Shown piece by piece: positions 1-64,000 of a stretch of 64,000 bases of DNA. The stretch is taken from NCBI RefSeq assembly GCF_001561955.1, contig NZ_CP014223.1:1240001-1304000 (forward strand), in the 5' to 3' direction. The position numbers and the translations under genes are program-made. The notes beneath the pieces are model-generated. The model was not told the DNA's origin, did no database searches, and saw only the letters and a program-made list of their open reading frames with translations. This DNA comes from Anaerotignum propionicum DSM 1682 (lineage in GTDB: Bacteria > Bacillota > Clostridia > Lachnospirales > Anaerotignaceae). Each line of letters opens with the position of its first letter. Within the stretch, counting starts at the first letter, position 1.

Positions 1-1658
1 ACGATCAGAATACATTGGGAATTGCCTATTCCACGGAGGCAGAAATTAGTTTTAAAGATGTTAGGACTTCCATAAGAGATCTTTATATTTACTACGATAT
101 AAATAAACAGAAATACTGTAATGCGATTACAAATGAAATGAATGATATTCAGACGCAATTAGATCACTATGCAAGTAGAATTGCTAATGAGCAGGATCAA
201 CAGAATTTTGATGTAGCTCAGCAGGCATTTAAAAACTATAAAAATGTTGTAGATGAAATTGTACAAGCTGCTAATAATGGAGATTCTAAGGATTCTATAT
301 TGGTATTAATTAAAGAGGGTGCATCAGTTGGGAATGATACATCCAACGCATTTAATACACTTACAGAATATAATAATTTGGCAGCAAAAGAAAATTTGGA
401 CAATGAAAAAACTACATCTTGGATTGCAATTATTTTGATGGCTGTGACGATTGTGATATCTGTGATTATAGCAATTCTTATGAGCAAATTTATATCCAAT
501 ATAATCAGCAGGCCTATGCAGATGCTGGTTATGGTAGCTGAGCATTTAGAAATAGGAGATGTTGATGTTTACAATTTAATGTCTGAAGAGGATAAAAAGG
601 TAAAATACCGAAAAGATGAAATTGGTAAGGTTGCATTAGCTTTTAATAAATTAATTCAGGCAAATATTGCGTTAAGTAAAGAGGCAGAAACGGTTGCCAC
701 AGGTGACTTGACCACAACCGTAACGGTTCGCTGCGAAAAAGATATTATTGGCAAAGCGTTGCGAGATTTAGTTGAGAAACTTCATAGCCTAATTTCATCT
801 GTAGCGATTACTTCCGAACAGGTTGACTTTGGTGCAAGGCAGGTTTCTGATGGAGCACAAGCCTTGTCTGCCGGCACCACAGAACAAGCAGCATCGTTAG
901 AGGAGTTGACTTCTGCGGTTGCTAATATTTCTGAGCAGGCTGTAAATAATGCTGCCAGTGTGCAAAAAGCGGGTGAGTATGTAAATCAGGCTGGTAAAGG
1001 TGTTGTTTCCAGTAGTGAACAGATGGAGAAGTTGAACCATGCTATGAAGGAGATTGGGCAGTCTTCTTTGCAAATTTCTAAGATTACAAAATTGGTAGAG
1101 GATATAGCATTTCAGACAAATATTCTTGCATTGAATGCTGCGGTAGAAGCTGCTCGGGCAGGAAATGCGGGCAAAGGTTTTGCTGTTGTAGCGGATGAAG
1201 TCCGCAATCTTGCGGCGAAGTCGGCTGAAGCAGCGAAACAGACAGCAGATTTGATTCAGAGATCTACAATATTGGTATCCGAAGGGGAAGTACTTGCGGA
1301 TAAAACTGTGCAACTTTTAATCGATGTCTCAGAAAAAGCTGCTATGGTAGAAAACTCTATAATTGAAATAGAGTCTGCTTCATCATCTCAGGCAACTGCA
1401 ATTGAGCAGATTAACCAGGGACTCTCTCAGGTATCGGCCGTTATTCAGACAAATGCAGCAACTTCGGAAGAGAGCTCCGCTGCCAGTGAAGAGCTTGCGG
1501 CACAGGCACAAGTTTTGAAGCAAGAGATTACCCACTTTAAATTAACCAGAGAGAAAGAAAACTACAGCATAAGAGAAAATGAAACCGCTTTCTCCGAAAA
1601 TCAGGGTGAACAAACTGTTTATTTGAACCCCTCAATCAATGACTATGTAAAATATTAA
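1..1658 (+). CDS. Methyl-accepting chemotaxis protein (5' end outside window)
   Basis: Membrane chemoreceptor that passes ligand signals to a CheA/CheW array. The reading frame is open to the left edge (codons in phase with base 3), so the first membrane segment and the true start lie outside the window; a TTG at base 15 is only an internal codon. Visible in order: a helical sensor part resembling the end of a four-helix-bundle ligand domain, a membrane segment at about 421-495, a HAMP linker at about 500-760, then the long cytoplasmic signalling coiled coil. The hairpin tip, with [17 protein letters not shown] and the following [10 protein letters not shown], sits at about 1110-1205 and is diagnostic of the family. 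The C-terminus ([10 protein letters not shown]) shows no classic NWETF-type receptor tail. It is followed by a strong terminator. Family assignment is certain; the ligand is unknown. Confidence 0.97.
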
Positions 1659-1824
1659 AAATTGTGGTGTCAAATCTAAAGTTAGAGTCTTGAACGAAAC
1701 GAGGAAAAAGAGGGACAGAAATATCTTTTAGCAAATCAAATGAAAATAACAAAGCTGATTTGATGGAATAGGTTAATCATTTATTTAAAAGCCTTGATGA
1801 AGATTTAAAAATAGTGAGCGTTAA

Positions 1825-1860
1825 AACGCCCCTTTACAGTTTGTAAAGGGGCGTTCAGTT
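1825..1860 (+). terminator. Intrinsic terminator of the chemoreceptor gene
   Basis: A perfect 14-bp stem (AACGCCCCTTTACA at 1825-1838 with its complement at 1842-1855) closes a 3-base loop. The tail after it (CAGTTT) has only a short T-run, so termination could be partial. Confidence 0.75.
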
Positions 1861-1884
1861 TAACATTGAAAAATAGAATTAAAC

Positions 1885-1906
1885 CGCAGTATACTTGATA
1901 CTGTGC
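1885..1906 (+). repeat. Left 22-bp inverted repeat bounding the recombinase gene
   Basis: This matches the reverse complement of 3317-3338 at 21 of 22 positions; the one difference is T at 1904. Each copy is itself a dyad, CAGTAT-ACTTG-ATACTG, so only the 5-base centre is clearly asymmetric. Two inverted half-sites around a short core is the usual architecture of a tyrosine-recombinase crossover site. That it is the substrate of the enclosed recombinase is an inference. Confidence 0.85.
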
Positions 1907-2121
1907 AACTGCAATTAAGTATAATATAATACAATTTATTATATAACAACTGCTTTCAGTTTGTCAATTCGTGCGACATTTTTGTCGAAAAATCACGAAA
2001 ACAAAAATAATAATTTGTATTTTGATTATTACATGGTGCTTTTTCAGTGCAATTACAAGTTTCGCCGTCAAGAGCGACGTCATGGAAGCAATAAATTTAA
2101 TCAAGGAAAAGGAGAATGACA

Positions 2122-3264
2122 ATGGCACGTAGAGGAGAAAACATTTATAAACGAAAGGATAGTCGCTGGGAGGCAAGATTGCTTATCCAGAAGGGAAAGT
2201 ATAGATACTTTTACGGTAAAACTTATAAAGAGGCAAAGTTAAAAATGCGCTTGTTTCAAGAAAATATAAAAATTCATAAAGAGAAACAAGCTGAACAGAA
2301 AACAAATGCATATGTGTTGTTTGAGGGGTGGCTTCAAAAACAGGTGACCTTAAACAATGTAAAACCATTAACTTATGAAAGTTATTACCATTGTATGCAC
2401 AAGCATATCATGCCATTTTTTCAAAATGAGCAAACAAATAGAATCACAATAGAAACTGTTTCGCAATTTACGAAAACTGTCAGTGAGAATGAATTACTTG
2501 CGGACACCTCAAAGAAAAAAATATTCACCATTTTTAAAATTGCTTTGAGAGAAATTTTAAAAGACGAGCTAAACAGCGCCTCTATTCTGGCAGCTGTAAA
2601 ATCTCCAAAACTGGAGACAAGAGAGGTTGAAATTTTTTCGATAAAAGAACAACGGAGCTTGGAAGCGGCTGCACTACAGTCACAGGATCAACGTGCCTTA
2701 GGCATTATTTTATGCCTATATACCGGTATCAGACTGGGGGAGCTTTGTGCTCTAACGTGGGGGGACATTGATTGGGATAGTGGGTTTATGTCAATTACAA
2801 AAACAGTATCAAGAGTGAAAACCTTTAAGCAGGATACAAAAAAGACTGAATTGATAGTAGGAACCCCTAAAAGTCGTAATTCAATGCGTAAGATTCCTGT
2901 GCCGGAATTTCTGTTAAAATTAGTTCGGCATCGGAAACTATGGGAAGAAAATGAAGATGCTTTTGTTCTTTCTGGTAAAGAAACTCCAATTGATCCCAGA
3001 ATATTTCAAAAACTGTATAAAAAATTACTGGTGGACGCACATTTGAGAGATCGTAAATTTCACGCTATACGACACACTTTTGCTACGCGAGGATTAGAAT
3101 TAGGTGTAGATATTAAAACGATTAGTGAGATATTAGGACATTCTAACGTTTCTATAACCCTGAATATATATGCCCATTCTTTAATAGAGCAGAAAAAGGC
3201 TGCAATGGAAAAATATAATGCCATGCATATTGCATCGGCTGAAATCTCTAAATACGCCGTCTAA
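2122..3264 (+). CDS. Tyrosine recombinase/site-specific integrase
   Basis: DNA breaking-rejoining enzyme of the phage-integrase family, 380 residues. The N-terminus (RRGENIYKRKDSRWEAR) is the arm-type DNA-binding fold common in stand-alone clostridial integrases. It is followed by a SAM-like core-binding domain (about 60-160) and the catalytic domain (about 170-370). The catalytic set is complete: R204 in TGIRLGEL, H314 and R317 in HAIRH, H340 in LGHSN and nucleophile Y350 in NIYAHS. I start at ATG 2122 because GGAG at 2111-2114 lies 7 bases upstream; the ATG at 2116 would be too close. No excisionase, relaxase or phage genes are nearby. Instead the gene is enclosed by 22-bp inverted repeats (1885-1906 and 3317-3338), which suggests an invertible or minimal mobile unit rather than a larger integrated element. 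Confidence 0.95.
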   Translation: MARRGENIYKRKDSRWEARLLIQKGKYRYFYGKTYKEAKLKMRLFQENIKIHKEKQAEQKTNAYVLFEGWLQKQVTLNNVKPLTYESYYHCMHKHIMPFFQNEQTNRITIETVSQFTKTVSENELLADTSKKKIFTIFKIALREILKDELNSASILAAVKSPKLETREVEIFSIKEQRSLEAAALQSQDQRALGIILCLYTGIRLGELCALTWGDIDWDSGFMSITKTVSRVKTFKQDTKKTELIVGTPKSRNSMRKIPVPEFLLKLVRHRKLWEENEDAFVLSGKETPIDPRIFQKLYKKLLVDAHLRDRKFHAIRHTFATRGLELGVDIKTISEILGHSNVSITLNIYAHSLIEQKKAAMEKYNAMHIASAEISKYAV

Positions 3265-3732
3265 AACATAGTGTATAATAAAAAAAGGCCCTGAAATTGG
3301 ATGTTTTATGTTTAGGGCGCAGTATCAAGTATACTGCGTTCTTGAAGTCTAAATAAATATCCCCCATACGAATTGATTTATGTGCTTTTTTTATGTTACT
3401 TCCAATGATGATAATTGGATAAAATCACTTTTGAAAGATTTATTTTACCGCAAATGAATATGTAACGTAATATTTTTTGCAAATTTATATCTTAAAATTC
3501 GGAACTTATCTATTCTGTTAAATTACACCATAAGAATGTATCACAATAAAGCCTTAGGTCTATTTTACAGACGATAAATATTCAAGAAATGGGTTCATTC
3601 TTTTGAAGATAAACTCATAATTGGATAATCTATTTTAGTGAAACTATAAAAGGTAAGAAGATTATAAGGAAGAGATAAATCAAAATCATAAATATGGCCT
3701 AAAGAGAAAAAAGCGTAAAGGGGGACGTAATT
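3265..3732. other. Intergenic region between recombinase and HD-GYP gene
   Basis: No gene seen. It contains a weak GCCCT/AGGGC stem at 3286-3318 after the recombinase and the right inverted repeat. Then about 390 bases of AT-rich sequence lead to the HD-GYP gene. That long leader would be downstream of any promoter carried on an invertible segment. Confidence 0.5.
3317..3338 (-). repeat. Right 22-bp inverted repeat bounding the recombinase gene
   Basis: Reverse-complement partner of 1885-1906 (21/22 identical), 53 bases past the recombinase stop. On the plus strand its halves are CAGTAT and ATACTG around CAAGT, the inverse of the left core ACTTG. It could also fold as a 7-bp stem, but no T-run follows, so it is a poor terminator. 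Confidence 0.85.
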
Positions 3733-4410
3733 TTGTTTGAATTTTTTCAAGGTTTAACAGCAGATGAATTGATTCATATGCTGCCTGAAGATCAAATTAG
3801 GCACAGCTTAAATGTAGAAATACTTGTTGGGAAGCTAGTAGAATGGTTGCCAAAGCCTGAGGAAGTACAATTGTTTGAATATTACAGTAGAGCTGCCTAT
3901 TACCATGACATAGGGAAGGTTTGTGTCCCTCCTTATATACTGAATAAAACAGGGGCGTTAACGGTGGAAGAACGCTATATTATTCGATGCCACACAATCT
4001 ACGCCCAGGACTTGCTTGCTTTTTACAGGGAGAGTGGTTCGGGAGAAATTCCTTTATTTCTTCTTCCTCTCACTGTACAGGCGGCTGTTTATCATCATGA
4101 ATGGTGGAATGGGAAGGGATATCCCTATGGGTTAAGCGGTGCAGATATTCCATATGTGGCACGACTAACTTCCATATGTGATGCATATGATGCAATGGTA
4201 AGCAATCGCCCATATCATCTGGCATTTACCCATGAGTACGCATGTGAAGAGATTAGGAGGGGTGCTGGCACCCAGTTCGACCCAGTGCTTGCAAAGGTGT
4301 TTTTAAAGCATAAAAAAGAAATTGCACGCATTATTAATGAAATTTGCACATATCCAACGGACAAGCTTGAATTTGAAATAAAACGACTTTTAATTACCAA
4401 GCAGAATTAA
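3733..4410 (+). CDS. HD-GYP domain protein, probable cyclic-di-GMP phosphodiesterase
   Basis: Cytosolic 225-residue protein made of a single HD-GYP domain, the class that hydrolyses the second messenger c-di-GMP. Motifs seen: metal-binding HDIG at H58-D59, HHE at 121-123, the GYP signature at 129-131 inside NGKGYPYGLSG, then the typical DAYDAM and FDP segments. There is no receiver, PAS or membrane domain, so the sensory input is not in this polypeptide. The chosen start is TTG 3733, with AAAGGGGG about 9 bases upstream; no in-frame ATG lies near the ribosome binding site. Its position just beyond the inverted-repeat-bounded recombinase makes it a candidate target of phase-variable expression (inference). 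It is followed by an intrinsic terminator. Confidence 0.9.
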   Translation: MFEFFQGLTADELIHMLPEDQIRHSLNVEILVGKLVEWLPKPEEVQLFEYYSRAAYYHDIGKVCVPPYILNKTGALTVEERYIIRCHTIYAQDLLAFYRESGSGEIPLFLLPLTVQAAVYHHEWWNGKGYPYGLSGADIPYVARLTSICDAYDAMVSNRPYHLAFTHEYACEEIRRGAGTQFDPVLAKVFLKHKKEIARIINEICTYPTDKLEFEIKRLLITKQN

Positions 4411-4424
4411 ATTTTATTTTCACT

Positions 4425-4465
4425 GAGGCCATATCTTTTGATTAAAGAGGACGTGGTCTTTTTTT
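4425..4465 (+). terminator. Intrinsic terminator after the HD-GYP gene
   Basis: AGGCCA pairs with TGGTCT and TCTTT with AAAGA around a short loop, ending in a run of seven T (4459-4465). Confidence 0.7.
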
Positions 4466-4608
4466 ATACTTCAAGAATTATAGTAATATAGTAAGGGTCT
4501 TGAAACTCAATAAATTAGAAGGACTTATTTATAATCCGTAATTTTAATATATTGACGACATAGTTATAGAGGTTGCAATAAAATACTCAATTTGAAAACC
4601 AGGATTAA

Positions 4609-4794
4609 ATGATGGTAAGGTATTGTAAAAGATCTGAGTTTCCCTGTATGAATCATAACAGATTAAAAAAAATGAAAGAAGAATTTATCTCTAGGATAGG
4701 GTCATATGAGCAAATCGAAAGATTTTTTAAAATGCCGAATCTTCCACGAGTTAAAACATTTAGATTAGGTAATAAGAGAGTAGAAATCATTTGA
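4609..4794 (+). CDS. Small basic ORF of unknown function
   Basis: A 61-residue, lysine/arginine-rich ORF (KKMKEEFISRIGSYEQ in the middle) with a weak CAGGA 5 bases before ATG 4609. I recognise no family. Its composition is plausible for a real small protein or a fragment of a decayed gene, but nothing else supports it. The flanks, 4466-4608 and 4795-4983, are AT-rich with no other gene. Confidence 0.3.
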   Translation: MMVRYCKRSEFPCMNHNRLKKMKEEFISRIGSYEQIERFFKMPNLPRVKTFRLGNKRVEII

Positions 4795-4983
4795 ATACAG
4801 GCAATGCTAATTTTCATAAAAGATATAAATTTATTACAACAAACATGTAATATTCAAAGAAAATAGCTATGGATGCTAAGATTTCAGTGAGGATTTTGAG
4901 GGTATCTTTTTTTAAAAGCATGGTATGCTTTCTTTTTTGAAATTGTTCATTTTATTGCAAATAAATTTAAAATGCTTACAAAA

Positions 4984-5012
4984 GTAGGACGCTAGTCATT
5001 ACGACTAGCGCC
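4984..5012 (-). terminator. Intrinsic terminator of the brnQ-like gene
   Basis: CGCTAGTC (4990-4997) and its complement (5003-5010) close a 5-base loop 10 bases past the stop codon. On the minus strand the stem is followed by TCCTACTTTT. Confidence 0.65.
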
Positions 5013-5020
5013 CGTTCATC

Positions 5021-6340
5021 TTAAGCTAAATCTGCTTGTTCATTTTTTGATGCAAGAAGAGCTTTTTCGGACATTGGGATAAATTTACCTATAATACCGC
5101 CAATGATTGCAGGAATAACCCATCCACACTGGAATGTTGCAAGAGGAAGATTCTTAACAAATTCAAAAGGTAATCCATAACCTATTGATACATCAGCAGC
5201 ACTTGCCAATAAAGCCAGAGCCGCAGCACCAATATAGATGTTATTGTTTTTAATTTTATTTGCAAAGAAGCTTAAGATAATCATAACAAGAATTACTGGG
5301 TACAATAGAGTTAAAATTGGCCCTGCAATGCTGATGATAGTGGAAATGCCAAAGTTTGAAATAAAGTAGCTGAAAATAATTTCAATGACAATAATTTTTG
5401 TATAGGAAATCTTATTGTTAGTCATCTCAACAAAAACGGATGCACAAGAAGATACCAAGCCGATTGCTGTGGTCATGCAAGCAAAGAAAACAATGATTCC
5501 CAAAATTAAGATACCATAGCTGCCAATCAGTTTTTGGGTAATAGCTACAAGCAGTATAGACTGATTATAGTTTTCAAAGCCGCCTGCAGATGTTGTAGCA
5601 CCTAAGTAACACAAACCGCCATAAACGATAAACAAAGCAACGGCAGCAAAAAAGCTGGATTGAGTGATAATCTTTACAGTTGACTTTTTTTCTGAATAGC
5701 CCTTGCTTTGCGCTGTAGTAACAATAGTGATAATGAATACGATAGATACTAAAACATCCATTGTCTGGTATCCTGCAAGAACGCCTTCTTTTGCAGTATC
5801 AAAATTGGTTGTAGCTACAATGTCACCAATTGGATGTAAATAGCCGATTACAATTAATCCCAAAAGACAGGCAACCAATGCAGGTGTAAAGAATTTACCA
5901 ATTACGTCGATTACGCCAGATGGACGGATTGTAAAGAGAAGTACCAAGCCAAAAAAGATTGCGCCAAATACCCAAGAGTTAATAGAAGGGAAAATTGGCA
6001 TAACGCCCATTTCAAAAGTGGTTGCTGCTGTACGAGGGATACATAAAAAGGGCCCGATACATAAAACAATTAAAATATTCATGATGAATGAAGGCGCTTT
6101 ACCCAATTTACCCGTGAGACCATTTATTGAAATATCACCCGTTTTAATCATTGCAAAGATTGCTGCTAATGCCACCCCTACGTCAGCAACAAAGAAACAT
6201 AAAAAGCCGATAAACCAATCACTACCTGCATTTATCCCTAAGTATGGGGGGAAAATCAGGTTGCCTGCACCAAAGAACGTTGCAAATAATGCCATACCGA
6301 TTACTGCAATGTCACCGATGCCTTTTTTCTTTTCTTTCAT
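5021..6340 (-). CDS. brnQ: Branched-chain amino acid:cation symporter (BrnQ/LIVCS family)
   Basis: Inner-membrane carrier for leucine, isoleucine and valine driven by sodium or protons. The 439-residue length is typical. The N-terminal signature FFGAGNLIFPPYLG follows the first charged stretch (MKEKKKGIGDIAVIG), and about 12 hydrophobic helices cover the whole protein. The start is ATG at 6340, with a GGAGG-type site at 6351-6355. The gene stands alone on the minus strand, divergent from queT and with its own terminator. Its roughly 580-bp AT-rich upstream region shows no T-box or other leader that I can recognise. Substrate is inferred from family. Confidence 0.93.
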   Translation of the reverse strand: MKEKKKGIGDIAVIGMALFATFFGAGNLIFPPYLGINAGSDWFIGFLCFFVADVGVALAAIFAMIKTGDISINGLTGKLGKAPSFIMNILIVLCIGPFLCIPRTAATTFEMGVMPIFPSINSWVFGAIFFGLVLLFTIRPSGVIDVIGKFFTPALVACLLGLIVIGYLHPIGDIVATTNFDTAKEGVLAGYQTMDVLVSIVFIITIVTTAQSKGYSEKKSTVKIITQSSFFAAVALFIVYGGLCYLGATTSAGGFENYNQSILLVAITQKLIGSYGILILGIIVFFACMTTAIGLVSSCASVFVEMTNNKISYTKIIVIEIIFSYFISNFGISTIISIAGPILTLLYPVILVMIILSFFANKIKNNNIYIGAAALALLASAADVSIGYGLPFEFVKNLPLATFQCGWVIPAIIGGIIGKFIPMSEKALLASKNEQADLA

Positions 6341-6924
6341 TAACTAATTCCTCCTTGTACTAATTGAACATATACTTTTTCCCTCTTTTGTCGCACAATA
6401 ATCATTGTTAAAAAAATTGCGGACGCTTTACATTATGTTACAAAATGGCGAAGATTTCAAGAGGGTAAAAAAAATTTCAGTGAAATAAGCCAAGGTAAAA
6501 AAGGTTTTTTATAAAAAAATTATAAAGTTCACCAAAAAATATGCTTTAAATGGCAAAAAATAAGAAGTAATAAAATTTTTTGGGAATTTTGCCAAATAAA
6601 AGCTTGCTTTTTGCTAAAAAATATTTCATTTTTTTGATTGAAGCACTGTGAAAAGTAAGAATTCATTGACTTTTTTTCTATGTTAAAATCGCCGAAAGTG
6701 TTAAATTTTTGTTCGAATTAGTAGAAATTCTGACAAATGAATGATGTTCCTTGATTAATATGAATTTATCTGATTTTTATTTTTATGGATTGGTTGGTTT
6801 ATAAAAGCCAGTTGTAGATTTTTTATTGAAAATTGAAAGGTGATATGATGGGCAAAAAATAAAATGAAGAAATCGAATCAATATCCATAGGTTATTGCTT
6901 AGTCGTCTACTGGTGAAATAAGCC
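6341..6924. other. Divergent intergenic region brnQ/queT
   Basis: Very AT-rich, with no supported gene and no recognisable T-box. It must hold the promoter of the minus-strand transporter; I cannot place it with confidence. Confidence 0.5.
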
Positions 6925-6953
6925 TTGCAATATTTGCGAAAACCTTATATAAT
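6925..6953 (+). promoter_or_regulatory. Sigma-A promoter of queT
   Basis: TTGCAA (6925-6930), a 17-base spacer, then a perfect TATAAT (6948-6953). Transcription would start near 6960, about 20 bases before the candidate riboswitch. Confidence 0.8.
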
Positions 6954-6980
6954 TATTTTGTTAAAGAAAACAAAATATAT

Positions 6981-7042
6981 GAGATGTTCCTTGCGAAGGA
7001 CAGACAGTCTGTCCCACCATCTCGTGAATAAAAAACAGGGGG
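6981..7042 (+). promoter_or_regulatory. Candidate preQ1-I riboswitch controlling queT translation
   Basis: GAGATG (6981-6986) pairs with CATCTC (7018-7023) as stem P1. CCTTG in the loop (6989-6993) can pair with CAGGG (7036-7040) as the P2 pseudoknot, with one G-U. Between P1 and P2 lies the A-rich tail AATAAAAAACAGG that typifies preQ1-I aptamers. CAGGGGG is also the ribosome binding site of queT, so ligand binding would hide it. Unusually, a 7-bp hairpin (GGACAGA/TCTGTCC, 6998-7014) is inserted in the loop. The assignment rests on fold and on the transporter downstream. Confidence 0.65.
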
Positions 7043-7050
7043 TTTTTTTT

Positions 7051-7536
7051 ATGGGAAGAAATAAGATATCTGTTAAGTTTTTAGTGATTACTGCGATGAT
7101 TGCAGCAGTCTATTTTGTGATGACCATGGCCATTGCACCACTGTCTTTTGGGTTTATCCAAATGCGTATTTCGGAGGTTCTGGTGCTTCTTGCATTTATT
7201 GACAAGCGGTATGTACCGGGGCTAATATTGGGCTGTTTTATTGCAAATTTATTTAGTCCTTTTGGGATGATAGACGTGTTTTTCGGAACAGCTTGTACAG
7301 CAGCTGCCCTTTGGGGGATTACCCACAGTAAAACCTTATTTGGCGCCAGCTTATGGCCGGTATTTTGTAATGCCTTTATCGGCGTTGAGCTTTATATTTT
7401 AGGGGAGTGTCCTTTGTTTTTCGGAATGGCCACTGTTGCGATTGGTGAGTTTTTAGCAGTATCCTGCGTGGGATATGTTTTGTTTCGCCAAATCATGAAA
7501 AATCCCAGTCTTATGGCGAGGTTGAAATTCGCTTAA
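7051..7536 (+). CDS. queT: QueT-family queuosine-precursor transporter (ECF S component)
   Basis: Membrane protein of 161 residues with five to six hydrophobic helices, belonging to the QueT group of substrate-binding (S) components of energy-coupling factor transporters. These take up queuosine precursors such as preQ1 for tRNA modification. Recognisable family stretches are FGFIQMRISEVLVLLAF near residues 35-50 and GLILGCFIANLFSPFG further on. I start at ATG 7051; the GGGGG at 7038-7042 is its ribosome binding site and is the element the upstream riboswitch would mask. The longer open frame beginning near 6925 would run through the promoter and aptamer and is rejected. The ATPase and T subunits are not in this window. 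A terminator follows. Confidence 0.88.
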   Translation: MGRNKISVKFLVITAMIAAVYFVMTMAIAPLSFGFIQMRISEVLVLLAFIDKRYVPGLILGCFIANLFSPFGMIDVFFGTACTAAALWGITHSKTLFGASLWPVFCNAFIGVELYILGECPLFFGMATVAIGEFLAVSCVGYVLFRQIMKNPSLMARLKFA

Positions 7537-7557
7537 AATAATAGTATGGTTTTTAAG

Positions 7558-7595
7558 GAGTAACTTTGTATTGAAAACGAAGTTGCTCTTTTTTT
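7558..7595 (+). terminator. Intrinsic terminator of queT
   Basis: GAGTAACTTTG pairs with CGAAGTTGCTC (two G-U/A-C style mismatches tolerated) across a 9-base loop and is followed by seven T. Confidence 0.75.
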
Positions 7596-8019
7596 GTTTG
7601 CCTTGACTGTAAGGATTTATTTTCGCCATTGAAAAATTGGATATTGGAGGTTGCCTTCTATAAAGGGCAGGATAGCAGTGACCATGATAAAATTCGTCGA
7701 ATGGATTATTCATTAACAGAATCGAGTAAACAATATATTGAATTCGTTAGTTATTGTGTATGTATTTTTCATCTTTCATTTTGAAAACAGATTATTTATG
7801 GTATAATTTTTAAGACAAGGCTTGCTGAATTGCTGAAAATTTTGAATAAGAACATGCTGTAGCAGGATAGTTCCATTTGAATAAGCATTGCGATGAAGCC
7901 TGTTTCTTCGGAAGTGCACAAGCTTAAAGATTATTTCCGAAACCGTACCGCTCTTGTTTCTTTAGTACAACCATAGATTTGAGAACTTGATTATGTATTC
8001 AGAATAACGGAGGGATTTT
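7596..8019. other. Intergenic region before the flavin oxidoreductase
   Basis: No gene seen. A TATAAT-like box lies at about 7801-7806, but its -35 partner is unconvincing. Nothing else is recognisable. Confidence 0.4.
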
Positions 8020-9933
8020 ATGTTATATTCTTCATTTAGAATAAGAGAGATGGAACTAAAAAACCGTTGGATTATGTTGGCGATGCATACAGGCTTTGCA
8101 GAGGGCAATGAGATTAGCGAAAGAGAATTTGCCTTTTATGAAGCAAGAGCCAAAGGTGGGGCTGCGGGGATAACGTTGACTTTGGCTGTAAATGAGGCCG
8201 GAGGTTTAAAGGGAATGCACCAGATTGGTAATTTATCTTTGCAAAGTCTGAAAGAGTTGGCGGAACGCATACATCAATATGATTGTAAGCTGATTGTACA
8301 GTTGTTTCACTGTGGACGGAATGAAAGCTTAGAAAACCATGAGGATAGGCCTTTGGTAGCGCCTTCACCAGTGCCTTCACCAATTTTTAAGGCCGAACCA
8401 AAGGAAATGAGTGAGAAGGCGTTGGCAGAAACAATCGAGGCCTTTGCTTTTGCAGGGGGGTTTTGCAAAAGTGCAGGTGTTGACGCAATAGAGATTAGCG
8501 CTTCAGCAGGCTACTTATTATCCGAATTTTTATCACCAAACACGAATTTACGAACAGACGCCTATGGCTATGGAACAAATCAGGGAATGAATTTTCCTTT
8601 GGAAGTGATTCACGCTGTTCGAGAGAACGTTGGAGGACTGCCTGTTATTCTTAAGGTTTCCGGTGCACAAATGATGGAGGGTGGGTACGAATTAGAGGAT
8701 ACCATTTCTTTCTGTCGCTTGGCTTCAAAATATATTGACTGCGTTACGGTAACAGGCGGATGGCATGAATCTCCTATTGACCAGATTTCTTATCATGTCT
8801 CTAAAGGTGCTTATGCTCCTTTTGCAGGGGCAATCAGGAAATACACAGCCTTGCCTGTAATAGCCTGTAATCGTATTCATGATGGCGAGACGGCAGAGCG
8901 ACTGTTAGAAGAGAGTCTTTGTGACCTTGTTGGAACTGCAAGAGCTTTTTTGGCAGACCCTCAGTTTGCAAATAGAGTGGAACAAAAGGAATTATTTTTA
9001 CCATGCCAAGGGTGTAACCGCTGTATAACCAGTGTGCTAAAGGGTCAGGAAATATGGTGTGGCTTTAATCCGGAAGTAGGGCAGGAATACTTCGAAAATC
9101 AGCGCAGGAAAATTGCAACACGCAAAGAGGTAGTTGTAGTGGGAGGCGGTCCCGCGGGCATGGAGGCCGCAAAGAAATCGGCAGAGCGTGGTTTTATGAC
9201 AACCTTGATTACGGAGGAATCTTCCTTGGGCGGACAATTTATTCTAGCTGCAAAACCTCCGAAAAAAGACGGGATTTCTGAGTATGTGGCTTATATGGAA
9301 GAAACATTAAAGAATTTAGGGGTCCAGATTATTTTTGGTCAGAAATGTGATGCAGATTTTTTACTTTCAAAAAAACCTTATTTTACGGTTATTGCAACGG
9401 GTAGCCAGCCAAGCAGCCCTGCTATCAAGGGAATAGAAAATGGGATTTTTGCTAACGATATTCTCTCAGGTAAGGTTTCACTGCCTCCCCAGTCGGAAGA
9501 AGGGCAGATTGTAATCATCGGTGGCGGTGTTGTGGGACTGGAAACAGCGGCTTTTATCAAGGAAACGGATCAGGAACGTAAAATTAAAATCATTGAAGCT
9601 AAGACCACCTTTGGAAAAGACCTTGGAGCGTTATCCAGACCTTTAATTTCCCAATTACGGGCTAATGGCGTTCAGCTAATGGCGGACACCACAGCGGATG
9701 CCTTAGAGACTGGGAAAGTTTTTATTTCCATCGGGGAGCAGAAGTTTTTTCTCCAAGGGGATGCTATTCTCTTGGCAACAGGAGCAAAAGCAAGTGAATA
9801 TGCCGATCTAACAATGCCGTTGATGGATGAACGGCTATCTTACGCCTTGGTTGGTGATGCTGAAAATCTCGGAGATGGTGGTGATGCAATCAAATCCGCA
9901 TATGAATTGTTCAAAAGACTTTATCTGGCTTAA
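8020..9933 (+). CDS. FMN/FAD iron-sulfur oxidoreductase of the Old Yellow Enzyme/2,4-dienoyl-CoA reductase family
   Basis: 637-residue multi-cofactor flavoenzyme that reduces activated C=C bonds using NAD(P)H. Order of domains: an OYE-type FMN TIM barrel (about 1-325), a four-cysteine [4Fe-4S] site (C329, C332, C335, C347), an FAD-binding Rossmann fold (GGGPAGMEAA near 376) and a nested NAD-binding fold (GGGVVGLETAA near 505). This layout and length match clostridial enoate reductases, dienoyl-CoA reductases and bile-acid enone reductases; the substrate cannot be read from sequence. The start is ATG 8020 behind GGAGGGA. The gene appears monocistronic, between an unannotated leader and the alr promoter. 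Confidence 0.92.
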   Translation: MLYSSFRIREMELKNRWIMLAMHTGFAEGNEISEREFAFYEARAKGGAAGITLTLAVNEAGGLKGMHQIGNLSLQSLKELAERIHQYDCKLIVQLFHCGRNESLENHEDRPLVAPSPVPSPIFKAEPKEMSEKALAETIEAFAFAGGFCKSAGVDAIEISASAGYLLSEFLSPNTNLRTDAYGYGTNQGMNFPLEVIHAVRENVGGLPVILKVSGAQMMEGGYELEDTISFCRLASKYIDCVTVTGGWHESPIDQISYHVSKGAYAPFAGAIRKYTALPVIACNRIHDGETAERLLEESLCDLVGTARAFLADPQFANRVEQKELFLPCQGCNRCITSVLKGQEIWCGFNPEVGQEYFENQRRKIATRKEVVVVGGGPAGMEAAKKSAERGFMTTLITEESSLGGQFILAAKPPKKDGISEYVAYMEETLKNLGVQIIFGQKCDADFLLSKKPYFTVIATGSQPSSPAIKGIENGIFANDILSGKVSLPPQSEEGQIVIIGGGVVGLETAAFIKETDQERKIKIIEAKTTFGKDLGALSRPLISQLRANGVQLMADTTADALETGKVFISIGEQKFFLQGDAILLATGAKASEYADLTMPLMDERLSYALVGDAENLGDGGDAIKSAYELFKRLYLA

Positions 9934-9968
9934 AGTATAGTAAAAGTGAACAGAAATTTAGAAGTTTA

Positions 9969-9997
9969 TTGCTAATTCTCGGTAATTGTACTATAAT
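9969..9997 (+). promoter_or_regulatory. Sigma-A promoter of alr
   Basis: TTGCTA (9969-9974), a 17-base spacer, then a perfect TATAAT (9992-9997), 80 bases before the alr start. Confidence 0.7.
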
Positions 9998-10077
9998 ATA
10001 TGAGGTTTAATGGTAACAAATGTTATTCTAAAGTACTTTGTGGATGATTCAGAAGAGAGAGCAAAGGGGGAAATGAG

Positions 10078-11271
10078 ATGGATTTTATCAAAAGAACTTG
10101 GGCAGAAATTGATATGGATGCATTGGCGCATAATATCAAAAGTATCCAGTCCAAGTTGGCTGCGGGAGAAAAGGTAATGGGTATTGTGAAAGCCGATGCT
10201 TATGGCCATGGTGATGGTTTTGTAGCGCGTGCTTTGCAAGATGCAGGTTTTGATTGGTTTGGCGTTTCTAATATCGAAGAAGGCATGAGTTTGCGTAATG
10301 AAGGGATTGTAAAACCTATTTTAGTTTTAGGCTATACCCCGGTTGAAACTGTAAGTATTATGAACGAAAAAAAGATTACACAGGCTTTGGTTGGCATAGA
10401 TTATGCAAAAGCTTTGCAAAAAGAAGCAGAAAAAGCCGGCGTAGTTATTGACGTTCATGTTAAATTGGATACGGGTATGACCCGCGTAGGTTTCCAAGCA
10501 GATGAAGAACATTTCGATGGTTCTTTACAGGAATTGATTGAAGTGAGTAAAATGCCCAATCTTCATATTACAGGTATTTTTACACACCATGCAGTTGCAG
10601 ATGCTTATCAGGCGGACAACCCTAAATTTACAGAAATGCAGTTTACCCGCTTTAACAAAATGGTAAATGCGTTAAAGGATGCAGGTGTGGATGTTGGCAT
10701 TCCTCATTGTGCAAACAGCGCAACCACCATTGCTTACCCCGAAAAACATTTAGGCATGTGCCGCTCCGGAATTATTACATACGGTATGCTCCCCTCCGGC
10801 GAGTGTGAAGGCATGATTGACATAAAACCATTAATGACATTGAAAACCACAGTAGGCTTAGTGAAGCACGTTAAGGGCGGTTCACAGCTTTCTTACGGAA
10901 GAACTTATACAGCCGAAACAGATAGAGTTATTGCTACAGTTCCCATTGGTTATGCCGACGGATATAATCGCTCTTTATCCAATAAAGCTAGAATGCTTGT
11001 AAACGGACACTTTGCACCTGTTGTGGGACGTGTTTGCATGGATCAGCTAATGCTGGATGTAACAGGAATTCCTGATGTAAAAATGGGTGATGAAGTGGTT
11101 GTTTTCGGCCATCAGGGTGATCAGGTGTTGCCTATCGAAGAATTGGCAGATATGTTAGGAACCATCAACTATGAACTTACTTGTGTTGTTACAAAAAGAG
11201 TACCCCGTGTATTTATACAAGGTGGCAAGGTAATTGGCGTTGTTGATCATGTATTGCATCAATATAAGTAA
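10078..11271 (+). CDS. alr: Alanine racemase
   Basis: PLP enzyme interconverting L- and D-alanine, supplying D-Ala for peptidoglycan. Its 397 residues are of normal length. The PLP-binding lysine K38 lies in VKADAYGHG, the second catalytic base Y273 lies in LSYGRTYT, and the C-terminal beta-domain segment RVCMDQLMLDVT is intact. The start is ATG 10078 behind AAAGGGGG. It is a single-gene unit between its own promoter and a strong terminator. A catabolic rather than biosynthetic role is possible, since alanine and branched-chain transporters are in the same window, but nothing in the sequence decides it. Confidence 0.97.
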   Translation: MDFIKRTWAEIDMDALAHNIKSIQSKLAAGEKVMGIVKADAYGHGDGFVARALQDAGFDWFGVSNIEEGMSLRNEGIVKPILVLGYTPVETVSIMNEKKITQALVGIDYAKALQKEAEKAGVVIDVHVKLDTGMTRVGFQADEEHFDGSLQELIEVSKMPNLHITGIFTHHAVADAYQADNPKFTEMQFTRFNKMVNALKDAGVDVGIPHCANSATTIAYPEKHLGMCRSGIITYGMLPSGECEGMIDIKPLMTLKTTVGLVKHVKGGSQLSYGRTYTAETDRVIATVPIGYADGYNRSLSNKARMLVNGHFAPVVGRVCMDQLMLDVTGIPDVKMGDEVVVFGHQGDQVLPIEELADMLGTINYELTCVVTKRVPRVFIQGGKVIGVVDHVLHQYK

Positions 11272-11298
11272 TTTTAAGAAAATTTTTTAAGACTATAT

Positions 11299-11338
11299 GC
11301 CTCTAGGCTGATATAAATTTCAGCGTAGAGGCTTTTTT
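11299..11338 (+). terminator. Intrinsic terminator of alr
   Basis: GCCTCTA and GCTGA arms pair with TCAGC and TAGAGGC (12 of 13 pairs) around a short AT loop, ending in six T. Confidence 0.9.
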
Positions 11339-11706
11339 CGTTAAAAGAACAATATAAAGAATTTCATTCTGTATGTAAGTTTTTACAAGAATAGGCTTTA
11401 TGCCACTCAATTGTACAGCATACAAAGAATCAATTTTGTAAGGAATAAAAGAGTGAAATTAAGAAAAACTGGTATAGACTTGTTTAAATAATACAGAATT
11501 TGATTATATGCTTTTTTCGGAAAAAGTTTTCATTAAATCTACCGACTTTTTCATGATTTTCAAAAAAGAAGTAGTTTGGAAGTACTTCGTGTTGAATTTG
11601 TAGAAAAAAGATATATAATGATAATTATTAATGGTTGAATGGAAACAAAAGGAAATAAGAAAAGTTTATAGTGAAAAAGAAAAATACAACAGTGGAGGGT
11701 GAATAT
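11339..11706. other. Intergenic region before the CoA-binding gene
   Basis: AT-rich, no gene. A likely -10 region lies at about 11612-11620 (ATATATAATG). No structured leader was recognised. Confidence 0.4.
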
Positions 11707-12069
11707 ATGGATTTAAAGGATATTATGCAGGAAAAAGTATTTGCAGTCGTGGGTGATACTTTAAATGAGGAGAAGTACGCTTATAAAATAAAAAATGAAT
11801 TAACAGAGCATGGATACAAGGTTTACAGCGTAGGAAAAGAACTGCCTTCAATCAATGATGTCCCTGATGCAATTGATGTCATTGATTTGTGCATTCATCC
11901 TTCTAAGGGTCTGAAGCTGTTGAAGGAATGCAATAAAGATTATAAATATATCCTGATTCAACCCGGCGCTGAAAGTCAAGAAATACTGGAATACTTGGAT
12001 AAAACACATACGCCATATTTGGAGGGCTGTGCCTTGGTTGGCGTGAGATTGTATTGCAAAGAGAAATAG
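11707..12069 (+). CDS. CoA-binding domain protein (YccU-like)
   Basis: A 120-residue protein consisting of one small Rossmann fold of the CoA_binding type, seen as FAVVGDTLNEEKYAYKI (glycine loop), GYKVYSV, DVIDLCI and the C-terminal EGCALVGVRLY. Family members bind coenzyme A; their cellular role is mostly undefined. I chose ATG 11707 because GGAGGGTG lies 7 bases upstream. A longer in-frame start at 11671 would add only a basic, poorly conserved tail. It is the gene before the CoA-disulfide reductase fusion, so the two could share a role in CoA redox or CoA-thiol sensing, although a 333-bp gap separates them. Confidence 0.85.
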   Translation: MDLKDIMQEKVFAVVGDTLNEEKYAYKIKNELTEHGYKVYSVGKELPSINDVPDAIDVIDLCIHPSKGLKLLKECNKDYKYILIQPGAESQEILEYLDKTHTPYLEGCALVGVRLYCKEK

Positions 12070-12402
12070 GGACATGCTCTTGGACATTAAGGCATTTGAT
12101 TTAGTAAATTGTTGCGATTAAATGTAAAGTCTGAATGTTTAAATAAACCTGCGTTTTTGTAAAGCACTGGAGAATTATTTAAAAAAATATATATGATTAT
12201 CAAACAAACTTTAGCAAAACCCCAAAAATCGTGAAAACTCAATTTTCTTTAAAAAAGTATTTTGCAATTTTATAAAAGTGGATTATGTTATTTGTACAGG
12301 ATACATCTTTGTGACAAGGTTACAGAAAAATCTTTCGATAAAGATTATAATGAGTTCAAAGATTAGTTAGAAAATAACAACGTTATTAAGGGGGATATAG
12401 AT
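12070..12402. other. Intergenic region before the CoA-disulfide reductase
   Basis: No gene. A TATAAT box is present at about 12345-12350. A small dyad AATAAC-AAC-GTTATT (12373-12387) sits just before the ribosome binding site AAGGGGG and could be an operator. There is no terminator after the preceding gene that I can identify. Confidence 0.45.
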
Positions 12403-14877
12403 ATGGCTAAAAAAACTCTTATCGTAGGCGGCGTGGCCGGAGGTGCTACCACAGCAACAAGACTTCGCAGAAGAGATGATTCCATGGAGATTGTTATCTT
12501 CGAGCGTGGCGATTATATTTCCTATGCAAACTGCGGATTGCCTTATTATATTGGTGGTGTAATCGAGTCTAGGGATGCTTTGCTGGTAACAAAGCCCGAG
12601 GTAATGCGAGATAGATTTCATATTGATGTACGGGTATCCAGTGAGGTAACAAAAATCATTCCTGAAGAGAAAAAGATTGAAGTAACCAATAAAAAAACCG
12701 GAGAGGTGTATGAAGAAACCTATGACAATTTGGTTTTGGCAACAGGGTCTTCGCCAATTAAACCTCCGATTCCCGGAATCAATGCAGATAATATTTTTAC
12801 TTTATGGACAGTGCCGGATACTGACCGAATTAAAGCATACCTTACAGAGAAAAAACCTAGAAGTGCAGCAGTCATCGGTGGTGGGTTTATCGGCTTAGAG
12901 ATGGCGGAAAACCTTCATGCAGAAGGCTTAGAGGTTTCTGTGATTGAAATGCAAAGTCAAGTTATGGCTCCTGTTGACCCTGAGATGGCAAACCTGGTTC
13001 ATGAAAATATGATAATGAATGGCTTGAACTTGATCTTGGGAGATGGGGTAAAGGAATTCCATCATAAGGGAAATACAATTCAAATTGAGCTAACCAGTGG
13101 AAACATGGTAGAGACTGATATGGTTATTTTATCTATCGGCGTTCGTCCTAATAATGAGCTGGCAAAACAGGCTGGTCTTGCTTTGAATCAAAAAGGCGGA
13201 GTTCTGGTGGACGATTACTTGCAGACCTCTATTCCTGACATTTATGCCGTGGGCGACGTGATTGAGGTTACCCACTATGTAACAAAAGATAAAACCATGA
13301 TTCCTTTGGCAGGTCCTGCGAACAAACAGGCGAGAATTTTGGCGGACAACATCGTAGGAGATAAGAAAAAATATAACGGAACACTGGGAACTGCTGTGGC
13401 TAAGGTATTTGATTTGGATGTTGCTAGCGTAGGTCTCAATGAAAAGCAATTAAAGGCTATGGGCAAGGTGAAAAATCAGGATTATTTCGTGGCTTTGATT
13501 AATCAGAAATCCCATGCAGGGTATTATCCCGGGGCAACACCCTTAACCCTAAAAATGCTTTTTGATGGAGAAGGAAAAATCCTTGGCGGCCAGATTGTAG
13601 GGCAAGATGGTGTAGATAAACGTATCGATACCCTTGCCACAACTATGCGGCTGGATGGAACCATATATCAATTGGAGGAATTGGAACTTGCATATGCACC
13701 GCCCTTCTCCTCTGCAAAGGATCCTGTGAATATGCTGGGGTATGTAGCAGAAAATATTTTGCGGGGACAGGTGAAATTCATTGACTGGAGTGAATTAGAT
13801 ACTCTTTTGGCGGACGAAAGCAAAAAGAACTCTTATACTGTATTAGATGTTACAGAAGAAATGGAGCGAATGGTATTTGCAGTTCCTAATTCTATTCACA
13901 TCCCTTCAGGACAGATTCATGACAGATGGAATGAATTGGACAAAAATAAAATGATAATTTTATACTGTACCATTGGTGTTCGTTCCTATAATGCGGCTAG
14001 GGTCTTAATTCAAAAAGGCTTTAAAGATGTTTCGGTTTTATCATGTGGAACCAGCTTCTATAAATCAATGCACTATGAAAAAAGCAAAGTTCAGTTAAAG
14101 GCGGCGGAAAAAAAAACAGTAGAACCAATGCCGACTTCTGATAAAGAGATGAAGGTGCTCAATTGCTGTGGTTTACAGTGCCCCGGACCTATTATGAAGG
14201 TGCATGAAACAATCTCCGGCATGAATGAGAATGAAATGCTAAAGGTTTCCGCTACAGATATGGGCTTCGCCGCAGATATTGATTCTTGGTGTCGTAGAAC
14301 AGGAAATACACTGGTAAAAACAGAAAGACAAAACAAAGAGAATATTGTTTATATCAAAAAGGGAACGGAAAATATGTCCCAAAAGGAAAATCAGATTATT
14401 GAAACCCCTCAGGGAAAAACTATTATCGTTTTCAGTGGTGATTTAGATAAGGTGCTTGCTTCCTTTATTATTGCCAATGGCGCAGCTTCTATGGGTAGAC
14501 CTGTAACCATGTTCTTTACCTTCTGGGGATTGAATGCCCTGAGAAAGTCTAATGGGCCTTCTGTAAAGAAGCCTTTCATGGATAGAATGTTTGGGGCTAT
14601 GATGCCCAAGGGAAGTAAGAAACTGAAGCTTTCTAAGATGAATATGGCAGGCATGGGAACAGCTATGATGAAAAAGGTTATGAACGATAAAAATGTGGAT
14701 TCACTTGAAACCTTGATGCAGCATGGGCTGAAAAATGGAATTCGTTTGGTTGCCTGCACCATGTCTATGGATATTATGGGAATCACAAAAGATGAGCTCA
14801 TTGATGGAGTGGAATTTGCAGGGGTAGCATCCTATCTTGGAGATGCGGAAGAGTCAAATGTAAATTTGTTCATCTAA
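12403..14877 (+). CDS. CoA-disulfide reductase fused to rhodanese, TusA and DsrE-like domains
   Basis: An 824-residue four-module thiol/persulfide enzyme. Residues 1-450 are a FAD/NAD(P)H disulfide reductase of the CoA-disulfide reductase class, with GGVAGGATTATRLRR at the N-terminus and the single catalytic cysteine C44 in YANCGLPYYIGG. A rhodanese domain (about 455-560) carries active-site C522 in YCTIGVRS. A TusA/SirA domain (about 583-655) carries C593 in the CPGP motif. A DsrE/F-like domain (about 665-824) ends the protein. Family knowledge links such fusions to CoA-persulfide, polysulfide or sulfane-sulfur reduction and to disulfide stress. The sulfur is presumably handed from rhodanese to TusA to the reductase within one chain. 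The start is ATG 12403 behind AAGGGGG. It is monocistronic with a clear terminator. Confidence 0.94.
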   Translation: MAKKTLIVGGVAGGATTATRLRRRDDSMEIVIFERGDYISYANCGLPYYIGGVIESRDALLVTKPEVMRDRFHIDVRVSSEVTKIIPEEKKIEVTNKKTGEVYEETYDNLVLATGSSPIKPPIPGINADNIFTLWTVPDTDRIKAYLTEKKPRSAAVIGGGFIGLEMAENLHAEGLEVSVIEMQSQVMAPVDPEMANLVHENMIMNGLNLILGDGVKEFHHKGNTIQIELTSGNMVETDMVILSIGVRPNNELAKQAGLALNQKGGVLVDDYLQTSIPDIYAVGDVIEVTHYVTKDKTMIPLAGPANKQARILADNIVGDKKKYNGTLGTAVAKVFDLDVASVGLNEKQLKAMGKVKNQDYFVALINQKSHAGYYPGATPLTLKMLFDGEGKILGGQIVGQDGVDKRIDTLATTMRLDGTIYQLEELELAYAPPFSSAKDPVNMLGYVAENILRGQVKFIDWSELDTLLADESKKNSYTVLDVTEEMERMVFAVPNSIHIPSGQIHDRWNELDKNKMIILYCTIGVRSYNAARVLIQKGFKDVSVLSCGTSFYKSMHYEKSKVQLKAAEKKTVEPMPTSDKEMKVLNCCGLQCPGPIMKVHETISGMNENEMLKVSATDMGFAADIDSWCRRTGNTLVKTERQNKENIVYIKKGTENMSQKENQIIETPQGKTIIVFSGDLDKVLASFIIANGAASMGRPVTMFFTFWGLNALRKSNGPSVKKPFMDRMFGAMMPKGSKKLKLSKMNMAGMGTAMMKKVMNDKNVDSLETLMQHGLKNGIRLVACTMSMDIMGITKDELIDGVEFAGVASYLGDAEESNVNLFI

Positions 14878-14904
14878 AACGAGATGTGAAAATAAAGCGA
14901 GACG

Positions 14905-14942
14905 ACGACTATCTGTTTGATGAGAAGCAGATAGTCGTTTTT
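14905..14942 (+). terminator. Intrinsic terminator after the CoA-disulfide reductase
   Basis: Perfect 11-bp stem ACGACTATCTG/CAGATAGTCGT, 12-base loop, then TTTT. Confidence 0.85.
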
Positions 14943-15358
14943 ACATTGTATAAAATTTAATAAGAAGCGTGTAAATATGGTACAGTGCGTACATTTCGCA
15001 TTTATTTTAAGAGCAAAGAGAAAATGAATACGATTACCTTGAAAAATCAGAATGAAAACTATTTTATTCCCGACTTTATTTCATTGAAATTTTAGAATAC
15101 AGAAAAAACAAGAAAAAATACTTAAGACGACTATTCCCTTGGATAACCGTGTGCTATAATTGATTCAATCTAAAGAAAATATCAAGGGATTCGTTGCATG
15201 TTTTTTTGCACTGTATTATTGGAGAAGTAGTGGCTTCTGAAGCGACATGAAAGAAGAGTCTTGTGTTTAAAGGGTAAATATGTAGCATAACACAGATGGA
15301 AACCTGCATAGATAATAATTTAAGCTTTGCGGGATTTATTAAAGGAGAATAAAAAGAT
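14943..15358. other. Intergenic region before the radical SAM gene
   Basis: No gene. A TATAAT box lies near 15154-15159. The following 190-base leader has several short GC-containing segments but no fold I can assign to a known riboswitch. Confidence 0.4.
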
Positions 15359-16483
15359 ATGAAAATTTCCAAAAAAGATGCTTTATTGTGGTTTGAATTT
15401 TTCTCTGCTTTGCCAGAAGAGGAGGAGTATTTAACAAAACAGCAAGAAATTATTTATGCTGTTTTTGCACAAATTGAAGCAGCAGTTGATGATAGAAATG
15501 AAAAGCTTATGGAAGAAATAAAAAATTTGAAAACATTAAATCATCGAACTTTGTATGTAGGAAATGACAGCAAATTTCCCAAGGGATGCTGTTCTTGCTT
15601 GCTTGGTACTGGGCTGAGTGCCATCAGAAAAACCAACAAATGTAATGTGGAATGCAAGTTCTGCTACAACTATGGAGAGCTTGACGACATAGCGCCCATT
15701 GGAGAAGGTCTTTGGGATATTGGCGGCACAAAATATTATGAAAAGGATATTGATTTACTGCTGTCTATTCAAGAAAAGCCAACAGGTATTTCCTACGTTT
15801 ATTTAGAACCATTTATGGAAATCGAAAAATATTATTCTATTGTTAAAAAATTCCGAAATGCCGGAATTCATCAGCATTTGTATACAAATGGTATTTTGGC
15901 AACAGAAGAAACCTTGAAGGCATTGGGAGAAGCAGGCCTTGATGAAATACGCTTTAATTTAGGCGCATCCAACTGTTCCGATAAAGTAATTGAAAATATT
16001 GGAATTGCAAAGAAATATATCAAGCGTGTTGGCATAGAAACACCTATGACACCTGAGCTTTTTGACGCTTTTTTCAAGAAAAAACAAGCAATCTTGGATA
16101 CAAAATTAGATTTTATCAATTGTGCCGAATTGCATTTAAACGGAAACAACATAGATAATTATGCTGGTGAAAATATGTATATATCCCGTCATGGTTATAT
16201 TTCTCCCATCTGGAGCAGGGAGTTGACCCTAAAATTCATGAAGATTGCTGATGATGAAAATTGGGATTTGGCCGTACATGATTGCTCTAATCACACGAAG
16301 TTTATTCGAGGAATGAATCTACGGGGCAAAGAAGGCGGTTGGTTCGGCTCTAATAACTATGCTTGTGAATTCACAAGAATACCTTGTGAAGTGTTTCTAC
16401 CTATTTTACGGGATGATCAGTTTCAATTTTTAATAGAAGAAGAGCTGCCCAAGGGATATAAGCCGGGAGAAATGATGTTTTAA
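15359..16483 (+). CDS. Radical SAM protein of unknown function
   Basis: A 374-residue radical S-adenosylmethionine enzyme. The cluster-binding CxxxCxxC is C95, C99, C102 (KCNVECKFCYNYGE), preceded by a CCSC segment near residues 77-80 that could bind a second metal site. After the motif the usual half-barrel elements follow (LYTNG, then EIRFNLGASN). The C-terminal part has further cysteines (HDCSNHTK, ACEFTRIPCEV). The partner or substrate is not evident: neighbours are the CoA-disulfide reductase upstream and chemotaxis-type genes downstream, all separately spaced. The start is ATG 15359 with AAAGGAG 11 bases upstream. Confidence 0.88.
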   Translation: MKISKKDALLWFEFFSALPEEEEYLTKQQEIIYAVFAQIEAAVDDRNEKLMEEIKNLKTLNHRTLYVGNDSKFPKGCCSCLLGTGLSAIRKTNKCNVECKFCYNYGELDDIAPIGEGLWDIGGTKYYEKDIDLLLSIQEKPTGISYVYLEPFMEIEKYYSIVKKFRNAGIHQHLYTNGILATEETLKALGEAGLDEIRFNLGASNCSDKVIENIGIAKKYIKRVGIETPMTPELFDAFFKKKQAILDTKLDFINCAELHLNGNNIDNYAGENMYISRHGYISPIWSRELTLKFMKIADDENWDLAVHDCSNHTKFIRGMNLRGKEGGWFGSNNYACEFTRIPCEVFLPILRDDQFQFLIEEELPKGYKPGEMMF

Positions 16484-16742
16484 TTAGAATAATTGGAATT
16501 GTTTGGGGAAAGCTTCTGTCTTTCAGATGATTTATAAATTTCTGATGGTTTACAATAAATTTCTATAAATTACTATTAAGCACTATGCGCACGAAAAAGA
16601 ATAGGCTATAATAGAAATAATACAAAAAAAGGTAAACTTGTAAAAAAGAAAGGAGAGAGGGTTTAAAAACTAGAGAACAATCAGTTTTGTGGGTTGAGGA
16701 AAACGTTTACTGATTTTTAAGTGGGATAAGGGTAGGTGCATA

Positions 16743-17606
16743 ATGAAAGATATAAAAATAGTTATAGTTGACGATTCTCTTTTTTCGGTGGCAATGATAA
16801 GCAATATCCTTCAGGAGAAAGGTTTTGAGGTCATCGGAAGTGCAAATTCTATGAAAGAGGCAGTTGAAGTAGTTTCTGCTTTAAAGCCTGATCTTGTAAC
16901 AATGGATATGACAATGCCCGATGCAGACGGCCTTGAGTGCACAAAAGCCCTTCGAAAAATTGATCCGGATTTAAAGGTAGTGGTAATCAGCTCCATGATG
17001 GACGAAGAAATTCTGCGAAAAGCAAAGAAAGAAAAGGTATCCGGTTACGTTCAAAAACCTGTTGATGGGGACGAGCTTTCTTTATTGATTCGCCGTATTA
17101 TGGCTGATGAGGAATTGTTTGCAGAACTGGAACAGTTATATTTTACTGCATTTAAAGAAGCCTTGACAGATACCTTTAATAAATTTTTCAAGGCTGTTCC
17201 AACTTATAATGAGGCAAGAACCTGTAATGATGAATACACATCGAGAGGGGTTTCAGTGGTTATGGGGGTAATCGGCAAGTACTCCGGCAGAATGATTTTG
17301 GATATGTCTTTTGATTCTGCAAGAAAGGCTGCCTCCAGTGTGCTTAAAAAAGAAGAGTTATCAGAAGAGTATGTAATTAATGTGTTGGGAGAAATGGCCA
17401 ACATTATAGCAGGAAATGCATGCTCTATGTTAAATAAAAACAATGAAATTTTTGGATTGCGCGTTGCTCCGCCTACCGTAGTACATGGTGAATCCATTAC
17501 CATTTCTAAATTAAAATTAGATACTGTCACTTCAGTAGAAGCAGATTCCCTTTTTGGCGAAATTTATATGAGTGTAGGTTTTAATAGGAGCGAATGTAAT
17601 GAATGA
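16743..17606 (+). CDS. Response regulator with C-terminal CheX phosphatase-like domain
   Basis: A 287-residue fusion. Residues 1-120 are a CheY-type receiver (DD pair near 10-11, phosphoacceptor D55 in MDMTMPDADG, conserved lysine in VQKPVDG). Residues about 150-285 are a CheX/CheC-like domain with the signature E217-x2-N220 in GEMANIIAGN. CheX proteins dephosphorylate CheY-P, so the protein may control its own receiver or that of a partner. The stop overlaps the next gene, a separate CheX-like protein, by 8 bases, so they are co-translated. No CheA or CheW is nearby. The start is ATG 16743. A terminator ends the pair. Confidence 0.9.
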   Translation: MKDIKIVIVDDSLFSVAMISNILQEKGFEVIGSANSMKEAVEVVSALKPDLVTMDMTMPDADGLECTKALRKIDPDLKVVVISSMMDEEILRKAKKEKVSGYVQKPVDGDELSLLIRRIMADEELFAELEQLYFTAFKEALTDTFNKFFKAVPTYNEARTCNDEYTSRGVSVVMGVIGKYSGRMILDMSFDSARKAASSVLKKEELSEEYVINVLGEMANIIAGNACSMLNKNNEIFGLRVAPPTVVHGESITISKLKLDTVTSVEADSLFGEIYMSVGFNRSECNE

Positions 17607-18060
17607 AGAGATTGTAAATGCATTTAAAGATGCTGTATTTAATGTAGTCCCAATGTTAGGGATTAGTGATGTAAAATTTATTGGTGAAGAAAATCATAAA
17701 AAACAAATTGCATCCAGTGGTGTTATTAGCATTATAGGCATTATTGGAGATTTAACTGGGAATGTGTTTTTATCTATGGAAGAGGAATGTGCTAAAAAAA
17801 TTGCTTCTTATATGATGTTTGGCATGGAGGTAGTGGCATTTGATGAGCTTGCCCAAAGTGCTATTTCCGAATTAAGTAATATGCTTGCGGCAAATGCAAG
17901 TATTTCCCTTTCCGAAACAGGGAAAAAAACAGACATTTCTACACCAACATTGATGACAGGGGAGTTTACGGTAATTTCAAGTTTGCCGGATGTAATAAGC
18001 TTAAGTATGTTAATAGAGGATATGCCTTTTAATATTTATTTGTCTATTAAAGAAAAGTAG
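17599..18060 (+). CDS. CheX-like chemotaxis phosphatase
   Basis: A single-domain, 153-residue protein related to the C-terminal half of its upstream neighbour, with which it overlaps by 8 bases. The CheC/CheX signature is present as E91-x2-N94 in SELSNMLAAN. It may hydrolyse phospho-CheY or form a heterodimer with the CheX domain of the upstream fusion, since family CheX proteins dimerise. GGAG at 17587-17590 precedes ATG 17599. Function is inferred only from family. Confidence 0.86.
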   Translation: MNEEIVNAFKDAVFNVVPMLGISDVKFIGEENHKKQIASSGVISIIGIIGDLTGNVFLSMEEECAKKIASYMMFGMEVVAFDELAQSAISELSNMLAANASISLSETGKKTDISTPTLMTGEFTVISSLPDVISLSMLIEDMPFNIYLSIKEK

Positions 18061-18105
18061 TCTAAATTTACATAATAACATTGGTTCTCTGTACAAACAT
18101 TAATA

Positions 18106-18142
18106 GCCGCCAAGACCTTGCATGGTTTGGGCGGCCTTTTTG
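18106..18142 (+). terminator. Intrinsic terminator of the CheX pair
   Basis: GCCGCC pairs with GGCGGC, with ACC/GGT inside, and is followed by a five-to-six T run. Confidence 0.85.
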
Positions 18143-18429
18143 TTCCATTTTGTTGAGCATGGACTTATAAGCTCAGTTTTTTGTGTAGAGATATCTTGTC
18201 TGTTTTTATTTAGGAGTTACCCATTATGTAAGGATTCATTATGCAAATGAGTAGAAGCCTTTTTACCAGGAAATGTTCCGACAAGTTTGGATTTATTTTA
18301 TTCCTTATTTTTCAAATTATTTTAATTTCGTTGTTAAAACAACATAAATGTTGTTTGCGCCATGATATACTAAGTTCAACAAATGAAGCAAAAAATATAA
18401 AAAGTGATTTCCAGAGAGGAGAGTTTCTT
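18143..18429. other. Promoter region of the Hcp operon
   Basis: This holds the overlapping palindromes at 18330-18355 and a -10-like TATACT at 18366-18371. Transcription would then start near 18378, which puts the first palindrome centre close to -41.5, the usual site for a class II Crp/Fnr activator. No good -35 hexamer is visible, which fits an activated promoter. No ORF before 18430 is supported. Confidence 0.55.
18330..18355. promoter_or_regulatory. Overlapping palindromic operator upstream of the Hcp operon
   Basis: Two dyads share an arm: GTTGTT-aa-AACAAC (18330-18343) and AACAACAT-aa-ATGTTGTT (18338-18355), giving alternating GTTGTT/AACAAC/GTTGTT units. They lie just upstream of the TATACT box. 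The likely binder is the Crp/Fnr-type regulator encoded at the end of the operon (inference). Confidence 0.7.
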
Positions 18430-18618
18430 ATGAAGTATTTTGTAAATGACAGTTGTATTGGGTGTGGATTGTGTGCAATGGCTTGTCCCGAGGTTTTTGA
18501 AATGAATGATGCAGGCTTAGCAATTGCTTCTAAAAGTGAAGTTCCCGCAGAAGTAATGGAGGCCGCAGCTCAGGCACAGGGTGGTTGCCCTGTGGGTGCC
18601 ATTGAAAATGCAGACTAA
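18430..18618 (+). CDS. Single-cluster [4Fe-4S] ferredoxin
   Basis: A 62-residue electron carrier. Cysteines C9, C12, C15 and C53 give the single-cluster pattern; C19 in the AMACP segment is extra. It is the first gene of the hcp operon, 12 bases before the cupin gene, so it is a plausible electron donor to the hybrid cluster protein. I start at ATG 18430, with GAGAGGAG upstream at 18414-18421. An in-frame upstream ATG at 18241 would span the operator and is rejected. Confidence 0.9.
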   Translation: MKYFVNDSCIGCGLCAMACPEVFEMNDAGLAIASKSEVPAEVMEAAAQAQGGCPVGAIENAD

Positions 18619-18630
18619 GGAGGCGATTGC

Positions 18631-18972
18631 ATGAGCTACATTAAAAATATGGAACATGAAAAAGTCTTAATGTTAGCCAATGAAGTTACTGTTCAGAAGG
18701 GTCAAGTCGTAAGTAAAACATTAGCCCAAAATCCTCATGTCAGCGTTACCCTTTTTGCTTTTGATAAAGGCGAAGAAATCAGCTCCCATGATTCCAGTGG
18801 TGATGCAATGGTTTTTATTCTGGAGGGGACAGGACAGTTCACAGTGGATGGGACTGAATATGTTTTGAACCCAGGTGAATCCCTGATCATGCCTGCAAAG
18901 AAGCCACATGCTGTCTTTGCAAAAGAAGCATTCAAGATGTTGCTTACCGTTGTTTTCCCATCCGCAGTTTGA
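18631..18972 (+). CDS. Cupin-fold protein
   Basis: A 113-residue single-domain beta-barrel protein with the two cupin motifs: SSHDSSGDAMVFILEGTG and PGESLIMPAKKPHAVFA, whose histidines would hold a metal. The reaction is unknown. Small cupins are often found in redox and stress operons as sensors or dioxygenase-like enzymes. It sits between ferredoxin and hcp with a strong AAGGAGG site, so it is part of the operon. Confidence 0.88.
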   Translation: MSYIKNMEHEKVLMLANEVTVQKGQVVSKTLAQNPHVSVTLFAFDKGEEISSHDSSGDAMVFILEGTGQFTVDGTEYVLNPGESLIMPAKKPHAVFAKEAFKMLLTVVFPSAV

Positions 18973-19028
18973 TGGGAATGCAACTTAGAAAATACAAAAA
19001 TAAATAATAAAATTTTGGAGGAATAACC

Positions 19029-20873
19029 ATGGAAAATAAAATGTTTTGTTATCAATGTCAAGAAACAGCAGGTTGCACAGGATGTACCCAAGTAGGCGTA
19101 TGTGGTAAAAAGCCTGATGTTGCAGCTATGCAGGATTTGTTGATTTATGTTACCAAGGGCTTGTCTGCTGTTACAACTGCATTACGTGCTGAAGGAGCAG
19201 AGGTTTCCAAGGCAATCAATCACTTAATTACTTTGAATCTTTTTACAACAATCACAAACGCCAATTTTGATAAAGAAGCTATCACAGCCCGCATTCGTGC
19301 CACTTTGGACACAAAAAAGGAATTGCTTGCCCAAGTAAAAAACAAAGAAGCATTGCCCGAAGCGGCAATCTGGGAAGGTGATGAGGCTGAATTTGATGCC
19401 AAAGCCGCAGTAGTAGGCGTACTTTCTACAGAAAATGAAGATGTTCGTTCTTTGCGAGAACTGATTACCTATGGTTTAAAAGGTCTTTCCGCCTACTCAA
19501 AGCATGCAAATGTTTTGCTTCAAGAGGATGGCGAAGTAGATGCATTTTTACAGCGTGCGCTTTCTGCTACTTTGGATGACAGCCTTTCCGCTGACGAGTT
19601 GGTGGCACTGACATTGGAAACCGGTAAGTACGGCGTTTCCGGTATGGCTTTGTTGGATAAAGCAAATACTGAAGCTTATGGTAATCCTGAAATTACAAAA
19701 GTAAATATTGGTGTTGGAACTCGCCCAGGCATTTTGGTTTCCGGGCACGACTTATTGGATTTGGAAATGTTGTTGAAGCAAACACAAGGAACCGGCGTTG
19801 ATGTGTATACCCACTCTGAAATGTTACCTGCACACTACTATCCTGCTTTCAAAAAGTATCCTAATTTTGTGGGCAACTACGGAAATGCATGGTGGAAACA
19901 GAAAGAAGAATTTGAATCCTTCAATGGTCCTATTCTTATGACAACAAACTGTATTGTACCTCCGAAGGATAGCTATATAGATCGCCTGTATACAACGGGA
20001 GCGGCAGGTTACCCAGGTTGCAAGCATATTTCTGGCGCAATTGGGGAGGAAAAAGATTTCTCTGCAATTATCGAACATGCAAAACAGTGTGCATCTCCTG
20101 TAGAAATTGAAACGGGAGAAATCATCGGCGGCTTTGCCCACAATCAAGTATTAGCACTTGCTGACCAAGTGGTTGGGGCTGTGAAATCAGGTGCAATTAA
20201 GAAGTTTGTTGTTATGGCAGGTTGTGATGGTCGTGCAAAAAGCCGTAATTATTATACTGATTTCGCTAAGGCTTTACCAAAAGATGCAGTGATCCTCACC
20301 GCAGGTTGCGCAAAATATAAATATAATAAATTGGATTTGGGTGATATCGGTGGTATCCCAAGGGTATTGGATGCGGGACAGTGTAACGATTCTTACTCCT
20401 TGGCAGTCATTGCTCTAAAACTGAAAGAAGTATTCGGACTTGATGACATCAACGATTTGCCTATCGTATATAACATTGCTTGGTATGAGCAAAAAGCAGT
20501 TATTGTACTTCTGGCTTTGTTACACTTAGGTGTAAAGAATATTCATTTAGGGCCAACACTTCCTGCTTTCCTTAGCCCAAATGTAGCAAAGGTACTGGTG
20601 GAGAATTTTGGAATTGCAGGTATTGGTACAGTTGAGGATGACTTAAAGTTGTTCTTCGGTGATGAAGTTGCAAGCCCCGCTGTTACAGGTGACATGATTA
20701 TGGGAGATATTTTACGCAAATATCCTGAAACCGCCTCTGCATTGATGGAGTGTGGCATGCATTGTCTGGGTTGTCCTTCTTCTCAGATGGAGTCTTTGGC
20801 AGATGCATGTATGGTTCATGGATTAAATGTTGAAGATGTATTAAAATCTGTTAATGATAAAATAAACGGGTAA
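19029..20873 (+). CDS. hcp: Hybrid cluster protein (hydroxylamine/NO reductase) with C-terminal DUF1858 domain
   Basis: A 614-residue cytosolic Fe-S protein. The N-terminal cysteines C7, C10, C19 and C25 follow the C-x2-C-x8-C-x5-C spacing of the [4Fe-4S] class of Hcp, and the hybrid [4Fe-2O-2S] cluster region is intact ([35 protein letters not shown]). Hcp reduces hydroxylamine in vitro and is regarded as a nitric-oxide defence enzyme. Unlike the usual protein of about 550 residues, this one continues into a 62-residue DUF1858 domain (from residue 553), with cysteines at 575, 579 and 582 in [11 protein letters not shown]. The start is ATG 19029 behind TTGGAGGAA. It is the third gene of the ferredoxin-cupin-hcp operon. 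Confidence 0.96.
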
Positions 20874-20884
20874 TACTAAGATTG

Positions 20885-20921
20885 TGGTCATGGGACACTT
20901 GTTGTTCCATGACCAAATTTT
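20885..20921 (+). terminator. Intra-operon hairpin after hcp
   Basis: TGGTCATGGGA (20885-20895) pairs with TTCCATGACCA (20905-20915; one G-U) and is followed by AATTTT. The tail is weak, so it may be a partial terminator or an RNA-stabilising hairpin that lowers expression of the downstream genes relative to hcp. Confidence 0.6.
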
Positions 20922-20938
20922 CAGAAAGGGATGAAAAA

Positions 20939-21544
20939 ATGAGTGCTTTTTTAGGACCAATTCATTACTGGCTATATCGTAAAATTCAGTTGCAGGAGAG
21001 CTTAACACAAGCCCTGACTTCGGTTCTTTCTGAGGAAGAACGTATTACCTTGGAAAAAAGTTTAGATGCAGAATGCGGTGTTGTGGAACGCAGACCTTTG
21101 GAAGAGGTAATTGATAACGGTAATATCCATGGTTGGCTGCAAGGCCAGATTGCCATTGCAGAAAAACGTTTTGCTTTCGCTGTTACAACAATTCTGAAAA
21201 AAGATTCGATCCAAGTGGAGAATCTCAAACAAGTGGCTTACCAAATGGGGCAGGGAAATCCTTTGCCGGACACTGAAGATGCCCAAAGTATCTATCGGGC
21301 ATTGAATGATGTTTTGCTGGAGGGAATGCCTTGCGACCATGTGAATCAAGTCTTAGAGCAAAGTGAACAGCGTGTTATCTGGAACCAAACGGTGGATTTG
21401 CATTTGCCTTTTTGGGATGAGGTAGGGGGAAATATTGAAAACTACTATTTATTACGTAATGCTTTTATTTCTGGAAGTCTCTCAGGCAAGCCCTTCAACT
21501 TTCAGCAAGTAGGCAAGGAATTTCTTATTCAGGAGGTGTCATGA
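20939..21544 (+). CDS. Conserved-looking protein of unknown function in the Hcp operon
   Basis: A 201-residue, mostly helical, soluble protein. It starts GPIHYWLYRKIQLQ and has a second conserved-looking segment NIHGWLQGQIAIAEKRFA in the middle and an acidic, aromatic C-terminal part (LPFWDEVGGNIENYY). I do not recognise a family, and no classic metal, nucleotide or DNA-binding motif is visible. There are only two cysteines (in DAECGV and MPCDH). The start is ATG 20939, preceded by AGAAAGGG. It directly abuts the hemerythrin gene, whose ATG follows its stop codon, so the two proteins are probably produced together and may interact. A role in nitric-oxide or oxygen stress is inferred from position only. 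Confidence 0.8.
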   Translation: MSAFLGPIHYWLYRKIQLQESLTQALTSVLSEEERITLEKSLDAECGVVERRPLEEVIDNGNIHGWLQGQIAIAEKRFAFAVTTILKKDSIQVENLKQVAYQMGQGNPLPDTEDAQSIYRALNDVLLEGMPCDHVNQVLEQSEQRVIWNQTVDLHLPFWDEVGGNIENYYLLRNAFISGSLSGKPFNFQQVGKEFLIQEVS

Positions 21545-22102
21545 ATGGACTCAATTGAATTAATGGTGATGGAACACGAAAATATTCTTTCTCTTGTATC
21601 GGTAATTCGCAATGCATGCTGTGGTGTGTTAGAGGGTGCTCCTGTGGAAGTGAATGATTTTCGAGATATGATTACCTTTGCACGAACTTATGCAGACAAA
21701 CATCATCACGGAAAAGAGGAACAAATTTTATTCCGTGAGATGATGGAACGGTTGGGGCCTGCTGCTGTTAAGCTGATTCAACATGGCATGTATGTTGAGC
21801 ATGATATGGGACGTTTTCATTTGGGTGAGCTTGAAAGTGCATTAGCCCGCTATGAAGTTGACAAAAAAACATTTGACAAGCTGGAAATTTTGGTAAATGC
21901 TGCTGCTTGGGCGGACTTATTACAGCGCCATATCGATAAAGAGAATAATGTTGTTTATACCTTTGCCCGCCGTAGTCTAGCTGAGGATGTTTTGCAGAGC
22001 ATAAACAGTGAAGTGGAGCAATTTGAAGGACAGGCGGTAAAAGATAGTGTTCAGGAAACTGCTTTGAGCCTGCTGAAAAAGCTTACGGATAAATATTGTT
22101 AA
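21545..22102 (+). CDS. Hemerythrin-like HHE-domain protein
   Basis: A 185-residue four-helix diiron protein. Candidate iron ligands are H11, H54 with E58 in HHHGKEE, H86 and H92 in VEHDMGRFH, and H129 with E133 in RHIDKENN. Such proteins bind oxygen or NO, or repair iron centres (as in the RIC/YtfE group). AGGAGG at 21532-21537 drives ATG 21545, which begins right at the stop of the upstream gene. The context with hcp and a Crp/Fnr regulator favours a role in nitrosative or oxygen stress. Confidence 0.92.
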   Translation: MDSIELMVMEHENILSLVSVIRNACCGVLEGAPVEVNDFRDMITFARTYADKHHHGKEEQILFREMMERLGPAAVKLIQHGMYVEHDMGRFHLGELESALARYEVDKKTFDKLEILVNAAAWADLLQRHIDKENNVVYTFARRSLAEDVLQSINSEVEQFEGQAVKDSVQETALSLLKKLTDKYC

Positions 22103-22263
22103 GGATGAAAAGCAACGTGGTGTAATTGGTTAGGCGCGAGTGGGAAAAGGAATAAACCCTTTTATAGAAAAGGCTTTGATTTATACTCTTTCGAAGATAG
22201 AATTTTGTGTGCTATTTCAGTCGCATCATAAGAAATATTTTAGTAGGAAGTGGGGGTGGGAAA

Positions 22264-22929
22264 ATGGATACTTTATTTTTATCAAATACAAATTTATTTC
22301 GGGGTACCACCCCGGAGGAAATCGCATCCATGCTGGATTGCCTTATGGCGGAAGAAAAAAGCTTTAAAAAAGATGAAGTGATTTACCGTACAGGTGATGT
22401 TATTCATAAAATTGGCATGGTAATAACGGGAAGTGTTTCAATTGAGAATGACGATATTTGGGGAAATAAAAGCATTTTAGATAAGATTGGTTCAGGTCAG
22501 GTTTTTGCCGAAACCTATGCCTGCGCTCCTGGTGAACCCCTGATGGTAAGTGTAGTGGCGGCAGAAAATACGGTGGTCTTGTTTCTGGATGTAACGAAGA
22601 CCTTGCAGCCATGTTCTTCTGCCTGTGGGCATCATGGGAAGTTGATTCGCAACTTACTGACAATCTCTTCCCAGAAAAACTTAATTCTTTCCCGCCGTAT
22701 TTTTCATACTTCTGCAAAGTCCATTCGTGGTCGGCTGCTTTCTTATCTATCTTACCAAGCCACACGGGAGGGAAATCGTGAATTTGATATCCCTTTTAAC
22801 CGACAGCAACTTGCCGATTATTTGAGTGTAGACCGCAGCGCCCTTTCCAATGAGCTGAGTAAAATGCAACAAGAAGGATTGATTACGGTGCATAAAAATC
22901 ATTTTTGTATCATGTCTGATCTGGATTGA
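22264..22929 (+). CDS. Crp/Fnr-family transcriptional regulator (HcpR-like by context)
   Basis: A 221-residue regulator: an N-terminal cyclic-nucleotide-binding-type beta roll (about 1-115), a long dimerisation helix and a C-terminal winged HTH (FNRQQLADYLSVDRSALSNEL, about residues 178-200, the recognition helix having the SxxxR arrangement). Cysteines C117 and C121 (PCSSACGHHG) lie at the start of the long helix and C26 and C87 in the sensor; these could bind heme, a metal or a cluster, but the four-cysteine N-terminal signature of true Fnr is absent. I start at ATG 22264 behind GTGGGGGTGGG; the longer frame from 22207 lacks a site. It is the probable controller of the operator at 18330-18355 (inference). 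A strong terminator follows. Confidence 0.9.
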   Translation: MDTLFLSNTNLFRGTTPEEIASMLDCLMAEEKSFKKDEVIYRTGDVIHKIGMVITGSVSIENDDIWGNKSILDKIGSGQVFAETYACAPGEPLMVSVVAAENTVVLFLDVTKTLQPCSSACGHHGKLIRNLLTISSQKNLILSRRIFHTSAKSIRGRLLSYLSYQATREGNREFDIPFNRQQLADYLSVDRSALSNELSKMQQEGLITVHKNHFCIMSDLD

Positions 22930-22991
22930 TATTTTGTTTCGTTTCGGATATTTACAGAAAACAGCCTGTTTCTCTTGTGTGAAACAAGAAT

Positions 22992-23033
22992 GAAAAGCGG
23001 TGAGAACAGACTTTCTGGTTCTCACCGCTTTTC
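22992..23033 (+). terminator. Strong terminator at the end of the Hcp island
   Basis: Perfect 16-bp stem beginning GAAAAGCGG (22992-23007 with 23018-23033) and a 10-base loop. The A-rich start and T-rich end make it active in both directions. Confidence 0.9.
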
Positions 23034-23107
23034 AATTTTCTAAAAATTTAAAAACGAAAGTTATTATAAAACAGTGAGTTTGTTTAAAATAAAGGAGGAA
23101 AAAAATT

Positions 23108-23824
23108 ATGTATTATCCAATTTCAGAAAAAATTTCAGTTCTCGGAAAGGTTATACAAAAACCAAATTTAAGTTTTTCCTTTTTAGCATATCTTTTGCAA
23201 GGAGAAAAGAATGTGTTAATTGATACTGTCCCTGAAAAGGCGGGGGAGGTGTTTTTAACTGAATTAAAAGCACTGATTCCCATTAGCCAGTTGGATGCTA
23301 TCATTTTGAATCATTCTGAAGAAGACCATAGTGGTGCCCTAGGTTTATTGCTGGCTGAAAAAGAGGATATTTCCATTTACTGTACAGAGGCATGTAAACA
23401 GCGCCTAATTTCCCGTTACCCAAATGGGCAATTCATAGCGGTAGAGCATTTATCCACGCTGAAAATAGGAACATTCCAATTTCGTTTTACCCATACTCCG
23501 GGACTGCACTGGGATGACAATATGGTTACTTATTTTGAAAATGAGAAAATTTTATTCTCAAATGATTTGTTTGGGCAGTATTTAGGTTGTCAGCCACCCC
23601 TTGACAAAGACTATTCCGTAGAGGATGTTTTGCAGGGAGCAAAATCATATTTTGATAAGGTGTTTGCGCCAGCTACCATTGAGGAAAAGCAGGTAGTTTT
23701 GAAAATAAGAGATTTGGATTTAAAATGTGTTGCACCTGGGCATGGTGTAATTTTAAAAGAAAAGTTAGAGGATGTTTTAGCACTTTATGAAAAGGAATGC
23801 GCTGGGACGTCTGAGATCAGATAA
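23108..23824 (+). CDS. Diiron metallo-beta-lactamase protein, flavodiiron type without flavodoxin domain
   Basis: A 238-residue MBL-fold protein closely resembling the N-terminal oxidase domain of flavodiiron (A-type) proteins, which reduce oxygen or NO. All diiron ligands are visible: H69, E71, D73 and H74 in NHSEEDH, H134 in GLHWDDN, D153 in FSNDLFG and H212 in APGHG. Normal family members are about 400 residues and carry a C-terminal FMN flavodoxin domain. Here the frame stops right after the MBL part, with no flavodoxin gene next to it, so a separate electron donor (perhaps the ferredoxin at 18430) would be needed. The start is ATG 23108 behind AAAGGAGG. It follows the Hcp island as a separate transcription unit. 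Confidence 0.9.
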   Translation: MYYPISEKISVLGKVIQKPNLSFSFLAYLLQGEKNVLIDTVPEKAGEVFLTELKALIPISQLDAIILNHSEEDHSGALGLLLAEKEDISIYCTEACKQRLISRYPNGQFIAVEHLSTLKIGTFQFRFTHTPGLHWDDNMVTYFENEKILFSNDLFGQYLGCQPPLDKDYSVEDVLQGAKSYFDKVFAPATIEEKQVVLKIRDLDLKCVAPGHGVILKEKLEDVLALYEKECAGTSEIR

Positions 23825-24415
23825 TAAGTCATAAGCAGTGAGATATGGATTTTAAATTGGTGTCAAAGTAACTGTCAATTTTTCTTACCATAAAAGTGCT
23901 CACCTAATTTCAAATCGTTTGTTAAACAGTTGATTCGTTTTTAGACTTAACAAACAATGAATATAAATATGCATTGTAAAACCTCCTATGAGATATTTGT
24001 TGGGGTCTGGAAAAGACACAATAAAACATAGGAGGTTTTTGTGAGCAGAAATTTTTTGACATCTTGAATAAATCTCTTATTCGTTTATATGGATTTCAGG
24101 TTTTCCAAAGAGCGGCGAAAATTTCTCGTATTGAATAATTAAAAAAAATACACTATAATTAAATTAGAAAAAAATAGAAGTAATTACATTTTTATTAAAA
24201 ATAATTTTAAAATGGAAGTGTTTTTATTTAATTTTACTATAATTTGGGAAAATAGAGAAACTAATGGGCTTGCAAATTTTTTAGTATATGTATTATATAA
24301 TTGAAACAACCATTGGAACTTAGTTAAAACCAATTGCTTTTTTACCATTGAGCAATGGCAATGGCGAATGAAGAGAACACAATTTCATTTCCTCAAAATG
24401 GATGGAGGATTTCAT
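23825..24415. other. Intergenic region with two hairpins before the symporter gene
   Basis: No gene. GTTTGTTAA (23917-23925) pairs with TTAACAAAC (23947-23955). AAAACCTCCTATG (23978-23990) pairs with CATAGGAGGTTTT (24027-24039) across a 36-base loop and ends in TTTTT, so it may be the terminator of the MBL gene or of a small structured RNA. The remaining 370 bases are AT-rich. Confidence 0.5.
23978..24040 (+). terminator. Long-looped terminator-like hairpin
   Basis: A 13-bp perfect stem with a 36-base loop and a five-T tail. The 3' arm includes AGGAGG, so it could instead sequester a ribosome binding site, but the only frame after it is 7 codons long. Confidence 0.55.
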
Positions 24416-25852
24416 GTGATTAAGTGGGGCATCTACTGGCAAGAAACGTTTTCGAATTTTATGGAAATCAATCAAGTACTGAACCAACTGGTATGGGGAG
24501 TTCCCATGATTATCATTTTAATGGGAACAGGAATCTACTTTAGCTTCGGCTTAAAATTTTTTCAACTCAGATGGTTCAGTTATCTAAATTGGCGTCAGGC
24601 GAAAAAACATTACAAAGAAATGAAATATGAAAAGGAAGGTAATTCTATTTCAGAAATTCAAGCTTTGTTGACTGCATTGGCCGCAACGATTGGAACGGGC
24701 AACATTATTGGTGTGGCAACCGCCATACAAGCAGGAGGACGGGGCGCTGTCTTTTGGATGTGGATTTCGGCTTTTTTGGGGATGATTATTAAGTATGCTG
24801 AAAATGTACTTGGTATTTACTATCGGTATCGCAATAGTAAAGGCGAATGGATGGGTGGACCCATGGTTTATATTGAGCGGGGGATGAAACTGAAATCTCT
24901 TGCTACAATTTTTGCATGCTGTTGTTTTGTGGCAACTTTTGGGATAGGAAATATAGCGCAAATTAATGGCATTTCTACTTCTTTGGAGTCCACCTTTGGG
25001 ATTGATCCCATGCTGACAGGAACTTGTGTGGCTATATTCACCGGAATTATTGTATTCGGCGGGTTAAAGCGAATTGTTTCCTTCTCAAGAAAATTGGTGC
25101 CTTTTATGGCCGGATTTTATAGTATTAGTGCTTTAATAATAATTTTTTTCCATGTAGACAAAATTCCCGGTGTATTTATGGATATTTTTCAAGAGGCCTT
25201 TAGCCTTGGCTCTGTAGGGGGCGGGATAACGGGCTATATAGTCTCTAAATCCATCCGCTACGGAATGGCTCGAGGAATTTTTTCAAATGAGGCTGGCCTT
25301 GGAACCTCCGTTATGATTCACACCCTTTCCGAGCAAAAGGAACCTGTTATTCAAGGCATTTGGGGAGGATTTGAAGTTTTTATTGACACTATGATTATTT
25401 GTACTTTAACGGCACTGGCTATTTTGACCACAGATGCAGACAAGGTTATTGGTTTAACGGGTGTTAACATTACCTTCTATGCTTTTCATACTGTTCTGGG
25501 CAGAGGCGGCGCCGCGATTGTGACCATTGCTGTTGTATTGTTTGCCTTTACCACACTGATTGGATGGTCAATATATGGTATGCGAGCGGGGGAATACTTT
25601 GGCGGTTCCAGATATACCCTTATGTTTAAAATTTTGTTTGTTGTGCTTATTTTTATTGGTGCCAATACAGATGCACAGTTTGTATGGGCCTTGGCAGATA
25701 CTTGTAATGGCTTAATGGCTGTACCCAATGCCATTGCAATTCTAGCTCTTTCAGGAAAGGTATTTAAAATTACAGATAATTTTCTACAACGAAAAAAAGG
25801 AAATTCCGTTTTACCTATGCGAAGCTATTTAGAAGAGTCAATAAAAAAATAA
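24416..25852 (+). CDS. Sodium:alanine symporter (AGCS family)
   Basis: A membrane carrier of about 478 residues that imports alanine, glycine or similar small amino acids with sodium. Family stretches seen: VWGVPMIIILMGTGIYFS near the N-terminus, TALAATIGTGNIIGVATAI (the AGCS signature), GGPMVYIERGM and GIFSNEAGLGTSVM. I prefer GTG 24416, with GGAGG at 24404-24408 seven bases upstream; an in-frame ATG at 24368 would add 16 residues but lacks a site. It heads a run with a lipid-kinase-like gene (21 bases later), a hybrid histidine kinase and a GGDEF regulator, which suggests that transport and signalling are coupled. Confidence 0.93.
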   Translation: MIKWGIYWQETFSNFMEINQVLNQLVWGVPMIIILMGTGIYFSFGLKFFQLRWFSYLNWRQAKKHYKEMKYEKEGNSISEIQALLTALAATIGTGNIIGVATAIQAGGRGAVFWMWISAFLGMIIKYAENVLGIYYRYRNSKGEWMGGPMVYIERGMKLKSLATIFACCCFVATFGIGNIAQINGISTSLESTFGIDPMLTGTCVAIFTGIIVFGGLKRIVSFSRKLVPFMAGFYSISALIIIFFHVDKIPGVFMDIFQEAFSLGSVGGGITGYIVSKSIRYGMARGIFSNEAGLGTSVMIHTLSEQKEPVIQGIWGGFEVFIDTMIICTLTALAILTTDADKVIGLTGVNITFYAFHTVLGRGGAAIVTIAVVLFAFTTLIGWSIYGMRAGEYFGGSRYTLMFKILFVVLIFIGANTDAQFVWALADTCNGLMAVPNAIAILALSGKVFKITDNFLQRKKGNSVLPMRSYLEESIKK

Positions 25853-25873
25853 GTACATAAAGGGAGGATTCCC

Positions 25874-26806
25874 ATGAAACATATTTTTATCATCAATCAG
25901 GAATGTAAAGCGATTATGAGCGGAAATGAAATTCGTAGTTTTTTGATGAACAAAGAAAATTTCGAATATCTTGTGTTTAATCGTAATTATGTTGGTCATG
26001 AAGCGGAATTGGTTTCTAAAATGTGTCGTCTATTTCAAGAGGAAAATATCCGATTTTATTCTTGTGGCGATGCCACTACCTTGTTTCATGTTTTGCGAGG
26101 CATAGACTCTTTTCAAAATAGGGAAATTGCATTTTTTCATAATGGAGGAAGGTCGGATTTTTTAGAGAATTTTAAAGAGAGACATCTTTTTATGGATTTA
26201 GATTGTTTAATAGAGGGGCAGGCAGCCTTTTTAGATTATGTGCAGTTACAGGATGCCATTTGCTGTAACTCCCTTTCTGTGGGAGCAGATGTCCGTATGC
26301 AGTCAATTGTTGATAGGATCAAAAAAACCATGTCCATTAACGACAATTTTGCTTATCGTCTTGCTTTGTTTTTAGATACCTTGGTAGGTTTTAAGCCGGA
26401 AGAATTACATATAACCATTGACGGGAAAAATTATAATGGCAACTATCTTTTGGTGCATATTGCAAATGGTAGGCGTTATAATTCCATATTTTATCCTGCC
26501 AAAGAACATACACCCATGGATGGGGAATTGGACATACTCCTTTGGAAAGAATCTACAACCATGCGCTGGTTGGAAGGGTATACCTCTTATCGGATGGGGA
26601 ATTTGGCAAACCTTTCAGATGTATTGATTCAACTGAAAGGGAAGAATTTTAGAATCGCTTCTTCTGATGGTAAAAAATTAATCTTTCAGTGTGATGGCGT
26701 TGAACATTATTGTGAAGAAATGTCAGGAAATCTGCAACAGGGGGGAATACCTTTTGTGTTACCCAAAGGGGTCGGGGTAATTGGCAAGGAGGACGTAGAT
26801 GGATAA
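25874..26806 (+). CDS. Divergent diacylglycerol/lipid kinase-like protein
   Basis: A 310-residue protein whose layout follows the DAGK/YegS lipid kinase fold. The nucleotide motif GGDGT appears as CGDAT ([15 protein letters not shown]), the downstream GTGNDFAR motif as NGGRSDFLE, and the C-terminal beta domain carries [13 protein letters not shown] and the DGELDILLW segment. Because both catalytic motifs are altered, kinase activity is doubtful; it could bind lipid or nucleotide as a regulator. The ribosome binding site is GGGAGGA before ATG 25874. The end overlaps the histidine kinase by 8 bases, so translation is coupled to the signalling proteins. Confidence 0.75.
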
Positions 26807-29213
26807 ATTGATTGACAGCAAAAATATTACGAAAGTTGCCTTTCGCTTTTATACATACTTTTGCCTATATCTGGCATTGAGATTCAAGCAGATGAATCTC
26901 AGCGTTTATACGGCCACTTTTTTAATTGTTATGGTTTTGGTTGTCGGTGTACTTACCACCTCAAACTTGCTTTCAATGCGTCTGCAAGGCTGGATTATAA
27001 CTTGCTCCTTACTGGGAACACAGTTGATATTTTCTTTCTCCGAGCCCATGCCTTACCTGAGCTATGTTTTGCTTTTGGTAACTGCATGTATGATTTCATT
27101 ATTTCAATATCTAAAATATAACTATTTTATTCTATTATGTACGGTCTTATTTTCTGTGTATTCTCTGCGGCAAGGGGCACAAGAGAAAATATTGATTATT
27201 ACAGCAGCTTCTCTCATAGCCCATATTTTACTTATTTTGGTGATTTCTTGGAACCAGCGGTTTCAAAAGCTGGCGTTTGACAGCATGCAGACCAGTGAAG
27301 ATTTACTGAAAATTGTTGAAATAAAAATGGAAGAAACGTCCGAGGCGAAAAAGCAAGCAGAGGTATCTGCCCAGGCAAAGGCAGATTTTTTAGCGAATGT
27401 TTCCCATGAAATACGAACGCCAATGAATGCAATCTGCGGTATGAGTGAAATTCTGCTATCTCGTGATTTGGATGGTGCCTCAAGAGAATATGTGGAAATT
27501 ATTAAAAGTGCGTCTAATAATCTTTTGGGCATTATTAATGATATTTTGGATTTTTCAAAAATCGAATCAGGAAAAATTGAAATTGTAACATCTGAATATG
27601 TTCTCTTAGAAGCTGTACAGGATGTTTTAAATATTGTGCAATATAAACTGGAAACAAAAGAAGTTTCTTTAAATTTGGAGATGAAAAAAGATATCCCAAA
27701 GGTGCTATTAGGGGATTCTATGCGGTTGCGGCAAATTTTAACGAATTTATTGAACAATGCAGTAAAATTTACCGATCACGGCGAAATTAAATTGGTGCTT
27801 GACTGGACTTTCACTGGGAAGAAGGAGGGTGTTCTTTTGGTGGAAGTTATAGATACCGGAATCGGTATTAGGGAGGAAGATGTTCAAAAATTATTTCATA
27901 GTTTCACCCAAGTGAACTCCAAACGAAATAGAGAATTAGAAGGAACAGGTCTTGGACTGGCTATTTGTAAGAATTTAATCAATGCCATGGAAGGCAATGT
28001 TGGGGTAACAAGTGTTTATGGGGAAGGGAGTAATTTTTATTTTAGTATTCCCCAAGGCATTGGAGAAGAGCAATTTGAAACGAAAAGAGGCAGAAAAACG
28101 ACAGGGCTTTCGGAAACATTTTTTTATGCTCCAAATGCAAGCATTTTGGTGGTGGATGACAATGTTGTAAACCTAAAGGTAATTTCGGCTCTTTTGGAAG
28201 GTTATCACATTGCGTGTAAAACGGCCACCAGCGGTCAACAGGCACTGACGCTATTAGAAGATGGAATTTTGTTTGATATTATTTTTATGGATCATATGAT
28301 GCCGGGCATGGATGGCATAGAGACAACAACTTTCATTCGTTCCTCCGAAAAAGACTATCATTGCACACCGGTGGTAGCATTAACGGCAAATACTGTGAAT
28401 GATGCGAAAAAAATGTTTTTAGAAAATGGAATGGATGATTATTTAACAAAACCAATTGATCCCCATAGGCTGCAATCAGTCCTTGAGCGCTGGCTGCCAA
28501 TGGAGAAAATTGAGTTTATTGAAGCATCCAAGGGGGCAGAGGCTGACCCATCGCCATCTCAGAGCTTAAAGAAATATTTTAGCAATATAGAGCATTATGA
28601 ATGGATGAAGGGGTTGGTCAATTGCCGTGGTGACGAAAAAATATATATTAGTATAGTGCAGGCTTTTGCAAGGGAAACTTCTCTTTCGGCAATTGAATAT
28701 GCCTACGCCAACAAAGATATTTCACGTTATGTAATAGAAGTACATGGCGTAAAAAGTGCGGCAGAAAGCATCGGTGCAACTGCACTATCAAACTTAGCGG
28801 GGAAATTGGAGATGGCGGGAAAACAAAATGATAGGTTGTATGTGGAAAATCATCACGCTATGTTTTTAACCCAGTATAAAACCTTAATATTCCAGTTACA
28901 ACAGGCAGTAGAGTTGTATAAACAGTCCTCCTTGTTACAAAAGAAAAAGGAGGTAACAACAGAAAAAGCGAAAACGATGATTACTTCTTTTCTAGAAGTT
29001 TGCGAAAATATGTCAATTAATGATGCAGATATTTTGGCACAAGAATGGAATGCCTGTCACTACTCTCAGGAAAAAGTAATGGAGCTGGTTGAGGAGGCCA
29101 TTACTTACATTGCTGATTTTGAATTTGAAGAAGCCATAGAGCGATTAAAGTTAGCATATGCCCAAATAGAAAGAGAGGAAAATAATGGAGAAGAAGAAAA
29201 TTTTGGTTGTTGA
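26799..29213 (+). CDS. Hybrid sensor histidine kinase (HisKA-HATPase-REC-Hpt)
   Basis: An 804-residue membrane sensor kinase. About six hydrophobic helices fill residues 20-155. A short linker is followed by HisKA with phospho-acceptor H203 in [11 protein letters not shown] and an ATPase domain ([24 protein letters not shown]). A receiver carries D498 in [11 protein letters not shown], and a C-terminal Hpt-like domain carries H649 in [11 protein letters not shown]. Phosphate could therefore run His-Asp-His within the chain and on to the receiver of the next gene. There is no periplasmic sensor domain, so the membrane domain itself or a partner (the symporter or lipid-kinase-like protein) may provide the input. 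It overlaps both neighbours (8 and 29 bases). Confidence 0.93.
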
Positions 29214-30108
29214 TGATGTTGTTACAAACTTAAAATATGTTGCCAAAACTTTAGAACAATCTTATGATGTTGTCTGTACAAAATCGGGGAAAAAAGCAAT
29301 TGAGTATTTGCAAGAAAAAACGGTGGATTTAATTCTCTTGGATATTATGATGCCGGAGATGGATGGATTTGAGGTATTAGACATCCTAAAAGATAATCCA
29401 AAAACTGCTGCTATTCCTATTATTTTGCTTACAGCTGAGCAAGATAAGGAACTGGAGTTAAAAGGGCTTTCTGTTGGCGCTCAGGATTTTATTTCTAAAC
29501 CCTTTGTTCCCGAAATAATGATGGCTCGAATAGAGCGCATTTTAGAACTTTTTACTTTAAGAAAGTATTTGGAGCTGGAGCTAAAATCAAAAGAAGAACA
29601 GGTGAGATATATGGAGAATATCTCCAGTACTGACGAGCTGACGGGGCTTTGGAAACGAGGATATTTACGTCAACAAGTCAATTTCTACCTTGAAAGGGAG
29701 AAAGGAGGATGTCTGTTCATTCTTGATATCGATAATTTCAAGCAAATCAATGATTCTTTCGGACATATTGCCGGGGATACTGTATTAATCAATTTTGCTA
29801 AAAAGTTACAGGAATGCCTATGTAGTGATGAGAAAGCGGCCAGGCTTGGAGGGGATGAGTTTGTTATATTTAAAGAGGGCACCCATTCCTACGAGAAGAT
29901 TCATCACAGAGCAACTGCGATTATGCAACAGCTCCGTAAGGATGAAACAGAAATTAATCCTGACGGAAGGTTTTCTGTTTCCATGGGAATTGCGTTTGCA
30001 AGAGAAAATGAGGTGAATTTTGAGATGCTTTATAGTTGTGCGGATAAGGCACTTTATTATATTAAACAGAATGGTAAAAACTCCTATCATATTTTTGATA
30101 TCTTCTAA
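29185..30108 (+). CDS. Response regulator with GGDEF diguanylate cyclase domain
   Basis: A 307-residue PleD/WspR-type output protein. It has a receiver (D53 in [11 protein letters not shown], lysine in ISKPF), a coiled linker ([11 protein letters not shown]) and a GGDEF domain whose active loop is intact at 222-226 (RLGGDEF). It would make c-di-GMP when phosphorylated. It starts 29 bases inside the kinase gene, with AGAGAGGA upstream, so it is the cognate output of that kinase. I see no RxxD inhibitory site directly before the active loop. No terminator is evident after it. Confidence 0.94.
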
Positions 30109-30349
30109 AATGAATTTAAAATATAAATATCTATTGAGAAGTGCCGAAAAAAATAAATAAAAAAGATTAATAGTGAGAAAATAAGGTTTGATATGAAAAA
30201 TCTCCTTTACTATGTTTTCAAAACCTGAAGTTTTATCTATATAAATAATTTCTGAAAAATAACATTCCAATTTATGGTGAAAATAATGTGTATAACTATT
30301 CACAAATCGTTAAAAATAGAGTAAAAGATATCATAATTTGGAGGTAGCT

Positions 30350-30751
30350 ATGAAAGAGACTATTGATTTTTTAAACAAAAATAAGTTCGGTAATCTGGCA
30401 ACTTGTGACGGAAACAAACCTGATACTCGCCCTTTTGAAGTGGCTCATATAACAGATCAGGGACTTTTATTCTATGTGTCATCTGATACAGATTTGAGCA
30501 AACAATTAAAGGCAAATCCCCAAATTTGCTTTTGCGCAACCAATGATAAATATGACTATGTAAAAGTTACAGGTGAAATTACCTTTAGCAACAACCAAGA
30601 AGATAAAGAGAATGTGCTTAAAAATAGTCATTTTGCAAAAAAAGTATTTGATACCATTGGCTTGGACAAAATGGAAGTGTTTAAGCTGAATCATGGTGAG
30701 TCCATGTTGCATCATCATATGAATGATAATGTGACGAAAGAAAGCTTTTAA
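30350..30751 (+). CDS. Pyridoxamine 5'-phosphate oxidase-family flavin-binding protein
   Basis: A 133-residue split-barrel protein with the typical opening FLNKNKFGNLATCDGNKPDTRPF and a KANPQICFCA segment. Related small proteins bind FMN, F420 or heme and act as reductases (including nitroimidazole-resistance types) or stress proteins. The specific reaction is not readable. The start is ATG 30350 with TTGGAGG 6 bases upstream. C-terminal histidines (MLHHHMN) might bind a metal. It is a single-gene unit with its own terminator. Confidence 0.85.
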   Translation: MKETIDFLNKNKFGNLATCDGNKPDTRPFEVAHITDQGLLFYVSSDTDLSKQLKANPQICFCATNDKYDYVKVTGEITFSNNQEDKENVLKNSHFAKKVFDTIGLDKMEVFKLNHGESMLHHHMNDNVTKESF

Positions 30752-30795
30752 CGAATTAGCAGAAATGCTTTAATATAATAATAGGAAATCTAAAA

Positions 30796-30839
30796 AACAT
30801 CTATTCTTTCAGTAGTTTTAAACGGATAGATGTTTTTTT
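30796..30839 (+). terminator. Intrinsic terminator after the PNPOx-like gene
   Basis: AACATCTAT/ATAGATGTT stem with a 21-base loop and seven T. Confidence 0.8.
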
Positions 30840-30955
30840 GTTATTCCGATTAATGATTAATATTTAGTCAAAAGCATTAGGAATTCTTTAAAATTATGAA
30901 TAGAATTGCCTTAATTTCAAATGATAAAAAAGAAAAACAATTAGGAGGTTTTAGA

Positions 30956-31303
30956 ATGGGAATGGTTACGAAAGCAACAGATAAATTTCAGCTTTGCATT
31001 GATGCCTGTGTGAAATGTACTCAGGCTTGCTATGAATGCTTTGACGCATGTTTAAAAGAGACAGATGTAACCAAAAGGAAGAAATGCCTTTTTATTTTGA
31101 TGGAATGCGCTAAGATGTGTGAAACATCAGTTGCTTTGATGTCAATGAATGGACATCAGGCATATGAATATTGTGAGTTATGCGGAAAAATTTGTGCAAA
31201 GTGTGCTCAGGAGTGTGGCGTTATGGAAGATGAGCATTGCAAAAAATGTGCAGCAATTTGCAAAGATTGTGCGGACGAATGTATTAAGGTATCGTCAACT
31301 TAA
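30956..31303 (+). CDS. Cysteine-rich four-helix copper-storage-like protein (DUF326/Csp type)
   Basis: A 115-residue protein with about 19 cysteines arranged as CxxxC and CxxC pairs along predicted helices (for example CIDACVKCTQACYEC and CKKCAAICKDCADEC). This is the pattern of copper storage proteins, whose thiols line the inside of a four-helix bundle and hold many Cu(I) ions. No signal peptide is seen, so it would be cytosolic. I start at ATG 30956 behind TTAGGAGG; the longer frame from 30896 has no site. No copper pump or CsoR/CopY regulator is adjacent. It stands alone with its own terminator. Confidence 0.85.
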   Translation: MGMVTKATDKFQLCIDACVKCTQACYECFDACLKETDVTKRKKCLFILMECAKMCETSVALMSMNGHQAYEYCELCGKICAKCAQECGVMEDEHCKKCAAICKDCADECIKVSST

Positions 31304-31422
31304 TGCTTGCAATTGACAACTCCCTATGATGTGGGGGAAGTTCTGAAACAACCAATGTATAATAACAATAAAAAATAACTATTTTAGGCGCAGATATGGC
31401 GCATGTAAAAATTGGACGACTC

Positions 31423-31464
31423 AATAGACTGAATCCATGGTTCACATAGATTCAGTCTATTTTT
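31423..31464 (+). terminator. Intrinsic terminator after the copper-storage-like gene
   Basis: Perfect 13-bp stem AATAGACTGAATC with its complement at 31449-31461, then TTTT on the plus strand only. Confidence 0.85.
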
Positions 31465-31518
31465 CTGACTATTGTTCGTTGGAGATTTTGATTTACGAGC
31501 TTGTAAAAGAAAGAGAGC

Positions 31519-31869
31519 TCATTTGACTGTCTTTAGTAAATCTTCCGCGGAAATGTCATATAAGTTTGCCAAGGCCAATAGATTTGAAGTGCTGGGGTCA
31601 GAAGTGCCGTTTTCCCATTTTGATACAGCTTGCCGACTGACGCCCACGCTTTCTGCTACAAATTCTTGGGTCATTTTACAGCGAGTACGGTTTTCTTTCA
31701 ATGCTTCCCCTAGGGATTTAGTTACTCTGTCTTTTTCTTTTCGCACCCCATCGGAACGGATATATTTTTTTAGGGCCTTTATGATAAGTACAATCAAATA
31801 AATGATAATTGCCCCAATAGCCAGATAAATGAAAATGCCCCCAAGTAAAAGTGATATGCTAATATTCAT
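31519..31869 (-). CDS. Membrane-anchored XRE-family regulator
   Basis: A 116-residue protein with one long N-terminal hydrophobic helix (ISLLLGGIFIYLAIGAIII, residues about 4-28), a basic linker and a C-terminal XRE helix-turn-helix (MTQEFVAESVGVSRQAVSKWENG), typical in the VSRQAVSKWE recognition helix. The order TM-then-HTH is the reverse of the more common HTH-then-TM. Target genes are unknown; autoregulation or control of the divergent FAD gene is possible. The start is at 31869 behind a GGAGG-type site on the minus strand. Confidence 0.85.
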   Translation of the reverse strand: MNISISLLLGGIFIYLAIGAIIIYLIVLIIKALKKYIRSDGVRKEKDRVTKSLGEALKENRTRCKMTQEFVAESVGVSRQAVSKWENGTSDPSTSNLLALANLYDISAEDLLKTVK

Positions 31870-32272
31870 TTTTGTGCCTCCTTTCTGAGAAAAAGCTTAA
31901 CAGATAATCTGTGTTGCTTAAACCAACTATAGCGCAATTATCGGTTGCGTATGTAATAAAGTCGATGTTCAGTAGTTTTTTACCTCTTAAATTTTAAGAG
32001 GACTTTAAAAATTTTTTTTCATTTTACCACAGTGAAGACACTAGCACAACCAAGAGAAACAATAATTAAAGACTGAAGTTTTTTCATAAATTTCATCATT
32101 AGGACTATCAGTAGGTAATGTAAAAAATTGGGTTATTATGGAATGCGTAGTCTTACCAGTTGAATTTACAGTTGGAAACTTGTATAATTTAAAGAATATG
32201 GATTTATCTAAATTACAATTTAAAATAGTTTCGATTATATACCAATGATATATGAACACAAAGGAGGAAACT
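31870..32272. other. Divergent intergenic region XRE/FAD gene
   Basis: No supported gene. A short minus-strand frame near 32027-32105 reads like a signal peptide (MKKLQSLIIVSLGCASV) but stops at once and has no ribosome binding site; it may be the remnant of a lipoprotein gene. The rest is AT-rich. Confidence 0.4.
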
Positions 32273-33319
32273 ATGAAAAGTGAGTGCTATGATATTTTGA
32301 TAATTGGTGGGGGGCCGGCAGGTGCAACATTAGCAAGGCTTTTGCCTAAAAAATATCGTGTGATTTTAATAGATAAAAAGGAGAAAGATAGTGGATTTCA
32401 AAAACCCTGCGGTGGACTTCTTTCAGAGGATGCACAGCGTTCTTTGGCTCAATTAAATATTACAATGCCTAAGGATATATTGGCTGACCCTCAAATATTT
32501 TCTGTTAAAACCATAGATGTAGAGTCGGGTTTGATACGTCATTATCAAAGAACCTATATAAATTTGGATCGGCACAAGTTTGATATGTGGCTGTTAAGCT
32601 TGATACCTGACAATGTGGAAAAGACAAATGGAATTGTTCGCAATTTTTCTATAAATGAAAAGGGATATACAGTAGAGCTTTTTGATGGCCGCGTTTTTCA
32701 TACCCGATATCTTGTTGGTGCAGATGGTGCCAATTCCATAGTTCGTAAGACTTTATATCCTAATAAGACTATGCCAAGTTATGTGGCAATACAGCAAAGC
32801 TTTCGTGAACAGCACAAAACGCCTTTTTACTCCTGCATTTTTGATAAAAAAACAAGTGATTGCTGTTCGTGGTCTATCTCTAAAGATGATGTACTTATAT
32901 TTGGCGGTGCTTTTGCCCCTCAAAATTGTCGCAACGACTTTGAGAAGCAGAAACAACGACTGGGGAAATACGGTTTCCGTTTTGGAAAGCCCATTAAAAC
33001 GGAGGCTTGTATTGTTTTGCGCCCGAAATCCTATTTTGATATTTGCACGGGAAAAAACAGAGCTTTTTTGATTGGGGAGGCGGCCGGATTTATTAGCCCC
33101 AGCTCCCTTGAAGGTATCAGCTTTGCCATAGATAGTGCAATACTATTAGCTGAGACGTTTGCCCTTCAAAGTAAAAATAAGGAGAAAAAATATCTTAGAA
33201 AAACATTTCATCTCCGTTTAAAAATTTTCAAAAAAATCATCAAATGCCCTTTTATGTATCATCCGATGTTGCGTAAGCTTGTTATGTTAAGTGGTTTTAC
33301 ATCAATAGATGTGAAATGA
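32273..33319 (+). CDS. FAD-dependent oxidoreductase, geranylgeranyl-reductase-like
   Basis: A 348-residue flavoprotein of the FixC/geranylgeranyl reductase group. It has an N-terminal FAD Rossmann loop (ILIIGGGPAGATLARLL), a KPCGGLLSEDAQRSL segment typical of this group, the middle GADGANSIVRK motif and the C-terminal FAD contact IGEAAGFISPSSLEGISFA. Family members saturate isoprenoid double bonds or act as electron-transfer enzymes; no isoprenoid pathway gene is adjacent, so the substrate is open. The start is ATG 32273 with AAAGGAGG upstream, rather than ATG 32252. It is a single-gene unit. Confidence 0.88.
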   Translation: MKSECYDILIIGGGPAGATLARLLPKKYRVILIDKKEKDSGFQKPCGGLLSEDAQRSLAQLNITMPKDILADPQIFSVKTIDVESGLIRHYQRTYINLDRHKFDMWLLSLIPDNVEKTNGIVRNFSINEKGYTVELFDGRVFHTRYLVGADGANSIVRKTLYPNKTMPSYVAIQQSFREQHKTPFYSCIFDKKTSDCCSWSISKDDVLIFGGAFAPQNCRNDFEKQKQRLGKYGFRFGKPIKTEACIVLRPKSYFDICTGKNRAFLIGEAAGFISPSSLEGISFAIDSAILLAETFALQSKNKEKKYLRKTFHLRLKIFKKIIKCPFMYHPMLRKLVMLSGFTSIDVK

Positions 33320-33843
33320 GCAGTACAAATATGAATGAAACGTTAGGATTTAAAATAATGTGGCTTCTTTCAATGGAATATCCTTTTACTTTACTTGACC
33401 AAAGCTAGGCAATTCAATAGTTTCATTTTAAGTAAGAAAGGGAATAGAGAAAGTAAATCCTGAGTCGAAACTGATATGAGGTACTTACAACCCCCCAATT
33501 CATTTTATGGAATAATACGTGTTGTGGGTGAAAATTCTTTCAAAGGAGATATGAAGCTTGGATTTAATAGGGAATGCATTACGATTTTTAATTATATCAA
33601 TAGGCTTTGCAAAATTGTTGATGTTTTTGGGAGGAAAAGTGAATGTTTTTGATAAGATGCAAAGATTCGTGAAAAGCATTTTTCATATCATAAAAGGATA
33701 AAATAGTGTTATTTAGAAGCTGATTTGATTATCTTAAATAAAAATGAAACTGTAAGATTAATATAAAAAATATTTAGAGTGGCAAATTTGAAATATGATT
33801 CAAAGCAATAAAAATGGTGTCTGATAAATCAGGCACCGCTTTT
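33320..33843. other. Intergenic region between FAD gene and DUF membrane protein
   Basis: Apart from the possible small ORF at 33558-33701 and the shared terminator at its right end, I see no gene. It is AT-rich, without a recognisable RNA. Confidence 0.4.
33558..33701 (+). CDS. Possible small membrane protein
   Basis: A 47-residue frame, TTG start at 33558 behind CAAAGGAG (33541-33548). It begins with a hydrophobic segment (ALRFLIISIGFAKLLMFLGG) and continues with an amphipathic basic tail (DKMQRFVKSIFHIIKG). The good ribosome binding site and protein-like layout argue for a real short membrane gene; no homologue is recognised. A competing frame from ATG 33551 gives a 33-residue peptide with less protein-like content. 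Confidence 0.4.
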   Translation: MDLIGNALRFLIISIGFAKLLMFLGGKVNVFDKMQRFVKSIFHIIKG

Positions 33844-33846
33844 TTA
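33816..33846. terminator. Bidirectional terminator
   Basis: GGTGTCTGA (33816-33824) pairs with TCAGGCACC (33829-33837; one G-U) with A-rich and T-rich flanks on both sides. It serves the minus-strand gene ending at 33844 and any plus-strand read-through. Confidence 0.8.
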
Positions 33847-34404
33847 TTGTAAGAGCCAGAAAAATGAGAAGGCCGCTGCAAGCGTAGAACCAATTAAGTT
33901 AAACAACATATCCATATCTGTATCCCGAAGTCCTTTTTGTGTTTTCGGTTCGTCTTTTTTTGAAACATCATGGTACATCTCCATGAGTTCGAAGAAAACA
34001 CCAAGGGTATTGCCGACACAAAATATAAAGATTGCCTGAAATAAGGCAGAGCTTCCGGTAATTATAAAGTTATCCAAGGTACAATAAGTTATCAGTGAGA
34101 ATGAAAAAGAACCAAATGCATGAAGATATCGATCGAAGGTTCTGGATTTAGTATAGCCTCCTAAATAGTGACCCAAAAAACAAGCACCCAAAATGGTGAG
34201 CATGGCCAAGAGCAATATATAGCCTGGAATTTCTATACGAAAAACCCAAATTGCCACAAAAAATATTGTGTAAAATATATAAGTTGATAATGCTTCCTTT
34301 GCAAAAGGTGTATCACCCCTTGCGAAAAGCTTTATTACTGAAAAAATACAAAGAGCAGTTACAATGGAATAAGTAATTATAATCCATAAGGGCATACTGT
34401 TCAC
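33844..34404 (-). CDS. Six-helix membrane protein of unknown function (DUF2238/YjdF-like)
   Basis: A 186-residue integral membrane protein with about six hydrophobic helices. The C-terminal pattern FFELMEMYHDV...GLRDTDMDMLFNLIGS, an acidic/aromatic helix followed by D-x-D-M...N-x-x-G, resembles the signature of small DUF2238/YjdF-type membrane proteins. No function is known. The start is ATG at 34404; the upstream ribosome binding site is weak (GGAA). It is a single gene on the minus strand. Confidence 0.7.
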   Translation of the reverse strand: MNSMPLWIIITYSIVTALCIFSVIKLFARGDTPFAKEALSTYIFYTIFFVAIWVFRIEIPGYILLLAMLTILGACFLGHYLGGYTKSRTFDRYLHAFGSFSFSLITYCTLDNFIITGSSALFQAIFIFCVGNTLGVFFELMEMYHDVSKKDEPKTQKGLRDTDMDMLFNLIGSTLAAAFSFFWLLQ

Positions 34405-34803
34405 TTCCGTTCAGGTTTTTTAGTCTGCTATTTAATATTATTATTTTTTGTAAAAATATACTTGAATTTGTGGGTTTTGTAAAATATTTGCTAATGATGA
34501 GGTAAGTGCGGCGATGTATCGTAAAGGGAAGGATTTCACTGCTGCTTTCAAGTTGGCACTGAGCCATTTGGTATTAACATAGAAGGAAGTTTTCTTGTGC
34601 TTCATTAAAAGAATTTTTCCCATATGACGTAATAAGTGATTCTAGATTTACATTCCTAGGGGGATAAGGCGATGAACTTTGTGAGGATTTTAAATATATG
34701 AGGATGTTTTACGAATTACTAACCCCAATTTGCTTTAGAATTAACAGTTATATTTTAAAATAAAACTGTACCAATAAACCTATTTTGAGGAAGGAGTTTT
34801 GAT
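34405..34803. other. Intergenic region before the HAD phosphatase
   Basis: No clear gene. A short plus-strand open stretch at 34480-34582 (ANDEVSAAMYRKGKDF...) looks protein-like but has no start or ribosome binding site, so it may be a relic. The remainder is AT-rich. Confidence 0.35.
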
Positions 34804-35580
34804 TTGGATAAAATAAAAGAGAAAAAGGGATTTATATGTGATATGGATGGTGTGATTTACCATGGCAACAACTTGCTAGCCGGTACAAAAGAATTTGTCC
34901 ATTGGCTTTACCGTGAAAACAAAGAATTTTTATTTTTGACGAATTCTAGCAATCGTACGCCCAAGGAACTGCAACAGAAATTACAGATGTTGGGATTAGA
35001 GGTGGATGAAAAGCATTTCTATACCAGTGCCCTTGCCACTGCCAAGTTTTTAAGCAAGCAAATGCCTAATTGCAGTGCTTATGTGATTGGTGATCCGGGT
35101 CTCTACCATGCTCTTTATGATGCAGGCATTACCATTAGTAATACAAATCCTGATTATGTGGTTGTGGGTGAAACCAAAAGTTATAATTATGAAAGTATTT
35201 GCCTTGCAGTAAAGTTTGTGCTAAACGGCGCAAAGCTAATTGGTACAAATTCGGATTTAACAGGGCCGTCGGAAAGTGGAATCATACCGGCATGCCGAGC
35301 CTTGGTTGCCCCAATTGAAGCGGCAACAGGAAAGAATGCCTATTTCGTAGGAAAGCCAAATCCCCTGATGATGCGTACGGGAATACAAATGCTTGGGGTA
35401 CATTCTAAAGATGCCGTTATGATAGGAGATAGGATGGATACAGACATTATTGCGGGGATTGAAAGTGGTTTGGATACGGTTCTTGTTTTAAGTGGTGTTA
35501 CCTCTGAAGAGACGATAGACTTATACCCCTATAGACCACGACTTGTTATAGATGGAATCGGGGATTTGGTTAGGGAATAA
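34804..35580 (+). CDS. HAD-superfamily phosphatase, NagD/HAD-IIA type
   Basis: A 258-residue cytosolic phosphatase for small phosphorylated metabolites. Motif I is DMDGVIYHG (nucleophile and acid Asp), motif II is LTNSSNRTP, the HAD-IIA cap follows, then VGKPNPLMM (motif III lysine) and GDRMDTDIIAG (motif IV). The length fits the NagD/4-nitrophenylphosphatase group. The start is TTG 34804 behind GAGGAAGGAG; no ATG lies close enough. It is followed after 37 bases by phoH, probably in one transcript. Confidence 0.92.
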   Translation: MDKIKEKKGFICDMDGVIYHGNNLLAGTKEFVHWLYRENKEFLFLTNSSNRTPKELQQKLQMLGLEVDEKHFYTSALATAKFLSKQMPNCSAYVIGDPGLYHALYDAGITISNTNPDYVVVGETKSYNYESICLAVKFVLNGAKLIGTNSDLTGPSESGIIPACRALVAPIEAATGKNAYFVGKPNPLMMRTGIQMLGVHSKDAVMIGDRMDTDIIAGIESGLDTVLVLSGVTSEETIDLYPYRPRLVIDGIGDLVRE

Positions 35581-35617
35581 CATAGAATATTAAAAATTCT
35601 GTTAAAGGGGAGAATAT

Positions 35618-36982
35618 ATGAAAAAAACCTATGTTTTGGATACGAATGTATTGATACAGTCGCCGGCTTCACTGCTATGCTTTGAGGAAAACAATTTGGT
35701 TCTGCCTATTGTATGTTTAGAGGAGTTGGATAAGCTTAAAACAGAGGATGGAGAATGCGGTTCAAATGCGAGGTCTTGTATCCGTTTTTTAGAAAAATTG
35801 AGACAAGAGGGTAACCTTCTTGAAGGTATTTTGCTTTCTAATGGAGGATGTCTTCGCATAGAGCCTAATTTTGTTAATATAGAGCTTCCGCCGGATTTTT
35901 CAAATAATAAAAATGACAATCGAATATTACAGGTTTGCAGAGGACTTTGCGAAAATGGCGAGTCCGTTATTTTAGTTACAAAGGATATTTTGGTTAGACT
36001 GAAAGCCCAGATGCTGGGAATAGAAGCCCAGGATTTTGCAAATGAACAAGCACCATCCTTAGAAGGGCAATATACCGGTCGAAATGAATGTTTTGTATCA
36101 GATGAAGCAATGGCTTCCTTTAAGAAAAAAGGAATTTGTTTAGAAGATGCCTATACATATATAGCCAATGAAAAGAAATCTCTAACCCCCATTATAAATG
36201 AATTTTACACACTGCGCTCGGAAATAAATGAACAAAAAACATTGTTAGCTCGCTTTGACGGTAACAAATTTATTTCTTTGAATTATTCAAAACTACAGCC
36301 CTTTGGAGTGAAACCAAAGAATTTAGGGCAATATTTTTTACAGGAAGCTTTAATGGAAACTGCCAAAAAAGCACCCCTTGTCATTATAAAAGGGACAGCA
36401 GGAACAGCAAAAACATTTTATTCTCTTGCCGTGGGATTAGCTAAAACCTTGCAGGAGAATGATAGAGAATACAGAAGAATCTTGGTTACACGACCGAATG
36501 TACAATTTGACGAAGATATTGGTTTTTTACCCGGTACGGAACAAGAAAAAATTGCGCCATTTTTACGACCAATTCTTGACAATCTGGAAGTATTGCTGCG
36601 AAGAAACAAAGGTGAAAAATCTCTGGATGACCTTGCAATAAAATCTAAAATTCATGAGATTTTTGAAAATACCATTTGTGCAGAGGCGATGAATTTTATC
36701 CGTGGTAGAACCTTGACACATACATATTTAATCATTGATGAGGCACAAAATTTAACACCGAAGCAGGCCAAAGGGTTGATTACCCGTGTAGGGGAGGGAA
36801 CGAAGGTGATTTTACTTGGAGACCCTCAGCAAATAGACCATCCATTATTGGATGAGAGAACCAATGGTCTAAGTTATGCCAGCGAGAAAATGAAAGGTAG
36901 TCCTCTTTGCTATCAGATTACAATGAGGGCTGATGAATGTGAACGGTCAAAATTAGCTTTTGATGCTGCAAACAGAATGTAA
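35618..36982 (+). CDS. PIN-domain PhoH-family ATPase
   Basis: A 454-residue fusion of an N-terminal PIN RNase domain (YVLDTNVLIQSP with the first acidic residue; later ELDKL and NDNRILQV) and a C-terminal PhoH ATPase. The PhoH part has Walker A GTAGTAKT and Walker B LIIDEAQNLTP. This architecture (PhoH2/YlaK type) is linked by family knowledge to RNA unwinding and cleavage. The start is ATG 35618 behind AAAGGGGAG. It is located 37 bases after the HAD gene and ends in a strong terminator. Confidence 0.93.
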   Translation: MKKTYVLDTNVLIQSPASLLCFEENNLVLPIVCLEELDKLKTEDGECGSNARSCIRFLEKLRQEGNLLEGILLSNGGCLRIEPNFVNIELPPDFSNNKNDNRILQVCRGLCENGESVILVTKDILVRLKAQMLGIEAQDFANEQAPSLEGQYTGRNECFVSDEAMASFKKKGICLEDAYTYIANEKKSLTPIINEFYTLRSEINEQKTLLARFDGNKFISLNYSKLQPFGVKPKNLGQYFLQEALMETAKKAPLVIIKGTAGTAKTFYSLAVGLAKTLQENDREYRRILVTRPNVQFDEDIGFLPGTEQEKIAPFLRPILDNLEVLLRRNKGEKSLDDLAIKSKIHEIFENTICAEAMNFIRGRTLTHTYLIIDEAQNLTPKQAKGLITRVGEGTKVILLGDPQQIDHPLLDERTNGLSYASEKMKGSPLCYQITMRADECERSKLAFDAANRM

Positions 36983-37010
36983 TTAACAATTTGAAAGTTA
37001 GATTGGTTTA

Positions 37011-37050
37011 AATAGGTTTTATCTTAAATAAAGATGAAACCTATTTTTTT
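37011..37050 (+). terminator. Intrinsic terminator after phoH
   Basis: 15-bp stem AATAGGTTTTATCTT with AAGATGAAACCTATT (one G-U), 5-base loop, then eight T. Confidence 0.9.
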
Positions 37051-37100
37051 TGTGAAATGTCCTTTGCGTGTTATAAGGATGAGAGGAGAAGAGACGAAAG

Positions 37101-37223
37101 ATGGTAGCAGAAGAATTAGACTTTAATGCAGTGAGGGGAGTGGTAGATATCTTAAGGAAGACGAAAAAGATCTGTCAAAGAAATAGGGAGGGTCACGATC
37201 ATTTTCTAAGGATATCACCATAA
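37101..37223 (+). CDS. Possible 40-residue protein
   Basis: Frame ATG 37101 to TAA 37223, with GAGAGGAG about 10 bases upstream. It is charged and soluble (VVDILRKTKKICQRNREG). I recognise no family, and it lies between a terminator and the converging nrdD, so support is weak. The rest of 37051-37350 holds only the nrdD terminator. Confidence 0.25.
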   Translation: MVAEELDFNAVRGVVDILRKTKKICQRNREGHDHFLRISP

Positions 37224-37240
37224 AGGGTTTTGGCGAAGAA

Positions 37241-37279
37241 ATAAAAAACAATGCCATGACATTGGATCGTCACGGCATT
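37241..37279 (-). terminator. Intrinsic terminator of nrdD
   Basis: On the minus strand AATGCCGTGAC pairs with GTCATGGCATT (one G-U) and is followed by GTTTTTTAT. It lies 70 bases past the nrdD stop. Confidence 0.8.
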
Positions 37280-37350
37280 ATATGTATTCTTTTATTTCAA
37301 TTCTTAAGAATGATAATTTTAGATGCTATCATTATGGGATGTTTTATAAA

Positions 37351-39747
37351 TTACACCAGTGCTGTTTGTGTTTCTATATAATTTCTTATATTAGATGGGT
37401 TCACATATAGGGTGAATTCTAATCCATTTTGCACAACCATCGCAGGTACGCTTCTAATTCCGTACTGCTCCACAAGTTCGCTATTTTCTTCTGCCTGTAT
37501 CAGCTCATAAGTTATATTTGCTTGAGACAAAAAGGATTTTACCATGTTGCAATTTACGCAAGTGCTGGTGGTGAAAAGCATAATCCTATTTTCCGTTTCT
37601 GGATTTTGCTTTTTCTTTATGGGAAAGCTGTCAAGTTTGAGGTTCTCTTGTTTGAAAGTATGTTTTACAAAATGTTTTTTGTCTAAATCATATAGTTTTC
37701 TATCCTTAAACTCTTGGGTTTTTCCTTCATTCCAGTTTTGCACCGGACGATAATAACCTGTTATGCGGCTGTATACCTCTGTTGTGCCTCCACATTTATC
37801 GCAAACATACTTTTCTCCATTAATATATCCATGATTTTTACAAATGGAATAGGTAGGAGAAAGGGTGTAATAGGGCAGGGTATAATTTTCAGCTATTTTT
37901 CGCACCAACGTTGCAGCGGCTTTCCATCCCGGTAGCTTTTCACCTAAGAAAGCGTGGAAAACAGTGCCTGAGGTATAAAGTGTTTGCAAATCATCCTGGG
38001 ATTCCAATGCTTCAAAAATATCATCGGTAAAGCCCACAGGAAGATGGGAGGAATTTGTATAATAAGGTGTCTCACCAGCTTTAGCTGCAGTAATGATATC
38101 CGGATAACGCTTTACATCATGCTTTGCCAAACGGAAGGTTGTACTTTCAGCAGGAGTGGCTTCCAAATTGTATAAGTCTCCATATTTCTCCTGATAGTCG
38201 GAAAGACGTTCTCTCATATAATTCAGAACCTCCTTGGCAAAGGCATGGGCTTCAGGATGGGAGATATCTTTTTTTATCCAGTTTGCATTGAGGGTCGCTT
38301 CGTTCATTCCGATTAGGCCAATGGTGGAAAAATGATTGCCAAATCCCCCCAAATAACGCTTTGTATAAGGATACAAACCTTCTTCTAGCAGTTTCGTTAC
38401 AACATTACGCTTGATTTTAAGGCTTCTTGCCGCAATATCCATCTTCTTATCAAGGCGGGCATAAAAATCCTTTTCATCCTTGGCTAGATAGGCAATGCGG
38501 GGCAGGTTAATGGTTACAACACCAATAGAACCTGTGCTTTCTCCGCTACCGAAAAATCCTCCTGATTTTTTTCGAAGCTCCCGTAAATCCAAACGTAAAC
38601 GGCAACACATGCTTCGCACATCACTGGGTTCCAATTCGCTGTTAATATAATTTGAGAAATAGGGGGTGCCATATTTGGCTGCCATTTCAAATAACAGACG
38701 ATTATTTTCTGTGTCACTCCAGTCAAAATCTCTGGTGATGGAATATGTGGGGATAGGATATTGGAATCCCCGTCCGTTTGCATCTCCTTCTATCATGATT
38801 TCGATGAAGGCCTTATTTACCATATCCATTTCTTTTTTACAGTCTTTATATTTGAAATCCATTTCCTTACCGCCTACGATTGCAGGCAGCTCAGCAAGGT
38901 CATTGGGAACGACCCAATCCAAGGTAATGTTGGAGAAAGGAGCCTGTGTTCCCCAACGTGATGGGGTATTTACCCCATAGATAAAGCTCTCAATACATTT
39001 TTTTACTGCATCATAGGAAAGGTTGTCTGCTTTTACAAATGGAGCCAAATAGGTATCGAAGGAAGAGAACGCCTGAGCACCTGCCCATTCGTTCTGCATG
39101 ATACCCAAAAAATTCACCATTTGATTGCAAAGGGTTGCTAAATGGCTGGCAGGTGAGGAGGTAATCTTTCCGGGAATTCCCCCTAGGCCCTCTTGAATGA
39201 GCTGTTTTAAGCTCCACCCTGCACAATACCCTGTAAGCATGGACAAATCATGGAGGTGGATATCTGCATCGCGGTGGGCTTGGGCAATTTCTGTGTCATA
39301 AATTTCGCTTAACCAATAGTTTGCAGTAATGGCTCCGGAGTTGCTCAAAATCAACCCCCCTACGGAATATGTAACAGTGGAATTTTCCTTTACTCGCCAG
39401 TCCGTTACATTTAGGTAGCTGTCCACGGTTTCTTTAAAATCTAAAATAGTAGATTTCATATTCCGCATTTTTTCGTGCTGCTTTCTATATAAAATAAAAG
39501 CCTTAGCCACATCAGCGTATCCACTTTTAATCAAAATATTTTCAACGCTATCTTGGATATCTTCTACAGAGATAAAACCGTTTTGGATTTTAGGTTCGAA
39601 ATCGGCTGTGACTTTTAAAGATAAAAAATCAATGGTTTGTGGATGATATTGCTTATTTTGTGATTCAAAAGCCTTGGTGATTGCCTTACTGATTTTGATT
39701 AAATCAAACTCAGCAAACTGACCGTCTCTTTTAATTACTCTATACAT
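37351..39747 (-). CDS. nrdD: Anaerobic ribonucleoside-triphosphate reductase with C-terminal redoxin domain
   Basis: Class III reductase making dNTPs under anoxia, 798 residues. It has an N-terminal ATP cone (YRVIKRDGQFAEFD), the glycyl-radical barrel, zinc-type cysteines near 635-655 (CKNHGY, CDKCGG) and the radical glycine G664 in RITGYYRP. Unusually the chain continues for about 130 residues and ends in a glutaredoxin/thioredoxin-like domain (from about 722) with the redox pair C730-x-x-C733 in TSTCVNC and a cis-proline segment (IRSVPAMVV). I start at 39747, with GAGG about 9 bases upstream, instead of the ATG at 39783, which lacks a site. nrdG lies upstream in the same direction. Confidence 0.96.
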   Translation of the reverse strand: MYRVIKRDGQFAEFDLIKISKAITKAFESQNKQYHPQTIDFLSLKVTADFEPKIQNGFISVEDIQDSVENILIKSGYADVAKAFILYRKQHEKMRNMKSTILDFKETVDSYLNVTDWRVKENSTVTYSVGGLILSNSGAITANYWLSEIYDTEIAQAHRDADIHLHDLSMLTGYCAGWSLKQLIQEGLGGIPGKITSSPASHLATLCNQMVNFLGIMQNEWAGAQAFSSFDTYLAPFVKADNLSYDAVKKCIESFIYGVNTPSRWGTQAPFSNITLDWVVPNDLAELPAIVGGKEMDFKYKDCKKEMDMVNKAFIEIMIEGDANGRGFQYPIPTYSITRDFDWSDTENNRLLFEMAAKYGTPYFSNYINSELEPSDVRSMCCRLRLDLRELRKKSGGFFGSGESTGSIGVVTINLPRIAYLAKDEKDFYARLDKKMDIAARSLKIKRNVVTKLLEEGLYPYTKRYLGGFGNHFSTIGLIGMNEATLNANWIKKDISHPEAHAFAKEVLNYMRERLSDYQEKYGDLYNLEATPAESTTFRLAKHDVKRYPDIITAAKAGETPYYTNSSHLPVGFTDDIFEALESQDDLQTLYTSGTVFHAFLGEKLPGWKAAATLVRKIAENYTLPYYTLSPTYSICKNHGYINGEKYVCDKCGGTTEVYSRITGYYRPVQNWNEGKTQEFKDRKLYDLDKKHFVKHTFKQENLKLDSFPIKKKQNPETENRIMLFTTSTCVNCNMVKSFLSQANITYELIQAEENSELVEQYGIRSVPAMVVQNGLEFTLYVNPSNIRNYIETQTALV

Positions 39748-39867
39748 CTCTCTTAACCTCGATTCCTTTTTTATTTTTATCATTGTAGCACAGATGGCTT
39801 ATACATACAATCATAAAATACAATATGTAGTATTAATTTTAGATAGAACCACAACTTATGGAATGAA

Positions 39868-40560
39868 TTATATCCCCCGCAGTTCGGCTGAAGGTAGAAA
39901 AGGAAGAATGCTTTGAAGGAGATTCCGTAATTCTTTTTCAGAATAACCACTGAGATCCTTTGCCAACACATCATCTGAATGCACAAAGCTTTGAATATAA
40001 TATTTTTCAGAGCCCTGTATCCATTGGGCCAGTGCCAGCATATCTTCTGCTGTATGTAATTCACGTACCACGGTGGTTCTAAACTCATAAGGTACCACAT
40101 CTGCCATTAAGATGGACACACTTTCTTTGATTGGCCCAAGATCAAAGTTTTTGATTCCAATGGTTTGGCTGTACTTATCTTGGGCATTTTTTATATCCAT
40201 CGCAACATAGTCCACAAGTTTGCTTGAGATAAGCTGTTGCAATCTTTCTGGAAAGCTGCCATTGCTATCCAACTTGATTGAAAAGCCAAGGGATTTTATT
40301 TCATAAAAAAAGGGTTCTAAATCTTTTTGCAGCAGGGGTTCTCCTCCGGTGATGCAAACACCATCCAAAAGTCCTTTCCTTTTTTTCAAAAAAGAAAACA
40401 GTTCCTCTTCAGAAATGATATCTCCGGAAAAAGGAAGGTGTATAATAGAGGCATTATGGCAAAATGGGCACCTAAGATTACACCCGACGGTAAAAATAGT
40501 GCAGCAAGTTTTATCGGGATAGTCGAGTAAAGAAAGCTTTTGAAGTCCACCAATTTGCAT
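39868..40560 (-). CDS. nrdG: Anaerobic ribonucleotide reductase activating enzyme
   Basis: A 230-residue radical SAM enzyme that installs the glycyl radical on NrdD. CxxxCxxC is C27, C31, C34 (GCNLRCPFC), followed by GGEPLL and a C-terminal part longer than that of E. coli NrdG (about 155 residues), matching the clostridial NrdG subtype that pairs with redoxin-dependent NrdD. The start is ATG 40560, behind AGGGGGAA on the minus strand; the longer frame to 40596 has no site. It is transcribed before nrdD with a 120-base gap, the reverse of the usual nrdD-nrdG order. Confidence 0.93.
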   Translation of the reverse strand: MQIGGLQKLSLLDYPDKTCCTIFTVGCNLRCPFCHNASIIHLPFSGDIISEEELFSFLKKRKGLLDGVCITGGEPLLQKDLEPFFYEIKSLGFSIKLDSNGSFPERLQQLISSKLVDYVAMDIKNAQDKYSQTIGIKNFDLGPIKESVSILMADVVPYEFRTTVVRELHTAEDMLALAQWIQGSEKYYIQSFVHSDDVLAKDLSGYSEKELRNLLQSILPFLPSAELRGI

Positions 40561-40872
40561 TAAAATTCCCCCTGTAGTAAAATCATTCCCATTCAAAATT
40601 GACTAATATGTTGTTAAAAATTTCATTTGCACTTCACCTATTGTATCAAATGAAAAGAAAAAAACAATCGCTCTACGGGATTATTTTGTATTGATTACCG
40701 CAAGATGCGACATAAGTCTTTACAGAAAATTGAGAACTTATGGGCTCTTCCTTTTTATTTTATCGAATTGCGCAGGGTGAAAATATCTTTTTTCTACTTG
40801 TAAAACAAACCTTATAAAGTCAAAATTTCTCTTAGAAATACCTGCCCAATGTAATTTATATTGCTTCCTCAA
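40561..40872. other. Intergenic region upstream of nrdG
   Basis: No gene. This is where an NrdR box pair would be expected, but I could not identify two clear copies by eye. Confidence 0.35.
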
Positions 40873-40909
40873 ACAAAAAAACGGCAGTCACAAAGCTGTG
40901 ATTGCCGCT
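40873..40909 (-). terminator. Intrinsic terminator of degV
   Basis: On the minus strand GCGGCAATCACA pairs with TGTGACTGCCGT (one G-U class mismatch) around a 4-base loop, then seven T. It is located 11 bases past the stop. Confidence 0.9.
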
Positions 40910-40919
40910 GTAAACAAAA

Positions 40920-41813
40920 TTATAAGTGGTAAGCTTCATATTTTTTTGCGAAGCAAAAACCTGTTGTTCCCGGACCGGTATGAGAAGCTACTGTGGCACC
41001 GATTTGGAAAGGAGAGATGAATTCCATTTCGGGAAAAGCCTTTTTCAATGCTTCTTCAAATTCAGGAACTTCATCCCAAACATTGGTTGTTCCAATGTGA
41101 GCAATATAATCCTTTGGATTTTCACCAGTTGATTTAAAGTGATTGATTGAAATTTCAACTAGCTTTGCCAGACCCTTTTTCCTACTTCTGACAGCTCCAC
41201 CAACACTGATTTCTCCACCTTTGAGAATAATCAAAGGCTTGATTTTTAAAATGCTTCCCGACAGAGCGGCAATCTTGCCGATTCTTCCTCCAACTTCAAG
41301 ATGGCTTAAATCACCCACCATAAAATGAATACGGGCATCCACTTTGGCTTTTTCAACGTATTCCATAACCTCTTCAATTGTTTTACCGGCTTTTTTCATT
41401 TTAGCCATTTCCATAAGTATCAGTGTTTGAGATCCTGTAATATGCCAGCAATTCACAACGTAAATTTTTGCATTGGGGAACTCTTCCTCCAGCATTAATT
41501 TTGCTGTGGTGGCGGACTGTATTGAGCTGCTGAGGGAATGTGTAACAGTTGTACAAATAATATCTTTGCCTTGTTGCAAAGCCGGACGAAAGGCATCAAT
41601 AAAATCTTGAACAGAGGGCAAAGAGGTTTTGGGGTATCCGTTCTCGTCGATGATAAATCTATAATATTCATCTAAGGATATTTCTTCAATCTCCTTAAAA
41701 TATTTTTGGTGATCTAGGGATACATAAAAAGGAATCAAAGATATATCGAATTCCTCTCCTCGTTCTTTCCCGATATCACAAGCGCCGTCACTGAAAATTT
41801 GATAGTCTGCCAT
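40920..41813 (-). CDS. DegV-family fatty-acid-binding protein
   Basis: A 297-residue two-domain DegV protein; relatives (FakB) present fatty acids to the FakA kinase for phospholipid synthesis. Family marks: IFSDGACDIG, LIPFYVSLDHQKYF, TVTHSLSSSIQSA (ligand-contacting serine and threonine), GRIGKIAALSGSILKIKPLI, and the final GPGTTGFCF. The start is ATG at 41813 behind AAGGAGGA. No fakA-like gene is adjacent. It is monocistronic on the minus strand. Confidence 0.95.
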   Translation of the reverse strand: MADYQIFSDGACDIGKERGEEFDISLIPFYVSLDHQKYFKEIEEISLDEYYRFIIDENGYPKTSLPSVQDFIDAFRPALQQGKDIICTTVTHSLSSSIQSATTAKLMLEEEFPNAKIYVVNCWHITGSQTLILMEMAKMKKAGKTIEEVMEYVEKAKVDARIHFMVGDLSHLEVGGRIGKIAALSGSILKIKPLIILKGGEISVGGAVRSRKKGLAKLVEISINHFKSTGENPKDYIAHIGTTNVWDEVPEFEEALKKAFPEMEFISPFQIGATVASHTGPGTTGFCFAKKYEAYHL

Positions 41814-42296
41814 AACGTCCTCCTTCGATGCTGTACTTCAATAAACATTATAATAGCAAAAAAGTTAAGGAATTGCAATATTAAAACGCAGAACGTAGTT
41901 TAAATAACTATGTTTTGTGAAATTTGTGAAATTACAAAAAGGGAACGGAAAACTTTTCGTAATTAAGGTTAGTTTTTTCGTTGAAAATTATTCCTCATAA
42001 TAACATACTTTCTCTACTTAAAATATGAGCATTCTTTTTTAAAAAAGAACAAAAAATGCTATTATTAGGGGATTGTTTTTTGCTACAAGATTCTTATATT
42101 TCCTTATTGAATTCTTTTATATTACAAAAAGATTAGTGAGAAAATGGATTTATTAAAATATGACAATAAATTTTAAATAAATTGTCAGGAAAACTTAAAG
42201 ACTTCCGTCGAAAAATGATTTATGATAATAAAGTCCTATAATTGGCATAAGAATCTCCTTTTTCGGAAAAAATTAGAAAAAAGGAGTGAATTGATT
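41814..42296. other. Divergent intergenic region degV/carD
   Basis: No gene. It is AT-rich, with a T/A-biased stretch and no recognisable leader RNA; promoters for both neighbours must lie here. Confidence 0.4.
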
Positions 42297-42764
42297 ATGT
42301 TTCAAGCAGGACAGAAAATTGTATATCCTTTGCATGGGGCAGGATATATTGAGGAAATTGAAGGAACAGAAAATGGAGAATATTATATTATCCGTATACC
42401 CACTGGCAACGTAATGATTCGTATTCCAAAAGATGGTGCAGAAAAATCCGGAATTCGCCTGCCGGAGGAAAGGAACATTGTAGAGGAAACGTTGGTTCGG
42501 GTAGGAAAAAGCAGGCCAACCTTATCAGATAACTGGAATTTAAGACAGAAGGAGAATTTTTGTCGTTTGAAAACAGGGAAACTGGATCAGGCCGCAGAAG
42601 TCATTAAAGCGCTTTATGAACAGGAAAAGAAAAAGAAGCTCTCCTCGGCGGAATGCAGGCTTTTAGGAATGGCTAGACAGATTGTACTCAGTGAAATTAT
42701 ATCTGTTTATGAAATTAATAGCGAAAAAGCAGAAGAATTGCTTGCAAAATGGTTAGAAAATTGA
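42297..42764 (+). CDS. carD: CarD/CdnL-family RNA polymerase-binding regulator
   Basis: A 155-residue transcription factor with an N-terminal Tudor-like RNA polymerase interaction domain (FQAGQKIVYPLHGAGYIEEIE, also found in Mfd) and a C-terminal helical DNA-binding domain (LKTGKLDQAAEVIKALY). CarD proteins stabilise open promoter complexes, often at rRNA genes. The start is ATG 42297 behind AAAAGGAG; a TTG six bases earlier is possible. A 69-base gap leads to the YacL-like gene, the same order as in many Firmicutes. Confidence 0.92.
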   Translation: MFQAGQKIVYPLHGAGYIEEIEGTENGEYYIIRIPTGNVMIRIPKDGAEKSGIRLPEERNIVEETLVRVGKSRPTLSDNWNLRQKENFCRLKTGKLDQAAEVIKALYEQEKKKKLSSAECRLLGMARQIVLSEIISVYEINSEKAEELLAKWLEN

Positions 42765-42833
42765 TACTATTTCTTTATGGTAAAGTATGGGTATTTTACC
42801 CTTTTGCCAAAAATGGGGGAAGGAGGTGGAAGA

Positions 42834-43913
42834 ATGAAAAGACTTGTTGAGATTATTATGAGTTTAATCGTTATGGCGGCGAGCTATGCGCTCTTGCATA
42901 TTCTATTCATATCTAACTTTTTCCAATGGCATATATCCATGCCTTTTTATGTGCCAATGGGGTTAGCAGTATTCACCGGACTTATATTTTATCTTATCTT
43001 ATCATCGCCCTTAACGGAAATGATGTTAAAAAGGCTTTCTCAAACAGAAGAAAGATTAACCAAAATGAATGTAAAGGAATTGGCATTGACAATTCTTGGT
43101 TGTGTTGTTGGTTTGATCATTGCAAACCTTATCGGCATTGCCTTTAGCGGATTTGGTGCAATCGGAACTTTCATTGTGGTATTGTTAAACTTACTGTTTG
43201 GGTTTTTGGGAATTCGTGTGGCAAGAAGAAAGAAGGACGAATTTAATGTAAAAAGCTTACAAAAAATGATTATTCCTGCTTTGGCACCACAAGAGAAAAT
43301 TTCCGTTTATGGACAACCTAAGATATTAGATACAAGTGTAATTATTGACGGTAGAATTCTGGATTTGCTGCAAACCGGGTTTATTGAGGGCAAAATTATT
43401 ATTCCAAATTTCGTTCTGGAAGAATTACGGCATATTGCGGACTCTGCCGATGGTTTGAAGAGAAACCGTGGTCGTCGAGGTTTAGATATCTTGAATGAAA
43501 TTCAAAAGCAGTTGGCAGTACCCGTTGAAATCAAAGAATATTCCACAAAGCAGTCAATGGAGGTTGATTCCATGCTGCTCAAGATGGCGGAAAGTCTGGA
43601 TGCCTTTGTTGTTACAAACGACTATAACTTAAATAAAGTTGCTGAGTTTCAGGGTGTTCGGGTTCTAAATATCAATGAACTGGCAAATGCCATAAAGCCT
43701 GTAGTGCTTCCGGGAGAAGAAATGCAAGTTACGATTATTAAAGCCGGCAAAGAAATGGGACAGGGCATTGCGTATTTGAATGATGGCACCATGATTGTTG
43801 TGGATGGCGGTAATAAATTTATTGGTGAAACGAAGAATGTTGTAGTAACCAGCGTGTTGCAAACAGCAGCAGGCCGAATGATTTTTACAAAAATGGTTGC
43901 TGCTGCTTCATAA
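42834..43913 (+). CDS. Membrane PIN/TRAM-domain protein (YacL-like)
   Basis: A 359-residue protein with four N-terminal membrane helices (about 1-130), a cytoplasmic PIN-type nuclease domain (ILDTSVIIDGRILDL near 163, EELRHIADSADGLKRNRGRRGLD, VVTNDYNLNKVAE) and a C-terminal TRAM domain that may bind RNA. Its role is not established; it is conserved next to carD and ispD in Firmicutes. I start at ATG 42834 behind AAGGAGGTGG. A weak hairpin separates it from ispD. Confidence 0.9.
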   Translation: MKRLVEIIMSLIVMAASYALLHILFISNFFQWHISMPFYVPMGLAVFTGLIFYLILSSPLTEMMLKRLSQTEERLTKMNVKELALTILGCVVGLIIANLIGIAFSGFGAIGTFIVVLLNLLFGFLGIRVARRKKDEFNVKSLQKMIIPALAPQEKISVYGQPKILDTSVIIDGRILDLLQTGFIEGKIIIPNFVLEELRHIADSADGLKRNRGRRGLDILNEIQKQLAVPVEIKEYSTKQSMEVDSMLLKMAESLDAFVVTNDYNLNKVAEFQGVRVLNINELANAIKPVVLPGEEMQVTIIKAGKEMGQGIAYLNDGTMIVVDGGNKFIGETKNVVVTSVLQTAAGRMIFTKMVAAAS

Positions 43914-43926
43914 AATGAAGAGAATG

Positions 43927-43978
43927 AAAGCCCCAAAGCAAACGATCCCTGTCAAAAAGGGTTGCATGGGGCTTTTAT
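43927..43978 (+). terminator. Terminator-like hairpin between the PIN/TRAM gene and ispD
   Basis: AAAGCCCCA pairs with TGGGGCTTT, with an inner CCCT...AGGG pairing, and is followed by TTATT. The T-run is short, so read-through into ispD is likely. Confidence 0.6.
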
Positions 43979-43999
43979 TGATAGAGGGAGAGAAGAAGT

Positions 44000-44701
44000 G
44001 TGGAGGGTGAACGTATTTCTGCTGCAATTATTGTTGCTGCGGGGCAGGGCAAGCGCATGGGTGGGAAAACCCGAAAGCAGTTCTTGATGTTGGAAGGAAA
44101 AGAAATTTTAGCTCATACGGTAGATCGTTTTGAGGAGTTTTCCAAAATAAAAGAGATTGTTTTGGTAATAGGCAGAGATGATATAGAGAGTGTTAAGGCG
44201 ATGGTAAGGAAATACGGCTGGAAGAAAATTAGTGCTGTGGTTTGTGGAGGGAAGGAACGACAAGATTCTGTGAAGTGTGGTCTAAAGGCACTTTCCCTAG
44301 CCTCAGAAGTCGTTTTAATACATGATGGTGTGCGCCCATTTGTAACAGAAGAAATGATTAACTGTTCCATAGATGCAGCGCAAAATTTTGATGGATGTGT
44401 ACTTGGTGTACCAGCAAAGGATACCATTAAGATTTGCGACAAAGATGGGATGGTTCTTGAAACACCTGATCGCAGTACAGTATGGCACATACAAACACCC
44501 CAGACGTTCTCCAGAGATTTGATAGAAAAGGCATACGAAAAGGCGGAGAAGGATGGTTTTTTTGGCACGGATGATGCTTCTGTCGTTGAGCATTATGGCG
44601 CCAAGATAAAGGTCATTCATGGCAGCTATCAAAATATCAAGATTACCACAAGGGAGGATATCCTAATGGGAGCTTGCTTTTTGGAGGAGGAGAGGAAATG
44701 A
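44000..44701 (+). CDS. ispD: 2-C-methyl-D-erythritol 4-phosphate cytidylyltransferase
   Basis: MEP-pathway enzyme that couples CTP to methylerythritol phosphate, 233 residues. It has the CTP loop [17 protein letters not shown] near the N-terminus, then DGVRPFV and the C-terminal [10 protein letters not shown] and ITTREDI segments. The start is GTG 44000, with AGGGAG about 9 bases upstream; no ATG is available in frame. The stop overlaps the rnhA start (ATGA). ispF is not in the window. Confidence 0.95.
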
Positions 44702-45165
44702 AGACAATTGTGATATATACAGATGGTGCATGCTCCGGAAATCCAGGCGCAGGAGGATATGGCGTAGTAATGCTATATGGCACTGCCCGAAAGGAGCTGT
44801 CAGGAGGATATCGCAAAACAACTAATAATCGTATGGAAGTTTTAGCTGTGATTAAAGGACTGGAGGCCTTAAAGGAGCCTTGTGCCGTTAAGCTGTATAG
44901 TGACTCAAAATATGTAGTAGATGCGATCGAAAAAGGTTGGGCAAAAAAATGGCGCAGTCAAGGTTGGATGCGCAATAACAAGGAAAAGGCCTCAAATGTA
45001 GATTTATGGGAGCGACTGTTGGCACTGCTTGAAATTCATCATGTTTCCTTTATTTGGGTAAAAGGACATGCTGATAATCCTGAAAATGAGCGATGTGACC
45101 AATTAGCAAGGGCTGCAATACAGAAAAATACGTTAGAAAATGACGAAAATTATGAAACAATGTAA
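44698..45165 (+). CDS. rnhA: Ribonuclease HI
   Basis: A 155-residue enzyme that cuts RNA in RNA-DNA hybrids. Catalytic acids are present in [16 protein letters not shown] (first Asp), the [13 protein letters not shown] helix (Glu), YSDSKYVVD (Asp) and the C-terminal [15 protein letters not shown] (His and Asp). ATG 44698 overlaps the ispD stop by four bases and has GGAGGAGGAG just upstream, inside ispD, so translation is coupled. The basic handle is present ([12 protein letters not shown]). Confidence 0.95.
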
Positions 45166-45196
45166 ATGAGAACAGTGACTTAGTAGGAAATTTGCG

Positions 45197-45225
45197 TTGA
45201 CACTTTATGAAATATATGGTAGTAT
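45197..45225 (+). promoter_or_regulatory. Sigma-A promoter of the cold-shock gene
   Basis: Perfect TTGACA (45197-45202), 17-base spacer, TAGTAT (45220-45225). The leader is only about 40 bases, shorter than the long thermosensing leader of E. coli cspA. Confidence 0.8.
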
Positions 45226-45271
45226 TGTCTTGTAAAAGTTTTTTATCTATCTATGTAGGAGGATTTATTCA

Positions 45272-45472
45272 ATGAAAAAGGGTACAGTTAAATGGTTCAA
45301 CGCAGAAAAAGGTTTCGGTTTTATTTCCGTTCCCGGTGAAGACGACGTGTTTGTACACTTCTCTGCTATTCAGTCTGAAGGTTACAAGACACTTGAAGAA
45401 GGTCAGGAAGTTGAATTTGAAGTTGTTCAGGGTGCAAAAGGCCCTCAGGCTGCTAACGTAAAACGTGCTTAA
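45272..45472 (+). CDS. cspA: Cold-shock protein
   Basis: A 66-residue single OB-fold nucleic-acid chaperone of standard length. The RNA-binding motifs RNP1 (KGFGFISV) and RNP2 (VFVHFSAI) are both present. The start is ATG 45272 behind TAGGAGG. It is monocistronic with its own strong promoter. Codon use is the cleanest in the window, as expected for a highly expressed gene. Confidence 0.97.
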
Positions 45473-45589
45473 TCGATTTGATTCTGTATTGAAGATGCTT
45501 AGGCATTGATAATATAAATTATTTTTTGGTTATGCAAAAAACAACGCTTTATACCGTTGGACAAAGTTAGGAAGCTAGACTTCCATGGA

Positions 45590-45617
45590 AGGCATAGGTT
45601 TGCACCTGTGCCTTTTT
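45590..45617 (+). terminator. Intrinsic terminator downstream of cspA
   Basis: AGGCATAGGT pairs with ACCTGTGCCT (one G-U) around TTGC, then five T. It lies 117 bases past the stop, and the 3' UTR also has a GGAAG-CTAGA-CTTCC hairpin (45571-45585 region). Confidence 0.85.
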
Positions 45618-45975
45618 GTTATGTAAAAGTACCCTTACACAACTAAATACTTAAGGATTCAAATAAAACTTAAATGTGTTTTAAAAGTGCTTTCTTTGTG
45701 GTATTTCTGGAAAGACATATAGTTCTCTAAAGGGAAAAATAATATAGAAACAAATACAAATTATATTGAATGCGAAAGATAAAAAGTATAGATGTTTTTA
45801 GGTACTGCGAAGAGTAATATATTTGGTGATAAAAAATGATTGGCTCTAAAGATTGATAATTGATATATGTGGTCATTAAAACAATTGTAAGTGGAAAATT
45901 GTAAAAACATTGCAGATGAAAAAAATCAAGCTTATATTAGATATAAAAGATCAAACCTAAAAAATAGCAACTAAA
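45618..45975. other. Gene-free AT-rich stretch between cspA and the HD gene
   Basis: No ORF of merit and no recognisable RNA. Confidence 0.4.
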
Positions 45976-46022
45976 GAAAAAAACAATGGCGATAACCAAA
46001 AGACACTTGGTTTATCGCCATT
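45976..46022 (-). terminator. Intrinsic terminator of the HD-domain gene
   Basis: AATGGCGATAA and its complement (45985-45995 and 46012-46022) plus inner ACCAA/TTGGT pairing; on the minus strand this is followed by GTTTTTTT. Confidence 0.88.
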
Positions 46023-46063
46023 AACTTTACTGATTTAGAATTGATACAATTTGTTTTGTTCCT

Positions 46064-46591
46064 TTAAGAAACAGCAACCTTTCCCACTCGGATTCCTTTA
46101 TATTTGCGCTCTGCAACCTCGCAAACAGCACAAACCTTATCTACAAAGGTAATGACGTAGGATTCAATATATCTGGGAGGAACGAGGGTGCATGGCCACA
46201 TATGCTTAGAGATAGCATCCTTTTCGACTTTATTCAGCTCTGTAATTTTTCTTGCATTATCCAGAGCAACTCTGGGATGCCAAGATGCATGATGGGTGCG
46301 AAGCCCCTTCTTTGTTCTCCAATCGTAGAAGAACAGATCATGAAGAAGACCAGCTCTGGCTGCGGAACGATAGTCCCAGCCCATGCGATAGCAAACCAAA
46401 AAGCTGTAATAGGATACATTAATGCTATGCTGCAATCTGCTTGTATTGCAATGCTGTACGAAGGAGTCCATTTTTCTAACCATTTCATGATCAAGGAGAT
46501 CCTGTACGCATTCATTATACTCTGCTAATAATTCATCCTCACTTAAGTTGCCAAAATCTTTTTTGGAACCAATTGCCTTGTGCATTGGCAT
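46064..46591 (-). CDS. HD-domain phosphohydrolase of unknown specificity
   Basis: A 175-residue HD protein with the first histidine in LQHSINVSYYSF, the central LLHDLFFYDW (HD pair) and later histidines in THHASWHP and ISKHMWP. This resembles small clostridial HD hydrolases that may act on nucleotides; no partner is adjacent. I start at ATG 46591 (MPMHKAIG), behind AAAAAGGAC; the open frame up to 46678 lacks a site. It ends in a strong terminator. Confidence 0.85.
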   Translation of the reverse strand: MPMHKAIGSKKDFGNLSEDELLAEYNECVQDLLDHEMVRKMDSFVQHCNTSRLQHSINVSYYSFLVCYRMGWDYRSAARAGLLHDLFFYDWRTKKGLRTHHASWHPRVALDNARKITELNKVEKDAISKHMWPCTLVPPRYIESYVITFVDKVCAVCEVAERKYKGIRVGKVAVS

Positions 46592-47613
46592 CACGTCCTT
46601 TTTGAGATTTACATAAGTATACCACAACGGCGAAGAAAAAAGACGGGGGAAACCAGGAAAAAGAACTTTTTTTCCCAATCACTGCTATGTTTTTCCTCAG
46701 CATTATCAAATGACCCCGACTTCAAGTTTCTTTGCTTTGACTTTTCTATTATAGCATATGAATAAATAACGCACAAGGAACAAAACAAGCAAATTTCAAG
46801 TAAATCATTCCCTTATGTTTGTGACCATTGATCATTATTGCTCCGACAAAATCTTTCAAAAATCAACAATAAAACAGGAGAGAAATCAGTCTGTTCCCCT
46901 CAATTTTAAAAGAAAATAATTATGAGTTTATCTTAAAATACACTGTCTTTTTTGTATTCAAAATCGTCAGTTATTTAACATGCTAATTAACATAAAACAT
47001 GGAGATATTTTAGATATTATAATAGAAAATCAAATTTTAATAATGATACTTAGATTTTTAGAGGGGCTATGACATAGAATGTATGCTTTAAGGTATATTT
47101 ATTCTAAAGTAAGTGATATTTTTCTGAATAGAAGAAAATTTACGAAAAATTTTTTTGAGTCCTCTTATCATCATGGGGGTGTAGATGTTTTCACAAATTA
47201 TCGAGAAAATATGTTTTTTTCAAAAATGACTGATTGAATTTGGAACATAGTAAAGATGAAATCCAACTATTTCATCAAAGGAAATATTACACAATTCCTT
47301 ATAAAAACGTAGCTATCCAGCTAGTAGATCTTTTGTCAGATTGCACAAGAATGTAAGAAACACTTTTGATGTTTTTAGCATGGCTAGAAATCGACTTTAT
47401 TGATAAGCCTTAGGCCGTATTCTACGAAGAAAAGATATGGGGTGATATTTTATTAGAATAATGGTGCAACTTTTTATCTGTAAATGAAATTGCTATTTGA
47501 ATACCTAGATACTAGAACCCTTTATTTTTTAAAGTAGGTTTTTTATTGACTATTTCGGCAAAAATGATGATTATAAGCTTGAGAAGCCAAATTTTTTGTA
47601 TAAAAAAGAATTG
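46592..47613. other. One-kilobase gene-poor stretch upstream of clpB
   Basis: Mostly AT-rich sequence with many stops in all frames. One 52-codon open frame at 47079-47237 (MYALRYIYSKVSDIF..., ending FSKMTD) looks partly protein-like but has only a distant GAGGGG site. No tRNA, known RNA or repeat is seen. It could be the residue of a decayed gene. Confidence 0.45.
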
Positions 47614-47640
47614 TTAGCACTCTTTACAAGTGAGTGCTAA
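47614..47640. promoter_or_regulatory. CIRCE operator (HrcA binding site)
   Basis: TTAGCACTC (47614-47622), a 9-base spacer, GAGTGCTAA (47632-47640): an exact match to the CIRCE consensus. HrcA would repress clpB here until heat stress. It overlaps the promoter. Confidence 0.97.
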
Positions 47641-47651
47641 CAATGTATAAT
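47623..47651 (+). promoter_or_regulatory. Sigma-A promoter of clpB inside the CIRCE element
   Basis: TTTACA (47623-47628) lies in the CIRCE spacer, 17 bases before TATAAT (47646-47651). HrcA binding would therefore cover the -35 box directly. Confidence 0.85.
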
Positions 47652-47703
47652 ATACCCATATTGAAGATACATTTAATGTATGTAATAGGAAGGTGGAATG
47701 GTT

Positions 47704-50286
47704 ATGAACTTGCAAAAATTTACCCAAAAGTCTTTGGAAGCCATTCAAAATGCCCAGTCTGTTGCTGTGGAATATGGAAATCCACAAATTGACCAGCAGC
47801 ATTTGTTGGCAATGCTATTAACCCAGGAAGATGGTTTGATTCCTCAGTTATTACAGAAGATGGATGTAAATGTGAATGGCTTGCTTCAGGCAGTAGAAGC
47901 TGAAATAAAAAAACTTCCTCGTGTGTCAGGGGGACAGACCTATGCCAGCGGGGGATTAGAAAAAACTTTAGTTGCCTCCGAAAAGCTTGCTGAAAATATG
48001 ACAGATGAATATGTTTCTGTAGAACATATTTTTTTAGCAATGTTGAATGCACCAAATGAAGTGCTAAAGCCAGTTTTCAAGCAATACAACGTGAGCAAAG
48101 ATGCATTTATGAAGATATTGGTTTCTGTACGGGGAAACACCCGTGTGACCAGCGATTCTCCGGAGGCCACGTATGATGCTTTGAAAAAATATGGTACAGA
48201 TTTGGTGGAGAGGGCGAGAAGCAAAAAGCTGGATCCCGTTATTGGTCGTGATGATGAAATCAGAAATGTAATACGAATTTTATCACGTAAGACGAAAAAC
48301 AACCCTGTTTTAATCGGTGAACCCGGTGTGGGAAAAACGGCGATTGCCGAAGGCTTAGCACAGCGTATTGTCAAAGAGGATGTGCCCAATAGCCTAAGGG
48401 ATAAAACCATTTTCTCATTAGATATGGGGGCTTTGATTGCAGGGGCAAAATTCCGTGGGGAATTTGAAGAACGATTGAAAGCGGTTTTAAATGAAGTCCG
48501 TAAAAGTGAAGGTAAAATTATTCTCTTTATTGATGAGCTGCATACCATTGTTGGGGCAGGAAAGACAGACGGTGCCATGGATGCCGGCAACTTGCTGAAA
48601 CCAATGCTAGCCAGAGGTGAACTGCATTGTATCGGTGCAACCACCCTGAATGAATATAGGCAGTACATCGAAAAGGACGCTGCATTGGAGAGAAGATTTC
48701 AACCAGTTTTGGTCAACGAACCAACGGTGGAAGATACCATTTCCATCTTGCGTGGGCTGAAAGAACGTTATGAGGTTTATCATGGTGTTAAAATTCAGGA
48801 TCAAGCAATTATTGCAGCAGTAACATTGTCCAACAGATATATCAGTGACCGTTTTCTTCCTGACAAGGCAATTGATTTGGTGGATGAAGCTTGTGCTATG
48901 ATTCGTACGGAAATGGATTCTATGCCAACGGAGCTAGACATTATTCAAAGAAAAATTATACAACATGAAATAGAAGAGGCGGCGCTTAAGAAAGAAAATG
49001 ATAAGCTTTCTAAGGAACGATTGACTGAAACCCAAAAGGAACTGGCAGAAATGCGGGATAAGTTTGCCGCTTTGAAAGCAAAATGGGAAAATGAAAAGGA
49101 CTCCATTGGCGTTGTGCAAAAGCTTAGAGAGGAAATAGAAGATGTAAACGCTGAAATTGAGGCGGCAGAGAGAAAATATGATTTGAACCGAGCCGCCGAG
49201 TTAAAATATGGAAGACTGCCCCAATTACAAAAGGAGCTTGAGGAAAAAGAACATCTTGCCGAGGAAAACAGCGGAAAGAATACACTCCTTCGGGATAAAG
49301 TAACTGAGGAAGAGATTGCACGTATTATTGAACGTTGGACGGGGATTCCCGGAGCAAGACTTATGGAAGGCGAAAGAGAAAAGCTTCTTCATTTGGAGGA
49401 GATTTTGCACGAGAGAGTGGTTGGTCAAGATGAGGCGGTAATGAAGGTTTCGGAAGCCATTTTAAGAAGCCGTGCAGGAATTCAAAGTCCAAATAGGCCC
49501 ATTGGCTCATTCTTATTCCTTGGCCCAACGGGCGTTGGAAAAACAGAGTTGGCAAAAACTTTGGCAGAATGCTTGTTTGATGATGAAAAAAATCTGGTTC
49601 GTATAGATATGTCTGAGTATATGGAAAAATTCAGCGTATCTCGTTTGATTGGTGCCCCTCCGGGTTATGTTGGTTATGAGGAGGGTGGTCAGCTTACCGA
49701 GGCTGTTCGCAGAAAGCCTTATTCTGTGATTCTTTTTGATGAGATTGAAAAGGCCCATCCTGATGTATTCAATATTTTACTTCAGGTTTTGGATGATGGA
49801 CGTATTACAGATTCCCAAGGAAGAACAGTGGATTTTAAAAATACAGTAATCATTCTTACCTCCAACTTAGGTTCTTCCTATTTATTAGAAGGAATGGAGG
49901 ATACGGGAGAAATAAAAGAGGACGCTCGTTTGGCGGTGGAAGAATTGCTGCGTCGTTCTTTCAGACCGGAATTTTTAAACCGTTTGGATGAAATTGTATT
50001 TTATAAACCATTAACAAAAGATAACATCACTCATATTGTCGACTTAATTATAGCTGACTTGAATAAACGACTGGTTGATAAACAGCTCCAATGTAAATTG
50101 ACGACAAGAGCAAAAGAATTTATCGTGGATGAAGGTTATGATCCTGCATTTGGTGCAAGACCCCTTAAGAGAATGGTTCAAAGAAATATTGAAACACTGT
50201 TGGCAAAGAAAATTATTGCTGACGAGGTTGCTCCAGGAACCACTTTAACGATTGATGTGGAAAATGGTGAATACAAAATAATTTGA
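47704..50286 (+). CDS. clpB: Disaggregase chaperone ClpB
   Basis: An 860-residue Hsp100 AAA+ protein that pulls apart aggregates with DnaK. It has an N-terminal Clp-N repeat domain (1-145) and a first ATPase with Walker [10 protein letters not shown] and Walker B LFIDELH. The middle coiled-coil domain (about 405-525) distinguishes ClpB from ClpC/ClpA. The second ATPase has GPTGVGKTE and LFDEIEKAH, followed by a C-terminal sensor 2/small domain. I start at ATG 47704 (NLQKFTQKS), seven bases after GGTGG, rather than ATG 47698. Regulation is by HrcA through the CIRCE site upstream. The usual partners groESL and dnaK are elsewhere. Confidence 0.98.
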
Positions 50287-50341
50287 GTATCAAGATTAAA
50301 AAAATGAAGAAATATTTCTGTAAATGAAATCTAATGAAAAA

Positions 50342-50396
50342 AGTCCGCATTGCAGGGTAGGGAGCAAAGCTCGCCTATTGCATGGGGGCTTTTTTA
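50342..50396 (+). terminator. Intrinsic terminator of clpB
   Basis: AGTCCGCAT pairs with ATGGGGGCT (with G-U pairs) in a long imperfect hairpin, with GAGC-AAA-GCTC at the top and six T after it. Confidence 0.8.
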
Positions 50397-50473
50397 TTTT
50401 ATAATCTGATGCTCAGACAGCTATATTTTGCACTAAGAAAATTACAAATTATTGCAAGAGTTTCTGTCGAAGA

Positions 50474-50502
50474 TTGTGTTTGCTATTTAGTTCTGTTATA
50501 AT
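50474..50502 (+). promoter_or_regulatory. Sigma-A promoter of the membrane GGDEF gene
   Basis: TTGTGT (50474-50479), 17-base spacer, perfect TATAAT (50497-50502). Confidence 0.65.
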
Positions 50503-50642
50503 ATTATAAATTAGTAAAAGAAAATGAAACTTTATGCATTGGCCAAAGAAACAATTCATTTTTGTATGTTATAGCGGAGCAAATAAAGAGAGGTAGACTG
50601 CTAATTGGAAGTCATAATAATGAAATTGGAGAAGGAATATAA

Positions 50643-51737
50643 ATGGATCATTTATCTAAATTCTTGAGAGGGTTAGGCCATTGGAAAGAGAGCTTGCTTG
50701 CTGAGAAGGTTGATTTATATAAAGAAGAAATATGTAATAGAAATTATAACAATTTTCTCGGATTAACAACCGTAGGTATTATTATTACTTGCGGAATTTT
50801 ATTAGTGGGCTTACCTTTATCCGAATATTTTACATTTAATAATCAGATATTTGTACTATTAGGTTTTTGTGTAATTTTATATTTAATAGCCAAGTTTTAT
50901 CTTCATAAAAAAAAGAAGTACATCACACTCATTTTCTATTGTGCATTATCCCCGGTTATGTTCATGGGAATATTAATGGGTACATTTTTGGATAGTCAGG
51001 TTCCTTCTATCACAATCATGGTATTTTTATGTGTGTTAACATTGTTTATGATAGACAAACCATGGAGAATTTTTTTTTATATCACATGTTCAGCAATGAT
51101 CTATGCTATTTTATGCTATTATGCCAAGCCAAAATCACTGTTTCTTTCTGATATGATGCATTTGGTTGCTTTCTACTGCTTGGCATTGGGGATTAATTTC
51201 TTGACTTTAAATGAGCGAATAGAAAATGTGGAAAGCTTTGTAAAATACAAAAGCAAGTCGGAAATAGATCTTATGACAGGGGTATATAACAGAGAAGTCG
51301 GGCTTCTTAAAATAAAGCAATTAATTTACAACCAAATAAAGGGCTCTTTTATAATTTTGGATATAGATGATTTCAAAAAAATAAATGATCATTTTGGACA
51401 TATGTATGGTGATTCTGTTATCAAAGAAATCAGTCATCTAATCAAAGGCTATTTTTCAGAGGAAGATATCGTTTTGCGTATGGGCGGTGATGAGTTCATT
51501 GTTTACTCCATTAATCTTATTGAAATGAATGAATGCAGAAGAGGCTTGGAAAATTTATTGGACTCTTTACGTTCTTCTGCCATAGGGTGGGAAAAAGGCA
51601 TCAGTGTAAGCTTTAGTATTGGCTGTGCCATTAATGACAAAGAAGAGGTTGATTTTAATCGTCTCTATCGTGAAAGTGATCAGTGCCTATATGTAGCAAA
51701 AAATTCCGGCAAGGGCTGTTGCGTTATTAAAAAATAA
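50643..51737 (+). CDS. Membrane-bound diguanylate cyclase
   Basis: A 364-residue GGDEF protein. Five to six hydrophobic helices (about 38-190) form an N-terminal membrane sensor, followed by a short coiled linker (ERIENVESFVKYKSK) and a GGDEF domain with the active loop at 281-285 (RMGGDEF). It should synthesise c-di-GMP in response to an unknown membrane signal. No EAL or HD-GYP domain is fused. The gene has its own promoter and a terminator. The start is ATG 50643 with GGAGAAGG upstream. Confidence 0.94.
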   Translation: MDHLSKFLRGLGHWKESLLAEKVDLYKEEICNRNYNNFLGLTTVGIIITCGILLVGLPLSEYFTFNNQIFVLLGFCVILYLIAKFYLHKKKKYITLIFYCALSPVMFMGILMGTFLDSQVPSITIMVFLCVLTLFMIDKPWRIFFYITCSAMIYAILCYYAKPKSLFLSDMMHLVAFYCLALGINFLTLNERIENVESFVKYKSKSEIDLMTGVYNREVGLLKIKQLIYNQIKGSFIILDIDDFKKINDHFGHMYGDSVIKEISHLIKGYFSEEDIVLRMGGDEFIVYSINLIEMNECRRGLENLLDSLRSSAIGWEKGISVSFSIGCAINDKEEVDFNRLYRESDQCLYVAKNSGKGCCVIKK

Positions 51738-51820
51738 TTTTCAGTGAGATAAATTTAGAGATTCAATTTAAGATGAGGTAAAAGGATAAGTACATTTTAC
51801 GAACAAAAAGGAGCAATGAT

Positions 51821-51858
51821 ACAAAAGCGATACTAAAGTTAAAAGTATCGCTTTTGTA
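51821..51858. terminator. Bidirectional terminator between convergent genes
   Basis: Perfect 14-bp stem ACAAAAGCGATACT (51821-51834) with 51844-51857; the A-rich/T-rich ends serve the GGDEF gene (plus) and the small paralogue pair (minus). Confidence 0.9.
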
Positions 51859-51874
51859 CTATAATCAGTGGAGA

Positions 51875-52054
51875 TTAACGTCCTGTTTTCTGTGCAGTTT
51901 TTGCAAAGTGACGCAAGGATTTCATGGTTGTGATTTCAGAACTACTGTGTGAAATGGTCTGTTGAATTTCATCGGGTAACCCTTTGTAAAAGTTCTGTGC
52001 TCTTGCGTTGTTTAAAAGTAAGTCGGCTAAGTCTCTGTATTCTTTTCCAAACAT
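51875..52054 (-). CDS. Small helical protein, paralogue 2 of a tandem pair
   Basis: A 59-residue protein (MFGKEYRDLADLL...AKTAQKTGR) beginning at ATG 52054 with GAGGAGG just upstream, inside the end of the preceding gene. It aligns with its upstream neighbour along its whole length: EY..L.DLL..N..A..F...LP...Q near the start and a basic LR.FA/LR.YA helix near the end. No family is recognised; there is no membrane segment, cysteine or signal peptide. Its stop lies just before the shared terminator. Confidence 0.8.
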   Translation of the reverse strand: MFGKEYRDLADLLLNNARAQNFYKGLPDEIQQTISHSSSEITTMKSLRHFAKTAQKTGR

Positions 52055-52055
52055 T

Positions 52056-52232
52056 TTAATAACCTCCTCTCAAAAGATGCTCGGCATAGCGCCGAAGGTC
52101 TAAGTCATAGTGGATGTTGTTTTCGTACTGACGAACGTTAAATTGGCGGTCTTCCGGCAGAGAATCAAAAAAATCCTTTGCTTTTGGATTGCGGTTTAAC
52201 AAATCATCAAGGTTTGTGTATTCTTGAGCCAT
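52056..52232 (-). CDS. Small helical protein, paralogue 1 of a tandem pair
   Basis: A 58-residue acidic protein (MAQEYTNLDDLLNRNPKAKDF...AEHLLRGGY). I start at ATG 52232 because GAGGTGA lies 6 bases upstream; the open frame continuing to 52358 lacks a site there. It resembles the next gene (ATG 52054, one base after this stop) at about a third of positions. Predicted as two or three helices. Function is unknown; the tight spacing shows they are co-translated. It diverges from yigZ. Confidence 0.82.
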   Translation of the reverse strand: MAQEYTNLDDLLNRNPKAKDFFDSLPEDRQFNVRQYENNIHYDLDLRRYAEHLLRGGY

Positions 52233-52446
52233 TTTTATCACCTCAACGTTATTTTGCGCAAAAAAAAGAGTTTCATTCTTAATTAAAAAGTAGGAAATAC
52301 TTTTGTGGTTGGTAATTTGTGTGATATAATATTGCAATTGATCGATAGAAAAAATCATTTTCTAATGATTAAGTTGAATACGAAAATAATAATTTAATTT
52401 CATTAAATTGCTGTAGGTATTAAAAACGAATTGGTTGGTGAAAGAC

Positions 52447-53097
52447 ATGTTGTATGAATATAAAACAATTTTAACAGAAGCAGAAGCTGAAATAATCGAA
52501 AAAAAATCACGCTTTATTGCCACGGTACGCCCTGTAAAATCAGAAGAAGAAGCAAGGCTGTTCGTAGAAGAAATGAAAAAGAAATATTGGAATGCCACCC
52601 ACAACGTTTTTGCATTTCAGCTTGGGGAACGTAATGAGATTCAGCGATTCAGTGATGATGGTGAGCCTCAGGGAACGGCAGGCATGCCTGTTTTAAATGT
52701 GCTTAAGGCAGAGGATATTAAAAATGCAGCAGTTGTAGTTACCAGATATTTTGGAGGAACGCTTCTGGGCACAGGTGGATTGGTTCGTGCTTATGGAAAG
52801 GCTGCGAAAGTAGGGTTGCTGACCGCAGGGATAGTCCAATTAATTTTGTATTCAAAATATGAAATTACAACGGAGTATACGGATTCGGGAAAAGTGCAAT
52901 ACGAAATTCTCCAAGAAGGACATATTCTTTTTGACACCCAGTATTCTGAAAAGGTTGTTTTCGTAGTATTTGTTAAAGTTGAAGAGACTACCACTTTTGA
53001 GAAAAAGATGACAGATGTTTTTAAAGGAAATACCCCTTTTGAAAAACAAGGAGAGCAATATGGGGTGTGGCAGGATGGAGAGCTATCTTTACTGTAA
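52447..53097 (+). CDS. YigZ/IMPACT-family protein
   Basis: A 216-residue two-domain protein: an N-terminal IMPACT domain (KKSRFIATVRPV, then THNVFAFQLG, FSDDGEPQGTAGMP and TRYFGGTLLGTGGLVRAYG, all diagnostic) and a C-terminal DUF1949 ferredoxin-like domain. Relatives are linked to translation regulation, without a defined reaction. I start at ATG 52447; TTG 52435 is possible, and neither has a strong site (GGTGA). It is divergent from the small paralogue pair. Confidence 0.92.
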   Translation: MLYEYKTILTEAEAEIIEKKSRFIATVRPVKSEEEARLFVEEMKKKYWNATHNVFAFQLGERNEIQRFSDDGEPQGTAGMPVLNVLKAEDIKNAAVVVTRYFGGTLLGTGGLVRAYGKAAKVGLLTAGIVQLILYSKYEITTEYTDSGKVQYEILQEGHILFDTQYSEKVVFVVFVKVEETTTFEKKMTDVFKGNTPFEKQGEQYGVWQDGELSLL

Positions 53098-53946
53098 TGA
53101 AGTTGCTTGCAAGAAGATTAAGAAAGTTTAAATTCTCAAGGAGATAGCAATTCTGGAAAAATAAATAGAAAAAAAGTAATTTTTTTGGAGTTACGAATTT
53201 TTCTCGTGAATGAGAAATAAAGATAAGAATCTTTTCGTTCCATGAACTGGAGAGTGCTAGTTTAACTTTAAAAGAATGGAGCAAAAGAGAAAGAGATTCC
53301 TTTTCGGAAAATAGGAGTTGGAAGGTTCATTTTTGAAGAGGGAGGAAAGTTTTTTGCACACCAGTTAGTCATCGCTTACATGTGGCGCTGAAACGATCTA
53401 TGGAAAATAGTGAATTTAGGACATGATCTAACAAGAAAGAATAGGTGAAATATTATGAGAGTAGGTCATTTAATTTACAAAGTCGAGAATTTGGACAAAA
53501 GAGTGAAAGAATGGAGAGATAAAAATGTTTCTTTCCTGGAGAATTGAGTTTGCCATGCTTATTTGAGTTATTTTGATATTGACCCTAAGCTACGAAATTC
53601 TGTACGTCCCAATGGATGAACAGTTGTAAAAATAGGTAAGCCACAACGGCAGAAACAGCAAAAATGGTTCAAGAATTTTTGGATGATCCTATTGTTGAAA
53701 TAACAGTTACTGGAGAAGAAGGTTTTGTTAAAGAAGTGTTGAATTGCGTAGCTTACTCAGGCAATGGATTTTCTGTTAGCTGAAATTACGCTTGAGGCCT
53801 TGTTTTCATTGACAGAAAGGGAGTTCCACGCAAGATTTCATATTTCTAATAGAACAGAAATCTGAAAGAGCAATATTGTTCAAGAATGCTTAATGGGTTT
53901 ATGATATAGTGTAAGCAAGCCGCAAGAACTAGGAGAGGATGTACAT
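53098..53946. other. Gene-poor region with decayed coding sequence
   Basis: 849 bases without an intact gene. It includes the broken VOC-like gene at 53455-53620. A further open stretch at about 53651-53781 in another frame (MVQEFLDDPIVEITVTGEEG...GNGFSVS then stop) looks like the end of some protein but is not recognised. A likely promoter of the AraC gene lies near 53900. Confidence 0.5.
53455..53620 (+). pseudogene. Remnant of a VOC/glyoxalase-like gene
   Basis: ATG 53455 opens MRVGHLIYKVENLDKRVKEW, which looks like the first strand-helix of a VOC-fold protein, but the frame stops at about 53545 and, after a short gap with coding-like content in the same frame (SYFDIDPKLRNSVRPNG), again at about 53620. 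Two in-frame stops and missing metal-binding segments indicate a dead gene. The family call rests on a short N-terminal match. Confidence 0.5.
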
Positions 53947-54765
53947 ATGACAAAGGAAATCAGAACAGTAAAATTTGATGCTGAGCTGAGGGTAGAGGCC
54001 TATCATTTTCAAGGAATTATGCAAAAATTCCCCAACCATTTTCATGAATATTATGTATTTGGATTTATTGAAGAGGGAAATCGGTACCTTTCCTGCAAAA
54101 ATAATGAATATACTGTTGTTCCGGGCGAGTTGGTTCTATTTAATCCGGGGGATAACCATACCTGTGAACAAGTAGATGGTAAAACGTTGGATTATCGCAG
54201 TATCAATATACAACCACAGGTTATGGCAAAGGCGGTTTTTGAGATAACAGGAAAAGAAGAGTTACCTTATTTTGCAACAACAGTGGTTTATTGCAGTGAG
54301 CTTGCATCACAGATTAAAGAGCTTCATTCATTGATTATGGAGGAAGAAAAGGATTTTAGAAAGGAGGAATTATTTTTCTTGCTTATAGAACAGTTGATTG
54401 AAGAACATGCTGCAGAGACTCCTTCCAAAAAATCGGAACAAAGTACGGAGGTTAGGACTGTTTGTGATTATTTAGAAAATAACTATAGGGATAGTATTAC
54501 TCTGGATCAATTGAGTGATTTAACAGGATTGAGCAAATATTATTTATTGCGTACTTTTACAAAACAAATGGGAATTTCCCCTTATAGGTACTTAGAAACA
54601 ATACGAATTGACAAGGCGAAGAAGTTTTTGGAGCAGGGCATGTTGCCCATTGATGTTGCTTTGCGAACAGGTTTTAGTGATCAAAGTCATTTTTCAAATT
54701 TCTTCAAGAGGTTTATTGGGTTGTCACCAAAACAATATCAGAGCATTTTTAAAAATCAGTTTTGA
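53947..54765 (+). CDS. AraC-family transcriptional regulator
   Basis: A 272-residue regulator: an N-terminal cupin-type effector domain (HFHEYYVFGFIEEGNR, VPGELVLFNPGDNHTCE) and a C-terminal pair of HTH motifs (ITLDQLSDLTGLSKYYLLRTF and PIDVALRTGFSDQSHFSNFFKRF, followed by LSPKQYQ). The transporter gene begins 21 bases later, so the regulator most likely controls its own operon (EamA and DUF2000 genes). The effector is unknown. The start is ATG 53947 behind TAGGAGAGG. Confidence 0.95.
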   Translation: MTKEIRTVKFDAELRVEAYHFQGIMQKFPNHFHEYYVFGFIEEGNRYLSCKNNEYTVVPGELVLFNPGDNHTCEQVDGKTLDYRSINIQPQVMAKAVFEITGKEELPYFATTVVYCSELASQIKELHSLIMEEEKDFRKEELFFLLIEQLIEEHAAETPSKKSEQSTEVRTVCDYLENNYRDSITLDQLSDLTGLSKYYLLRTFTKQMGISPYRYLETIRIDKAKKFLEQGMLPIDVALRTGFSDQSHFSNFFKRFIGLSPKQYQSIFKNQF

Positions 54766-54786
54766 TGAGTGCAAGAAAGGACTATT

Positions 54787-55707
54787 ATGGATAGAAAAAA
54801 TGAAATTACAGGGCATATACTGGCAATTGTCACTATTATTATTTGGGGAACCACGTTCATTTCTACGAAGATTTTATTAAAAACCATGACCCCCATAGAA
54901 ATATTGTTTATCCGATTCATGATTGGGTGGATTGCATTAATCCTTGTGCATCCTCGCAGATTAAAGATCCAAAATCGAAAGCAGGAATTATATTTTGCTG
55001 GGGCAGGACTATGCGGAATTACCCTATATTTTTTGTTGGAGAATATCGCTCTGACCTACACCTTTGCATCTAATGTGGGTGTGATTATTTCCGTGGCTCC
55101 GTTTTTTACTGCATTATGTGCCCATTTCTTTTTGAAAGAAGAGAAATTGAAGCCCCAATTTTTCGTTGGATTTTTGATTGCATTGGTTGGCATTTTCCTA
55201 ATGAGCTATCAAGGAGCCAGTGTTTTGAAACTAAACCCTATGGGGGATCTGTTGGCAGTTTTAGCCGCATTTGTATGGGCTCTTTATTCCATTTTGACAA
55301 AAAAGATCAGTGGATTTCAATATAATACGGTGCAGGCAACCAGGAGAATTTTCTTTTATGGATTGTTATTTATGATACCCGCTTTGTTTATTTTCCAATT
55401 TGAACCCAATGTTACTATACTTTTAAAACCTATAAACCTTTTCAATATGGTATTTTTAGGATTAGGTGCTTCTGCGGCATGCTTTGCTACGTGGAATTGG
55501 GCAGTAAAAATTCTGGGAGCGGTGAAAACCAGTGTATACATTTATTTGGTTCCTGTGGTAACGATTATCACCTCCATTCTGATTTTACATGAAAAAATAA
55601 CAGGGATGGGTGTTGTTGGCGTTGGGCTTACATTAGCGGGGTTATTTATCTCAGAAAATAAGTTTTCAATGGGGAGAAAGAACGAGGTGAAGAATGAATG
55701 CTGTTGA
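54787..55707 (+). CDS. EamA/DMT-family exporter
   Basis: A 306-residue membrane protein with ten hydrophobic helices in two EamA repeats (IIWGTTFISTKILL in the first, GDLLAVLAAFVWALYSI in the second). Family members export amino acids or metabolites. I start at ATG 54787 with AGAAAGGA upstream. Its last 14 bases overlap the DUF2000 gene. Regulation is probably by the AraC protein just upstream. Confidence 0.92.
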   Translation: MDRKNEITGHILAIVTIIIWGTTFISTKILLKTMTPIEILFIRFMIGWIALILVHPRRLKIQNRKQELYFAGAGLCGITLYFLLENIALTYTFASNVGVIISVAPFFTALCAHFFLKEEKLKPQFFVGFLIALVGIFLMSYQGASVLKLNPMGDLLAVLAAFVWALYSILTKKISGFQYNTVQATRRIFFYGLLFMIPALFIFQFEPNVTILLKPINLFNMVFLGLGASAACFATWNWAVKILGAVKTSVYIYLVPVVTIITSILILHEKITGMGVVGVGLTLAGLFISENKFSMGRKNEVKNECC

Positions 55708-56119
55708 CATGAAATGCGTAATGATTATAGATTTCGAATTGCCAATAGGGATTGTAGCAAATACATCTGCAATTTTAGGTGTCACTTTGGGGGAACAAGT
55801 ACCCAATTTGGTGGGGGAGAATGCCACGGATGCCTTGAATGGAACACATTTAGGTATTGTTACAGTTCCCATTACAATGTTAAAAGAAAGCAAGGTTGGG
55901 CTAAGAGATTTAAGAGAAAGGTTATATGCACCAGAATTTAGTGATCTAGTGGTTGTTGATTTTACAGATGCGGCGCAGACCTCTCAGATTTATAATGACT
56001 ATGTGCGTAAATTGGCATCCCTTTCCACCCAAGAGCATACTTATTTAGGAATTGGAATTTATGGTGAAAAGAAGAAGATAAATAAATTGACAGGTGCAAT
56101 GCCTCTTTTGAGAGGTTAA
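55694..56119 (+). CDS. DUF2000-family protein
   Basis: A 141-residue cytosolic protein with the DUF2000 pattern: KCVMIIDFELPIGIVANTSAILGVTLG at the start and YLGIGIYGEKKKINKLTGAMPLLR at the end. Its fold resembles peptidyl-tRNA hydrolase 2; no reaction is established. It overlaps the EamA gene by 14 bases (AGGTGAAG is its site), so the two are translationally coupled, which suggests that it acts on the exported compound. Confidence 0.88.
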   Translation: MNAVDMKCVMIIDFELPIGIVANTSAILGVTLGEQVPNLVGENATDALNGTHLGIVTVPITMLKESKVGLRDLRERLYAPEFSDLVVVDFTDAAQTSQIYNDYVRKLASLSTQEHTYLGIGIYGEKKKINKLTGAMPLLRG

Positions 56120-56218
56120 TATTTTTATAGCCTTCCTTGCATGGGGTTGTTAGAATAGAAGAGCAATGGTATCATTACATCAATAGTCTGAAGTTCATTA
56201 ATAGTTTTGGAGGAAGCC

Positions 56219-56656
56219 ATGAAAGAAGTTATCCGTAAAAATATTTTAGATTTACCATATAGTCTTCATGATGCCAGAGTGAGTAAAATCACGTTGGAAG
56301 AGAAGAAAATCATCTTATATTTTAGTGAAGGCTTTTATGAACCCAGAAATAATGACTATTTAGCAGTTGAGGGAAAAGGTATAATCAGTATTGAAGGTTC
56401 GGATTTAGATTTCTGTACAGTCTATTTGTTTGATTCAGTGGGAAATAGCGGACAGTTTTCCGGTGAAAAGTACAGGCTTGATGCTTTTATTCATGAATTT
56501 CCCCACATGGATTTCGAAATCATAGATGAGACCTATGGGTACAATCAATCTAAGTTTTCAGGATATTTTTATGAGGGGGACAAAATGAAAGAATGCACTG
56601 TTGACATCTATCATTTTGGCAATATGAAATATATTGTTGAGAAATATGTAAAGTAG
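56219..56656 (+). CDS. Small protein of unknown function
   Basis: A 145-residue soluble, probably beta-rich protein with the N-terminal motif LPYSLHDARVSKI and acidic, aromatic later strands (FHEFPHMDFEII-like pattern, actual HEFPHMDFEI). The SLHDxxV start is seen in several uncharacterised Firmicute proteins. I start at ATG 56219 behind TTTGGAGG. A terminator follows. No function can be assigned. Confidence 0.7.
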   Translation: MKEVIRKNILDLPYSLHDARVSKITLEEKKIILYFSEGFYEPRNNDYLAVEGKGIISIEGSDLDFCTVYLFDSVGNSGQFSGEKYRLDAFIHEFPHMDFEIIDETYGYNQSKFSGYFYEGDKMKECTVDIYHFGNMKYIVEKYVK

Positions 56657-56686
56657 AGCCACCTAAATGAGGTGAAAAATTAGAGC

Positions 56687-56728
56687 AAAGCATTCCGTGA
56701 GTAAAATTGCTGAATGCTTTTCTTTTTT
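56687..56728 (+). terminator. Intrinsic terminator
   Basis: AAAGCATTC/GAATGCTTT stem (56687-56695 with 56712-56720), then TCTTTTTT. Confidence 0.8.
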
Positions 56729-56812
56729 ATTTGAAAAGAAATAAGATTAGAATAATAAGATATTGCATGCAGAGCATATTTAATTGTGTTAAAATAATAT
56801 CGGTGATAAAAT

Positions 56813-57712
56813 ATGAAAATTGATCGATTACTTGAAATGGTTTATGTGCTTTTTGAGAAAAAAAACGTGACAGCCAAGGAACTGTCGAATTATTTTGAAG
56901 TATCACAGAGAACCATTTATAGAGACTTGGAAACACTGAGTGCCGCAGGAATACCTATTTACACCAGTAAGGGCAAGGGTGGGGGTATCCGCTTATTGGA
57001 CAGTTATGTGATGAAAAAATCAATGGTTACCGATAAGGACCAACTGGAGATTATTTCTTCCCTGCAAGGTATGAATGCATTAAATGTACCAGGAGTAGAG
57101 CCGGTTCTAAAAAAACTTGGCGTTTTGTTTCAACGCAATGAGTCCAAATGGATTGATGTAGATTTTTCCCATTGGGGCAGTGGAGAAGATGAAAAAGAAA
57201 AATTTATGAAGCTTAAAAGTGCCATTATTTATAAAAAAAGAATTCAATTTGATTATTATAGTACCAATGGTGAGTATTCCGAAAGAATTATGGAACCACT
57301 GCAATTAATTTTTAAAGGACAAGCTTGGTATGTTTATGGATTTTGCATGGTTAGAAACGCTTATCGTATGTTTCGGGTAACACGAATCAATAAGCTCAAT
57401 GTTACTGATGAGAGTTTTGAGAGATGCTTAGAAGAGGAAAATCGATTTTTTGTTGCAGAGATAAAGGAACCTATTACCATGGTCTTGCAAATTGACCCTT
57501 TTATGGCATTTCGTGTTTACGATGAATTTGAACACTCAGAAATTGTGAAGAACGATGATGGCAGTTTCACGGTAACAAAGACATTGCCTGAAAATGATTG
57601 GGTGTATGGATATATTTTGTCTTTTGGAGCCTCTGCCCAGGTACTGGAACCTAAGAATCTTCGGGATAGCATTCGTAAAATTTTAGAAAATAGCTTAAAG
57701 AAATATATTTAA
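56813..57712 (+). CDS. HTH-WYL transcriptional regulator (YafY type)
   Basis: A 299-residue regulator with an N-terminal winged helix (VTAKELSNYFEVSQRTIYRDLETLSAAGIPI) and a C-terminal WYL domain and extension (RIQFDYYSTNGEYSERIMEPLQLIFKGQAWYVYGFC). WYL proteins sense small ligands or nucleic acids. It is 67 bases before the GyrI-like gene and probably controls that run. The start is ATG 56813; the ribosome binding site is weak (GGTGAT). Confidence 0.94.
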   Translation: MKIDRLLEMVYVLFEKKNVTAKELSNYFEVSQRTIYRDLETLSAAGIPIYTSKGKGGGIRLLDSYVMKKSMVTDKDQLEIISSLQGMNALNVPGVEPVLKKLGVLFQRNESKWIDVDFSHWGSGEDEKEKFMKLKSAIIYKKRIQFDYYSTNGEYSERIMEPLQLIFKGQAWYVYGFCMVRNAYRMFRVTRINKLNVTDESFERCLEEENRFFVAEIKEPITMVLQIDPFMAFRVYDEFEHSEIVKNDDGSFTVTKTLPENDWVYGYILSFGASAQVLEPKNLRDSIRKILENSLKKYI

Positions 57713-57779
57713 TATGACATAATGATGTCAGTTTTTGTGAGGTATACTTCTTTTATTAAATAGAAAAGAGGTACTGCAT

Positions 57780-58238
57780 ATGAAATATGAAGTGGTTGAG
57801 TTAAGTGAAAAGAAGATTGCCGGCATTCGGATTAGAACAAGTAATAATAATGAAGATATGAGTTCACAAATCGGATTGGCTTGGCAAAAGTTTTTTGAAG
57901 AGGGAGTCTACGCTTCCATACCAGGAAAAATAAATGATAAAACCTTGGGTGTTTACACAAATTATGAAAAGGATGTAAACGGAGCCTATGATGTAGTGGT
58001 TTGCTGTGAGGTTGAGGCAGATGCAAAACTTCCTGTGGATGTATCAGCAGAAACCATTCCCAAAGGCAAATATGCCAAGTTTGTAATTCATGGTGACGTG
58101 AAAGAAGCAGTACAGGCGTTTTGGATGGAGCTTTGGAATATGGAATTGGATAGAAAATATAGCTGCGATTTTGAAGAATATCAAGGTGGAGACAATTTGA
58201 CACAAGCAGAAATACATGTGTATATATCATTAAATTAA
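57780..58238 (+). CDS. GyrI-like small-molecule-binding protein
   Basis: A 152-residue single-domain protein of the GyrI/AraC-effector-binding (SHS2) class: EVVELSEKKIAGIRIRT opening, WQKFFEEGVYASIPGK, LGVYTNYE and ISLN ending. Stand-alone members bind hydrophobic or cationic ligands and some hydrolyse cyclopropanoid toxins. It follows the WYL regulator with a good site (AAAAGAGG), consistent with a ligand-responsive operon. Confidence 0.88.
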   Translation: MKYEVVELSEKKIAGIRIRTSNNNEDMSSQIGLAWQKFFEEGVYASIPGKINDKTLGVYTNYEKDVNGAYDVVVCCEVEADAKLPVDVSAETIPKGKYAKFVIHGDVKEAVQAFWMELWNMELDRKYSCDFEEYQGGDNLTQAEIHVYISLN

Positions 58239-58253
58239 AAAGGAGCTGAGTGC

Positions 58254-59012
58254 GTGGAACTAATTTCTGTTGACAGTGGCAACATCGAAAAGGAACATAT
58301 TTGTTGTGCCATTTCAGACAAAAAGGGAGACCCTTGTACATCCTCTAAGAAAAACTGGATGAAAAGCCAGTTTGAACATGGGCTTACCTTCATAAAAGTG
58401 AATGTAAGGGGGAAGGCATTTATAGAATATATTCCCGCAGAAAATGCATGGTGCCCCATTGATGCGGATGGGTATCTGTATATCAATTGTTTTTGGGTTT
58501 CTGGACAGTTGAAAGGACATGGCTATGCAAATGATCTACTGCAAGCGTGTATTGATGATGCTAAGAGGCAGGGAAGAAAGGGGCTTGTTATCCTTTCTTC
58601 TGAAAAAAAGATGCCTTTTTTATCTGATGCAAAGTATTTAAAATATAAAGGGTTTCAAGTTTGCGATAGCGCAGAACCATTTTTTCAGCTTTTGTATTAT
58701 CCTTTTGAAAACGAGGCACTTAAACCAAAGTTTAAAGACTGCTGTAAAAGTGCAAGTATAGCGGAAAAAGGCATGGTATTTTATTATACAAATCAATGTC
58801 CTCATACAGAAAAATATGTTCCCCTTATGGCTGAGGTAGCCAAGGAAAAGGGACAAACGGTAAGGCTGATAAAATTTGAAAGTGCAAAGCAGGCACAAAA
58901 TGCCCCCACGCCATTTACAACCTATGGCTTTTTTGATGATGGAGAATTTGTTACAAATGAAATGTTTTCGGGCAGCAAATTTAAAAAATATTTGGAAAAG
59001 AAGGGTTTGTGA
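58254..59012 (+). CDS. YoaP-like GNAT acetyltransferase
   Basis: A 252-residue protein: an N-terminal GNAT acetyltransferase fold (YLYINCFWVSGQLKGHGYANDLLQACID, with the acetyl-CoA loop GQLKGHGYA) and a C-terminal YoaP-specific thioredoxin-like domain (VFYYTNQCPHTEKYVPL). The substrate is unknown. The start is GTG 58254 with AAGGAGCTGA upstream. The stop shares one base with the next start (TGATG). Confidence 0.9.
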   Translation: MELISVDSGNIEKEHICCAISDKKGDPCTSSKKNWMKSQFEHGLTFIKVNVRGKAFIEYIPAENAWCPIDADGYLYINCFWVSGQLKGHGYANDLLQACIDDAKRQGRKGLVILSSEKKMPFLSDAKYLKYKGFQVCDSAEPFFQLLYYPFENEALKPKFKDCCKSASIAEKGMVFYYTNQCPHTEKYVPLMAEVAKEKGQTVRLIKFESAKQAQNAPTPFTTYGFFDDGEFVTNEMFSGSKFKKYLEKKGL

Positions 59013-59896
59013 TGGATTGGATACCTGCAAAAACAATCCTTTCCGGATACAGTGAAAATAACTTATGGTTTGGGACGAACTATAACATGAACCTTTATAA
59101 AGGTTGTAGCCATGGTTGCATTTATTGTGATAGCAGAAGTGATTGCTATGGCGTGGAAATCTTTGATAAAGTTCGAGCCAAGGAAAATGCCCTTTCTATT
59201 TTGGAGCGAGAGTTGAGATGTAAAAGAAAGAGGGGTGTTGTTGGCACGGGAGCAATGAGTGATCCCTATAACCCCTTTGAAAAGGAATATCAGCTTACCA
59301 GGGGGGCATTGGTGCAGATCAATCGGTATGGTTATGGAGTTGCCATTGCAACAAAAAGCAATTTGGTGGAGCGAGACATTGATTTGCTCCAAGAAATATC
59401 TACCCACTCTCCTGTTTTGATAAAACTAACAATCACTACGGCTGATGATGCCATGTGCAAAAAAATAGAGCCCAATGTAGCCCTTTCTTCACAACGTTTT
59501 GCCACCATCAAGACACTGTCTCAGGCAGGGATTTTTGCAGGAATTTTGTGCATGCCCATACTACCCTTTATAGAAGACAATGAAAATAATATTAGAGCTA
59601 TTGTGGAGCAGGCACATGAAAATGGTGCAAAGTTTATTTATCCTGCATTTGGTGTAACCTTAAGGCAGAATCAGCGGGAATGGTATTATGATAAATTGGA
59701 TGAATTGTTTCCCTCACTAAAAGAAAAATATATGATAACCTATGGGAATTCTTACGAATGCAAATCTCCTAAAGGAAAAGAATTGTGGAAGATTTTTGTT
59801 GAAACGTGCCAACGACACGGAATTTTATATAAAATGGATGAGATTATTAAGGGGTATAAAAGTTATGGACAACCGGTTCAACTTTCATGGTTTTAG
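59012..59896 (+). CDS. Radical SAM protein, spore-photoproduct-lyase-like (Rv2578c type)
   Basis: A 294-residue radical SAM enzyme with NMNLYKGCSHGCIYCDSRSDCYG containing CxxxCxxC, then TGAMSDPYNPFEKEY and GILCMPILPFIEDN. This is the family that resembles spore photoproduct lyase but is found widely in non-sporulating bacteria, function unknown. It is translationally coupled to the YoaP-like gene by a one-base overlap. An extra cysteine (CYG) follows the cluster motif. A terminator follows. Confidence 0.92.
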   Translation: MDWIPAKTILSGYSENNLWFGTNYNMNLYKGCSHGCIYCDSRSDCYGVEIFDKVRAKENALSILERELRCKRKRGVVGTGAMSDPYNPFEKEYQLTRGALVQINRYGYGVAIATKSNLVERDIDLLQEISTHSPVLIKLTITTADDAMCKKIEPNVALSSQRFATIKTLSQAGIFAGILCMPILPFIEDNENNIRAIVEQAHENGAKFIYPAFGVTLRQNQREWYYDKLDELFPSLKEKYMITYGNSYECKSPKGKELWKIFVETCQRHGILYKMDEIIKGYKSYGQPVQLSWF

Positions 59897-59940
59897 TTTT
59901 TTTTAGAGAAATGAGGGGAACTCAAAAGGTAAATACTAAA

Positions 59941-59990
59941 AAAGTAAGGTTTACTGAATTCAAGAGATGAAGTAAGCCTTACTTTTTTTT
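59941..59990 (+). terminator. Intrinsic terminator of the WYL-to-radical-SAM run
   Basis: AAGTAAGGTTTACT pairs with AGTAAGCCTTACTT (one G-U), then eight T. Confidence 0.88.
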
Positions 59991-60315
59991 GAATGAAAAA
60001 GTTAGACTTTATAATGTATTGCTGTTTTTTAGTGAAAACAGAATATGAAAAAATAGTATGCAATAAATATTAAAAGAAATAATTTTTGTTAGTCAATATA
60101 GTCGGGTTTATAGGGGATATTCAATTGGATAGTATATAAATTAAGTGGGGATTTTGAAAGAAATTATACATTTCATACATGAATACTGTGGATTGAAATA
60201 TTTTATTTGTGAATAGTTTCCTTATTTTCCTTTACAATTCAACAAGAAAATGGTAATATTTTACTAAATGCAAGTATTACAGTTTACTGATATATTTCAA
60301 GAAAGGGTGTTTATT
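59991..60315. other. Intergenic region before the glutamate-synthase-like gene
   Basis: AT-rich, with no gene and no recognisable leader RNA. Confidence 0.4.
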
Positions 60316-61824
60316 ATGTCTTATTCTCCAACACTATCCTCTGGCTTCACGGCAGGAAGAAATTCCAGTAGATTTGTATCACCTCAATCGGGAATGTGTT
60401 CCTTTTGCACTGAGGATTGTAATGGAACTTGTGAAATTGCATTGGCGGCAGTATTAGGTGCCAGAACGGTATATCCCATTACCACAGGCAATAATCAAAT
60501 TGCCAGTGAAAAAGATTATCCCATAGACTATTCCCATTTTAATATTAATGGCCGAGTTTTTGGCGCAGAGGGAACAGATAAATCTGAGGCAGAATTAACT
60601 GTTTTTGATGTGAATTTGAAAACCACATATGGCACAAAGAATAAAATAAATATGAATCTTCCAATTATTTTGCCTGCATTGATAAAGCTAAATTGGAAAG
60701 ATTATTTTGCCGGTGCGGCAATGGCAGGTGTGAGCTGTGTCATTGGTGAGGACGCCAGAAACAATGATTCTGCCTTGGTTATTGAGGATGGCAAGGTTAA
60801 AGAGTTTCCTCTTTTACAAGAAATTATGGATTGCTATACACCGTTTTGTCGTGGATTGGGGCAATTAATTTTACAATGCAATGCTGATGATAACCTTATG
60901 GGTGTGCCTGAAATTGCTATTAAAAAATATGGCTACAAGGCTATTGAAATTAAGTTTGGACAAGGGGCAAAGGGCGTTCAGCCATTGAAGCGATTAAAGA
61001 ATTATGAAATGGCATTGGAGAAACAAGCAAGTGGGTGTTTGGTGCATCCGAATCCTTTAGACCCCAAAATAAAAGAAGCTTATGAAAAGGGTGTCTGTCC
61101 AAGTTTTTATAGTTGCGGAAGATTTCCTGCATGGACAGAGGAGAATATAAAAGTACATATCAACAATTTGAGAAAAATAGGTGCAGAAAATATCTATTTT
61201 AAGATGGCCGGTTATGATCAGGTAGATTTGGAACGGGTGCTTAGAATGGCTTGTGCAAATGAGGTGGATATGGTTACGTTGGATGGTGCCGGGGGTGGCT
61301 CGGGATACAGCCCTTCTAAGATGATGAATGAGTGGTCTTATCCCACCATTGTTCTAGAAAAAAAGGTGGTAGAGATTTGTAGAAGGTTGAAAAAAGAAGG
61401 TTTAAATTTGCCTGCAATTACAATTACCGGTGGTTTTGCCAGTGAAGATCAGGTGTTTAAGGCACTGGCTCTTGGGGAAGGGTTTATCACATCTGTAGGG
61501 TTGTGCAGATCGGCTATGGCCGCCGCTATGACAGGTCGTAAAATTGGTGAAGAAATCAAGGCAGGCAAAATTCCTGAATTGTTCAAAGCTTTCGGGAAAA
61601 CTGTAGAGGAAATTTATAGTGACTTGCCTGATTTGCGGTCAATTTATGGTAAAGAAGCGGAAACCTTTTCAACAGGTGCCATTGGGGTATTCTCTTATTT
61701 AAATAAAATTGGCTTTGGTATTCAGCACTTCGCGGCCTTGAACCGAAAGTTCGATGTATCTCTTCTGAATTGCGGTGACTTAATTCCCCTAACAGGGGAA
61801 AGTGAACTGCTGTTACAGAAATAG
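60316..61824 (+). CDS. Stand-alone glutamate synthase FMN-domain protein
   Basis: A 502-residue flavoprotein consisting of the GltB FMN/synthase barrel only: ALIKLNWKDYFAGAAMAG, GYKAIEIKFGQGAKGVQPL, EVDMVTLDGAGGGSGYSP and ITGGFASEDQVFKALALG. There is no N-terminal glutaminase domain and no C-terminal glucosamine-type beta helix. A cysteine motif CSFCTEDCNGTC at about residues 26-37 could bind an Fe-S cluster, whereas the 3Fe-4S site of GltB lies after the barrel. It may use ammonia or be a ferredoxin-linked dehydrogenase of another substrate. I start at ATG 60316 behind GAAAGGGTG. No gltD is nearby. Confidence 0.88.
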   Translation: MSYSPTLSSGFTAGRNSSRFVSPQSGMCSFCTEDCNGTCEIALAAVLGARTVYPITTGNNQIASEKDYPIDYSHFNINGRVFGAEGTDKSEAELTVFDVNLKTTYGTKNKINMNLPIILPALIKLNWKDYFAGAAMAGVSCVIGEDARNNDSALVIEDGKVKEFPLLQEIMDCYTPFCRGLGQLILQCNADDNLMGVPEIAIKKYGYKAIEIKFGQGAKGVQPLKRLKNYEMALEKQASGCLVHPNPLDPKIKEAYEKGVCPSFYSCGRFPAWTEENIKVHINNLRKIGAENIYFKMAGYDQVDLERVLRMACANEVDMVTLDGAGGGSGYSPSKMMNEWSYPTIVLEKKVVEICRRLKKEGLNLPAITITGGFASEDQVFKALALGEGFITSVGLCRSAMAAAMTGRKIGEEIKAGKIPELFKAFGKTVEEIYSDLPDLRSIYGKEAETFSTGAIGVFSYLNKIGFGIQHFAALNRKFDVSLLNCGDLIPLTGESELLLQK

Positions 61825-61860
61825 AAATCCGAAACGATAATCTAAGAAAATCAATATAAA

Positions 61861-61890
61861 AAATAGGCTCATATGAGCCTATTTTTTATA
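61861..61890. terminator. Bidirectional terminator between convergent genes
   Basis: A 24-base perfect palindrome AAATAGGCTCAT/ATGAGCCTATTT with A and T runs on both sides, between the glutamate-synthase-like gene and glycerate kinase. Confidence 0.85.
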
Positions 61891-61901
61891 TAAGAAGAAT
61901 G

Positions 61902-63149
61902 TTATTTGCATAAAAGGAAATATAAGTCGTTTACATTTGTTCCTGTAGGACCTGTCATGACTAATGCGTCAGCAAGAGCCAAGGCCTTATTAGAATCATT
62001 TTCTGCCAGAATTGCATCGATGGAAATACCTTTCTGGTCTAAAATTTCTTTTGTGTGACCATCCACTAGACCTCCAGCGGCATCGGTAGGGCCGTCGGTA
62101 CCATCTGAACCAACTGCACAGACTGCAATATTTTCCATTCCAACAATGGATGCGGCGGCGGATAGTGCAAGTTCTTGATTTCTTCCGCCTTTGCCTTTTC
62201 CGGTAATGCGCACAATGGTTTCCCCTCCGCAAATAATGACACATGGCGGTTTTAATGGAAACCCATCTTTTTGAATTGTTTTACCCATGGAAGCCAATAG
62301 GCGACCCGCTTCTTTTGCTTCACAATCTACGAAGGTGGAAAGGATGAGGGGGTTATAGCCTAGGTGCTTAGCCTCCTCAGCCGCTGCTAGGCAAAGCTCT
62401 TTTACACTTCCTGTAATCAGCATTGTATTATTCACAACTTCTTTGGGGGTTTCAATACAAAGCTCTTTTTTCATTTCATCAGTCAGTTTAAGGCCATATT
62501 TTTCCACGATGGCAAACGCTTCAGCGGAGGTTGAAAAATCAGCACATGTGGGGCCGGAAGCAATGGAATCGGGTCTATCTCCCAGAATATCACTAAGGGC
62601 GATGGTGTAAACATTAGCTGGAGCACACAGTGTGGCAAATTTTCCGCCTTTTACAGCAGAAAGATGCTTGCGAATGGTGTTTATCTCTACAATATCCGCA
62701 CCGCATTTTAGCAATTGGTCTGTAATCTGCAAAAAGTCGTCTAATTTTAAATTACCTGCGGGCTTCTCGAATAAAGCGGAGCCGCCACCGGAAACTAGAA
62801 ATATGACAGTATCCATCGGAGAAAGATTTGAAACAGCTTCAATAATTTTTGCTGTTCCTACTATGGTGTTTTCATCAGGTAGGGGATGAGCGGCTTCTAA
62901 AATACAGAAACCCTTAATGTCTCCCTGACTGTGTTCATATTTGGTAAGGACGATGCCTTCTTTTATACGTTCTCCGAGAATTTCGGCGGCGGCATTTGCC
63001 ATATTCCATGCAGCTTTCCCAATTGCAATTACAATGACTTCACCTTGAAAGGTTTGCCCTGCCAAAGCACGTTTGACTGCAGAATCGGGCAGAACGCGTT
63101 TGATTGAGCTTTGAATAATTTTATATGCATCCTCTTTTATGGTTGCCAT
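61902..63149 (-). CDS. Glycerate 2-kinase (GckA/TtuD, MOFRL family)
   Basis: A 415-residue ATP-dependent kinase forming 2-phosphoglycerate from glycerate. The N-terminal DUF4147 domain shows VIAIGKAAWNMA, LEAAHPLPDE and FLVSGGGSALFE; the C-terminal MOFRL domain shows TGKGKGGRNQELALSAA and CAVGSDGTDGPTDAAGG. The length is typical. The start is ATG 63149 behind AGAGGTGAAA on the minus strand. No tartronate or hydroxypyruvate genes are adjacent. Confidence 0.95.
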   Translation of the reverse strand: MATIKEDAYKIIQSSIKRVLPDSAVKRALAGQTFQGEVIVIAIGKAAWNMANAAAEILGERIKEGIVLTKYEHSQGDIKGFCILEAAHPLPDENTIVGTAKIIEAVSNLSPMDTVIFLVSGGGSALFEKPAGNLKLDDFLQITDQLLKCGADIVEINTIRKHLSAVKGGKFATLCAPANVYTIALSDILGDRPDSIASGPTCADFSTSAEAFAIVEKYGLKLTDEMKKELCIETPKEVVNNTMLITGSVKELCLAAAEEAKHLGYNPLILSTFVDCEAKEAGRLLASMGKTIQKDGFPLKPPCVIICGGETIVRITGKGKGGRNQELALSAAASIVGMENIAVCAVGSDGTDGPTDAAGGLVDGHTKEILDQKGISIDAILAENDSNKALALADALVMTGPTGTNVNDLYFLLCK

Positions 63150-63579
63150 TATTTCACCTCTTTGATATTTTTTATTACAATTTTAAATTTGTAGTGGATT
63201 TAAATAGTTTTTTAATTTTATACTTTTTAGTTTTTGCAACATCTAATTTAATTCTACAAAGAAACACTGGAAAGCATAGAAAATCTATTTTTGTGTGAAT
63301 AAAATACCCAGAAAAGCTGTGTATTCCTAGTGTTTTAAAATGTTTACAAAATGTTCATATTCCCTACATACCCAATTCATAAAGCTATTTTATCATAGAA
63401 TCATCCTTAAAAGAAGCAAGGATAAAGCAAATAACATAGTAATACATACCCTCCCCTTTTAAAAGAGCCTTTATGGCTCTTTTTTCATTGTTTTTTTATC
63501 TTACAAATTTTTCTTAGGGAATTTTTATGCTATAATAAGGAATGACTTAGCAGGATTTAAAAAGAAAGGGGTAAATGCC
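63150..63579. other. Divergent intergenic region glycerate kinase/YbaK
   Basis: No gene. A terminator-like hairpin (63461-63485) lies in the middle of the region although no plus-strand gene precedes it, so it may close a short untranslated RNA or act as a leader attenuator for the downstream gene. A -10-like TATAAT lies at about 63531-63536, after the hairpin. Confidence 0.5.
63461..63485 (+). terminator. Orphan terminator-like hairpin
   Basis: AAAAGAGCC/GGCTCTTTT with a 5-base loop and T-run, in a divergent region with no upstream plus-strand gene. Confidence 0.65.
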
Positions 63580-64000
63580 GTGTATGATAAAAAGGAAATA
63601 AAGAAGATGCTGGATGAAAAAGGATTTGTTTATGAATGGGTAGAACATGAAGCCGCCTTTACCATTGAAGATATGGTTCGTATGGGTTTTGATAAAGAAC
63701 TTGATGTAGCAAAAAATCTTTTTCTGCGAGATGGTAAAGGAGAAAATCACTATTTGATTGTAGTGCGTTCTGATAAAAAGGTAAATCTAAAGGAATTTGG
63801 ACAGGCATTTGGTTTGTCTAAGCTTTCTTTTGCATCGGAAGAACGTTTGATGAAGTACTTGGGATTGAAAAAGGGTGCAGTAACCCCCCTAGGCGTTTTG
63901 AATGATACGGAAAAACAAGTAAGGGTGTTCTTTGATCAGGATTTTTTGGAAATGAAGATAATTGGTGTTCATCCTAATGATAATACTGCAACGGTTTATT
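63580..64000 (+). CDS. YbaK/PrdX-type aminoacyl-tRNA deacylase (3' end outside window)
   Basis: A partial gene running off the right edge. The visible 140 residues are a YbaK/ProX editing domain: YEWVEHEAAFTIEDM at the start, KNLFLRDGKGENHYLIVV, LSFASEERLMKYLGLKKGAVTPLGV and the GVHPNDNTATV end, all typical of the PrdX group that clears mischarged Ala-tRNA(Pro). The start is GTG 63580 with AAAGGGG seven bases upstream; ATG 63574 is out of frame. Confidence 0.92.
   Translation, partial: MYDKKEIKKMLDEKGFVYEWVEHEAAFTIEDMVRMGFDKELDVAKNLFLRDGKGENHYLIVVRSDKKVNLKEFGQAFGLSKLSFASEERLMKYLGLKKGAVTPLGVLNDTEKQVRVFFDQDFLEMKIIGVHPNDNTATVY

Follow-up and report, generated by a model that had tools for sequence, protein, structure and literature searches.

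A probable invertible promoter segment that carries its own tyrosine recombinase gene, beside chemoreceptor and c-di-GMP phosphodiesterase genes in Anaerotignum propionicum

Genes, repeats and promoter at the locus

The window analyzed here is a stretch of 64,000 nucleotides from the genome of Anaerotignum propionicum DSM 1682, with a G+C content of 37.0%. Close to its left end lie the 3' part of a chemoreceptor (MCP) gene, a segment of 1.45 kb (1885-3338) that is bounded by short inverted repeats, as an inverton is, and a gene for an HD-GYP-type c-di-GMP phosphodiesterase (Table 1). The only long gene between the two arms is an ORF of 382 codons (2116-3264), the product of which matches the Pfam family Phage_integrase (PF00589, 8.7e-26). 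Its R, K, H-R, H and Y positions, which we take to be the catalytic ones, are intact and invariant across four species, and full-length frames at 51-74% identity are found in these species. The protein therefore has the catalytic domain, with R, K, H-R, H/W and Y, by which a tyrosine recombinase is recognized. Pfam and PHROGs both place it among the integrases, and its nearest solved relative is the Int protein 6emy, which we take to be Int of Tn1549. The N-terminal stretch presumably resembles an arm-binding domain. The relationship to the Tn1549-type integrase lies in the catalytic domain. That enzyme is a transposon integrase, whereas the sites here are inverted and no transposon genes were noticed beside the unit. 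No PADLOC match pointed to a role in a defence system. A scan of named genome contigs returned two weak relatives (31% and 25% identity), and no repeat was found at L038, which came from the same scan.

Table 1. Features of the recombinase element and its surroundings. Positions are those of the window, except where the prefix G000:C1 marks positions on the genome contig.
Feature	Position	Strand	Remarks
Chemoreceptor (MCP) gene, 3' part	1..1658	+	598 codons; start at G000:C1:1239862
Perfect 14-bp hairpin	1825..1855	.	between MCP gene and left arm; U-tract modest
Left inverted-repeat arm	1885..1906	+	dyad CAGTAT-ACTTG-ATACTG at 1887-1903
Outward promoter	1938..1967	-	TTGACA 1967-1962, 18-bp spacer, TATAAT 1943-1938; 12/12 consensus
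CGCCGTC-N8-CGTCA motif	2063..2082	+	upstream of recombinase
Tyrosine recombinase gene	2122..3264	+	ORF opens at 2116; conserved start MARRG at 2122
CGCCGTC half-motif	3255..3261	+	3' end of recombinase gene; several relatives have a longer form here
Right inverted-repeat arm	3317..3338	-	inverted copy of the same dyad and core ACTTG, at 3320-3336
HD-GYP-type c-di-GMP phosphodiesterase gene	3733..4410	+	Pfam HD_5; HD-GYP motif read by eye
Small inverton	G000:C1:1239162-1239590		29-bp exact arms; without recombinase
Second inverted pair	G000:C1:1239170-1239186 and 1239566-1239582		core AAATA, same arms; 0.4-0.8 kb left of window edge

The two arms match each other in inverted orientation at 21 of 22 positions. 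Both consist of the dyad CAGTAT-N5-ATACTG around an identical core, ACTTG. With up to three mismatches allowed, the 22-mer occurs in the window at these two places only, and 100 shuffles gave an expectation of 0. This pair is also the sole inverted repeat of the window with exact arms of at least 16 bases within 3 kb; 60 first-order random sequences contained a mean of 0.18 such repeats at a length of at least 16, and of 0.017 (one case) at a length of at least 19. Thus, the preliminary description of this DNA was correct in reporting a 22-bp inverted repeat with dyad arms, which stands above both the shuffles and the random sequences, and a complete tyrosine recombinase as the sole long gene inside it. 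It had also proposed that the genome be searched for further copies of the site. Across the 3,120,417 bases of the single-contig genome there are exactly four perfect CAGTAT-N5-ATACTG sites, and these form two matched pairs within 4.2 kb. The additional pair is again inverted, has another core, AAATA, and lies outside the window.

The promoter sits just inside the left arm and reads outward to the left. Flipping would move it to 3256-3285 and direct it at the HD-GYP gene. As judged by sequence, this is the arrangement of an inverton, with a promoter inside that faces out through the repeat toward a target once the segment is flipped. Promoter calls in this study are consensus matches, and at L068 and L193 the score of 11 is equalled or surpassed by the best of 50 shuffles. 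The CGCCGTC-N8-CGTCA motif upstream of the recombinase is a putative recombinase arm site or regulator site, and its one other exact copy in the genome is inside the second inverton. The hairpin left of the segment is a probable barrier to transcription, with the best 50 nt of the left flank folding at -24.8 kcal/mol, though the terminator scan did not list its full stem. Since the same scan missed this hairpin, its failure to list anything on the plus strand of 3339-3732 is a weak negative. A terminator to the left is not general among the elements, because the best 50-nt energies range from -3 to -29 kcal/mol across 25 left flanks. In the leaders of seven loci that were searched for riboswitches, the only match at the gathering threshold was a TPP element outside the module (L066).

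Related elements in two families

A small inverton without a recombinase lies 2.3 kb upstream of the recombinase element, between a LytTR-type response-regulator gene (named by eye) and the chemoreceptor gene. It has its own outward promoter, a 12/12 consensus match. The chemoreceptor seems to have a small inverton of its own, upstream and outside the window. To the left of it, G000:C1:1236014-1238895 (L065:11014-13895) holds AgrB-like, sensor-kinase-like and LytTR-type response-regulator genes, as identified by eye. The promoter of the small inverton, as assembled, is aimed at the latter two and might control those instead of the chemoreceptor. The same two-pair layout is present in another genome of the genus, G002, with the cores AAATA and ACTTA. 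In that genome the small segment and the left end of the recombinase element are alike well beyond shuffles (z 9.7), and this similarity suggests that the segment is a recombinase-less derivative of the element. In A. propionicum the corresponding resemblance is weak (z 2.5, a value reached by one or more of 200 shuffles), and for this reason we limit the claim of derivation to G002.

Relatives of the recombinase were sought at E <= 1e-40 in eight genomes of the genus and were found in four. In all four, an HD-GYP gene is the partner of the recombinase. The extended site is present as two pairs in G002 and as a single copy in G007, where the other arm deviates. The recombinase of G001 is accompanied by a different site. 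No extended site occurs in G003-G006, the four genomes that lack this recombinase. In G007 and G001 the enclosed element is immediately upstream of an MCP gene, and the HD-GYP gene follows further on. The neighbours of the MCP-recombinase-HD-GYP module differ among species, with ORFs judged by eye. In the genomes without the recombinase, no close HD-GYP relative of the module marked a place at which an empty site could be sought; the best match to the module gene in G003-G006 was 4.8e-29, with none in G006, compared with 2.7e-50 or better in the other genomes.

A wider comparison covered 50 loci, 4 from the genus of the window and 46 from a genus of another family in the same order. In that second genus all 25 genomes have close relatives (46 matches at E <= 1e-100), and among the loci counted, L133 and L134 belong to a single locus that is split between the ends of two contigs. 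Repeats enclose the recombinase at 26 of the 50 loci. An outward promoter scoring at least 11/12 accompanies all 26 enclosed copies and 1 of the 24 unenclosed ones, and the CGCCGTC motif is found at 26 of 26 and 0 of 24, respectively. An MCP gene comes next downstream at 23 of the 26 enclosed loci and at 9 of the 24 unenclosed loci. The enclosed exceptions are the A. propionicum element (G000) and that of G002, which have the MCP gene on the other side and the HD-GYP gene downstream, and L133, which is a contig end. Repeats, promoter and motif are jointly present or jointly absent at 49 of the 50 loci; the lone exception, L222, has only a promoter-like 12/12 match. Since the 24 unenclosed copies form one clade in a tree of 68 rows (support 100/94), the three features were probably lost jointly in a single event. 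In the second genus, locus B has the exact site of the window, including the core. With 26 of 50 loci enclosed, the repeats are conserved beside homologous recombinases, and this favours inversion.

In the second genus, nine repeat-less recombinase copies (L197-L202, L206, L207 and L211) have an MCP gene downstream. At L197 and L198, inspection by eye revealed a consensus promoter between recombinase and MCP gene, directed at the latter, and these two may be locked in the ON state. Among more distant relatives (34-40% identity), repeats exceed shuffles at 20 of 46 loci, a set in which L012 and L105 are the same locus and L016 and L017 passed only the wider repeat test. Repeat-enclosed distant recombinases, many of them with dyads and with varied neighbours, are found at L012, L013, L015, L100-L105, L107-L109, L111, L113-L115 and L117-L119. 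This suggests a wide family of self-enclosed tyrosine recombinases in the order. No MCP gene match was obtained within about 1.5 kb on each side of the distant relatives. In G068, a related recombinase lies between inverted repeats of about 165 bp (L138:6656-6813 and 8189-8346), which either overlap sugar-transferase genes or lie directly beside them. This may be a switch within genes by which their starts are exchanged.

Inversion of the segment and its alternatives

We suggest, with a probability of roughly 85%, that 1885-3338 acts as an invertible promoter and carries the gene of the tyrosine recombinase that flips it, and that the second, recombinase-less segment is probably flipped by the same enzyme. 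The sequence itself shows the sites with their promoters and motif, the order of the genes, the conservation of the element, the concerted central bases and, in one relative, the contig breaks. The action of the recombinase on both pairs, the assignment of ON and OFF, and any effect on chemotaxis and c-di-GMP are inferred. The recombinase would pair the two inverted CAGTAT-ACTTG-ATACTG sites and flip the intervening 1.45 kb. In the orientation assembled, the strong promoter would fire left into the hairpin and antisense to the end of the MCP gene, which would be OFF. In the flipped orientation it would fire right through the other site and transcribe the HD-GYP gene about 450 nt downstream, which would be ON. 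The promoter had been thought able to serve either neighbour. The HD-GYP gene is its likely target after a flip. Directed left, the promoter has a strong hairpin between itself and the 3' end of the MCP gene, and this orientation is therefore more likely OFF than a chemoreceptor switch. Because arms and motif are shared with the second pair, the 0.4-kb segment in front of the MCP gene is probably flipped by this enzyme as well. Recombination between the two switches would be prevented by their differing cores, ACTTG and AAATA.

Two observations from the comparison bear on whether such segments flip. The central bases vary among elements, but in each of the 26 rows the two arms have the same ones, with arm mismatches falling elsewhere; a need for matching overlaps in strand exchange would produce this pattern. 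The second observation comes from the draft genome G334, in which two contigs start at the left arm of locus A, C16 at its outer and C22 at its inner edge. A third, C12, starts where the shared block of locus C has its outer edge, and has a 1,730-bp identical, unmerged overlap with the other end of C16. Since a repeat of 13-17 bases alone should not break an assembly, the presence of both orientations among the G334 reads would explain these ends. The chance of three ends falling on repeat edges is 8e-13 (8 edges, 100 contig ends, 4.7 Mb), though C16 and C22 share one break, so that about 1e-8 for two independent breaks is fairer, and the test was framed after the ends had been seen. In the other drafts analyzed, the assembly runs through such repeats, with a patched break near one of them in G284. 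At that place (L128:7296-8100), close to the right repeat of locus A, two identical stretches of about 400 bp are joined across an N, and the assembly probably broke there. As assembled, 25 of the 26 enclosed rows are in the OFF orientation, and the remaining one (L133) is without a downstream flank. Such uniformity would be very improbable under frequent and neutral flipping and is unlike a free 50:50 switch, so OFF must be favoured, by strong bias or tight control, or flipping must be rare. The comparative tests fit the earlier suggestion that the 1.45-kb unit inverts itself, as a segment with its own recombinase and promoter.

It is unlikely that another recombinase of the genome flips the sites, with the enclosed gene a passenger or acting elsewhere. 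The genome does contain 16 recombinase-like matches at E <= 0.001, the enclosed one included, and the C. difficile recombinase RecV serves only a subset of several switches (PMC5903667). However, the genus genomes without the recombinase are also without the sites, and repeats, promoter and motif come and go together around the gene. The preliminary description had offered a minimal mobile unit as its second option, in which the recombinase would excise or transpose the 1.45-kb unit and the repeats would be its ends. The placement among integrases, with 6emy Int as the nearest solved relative, and the changing neighbours of the module among species would agree with this. Direct-orientation attachment sites, as a mobile integrase would have, are absent at 1885-3338, and inverted sites yield inversion, not excision, by this chemistry. 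In addition, 23 of the 26 enclosed copies are upstream of MCP genes. A phage or plasmid origin of the recombinase was rejected as well, since tblastn matches in 1650 phage and 477 plasmid records were all below 60% identity, and the best 20 of each were at most 34.6%. We therefore consider a mobile unit unsupported and very improbable. Least credible of all is a dead relic, an integrase remnant with repeats that survive by chance or as a binding site, because the cut-short frame at L127 (locus B of G144, where repeats and promoter are intact) and the one in-frame stop listed for locus C copies, in which 394-codon frames are yet open, have to be set against catalytic residues and full-length frames kept across four species, concerted central bases and the G334 breaks at the arms.

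Relation to known switches and significance

An invertible element of this kind is known, and inversion at this locus has probably been detected before. In a survey based on read pairs, Sekulovic et al. (2018, PMC5903667) reported that A. propionicum DSM 1682 has a signature of inversion near an MCP gene, and this is probably the locus described here. The genome agrees with that strain at C1:844-849 kb, where two PF06050 genes belong to an operon that in gene order and gene lengths fits lcdCAB-pct, as in CPRO_08370-08400 (PMC10053330), but a published G+C of 44.08% disagrees with the 37.0% of the window. In the available part of its text, the signature is given without anatomy, that is, without the enclosed recombinase, the second pair, the cores, the promoter, the HD-GYP partner or the conservation. 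Our literature search for chemoreceptor or MCP invertons met an inversion signature near an MCP gene only in that paper, among the parts of the sources available. In the C. difficile switches Cdi2/pdcB and Cdi3/pdcC, genes for c-di-GMP phosphodiesterases are likewise preceded by an invertible promoter between short inverted repeats, though PdcB is an EAL protein with a switch of 174 bp, whereas the phosphodiesterase here is of the HD-GYP type; the available text reports the recombinase of the pdcB switch as not identified (PMC9286219). A recombinase gene inside its own invertible segment is also found with Hin of Salmonella and the 844-bp fimbrial segment of Providencia stuartii (PMC5903667). 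Hin is a serine recombinase (PMC3798978), and the enzyme here is a tyrosine recombinase of the integrase type. Unlike both of those segments, the element here is chemoreceptor-linked and is accompanied by a second, recombinase-less pair with a different core. A survey of gut invertons tied its group 139, mostly from Clostridia, to the tyrosine-recombinase group 35, and thus likewise to one recombinase family; the word chemotaxis has 0 occurrences in its main text as available (PMC11892184), in contrast to the chemoreceptor link here.

For the self-contained, chemoreceptor-linked class and for the dual-core arrangement, no description was found in the searchable literature. A fuller proposal can be made, to which we give even odds. 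In this proposal, one recombinase would serve two switches separated only by their five-base cores, with ACTTG controlling the recombinase itself and the phosphodiesterase and AAATA the chemoreceptor, giving four heritable states in which sensing and c-di-GMP signalling are combined. The pair would belong to a wider class of self-encoded chemoreceptor invertons, in two families of one order, that is able to yield recombinase-less derivatives. The naturally matched and unmatched core pairs make the rule of site choice directly testable. Since enzyme, sites and promoter are packed into 1.45 kb, the element could also be put to use as a compact genetic switch that is complete in itself.

The best-known cases of phase variation concern surface structures. 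The segment described here most likely turns steering and signalling genes on and off at random, and the same design lies beside chemoreceptor genes in many relatives. If this is true, random and heritable switching of a chemoreceptor, coupled to a c-di-GMP phosphodiesterase, would make the cells of one clone differ in what they swim toward.
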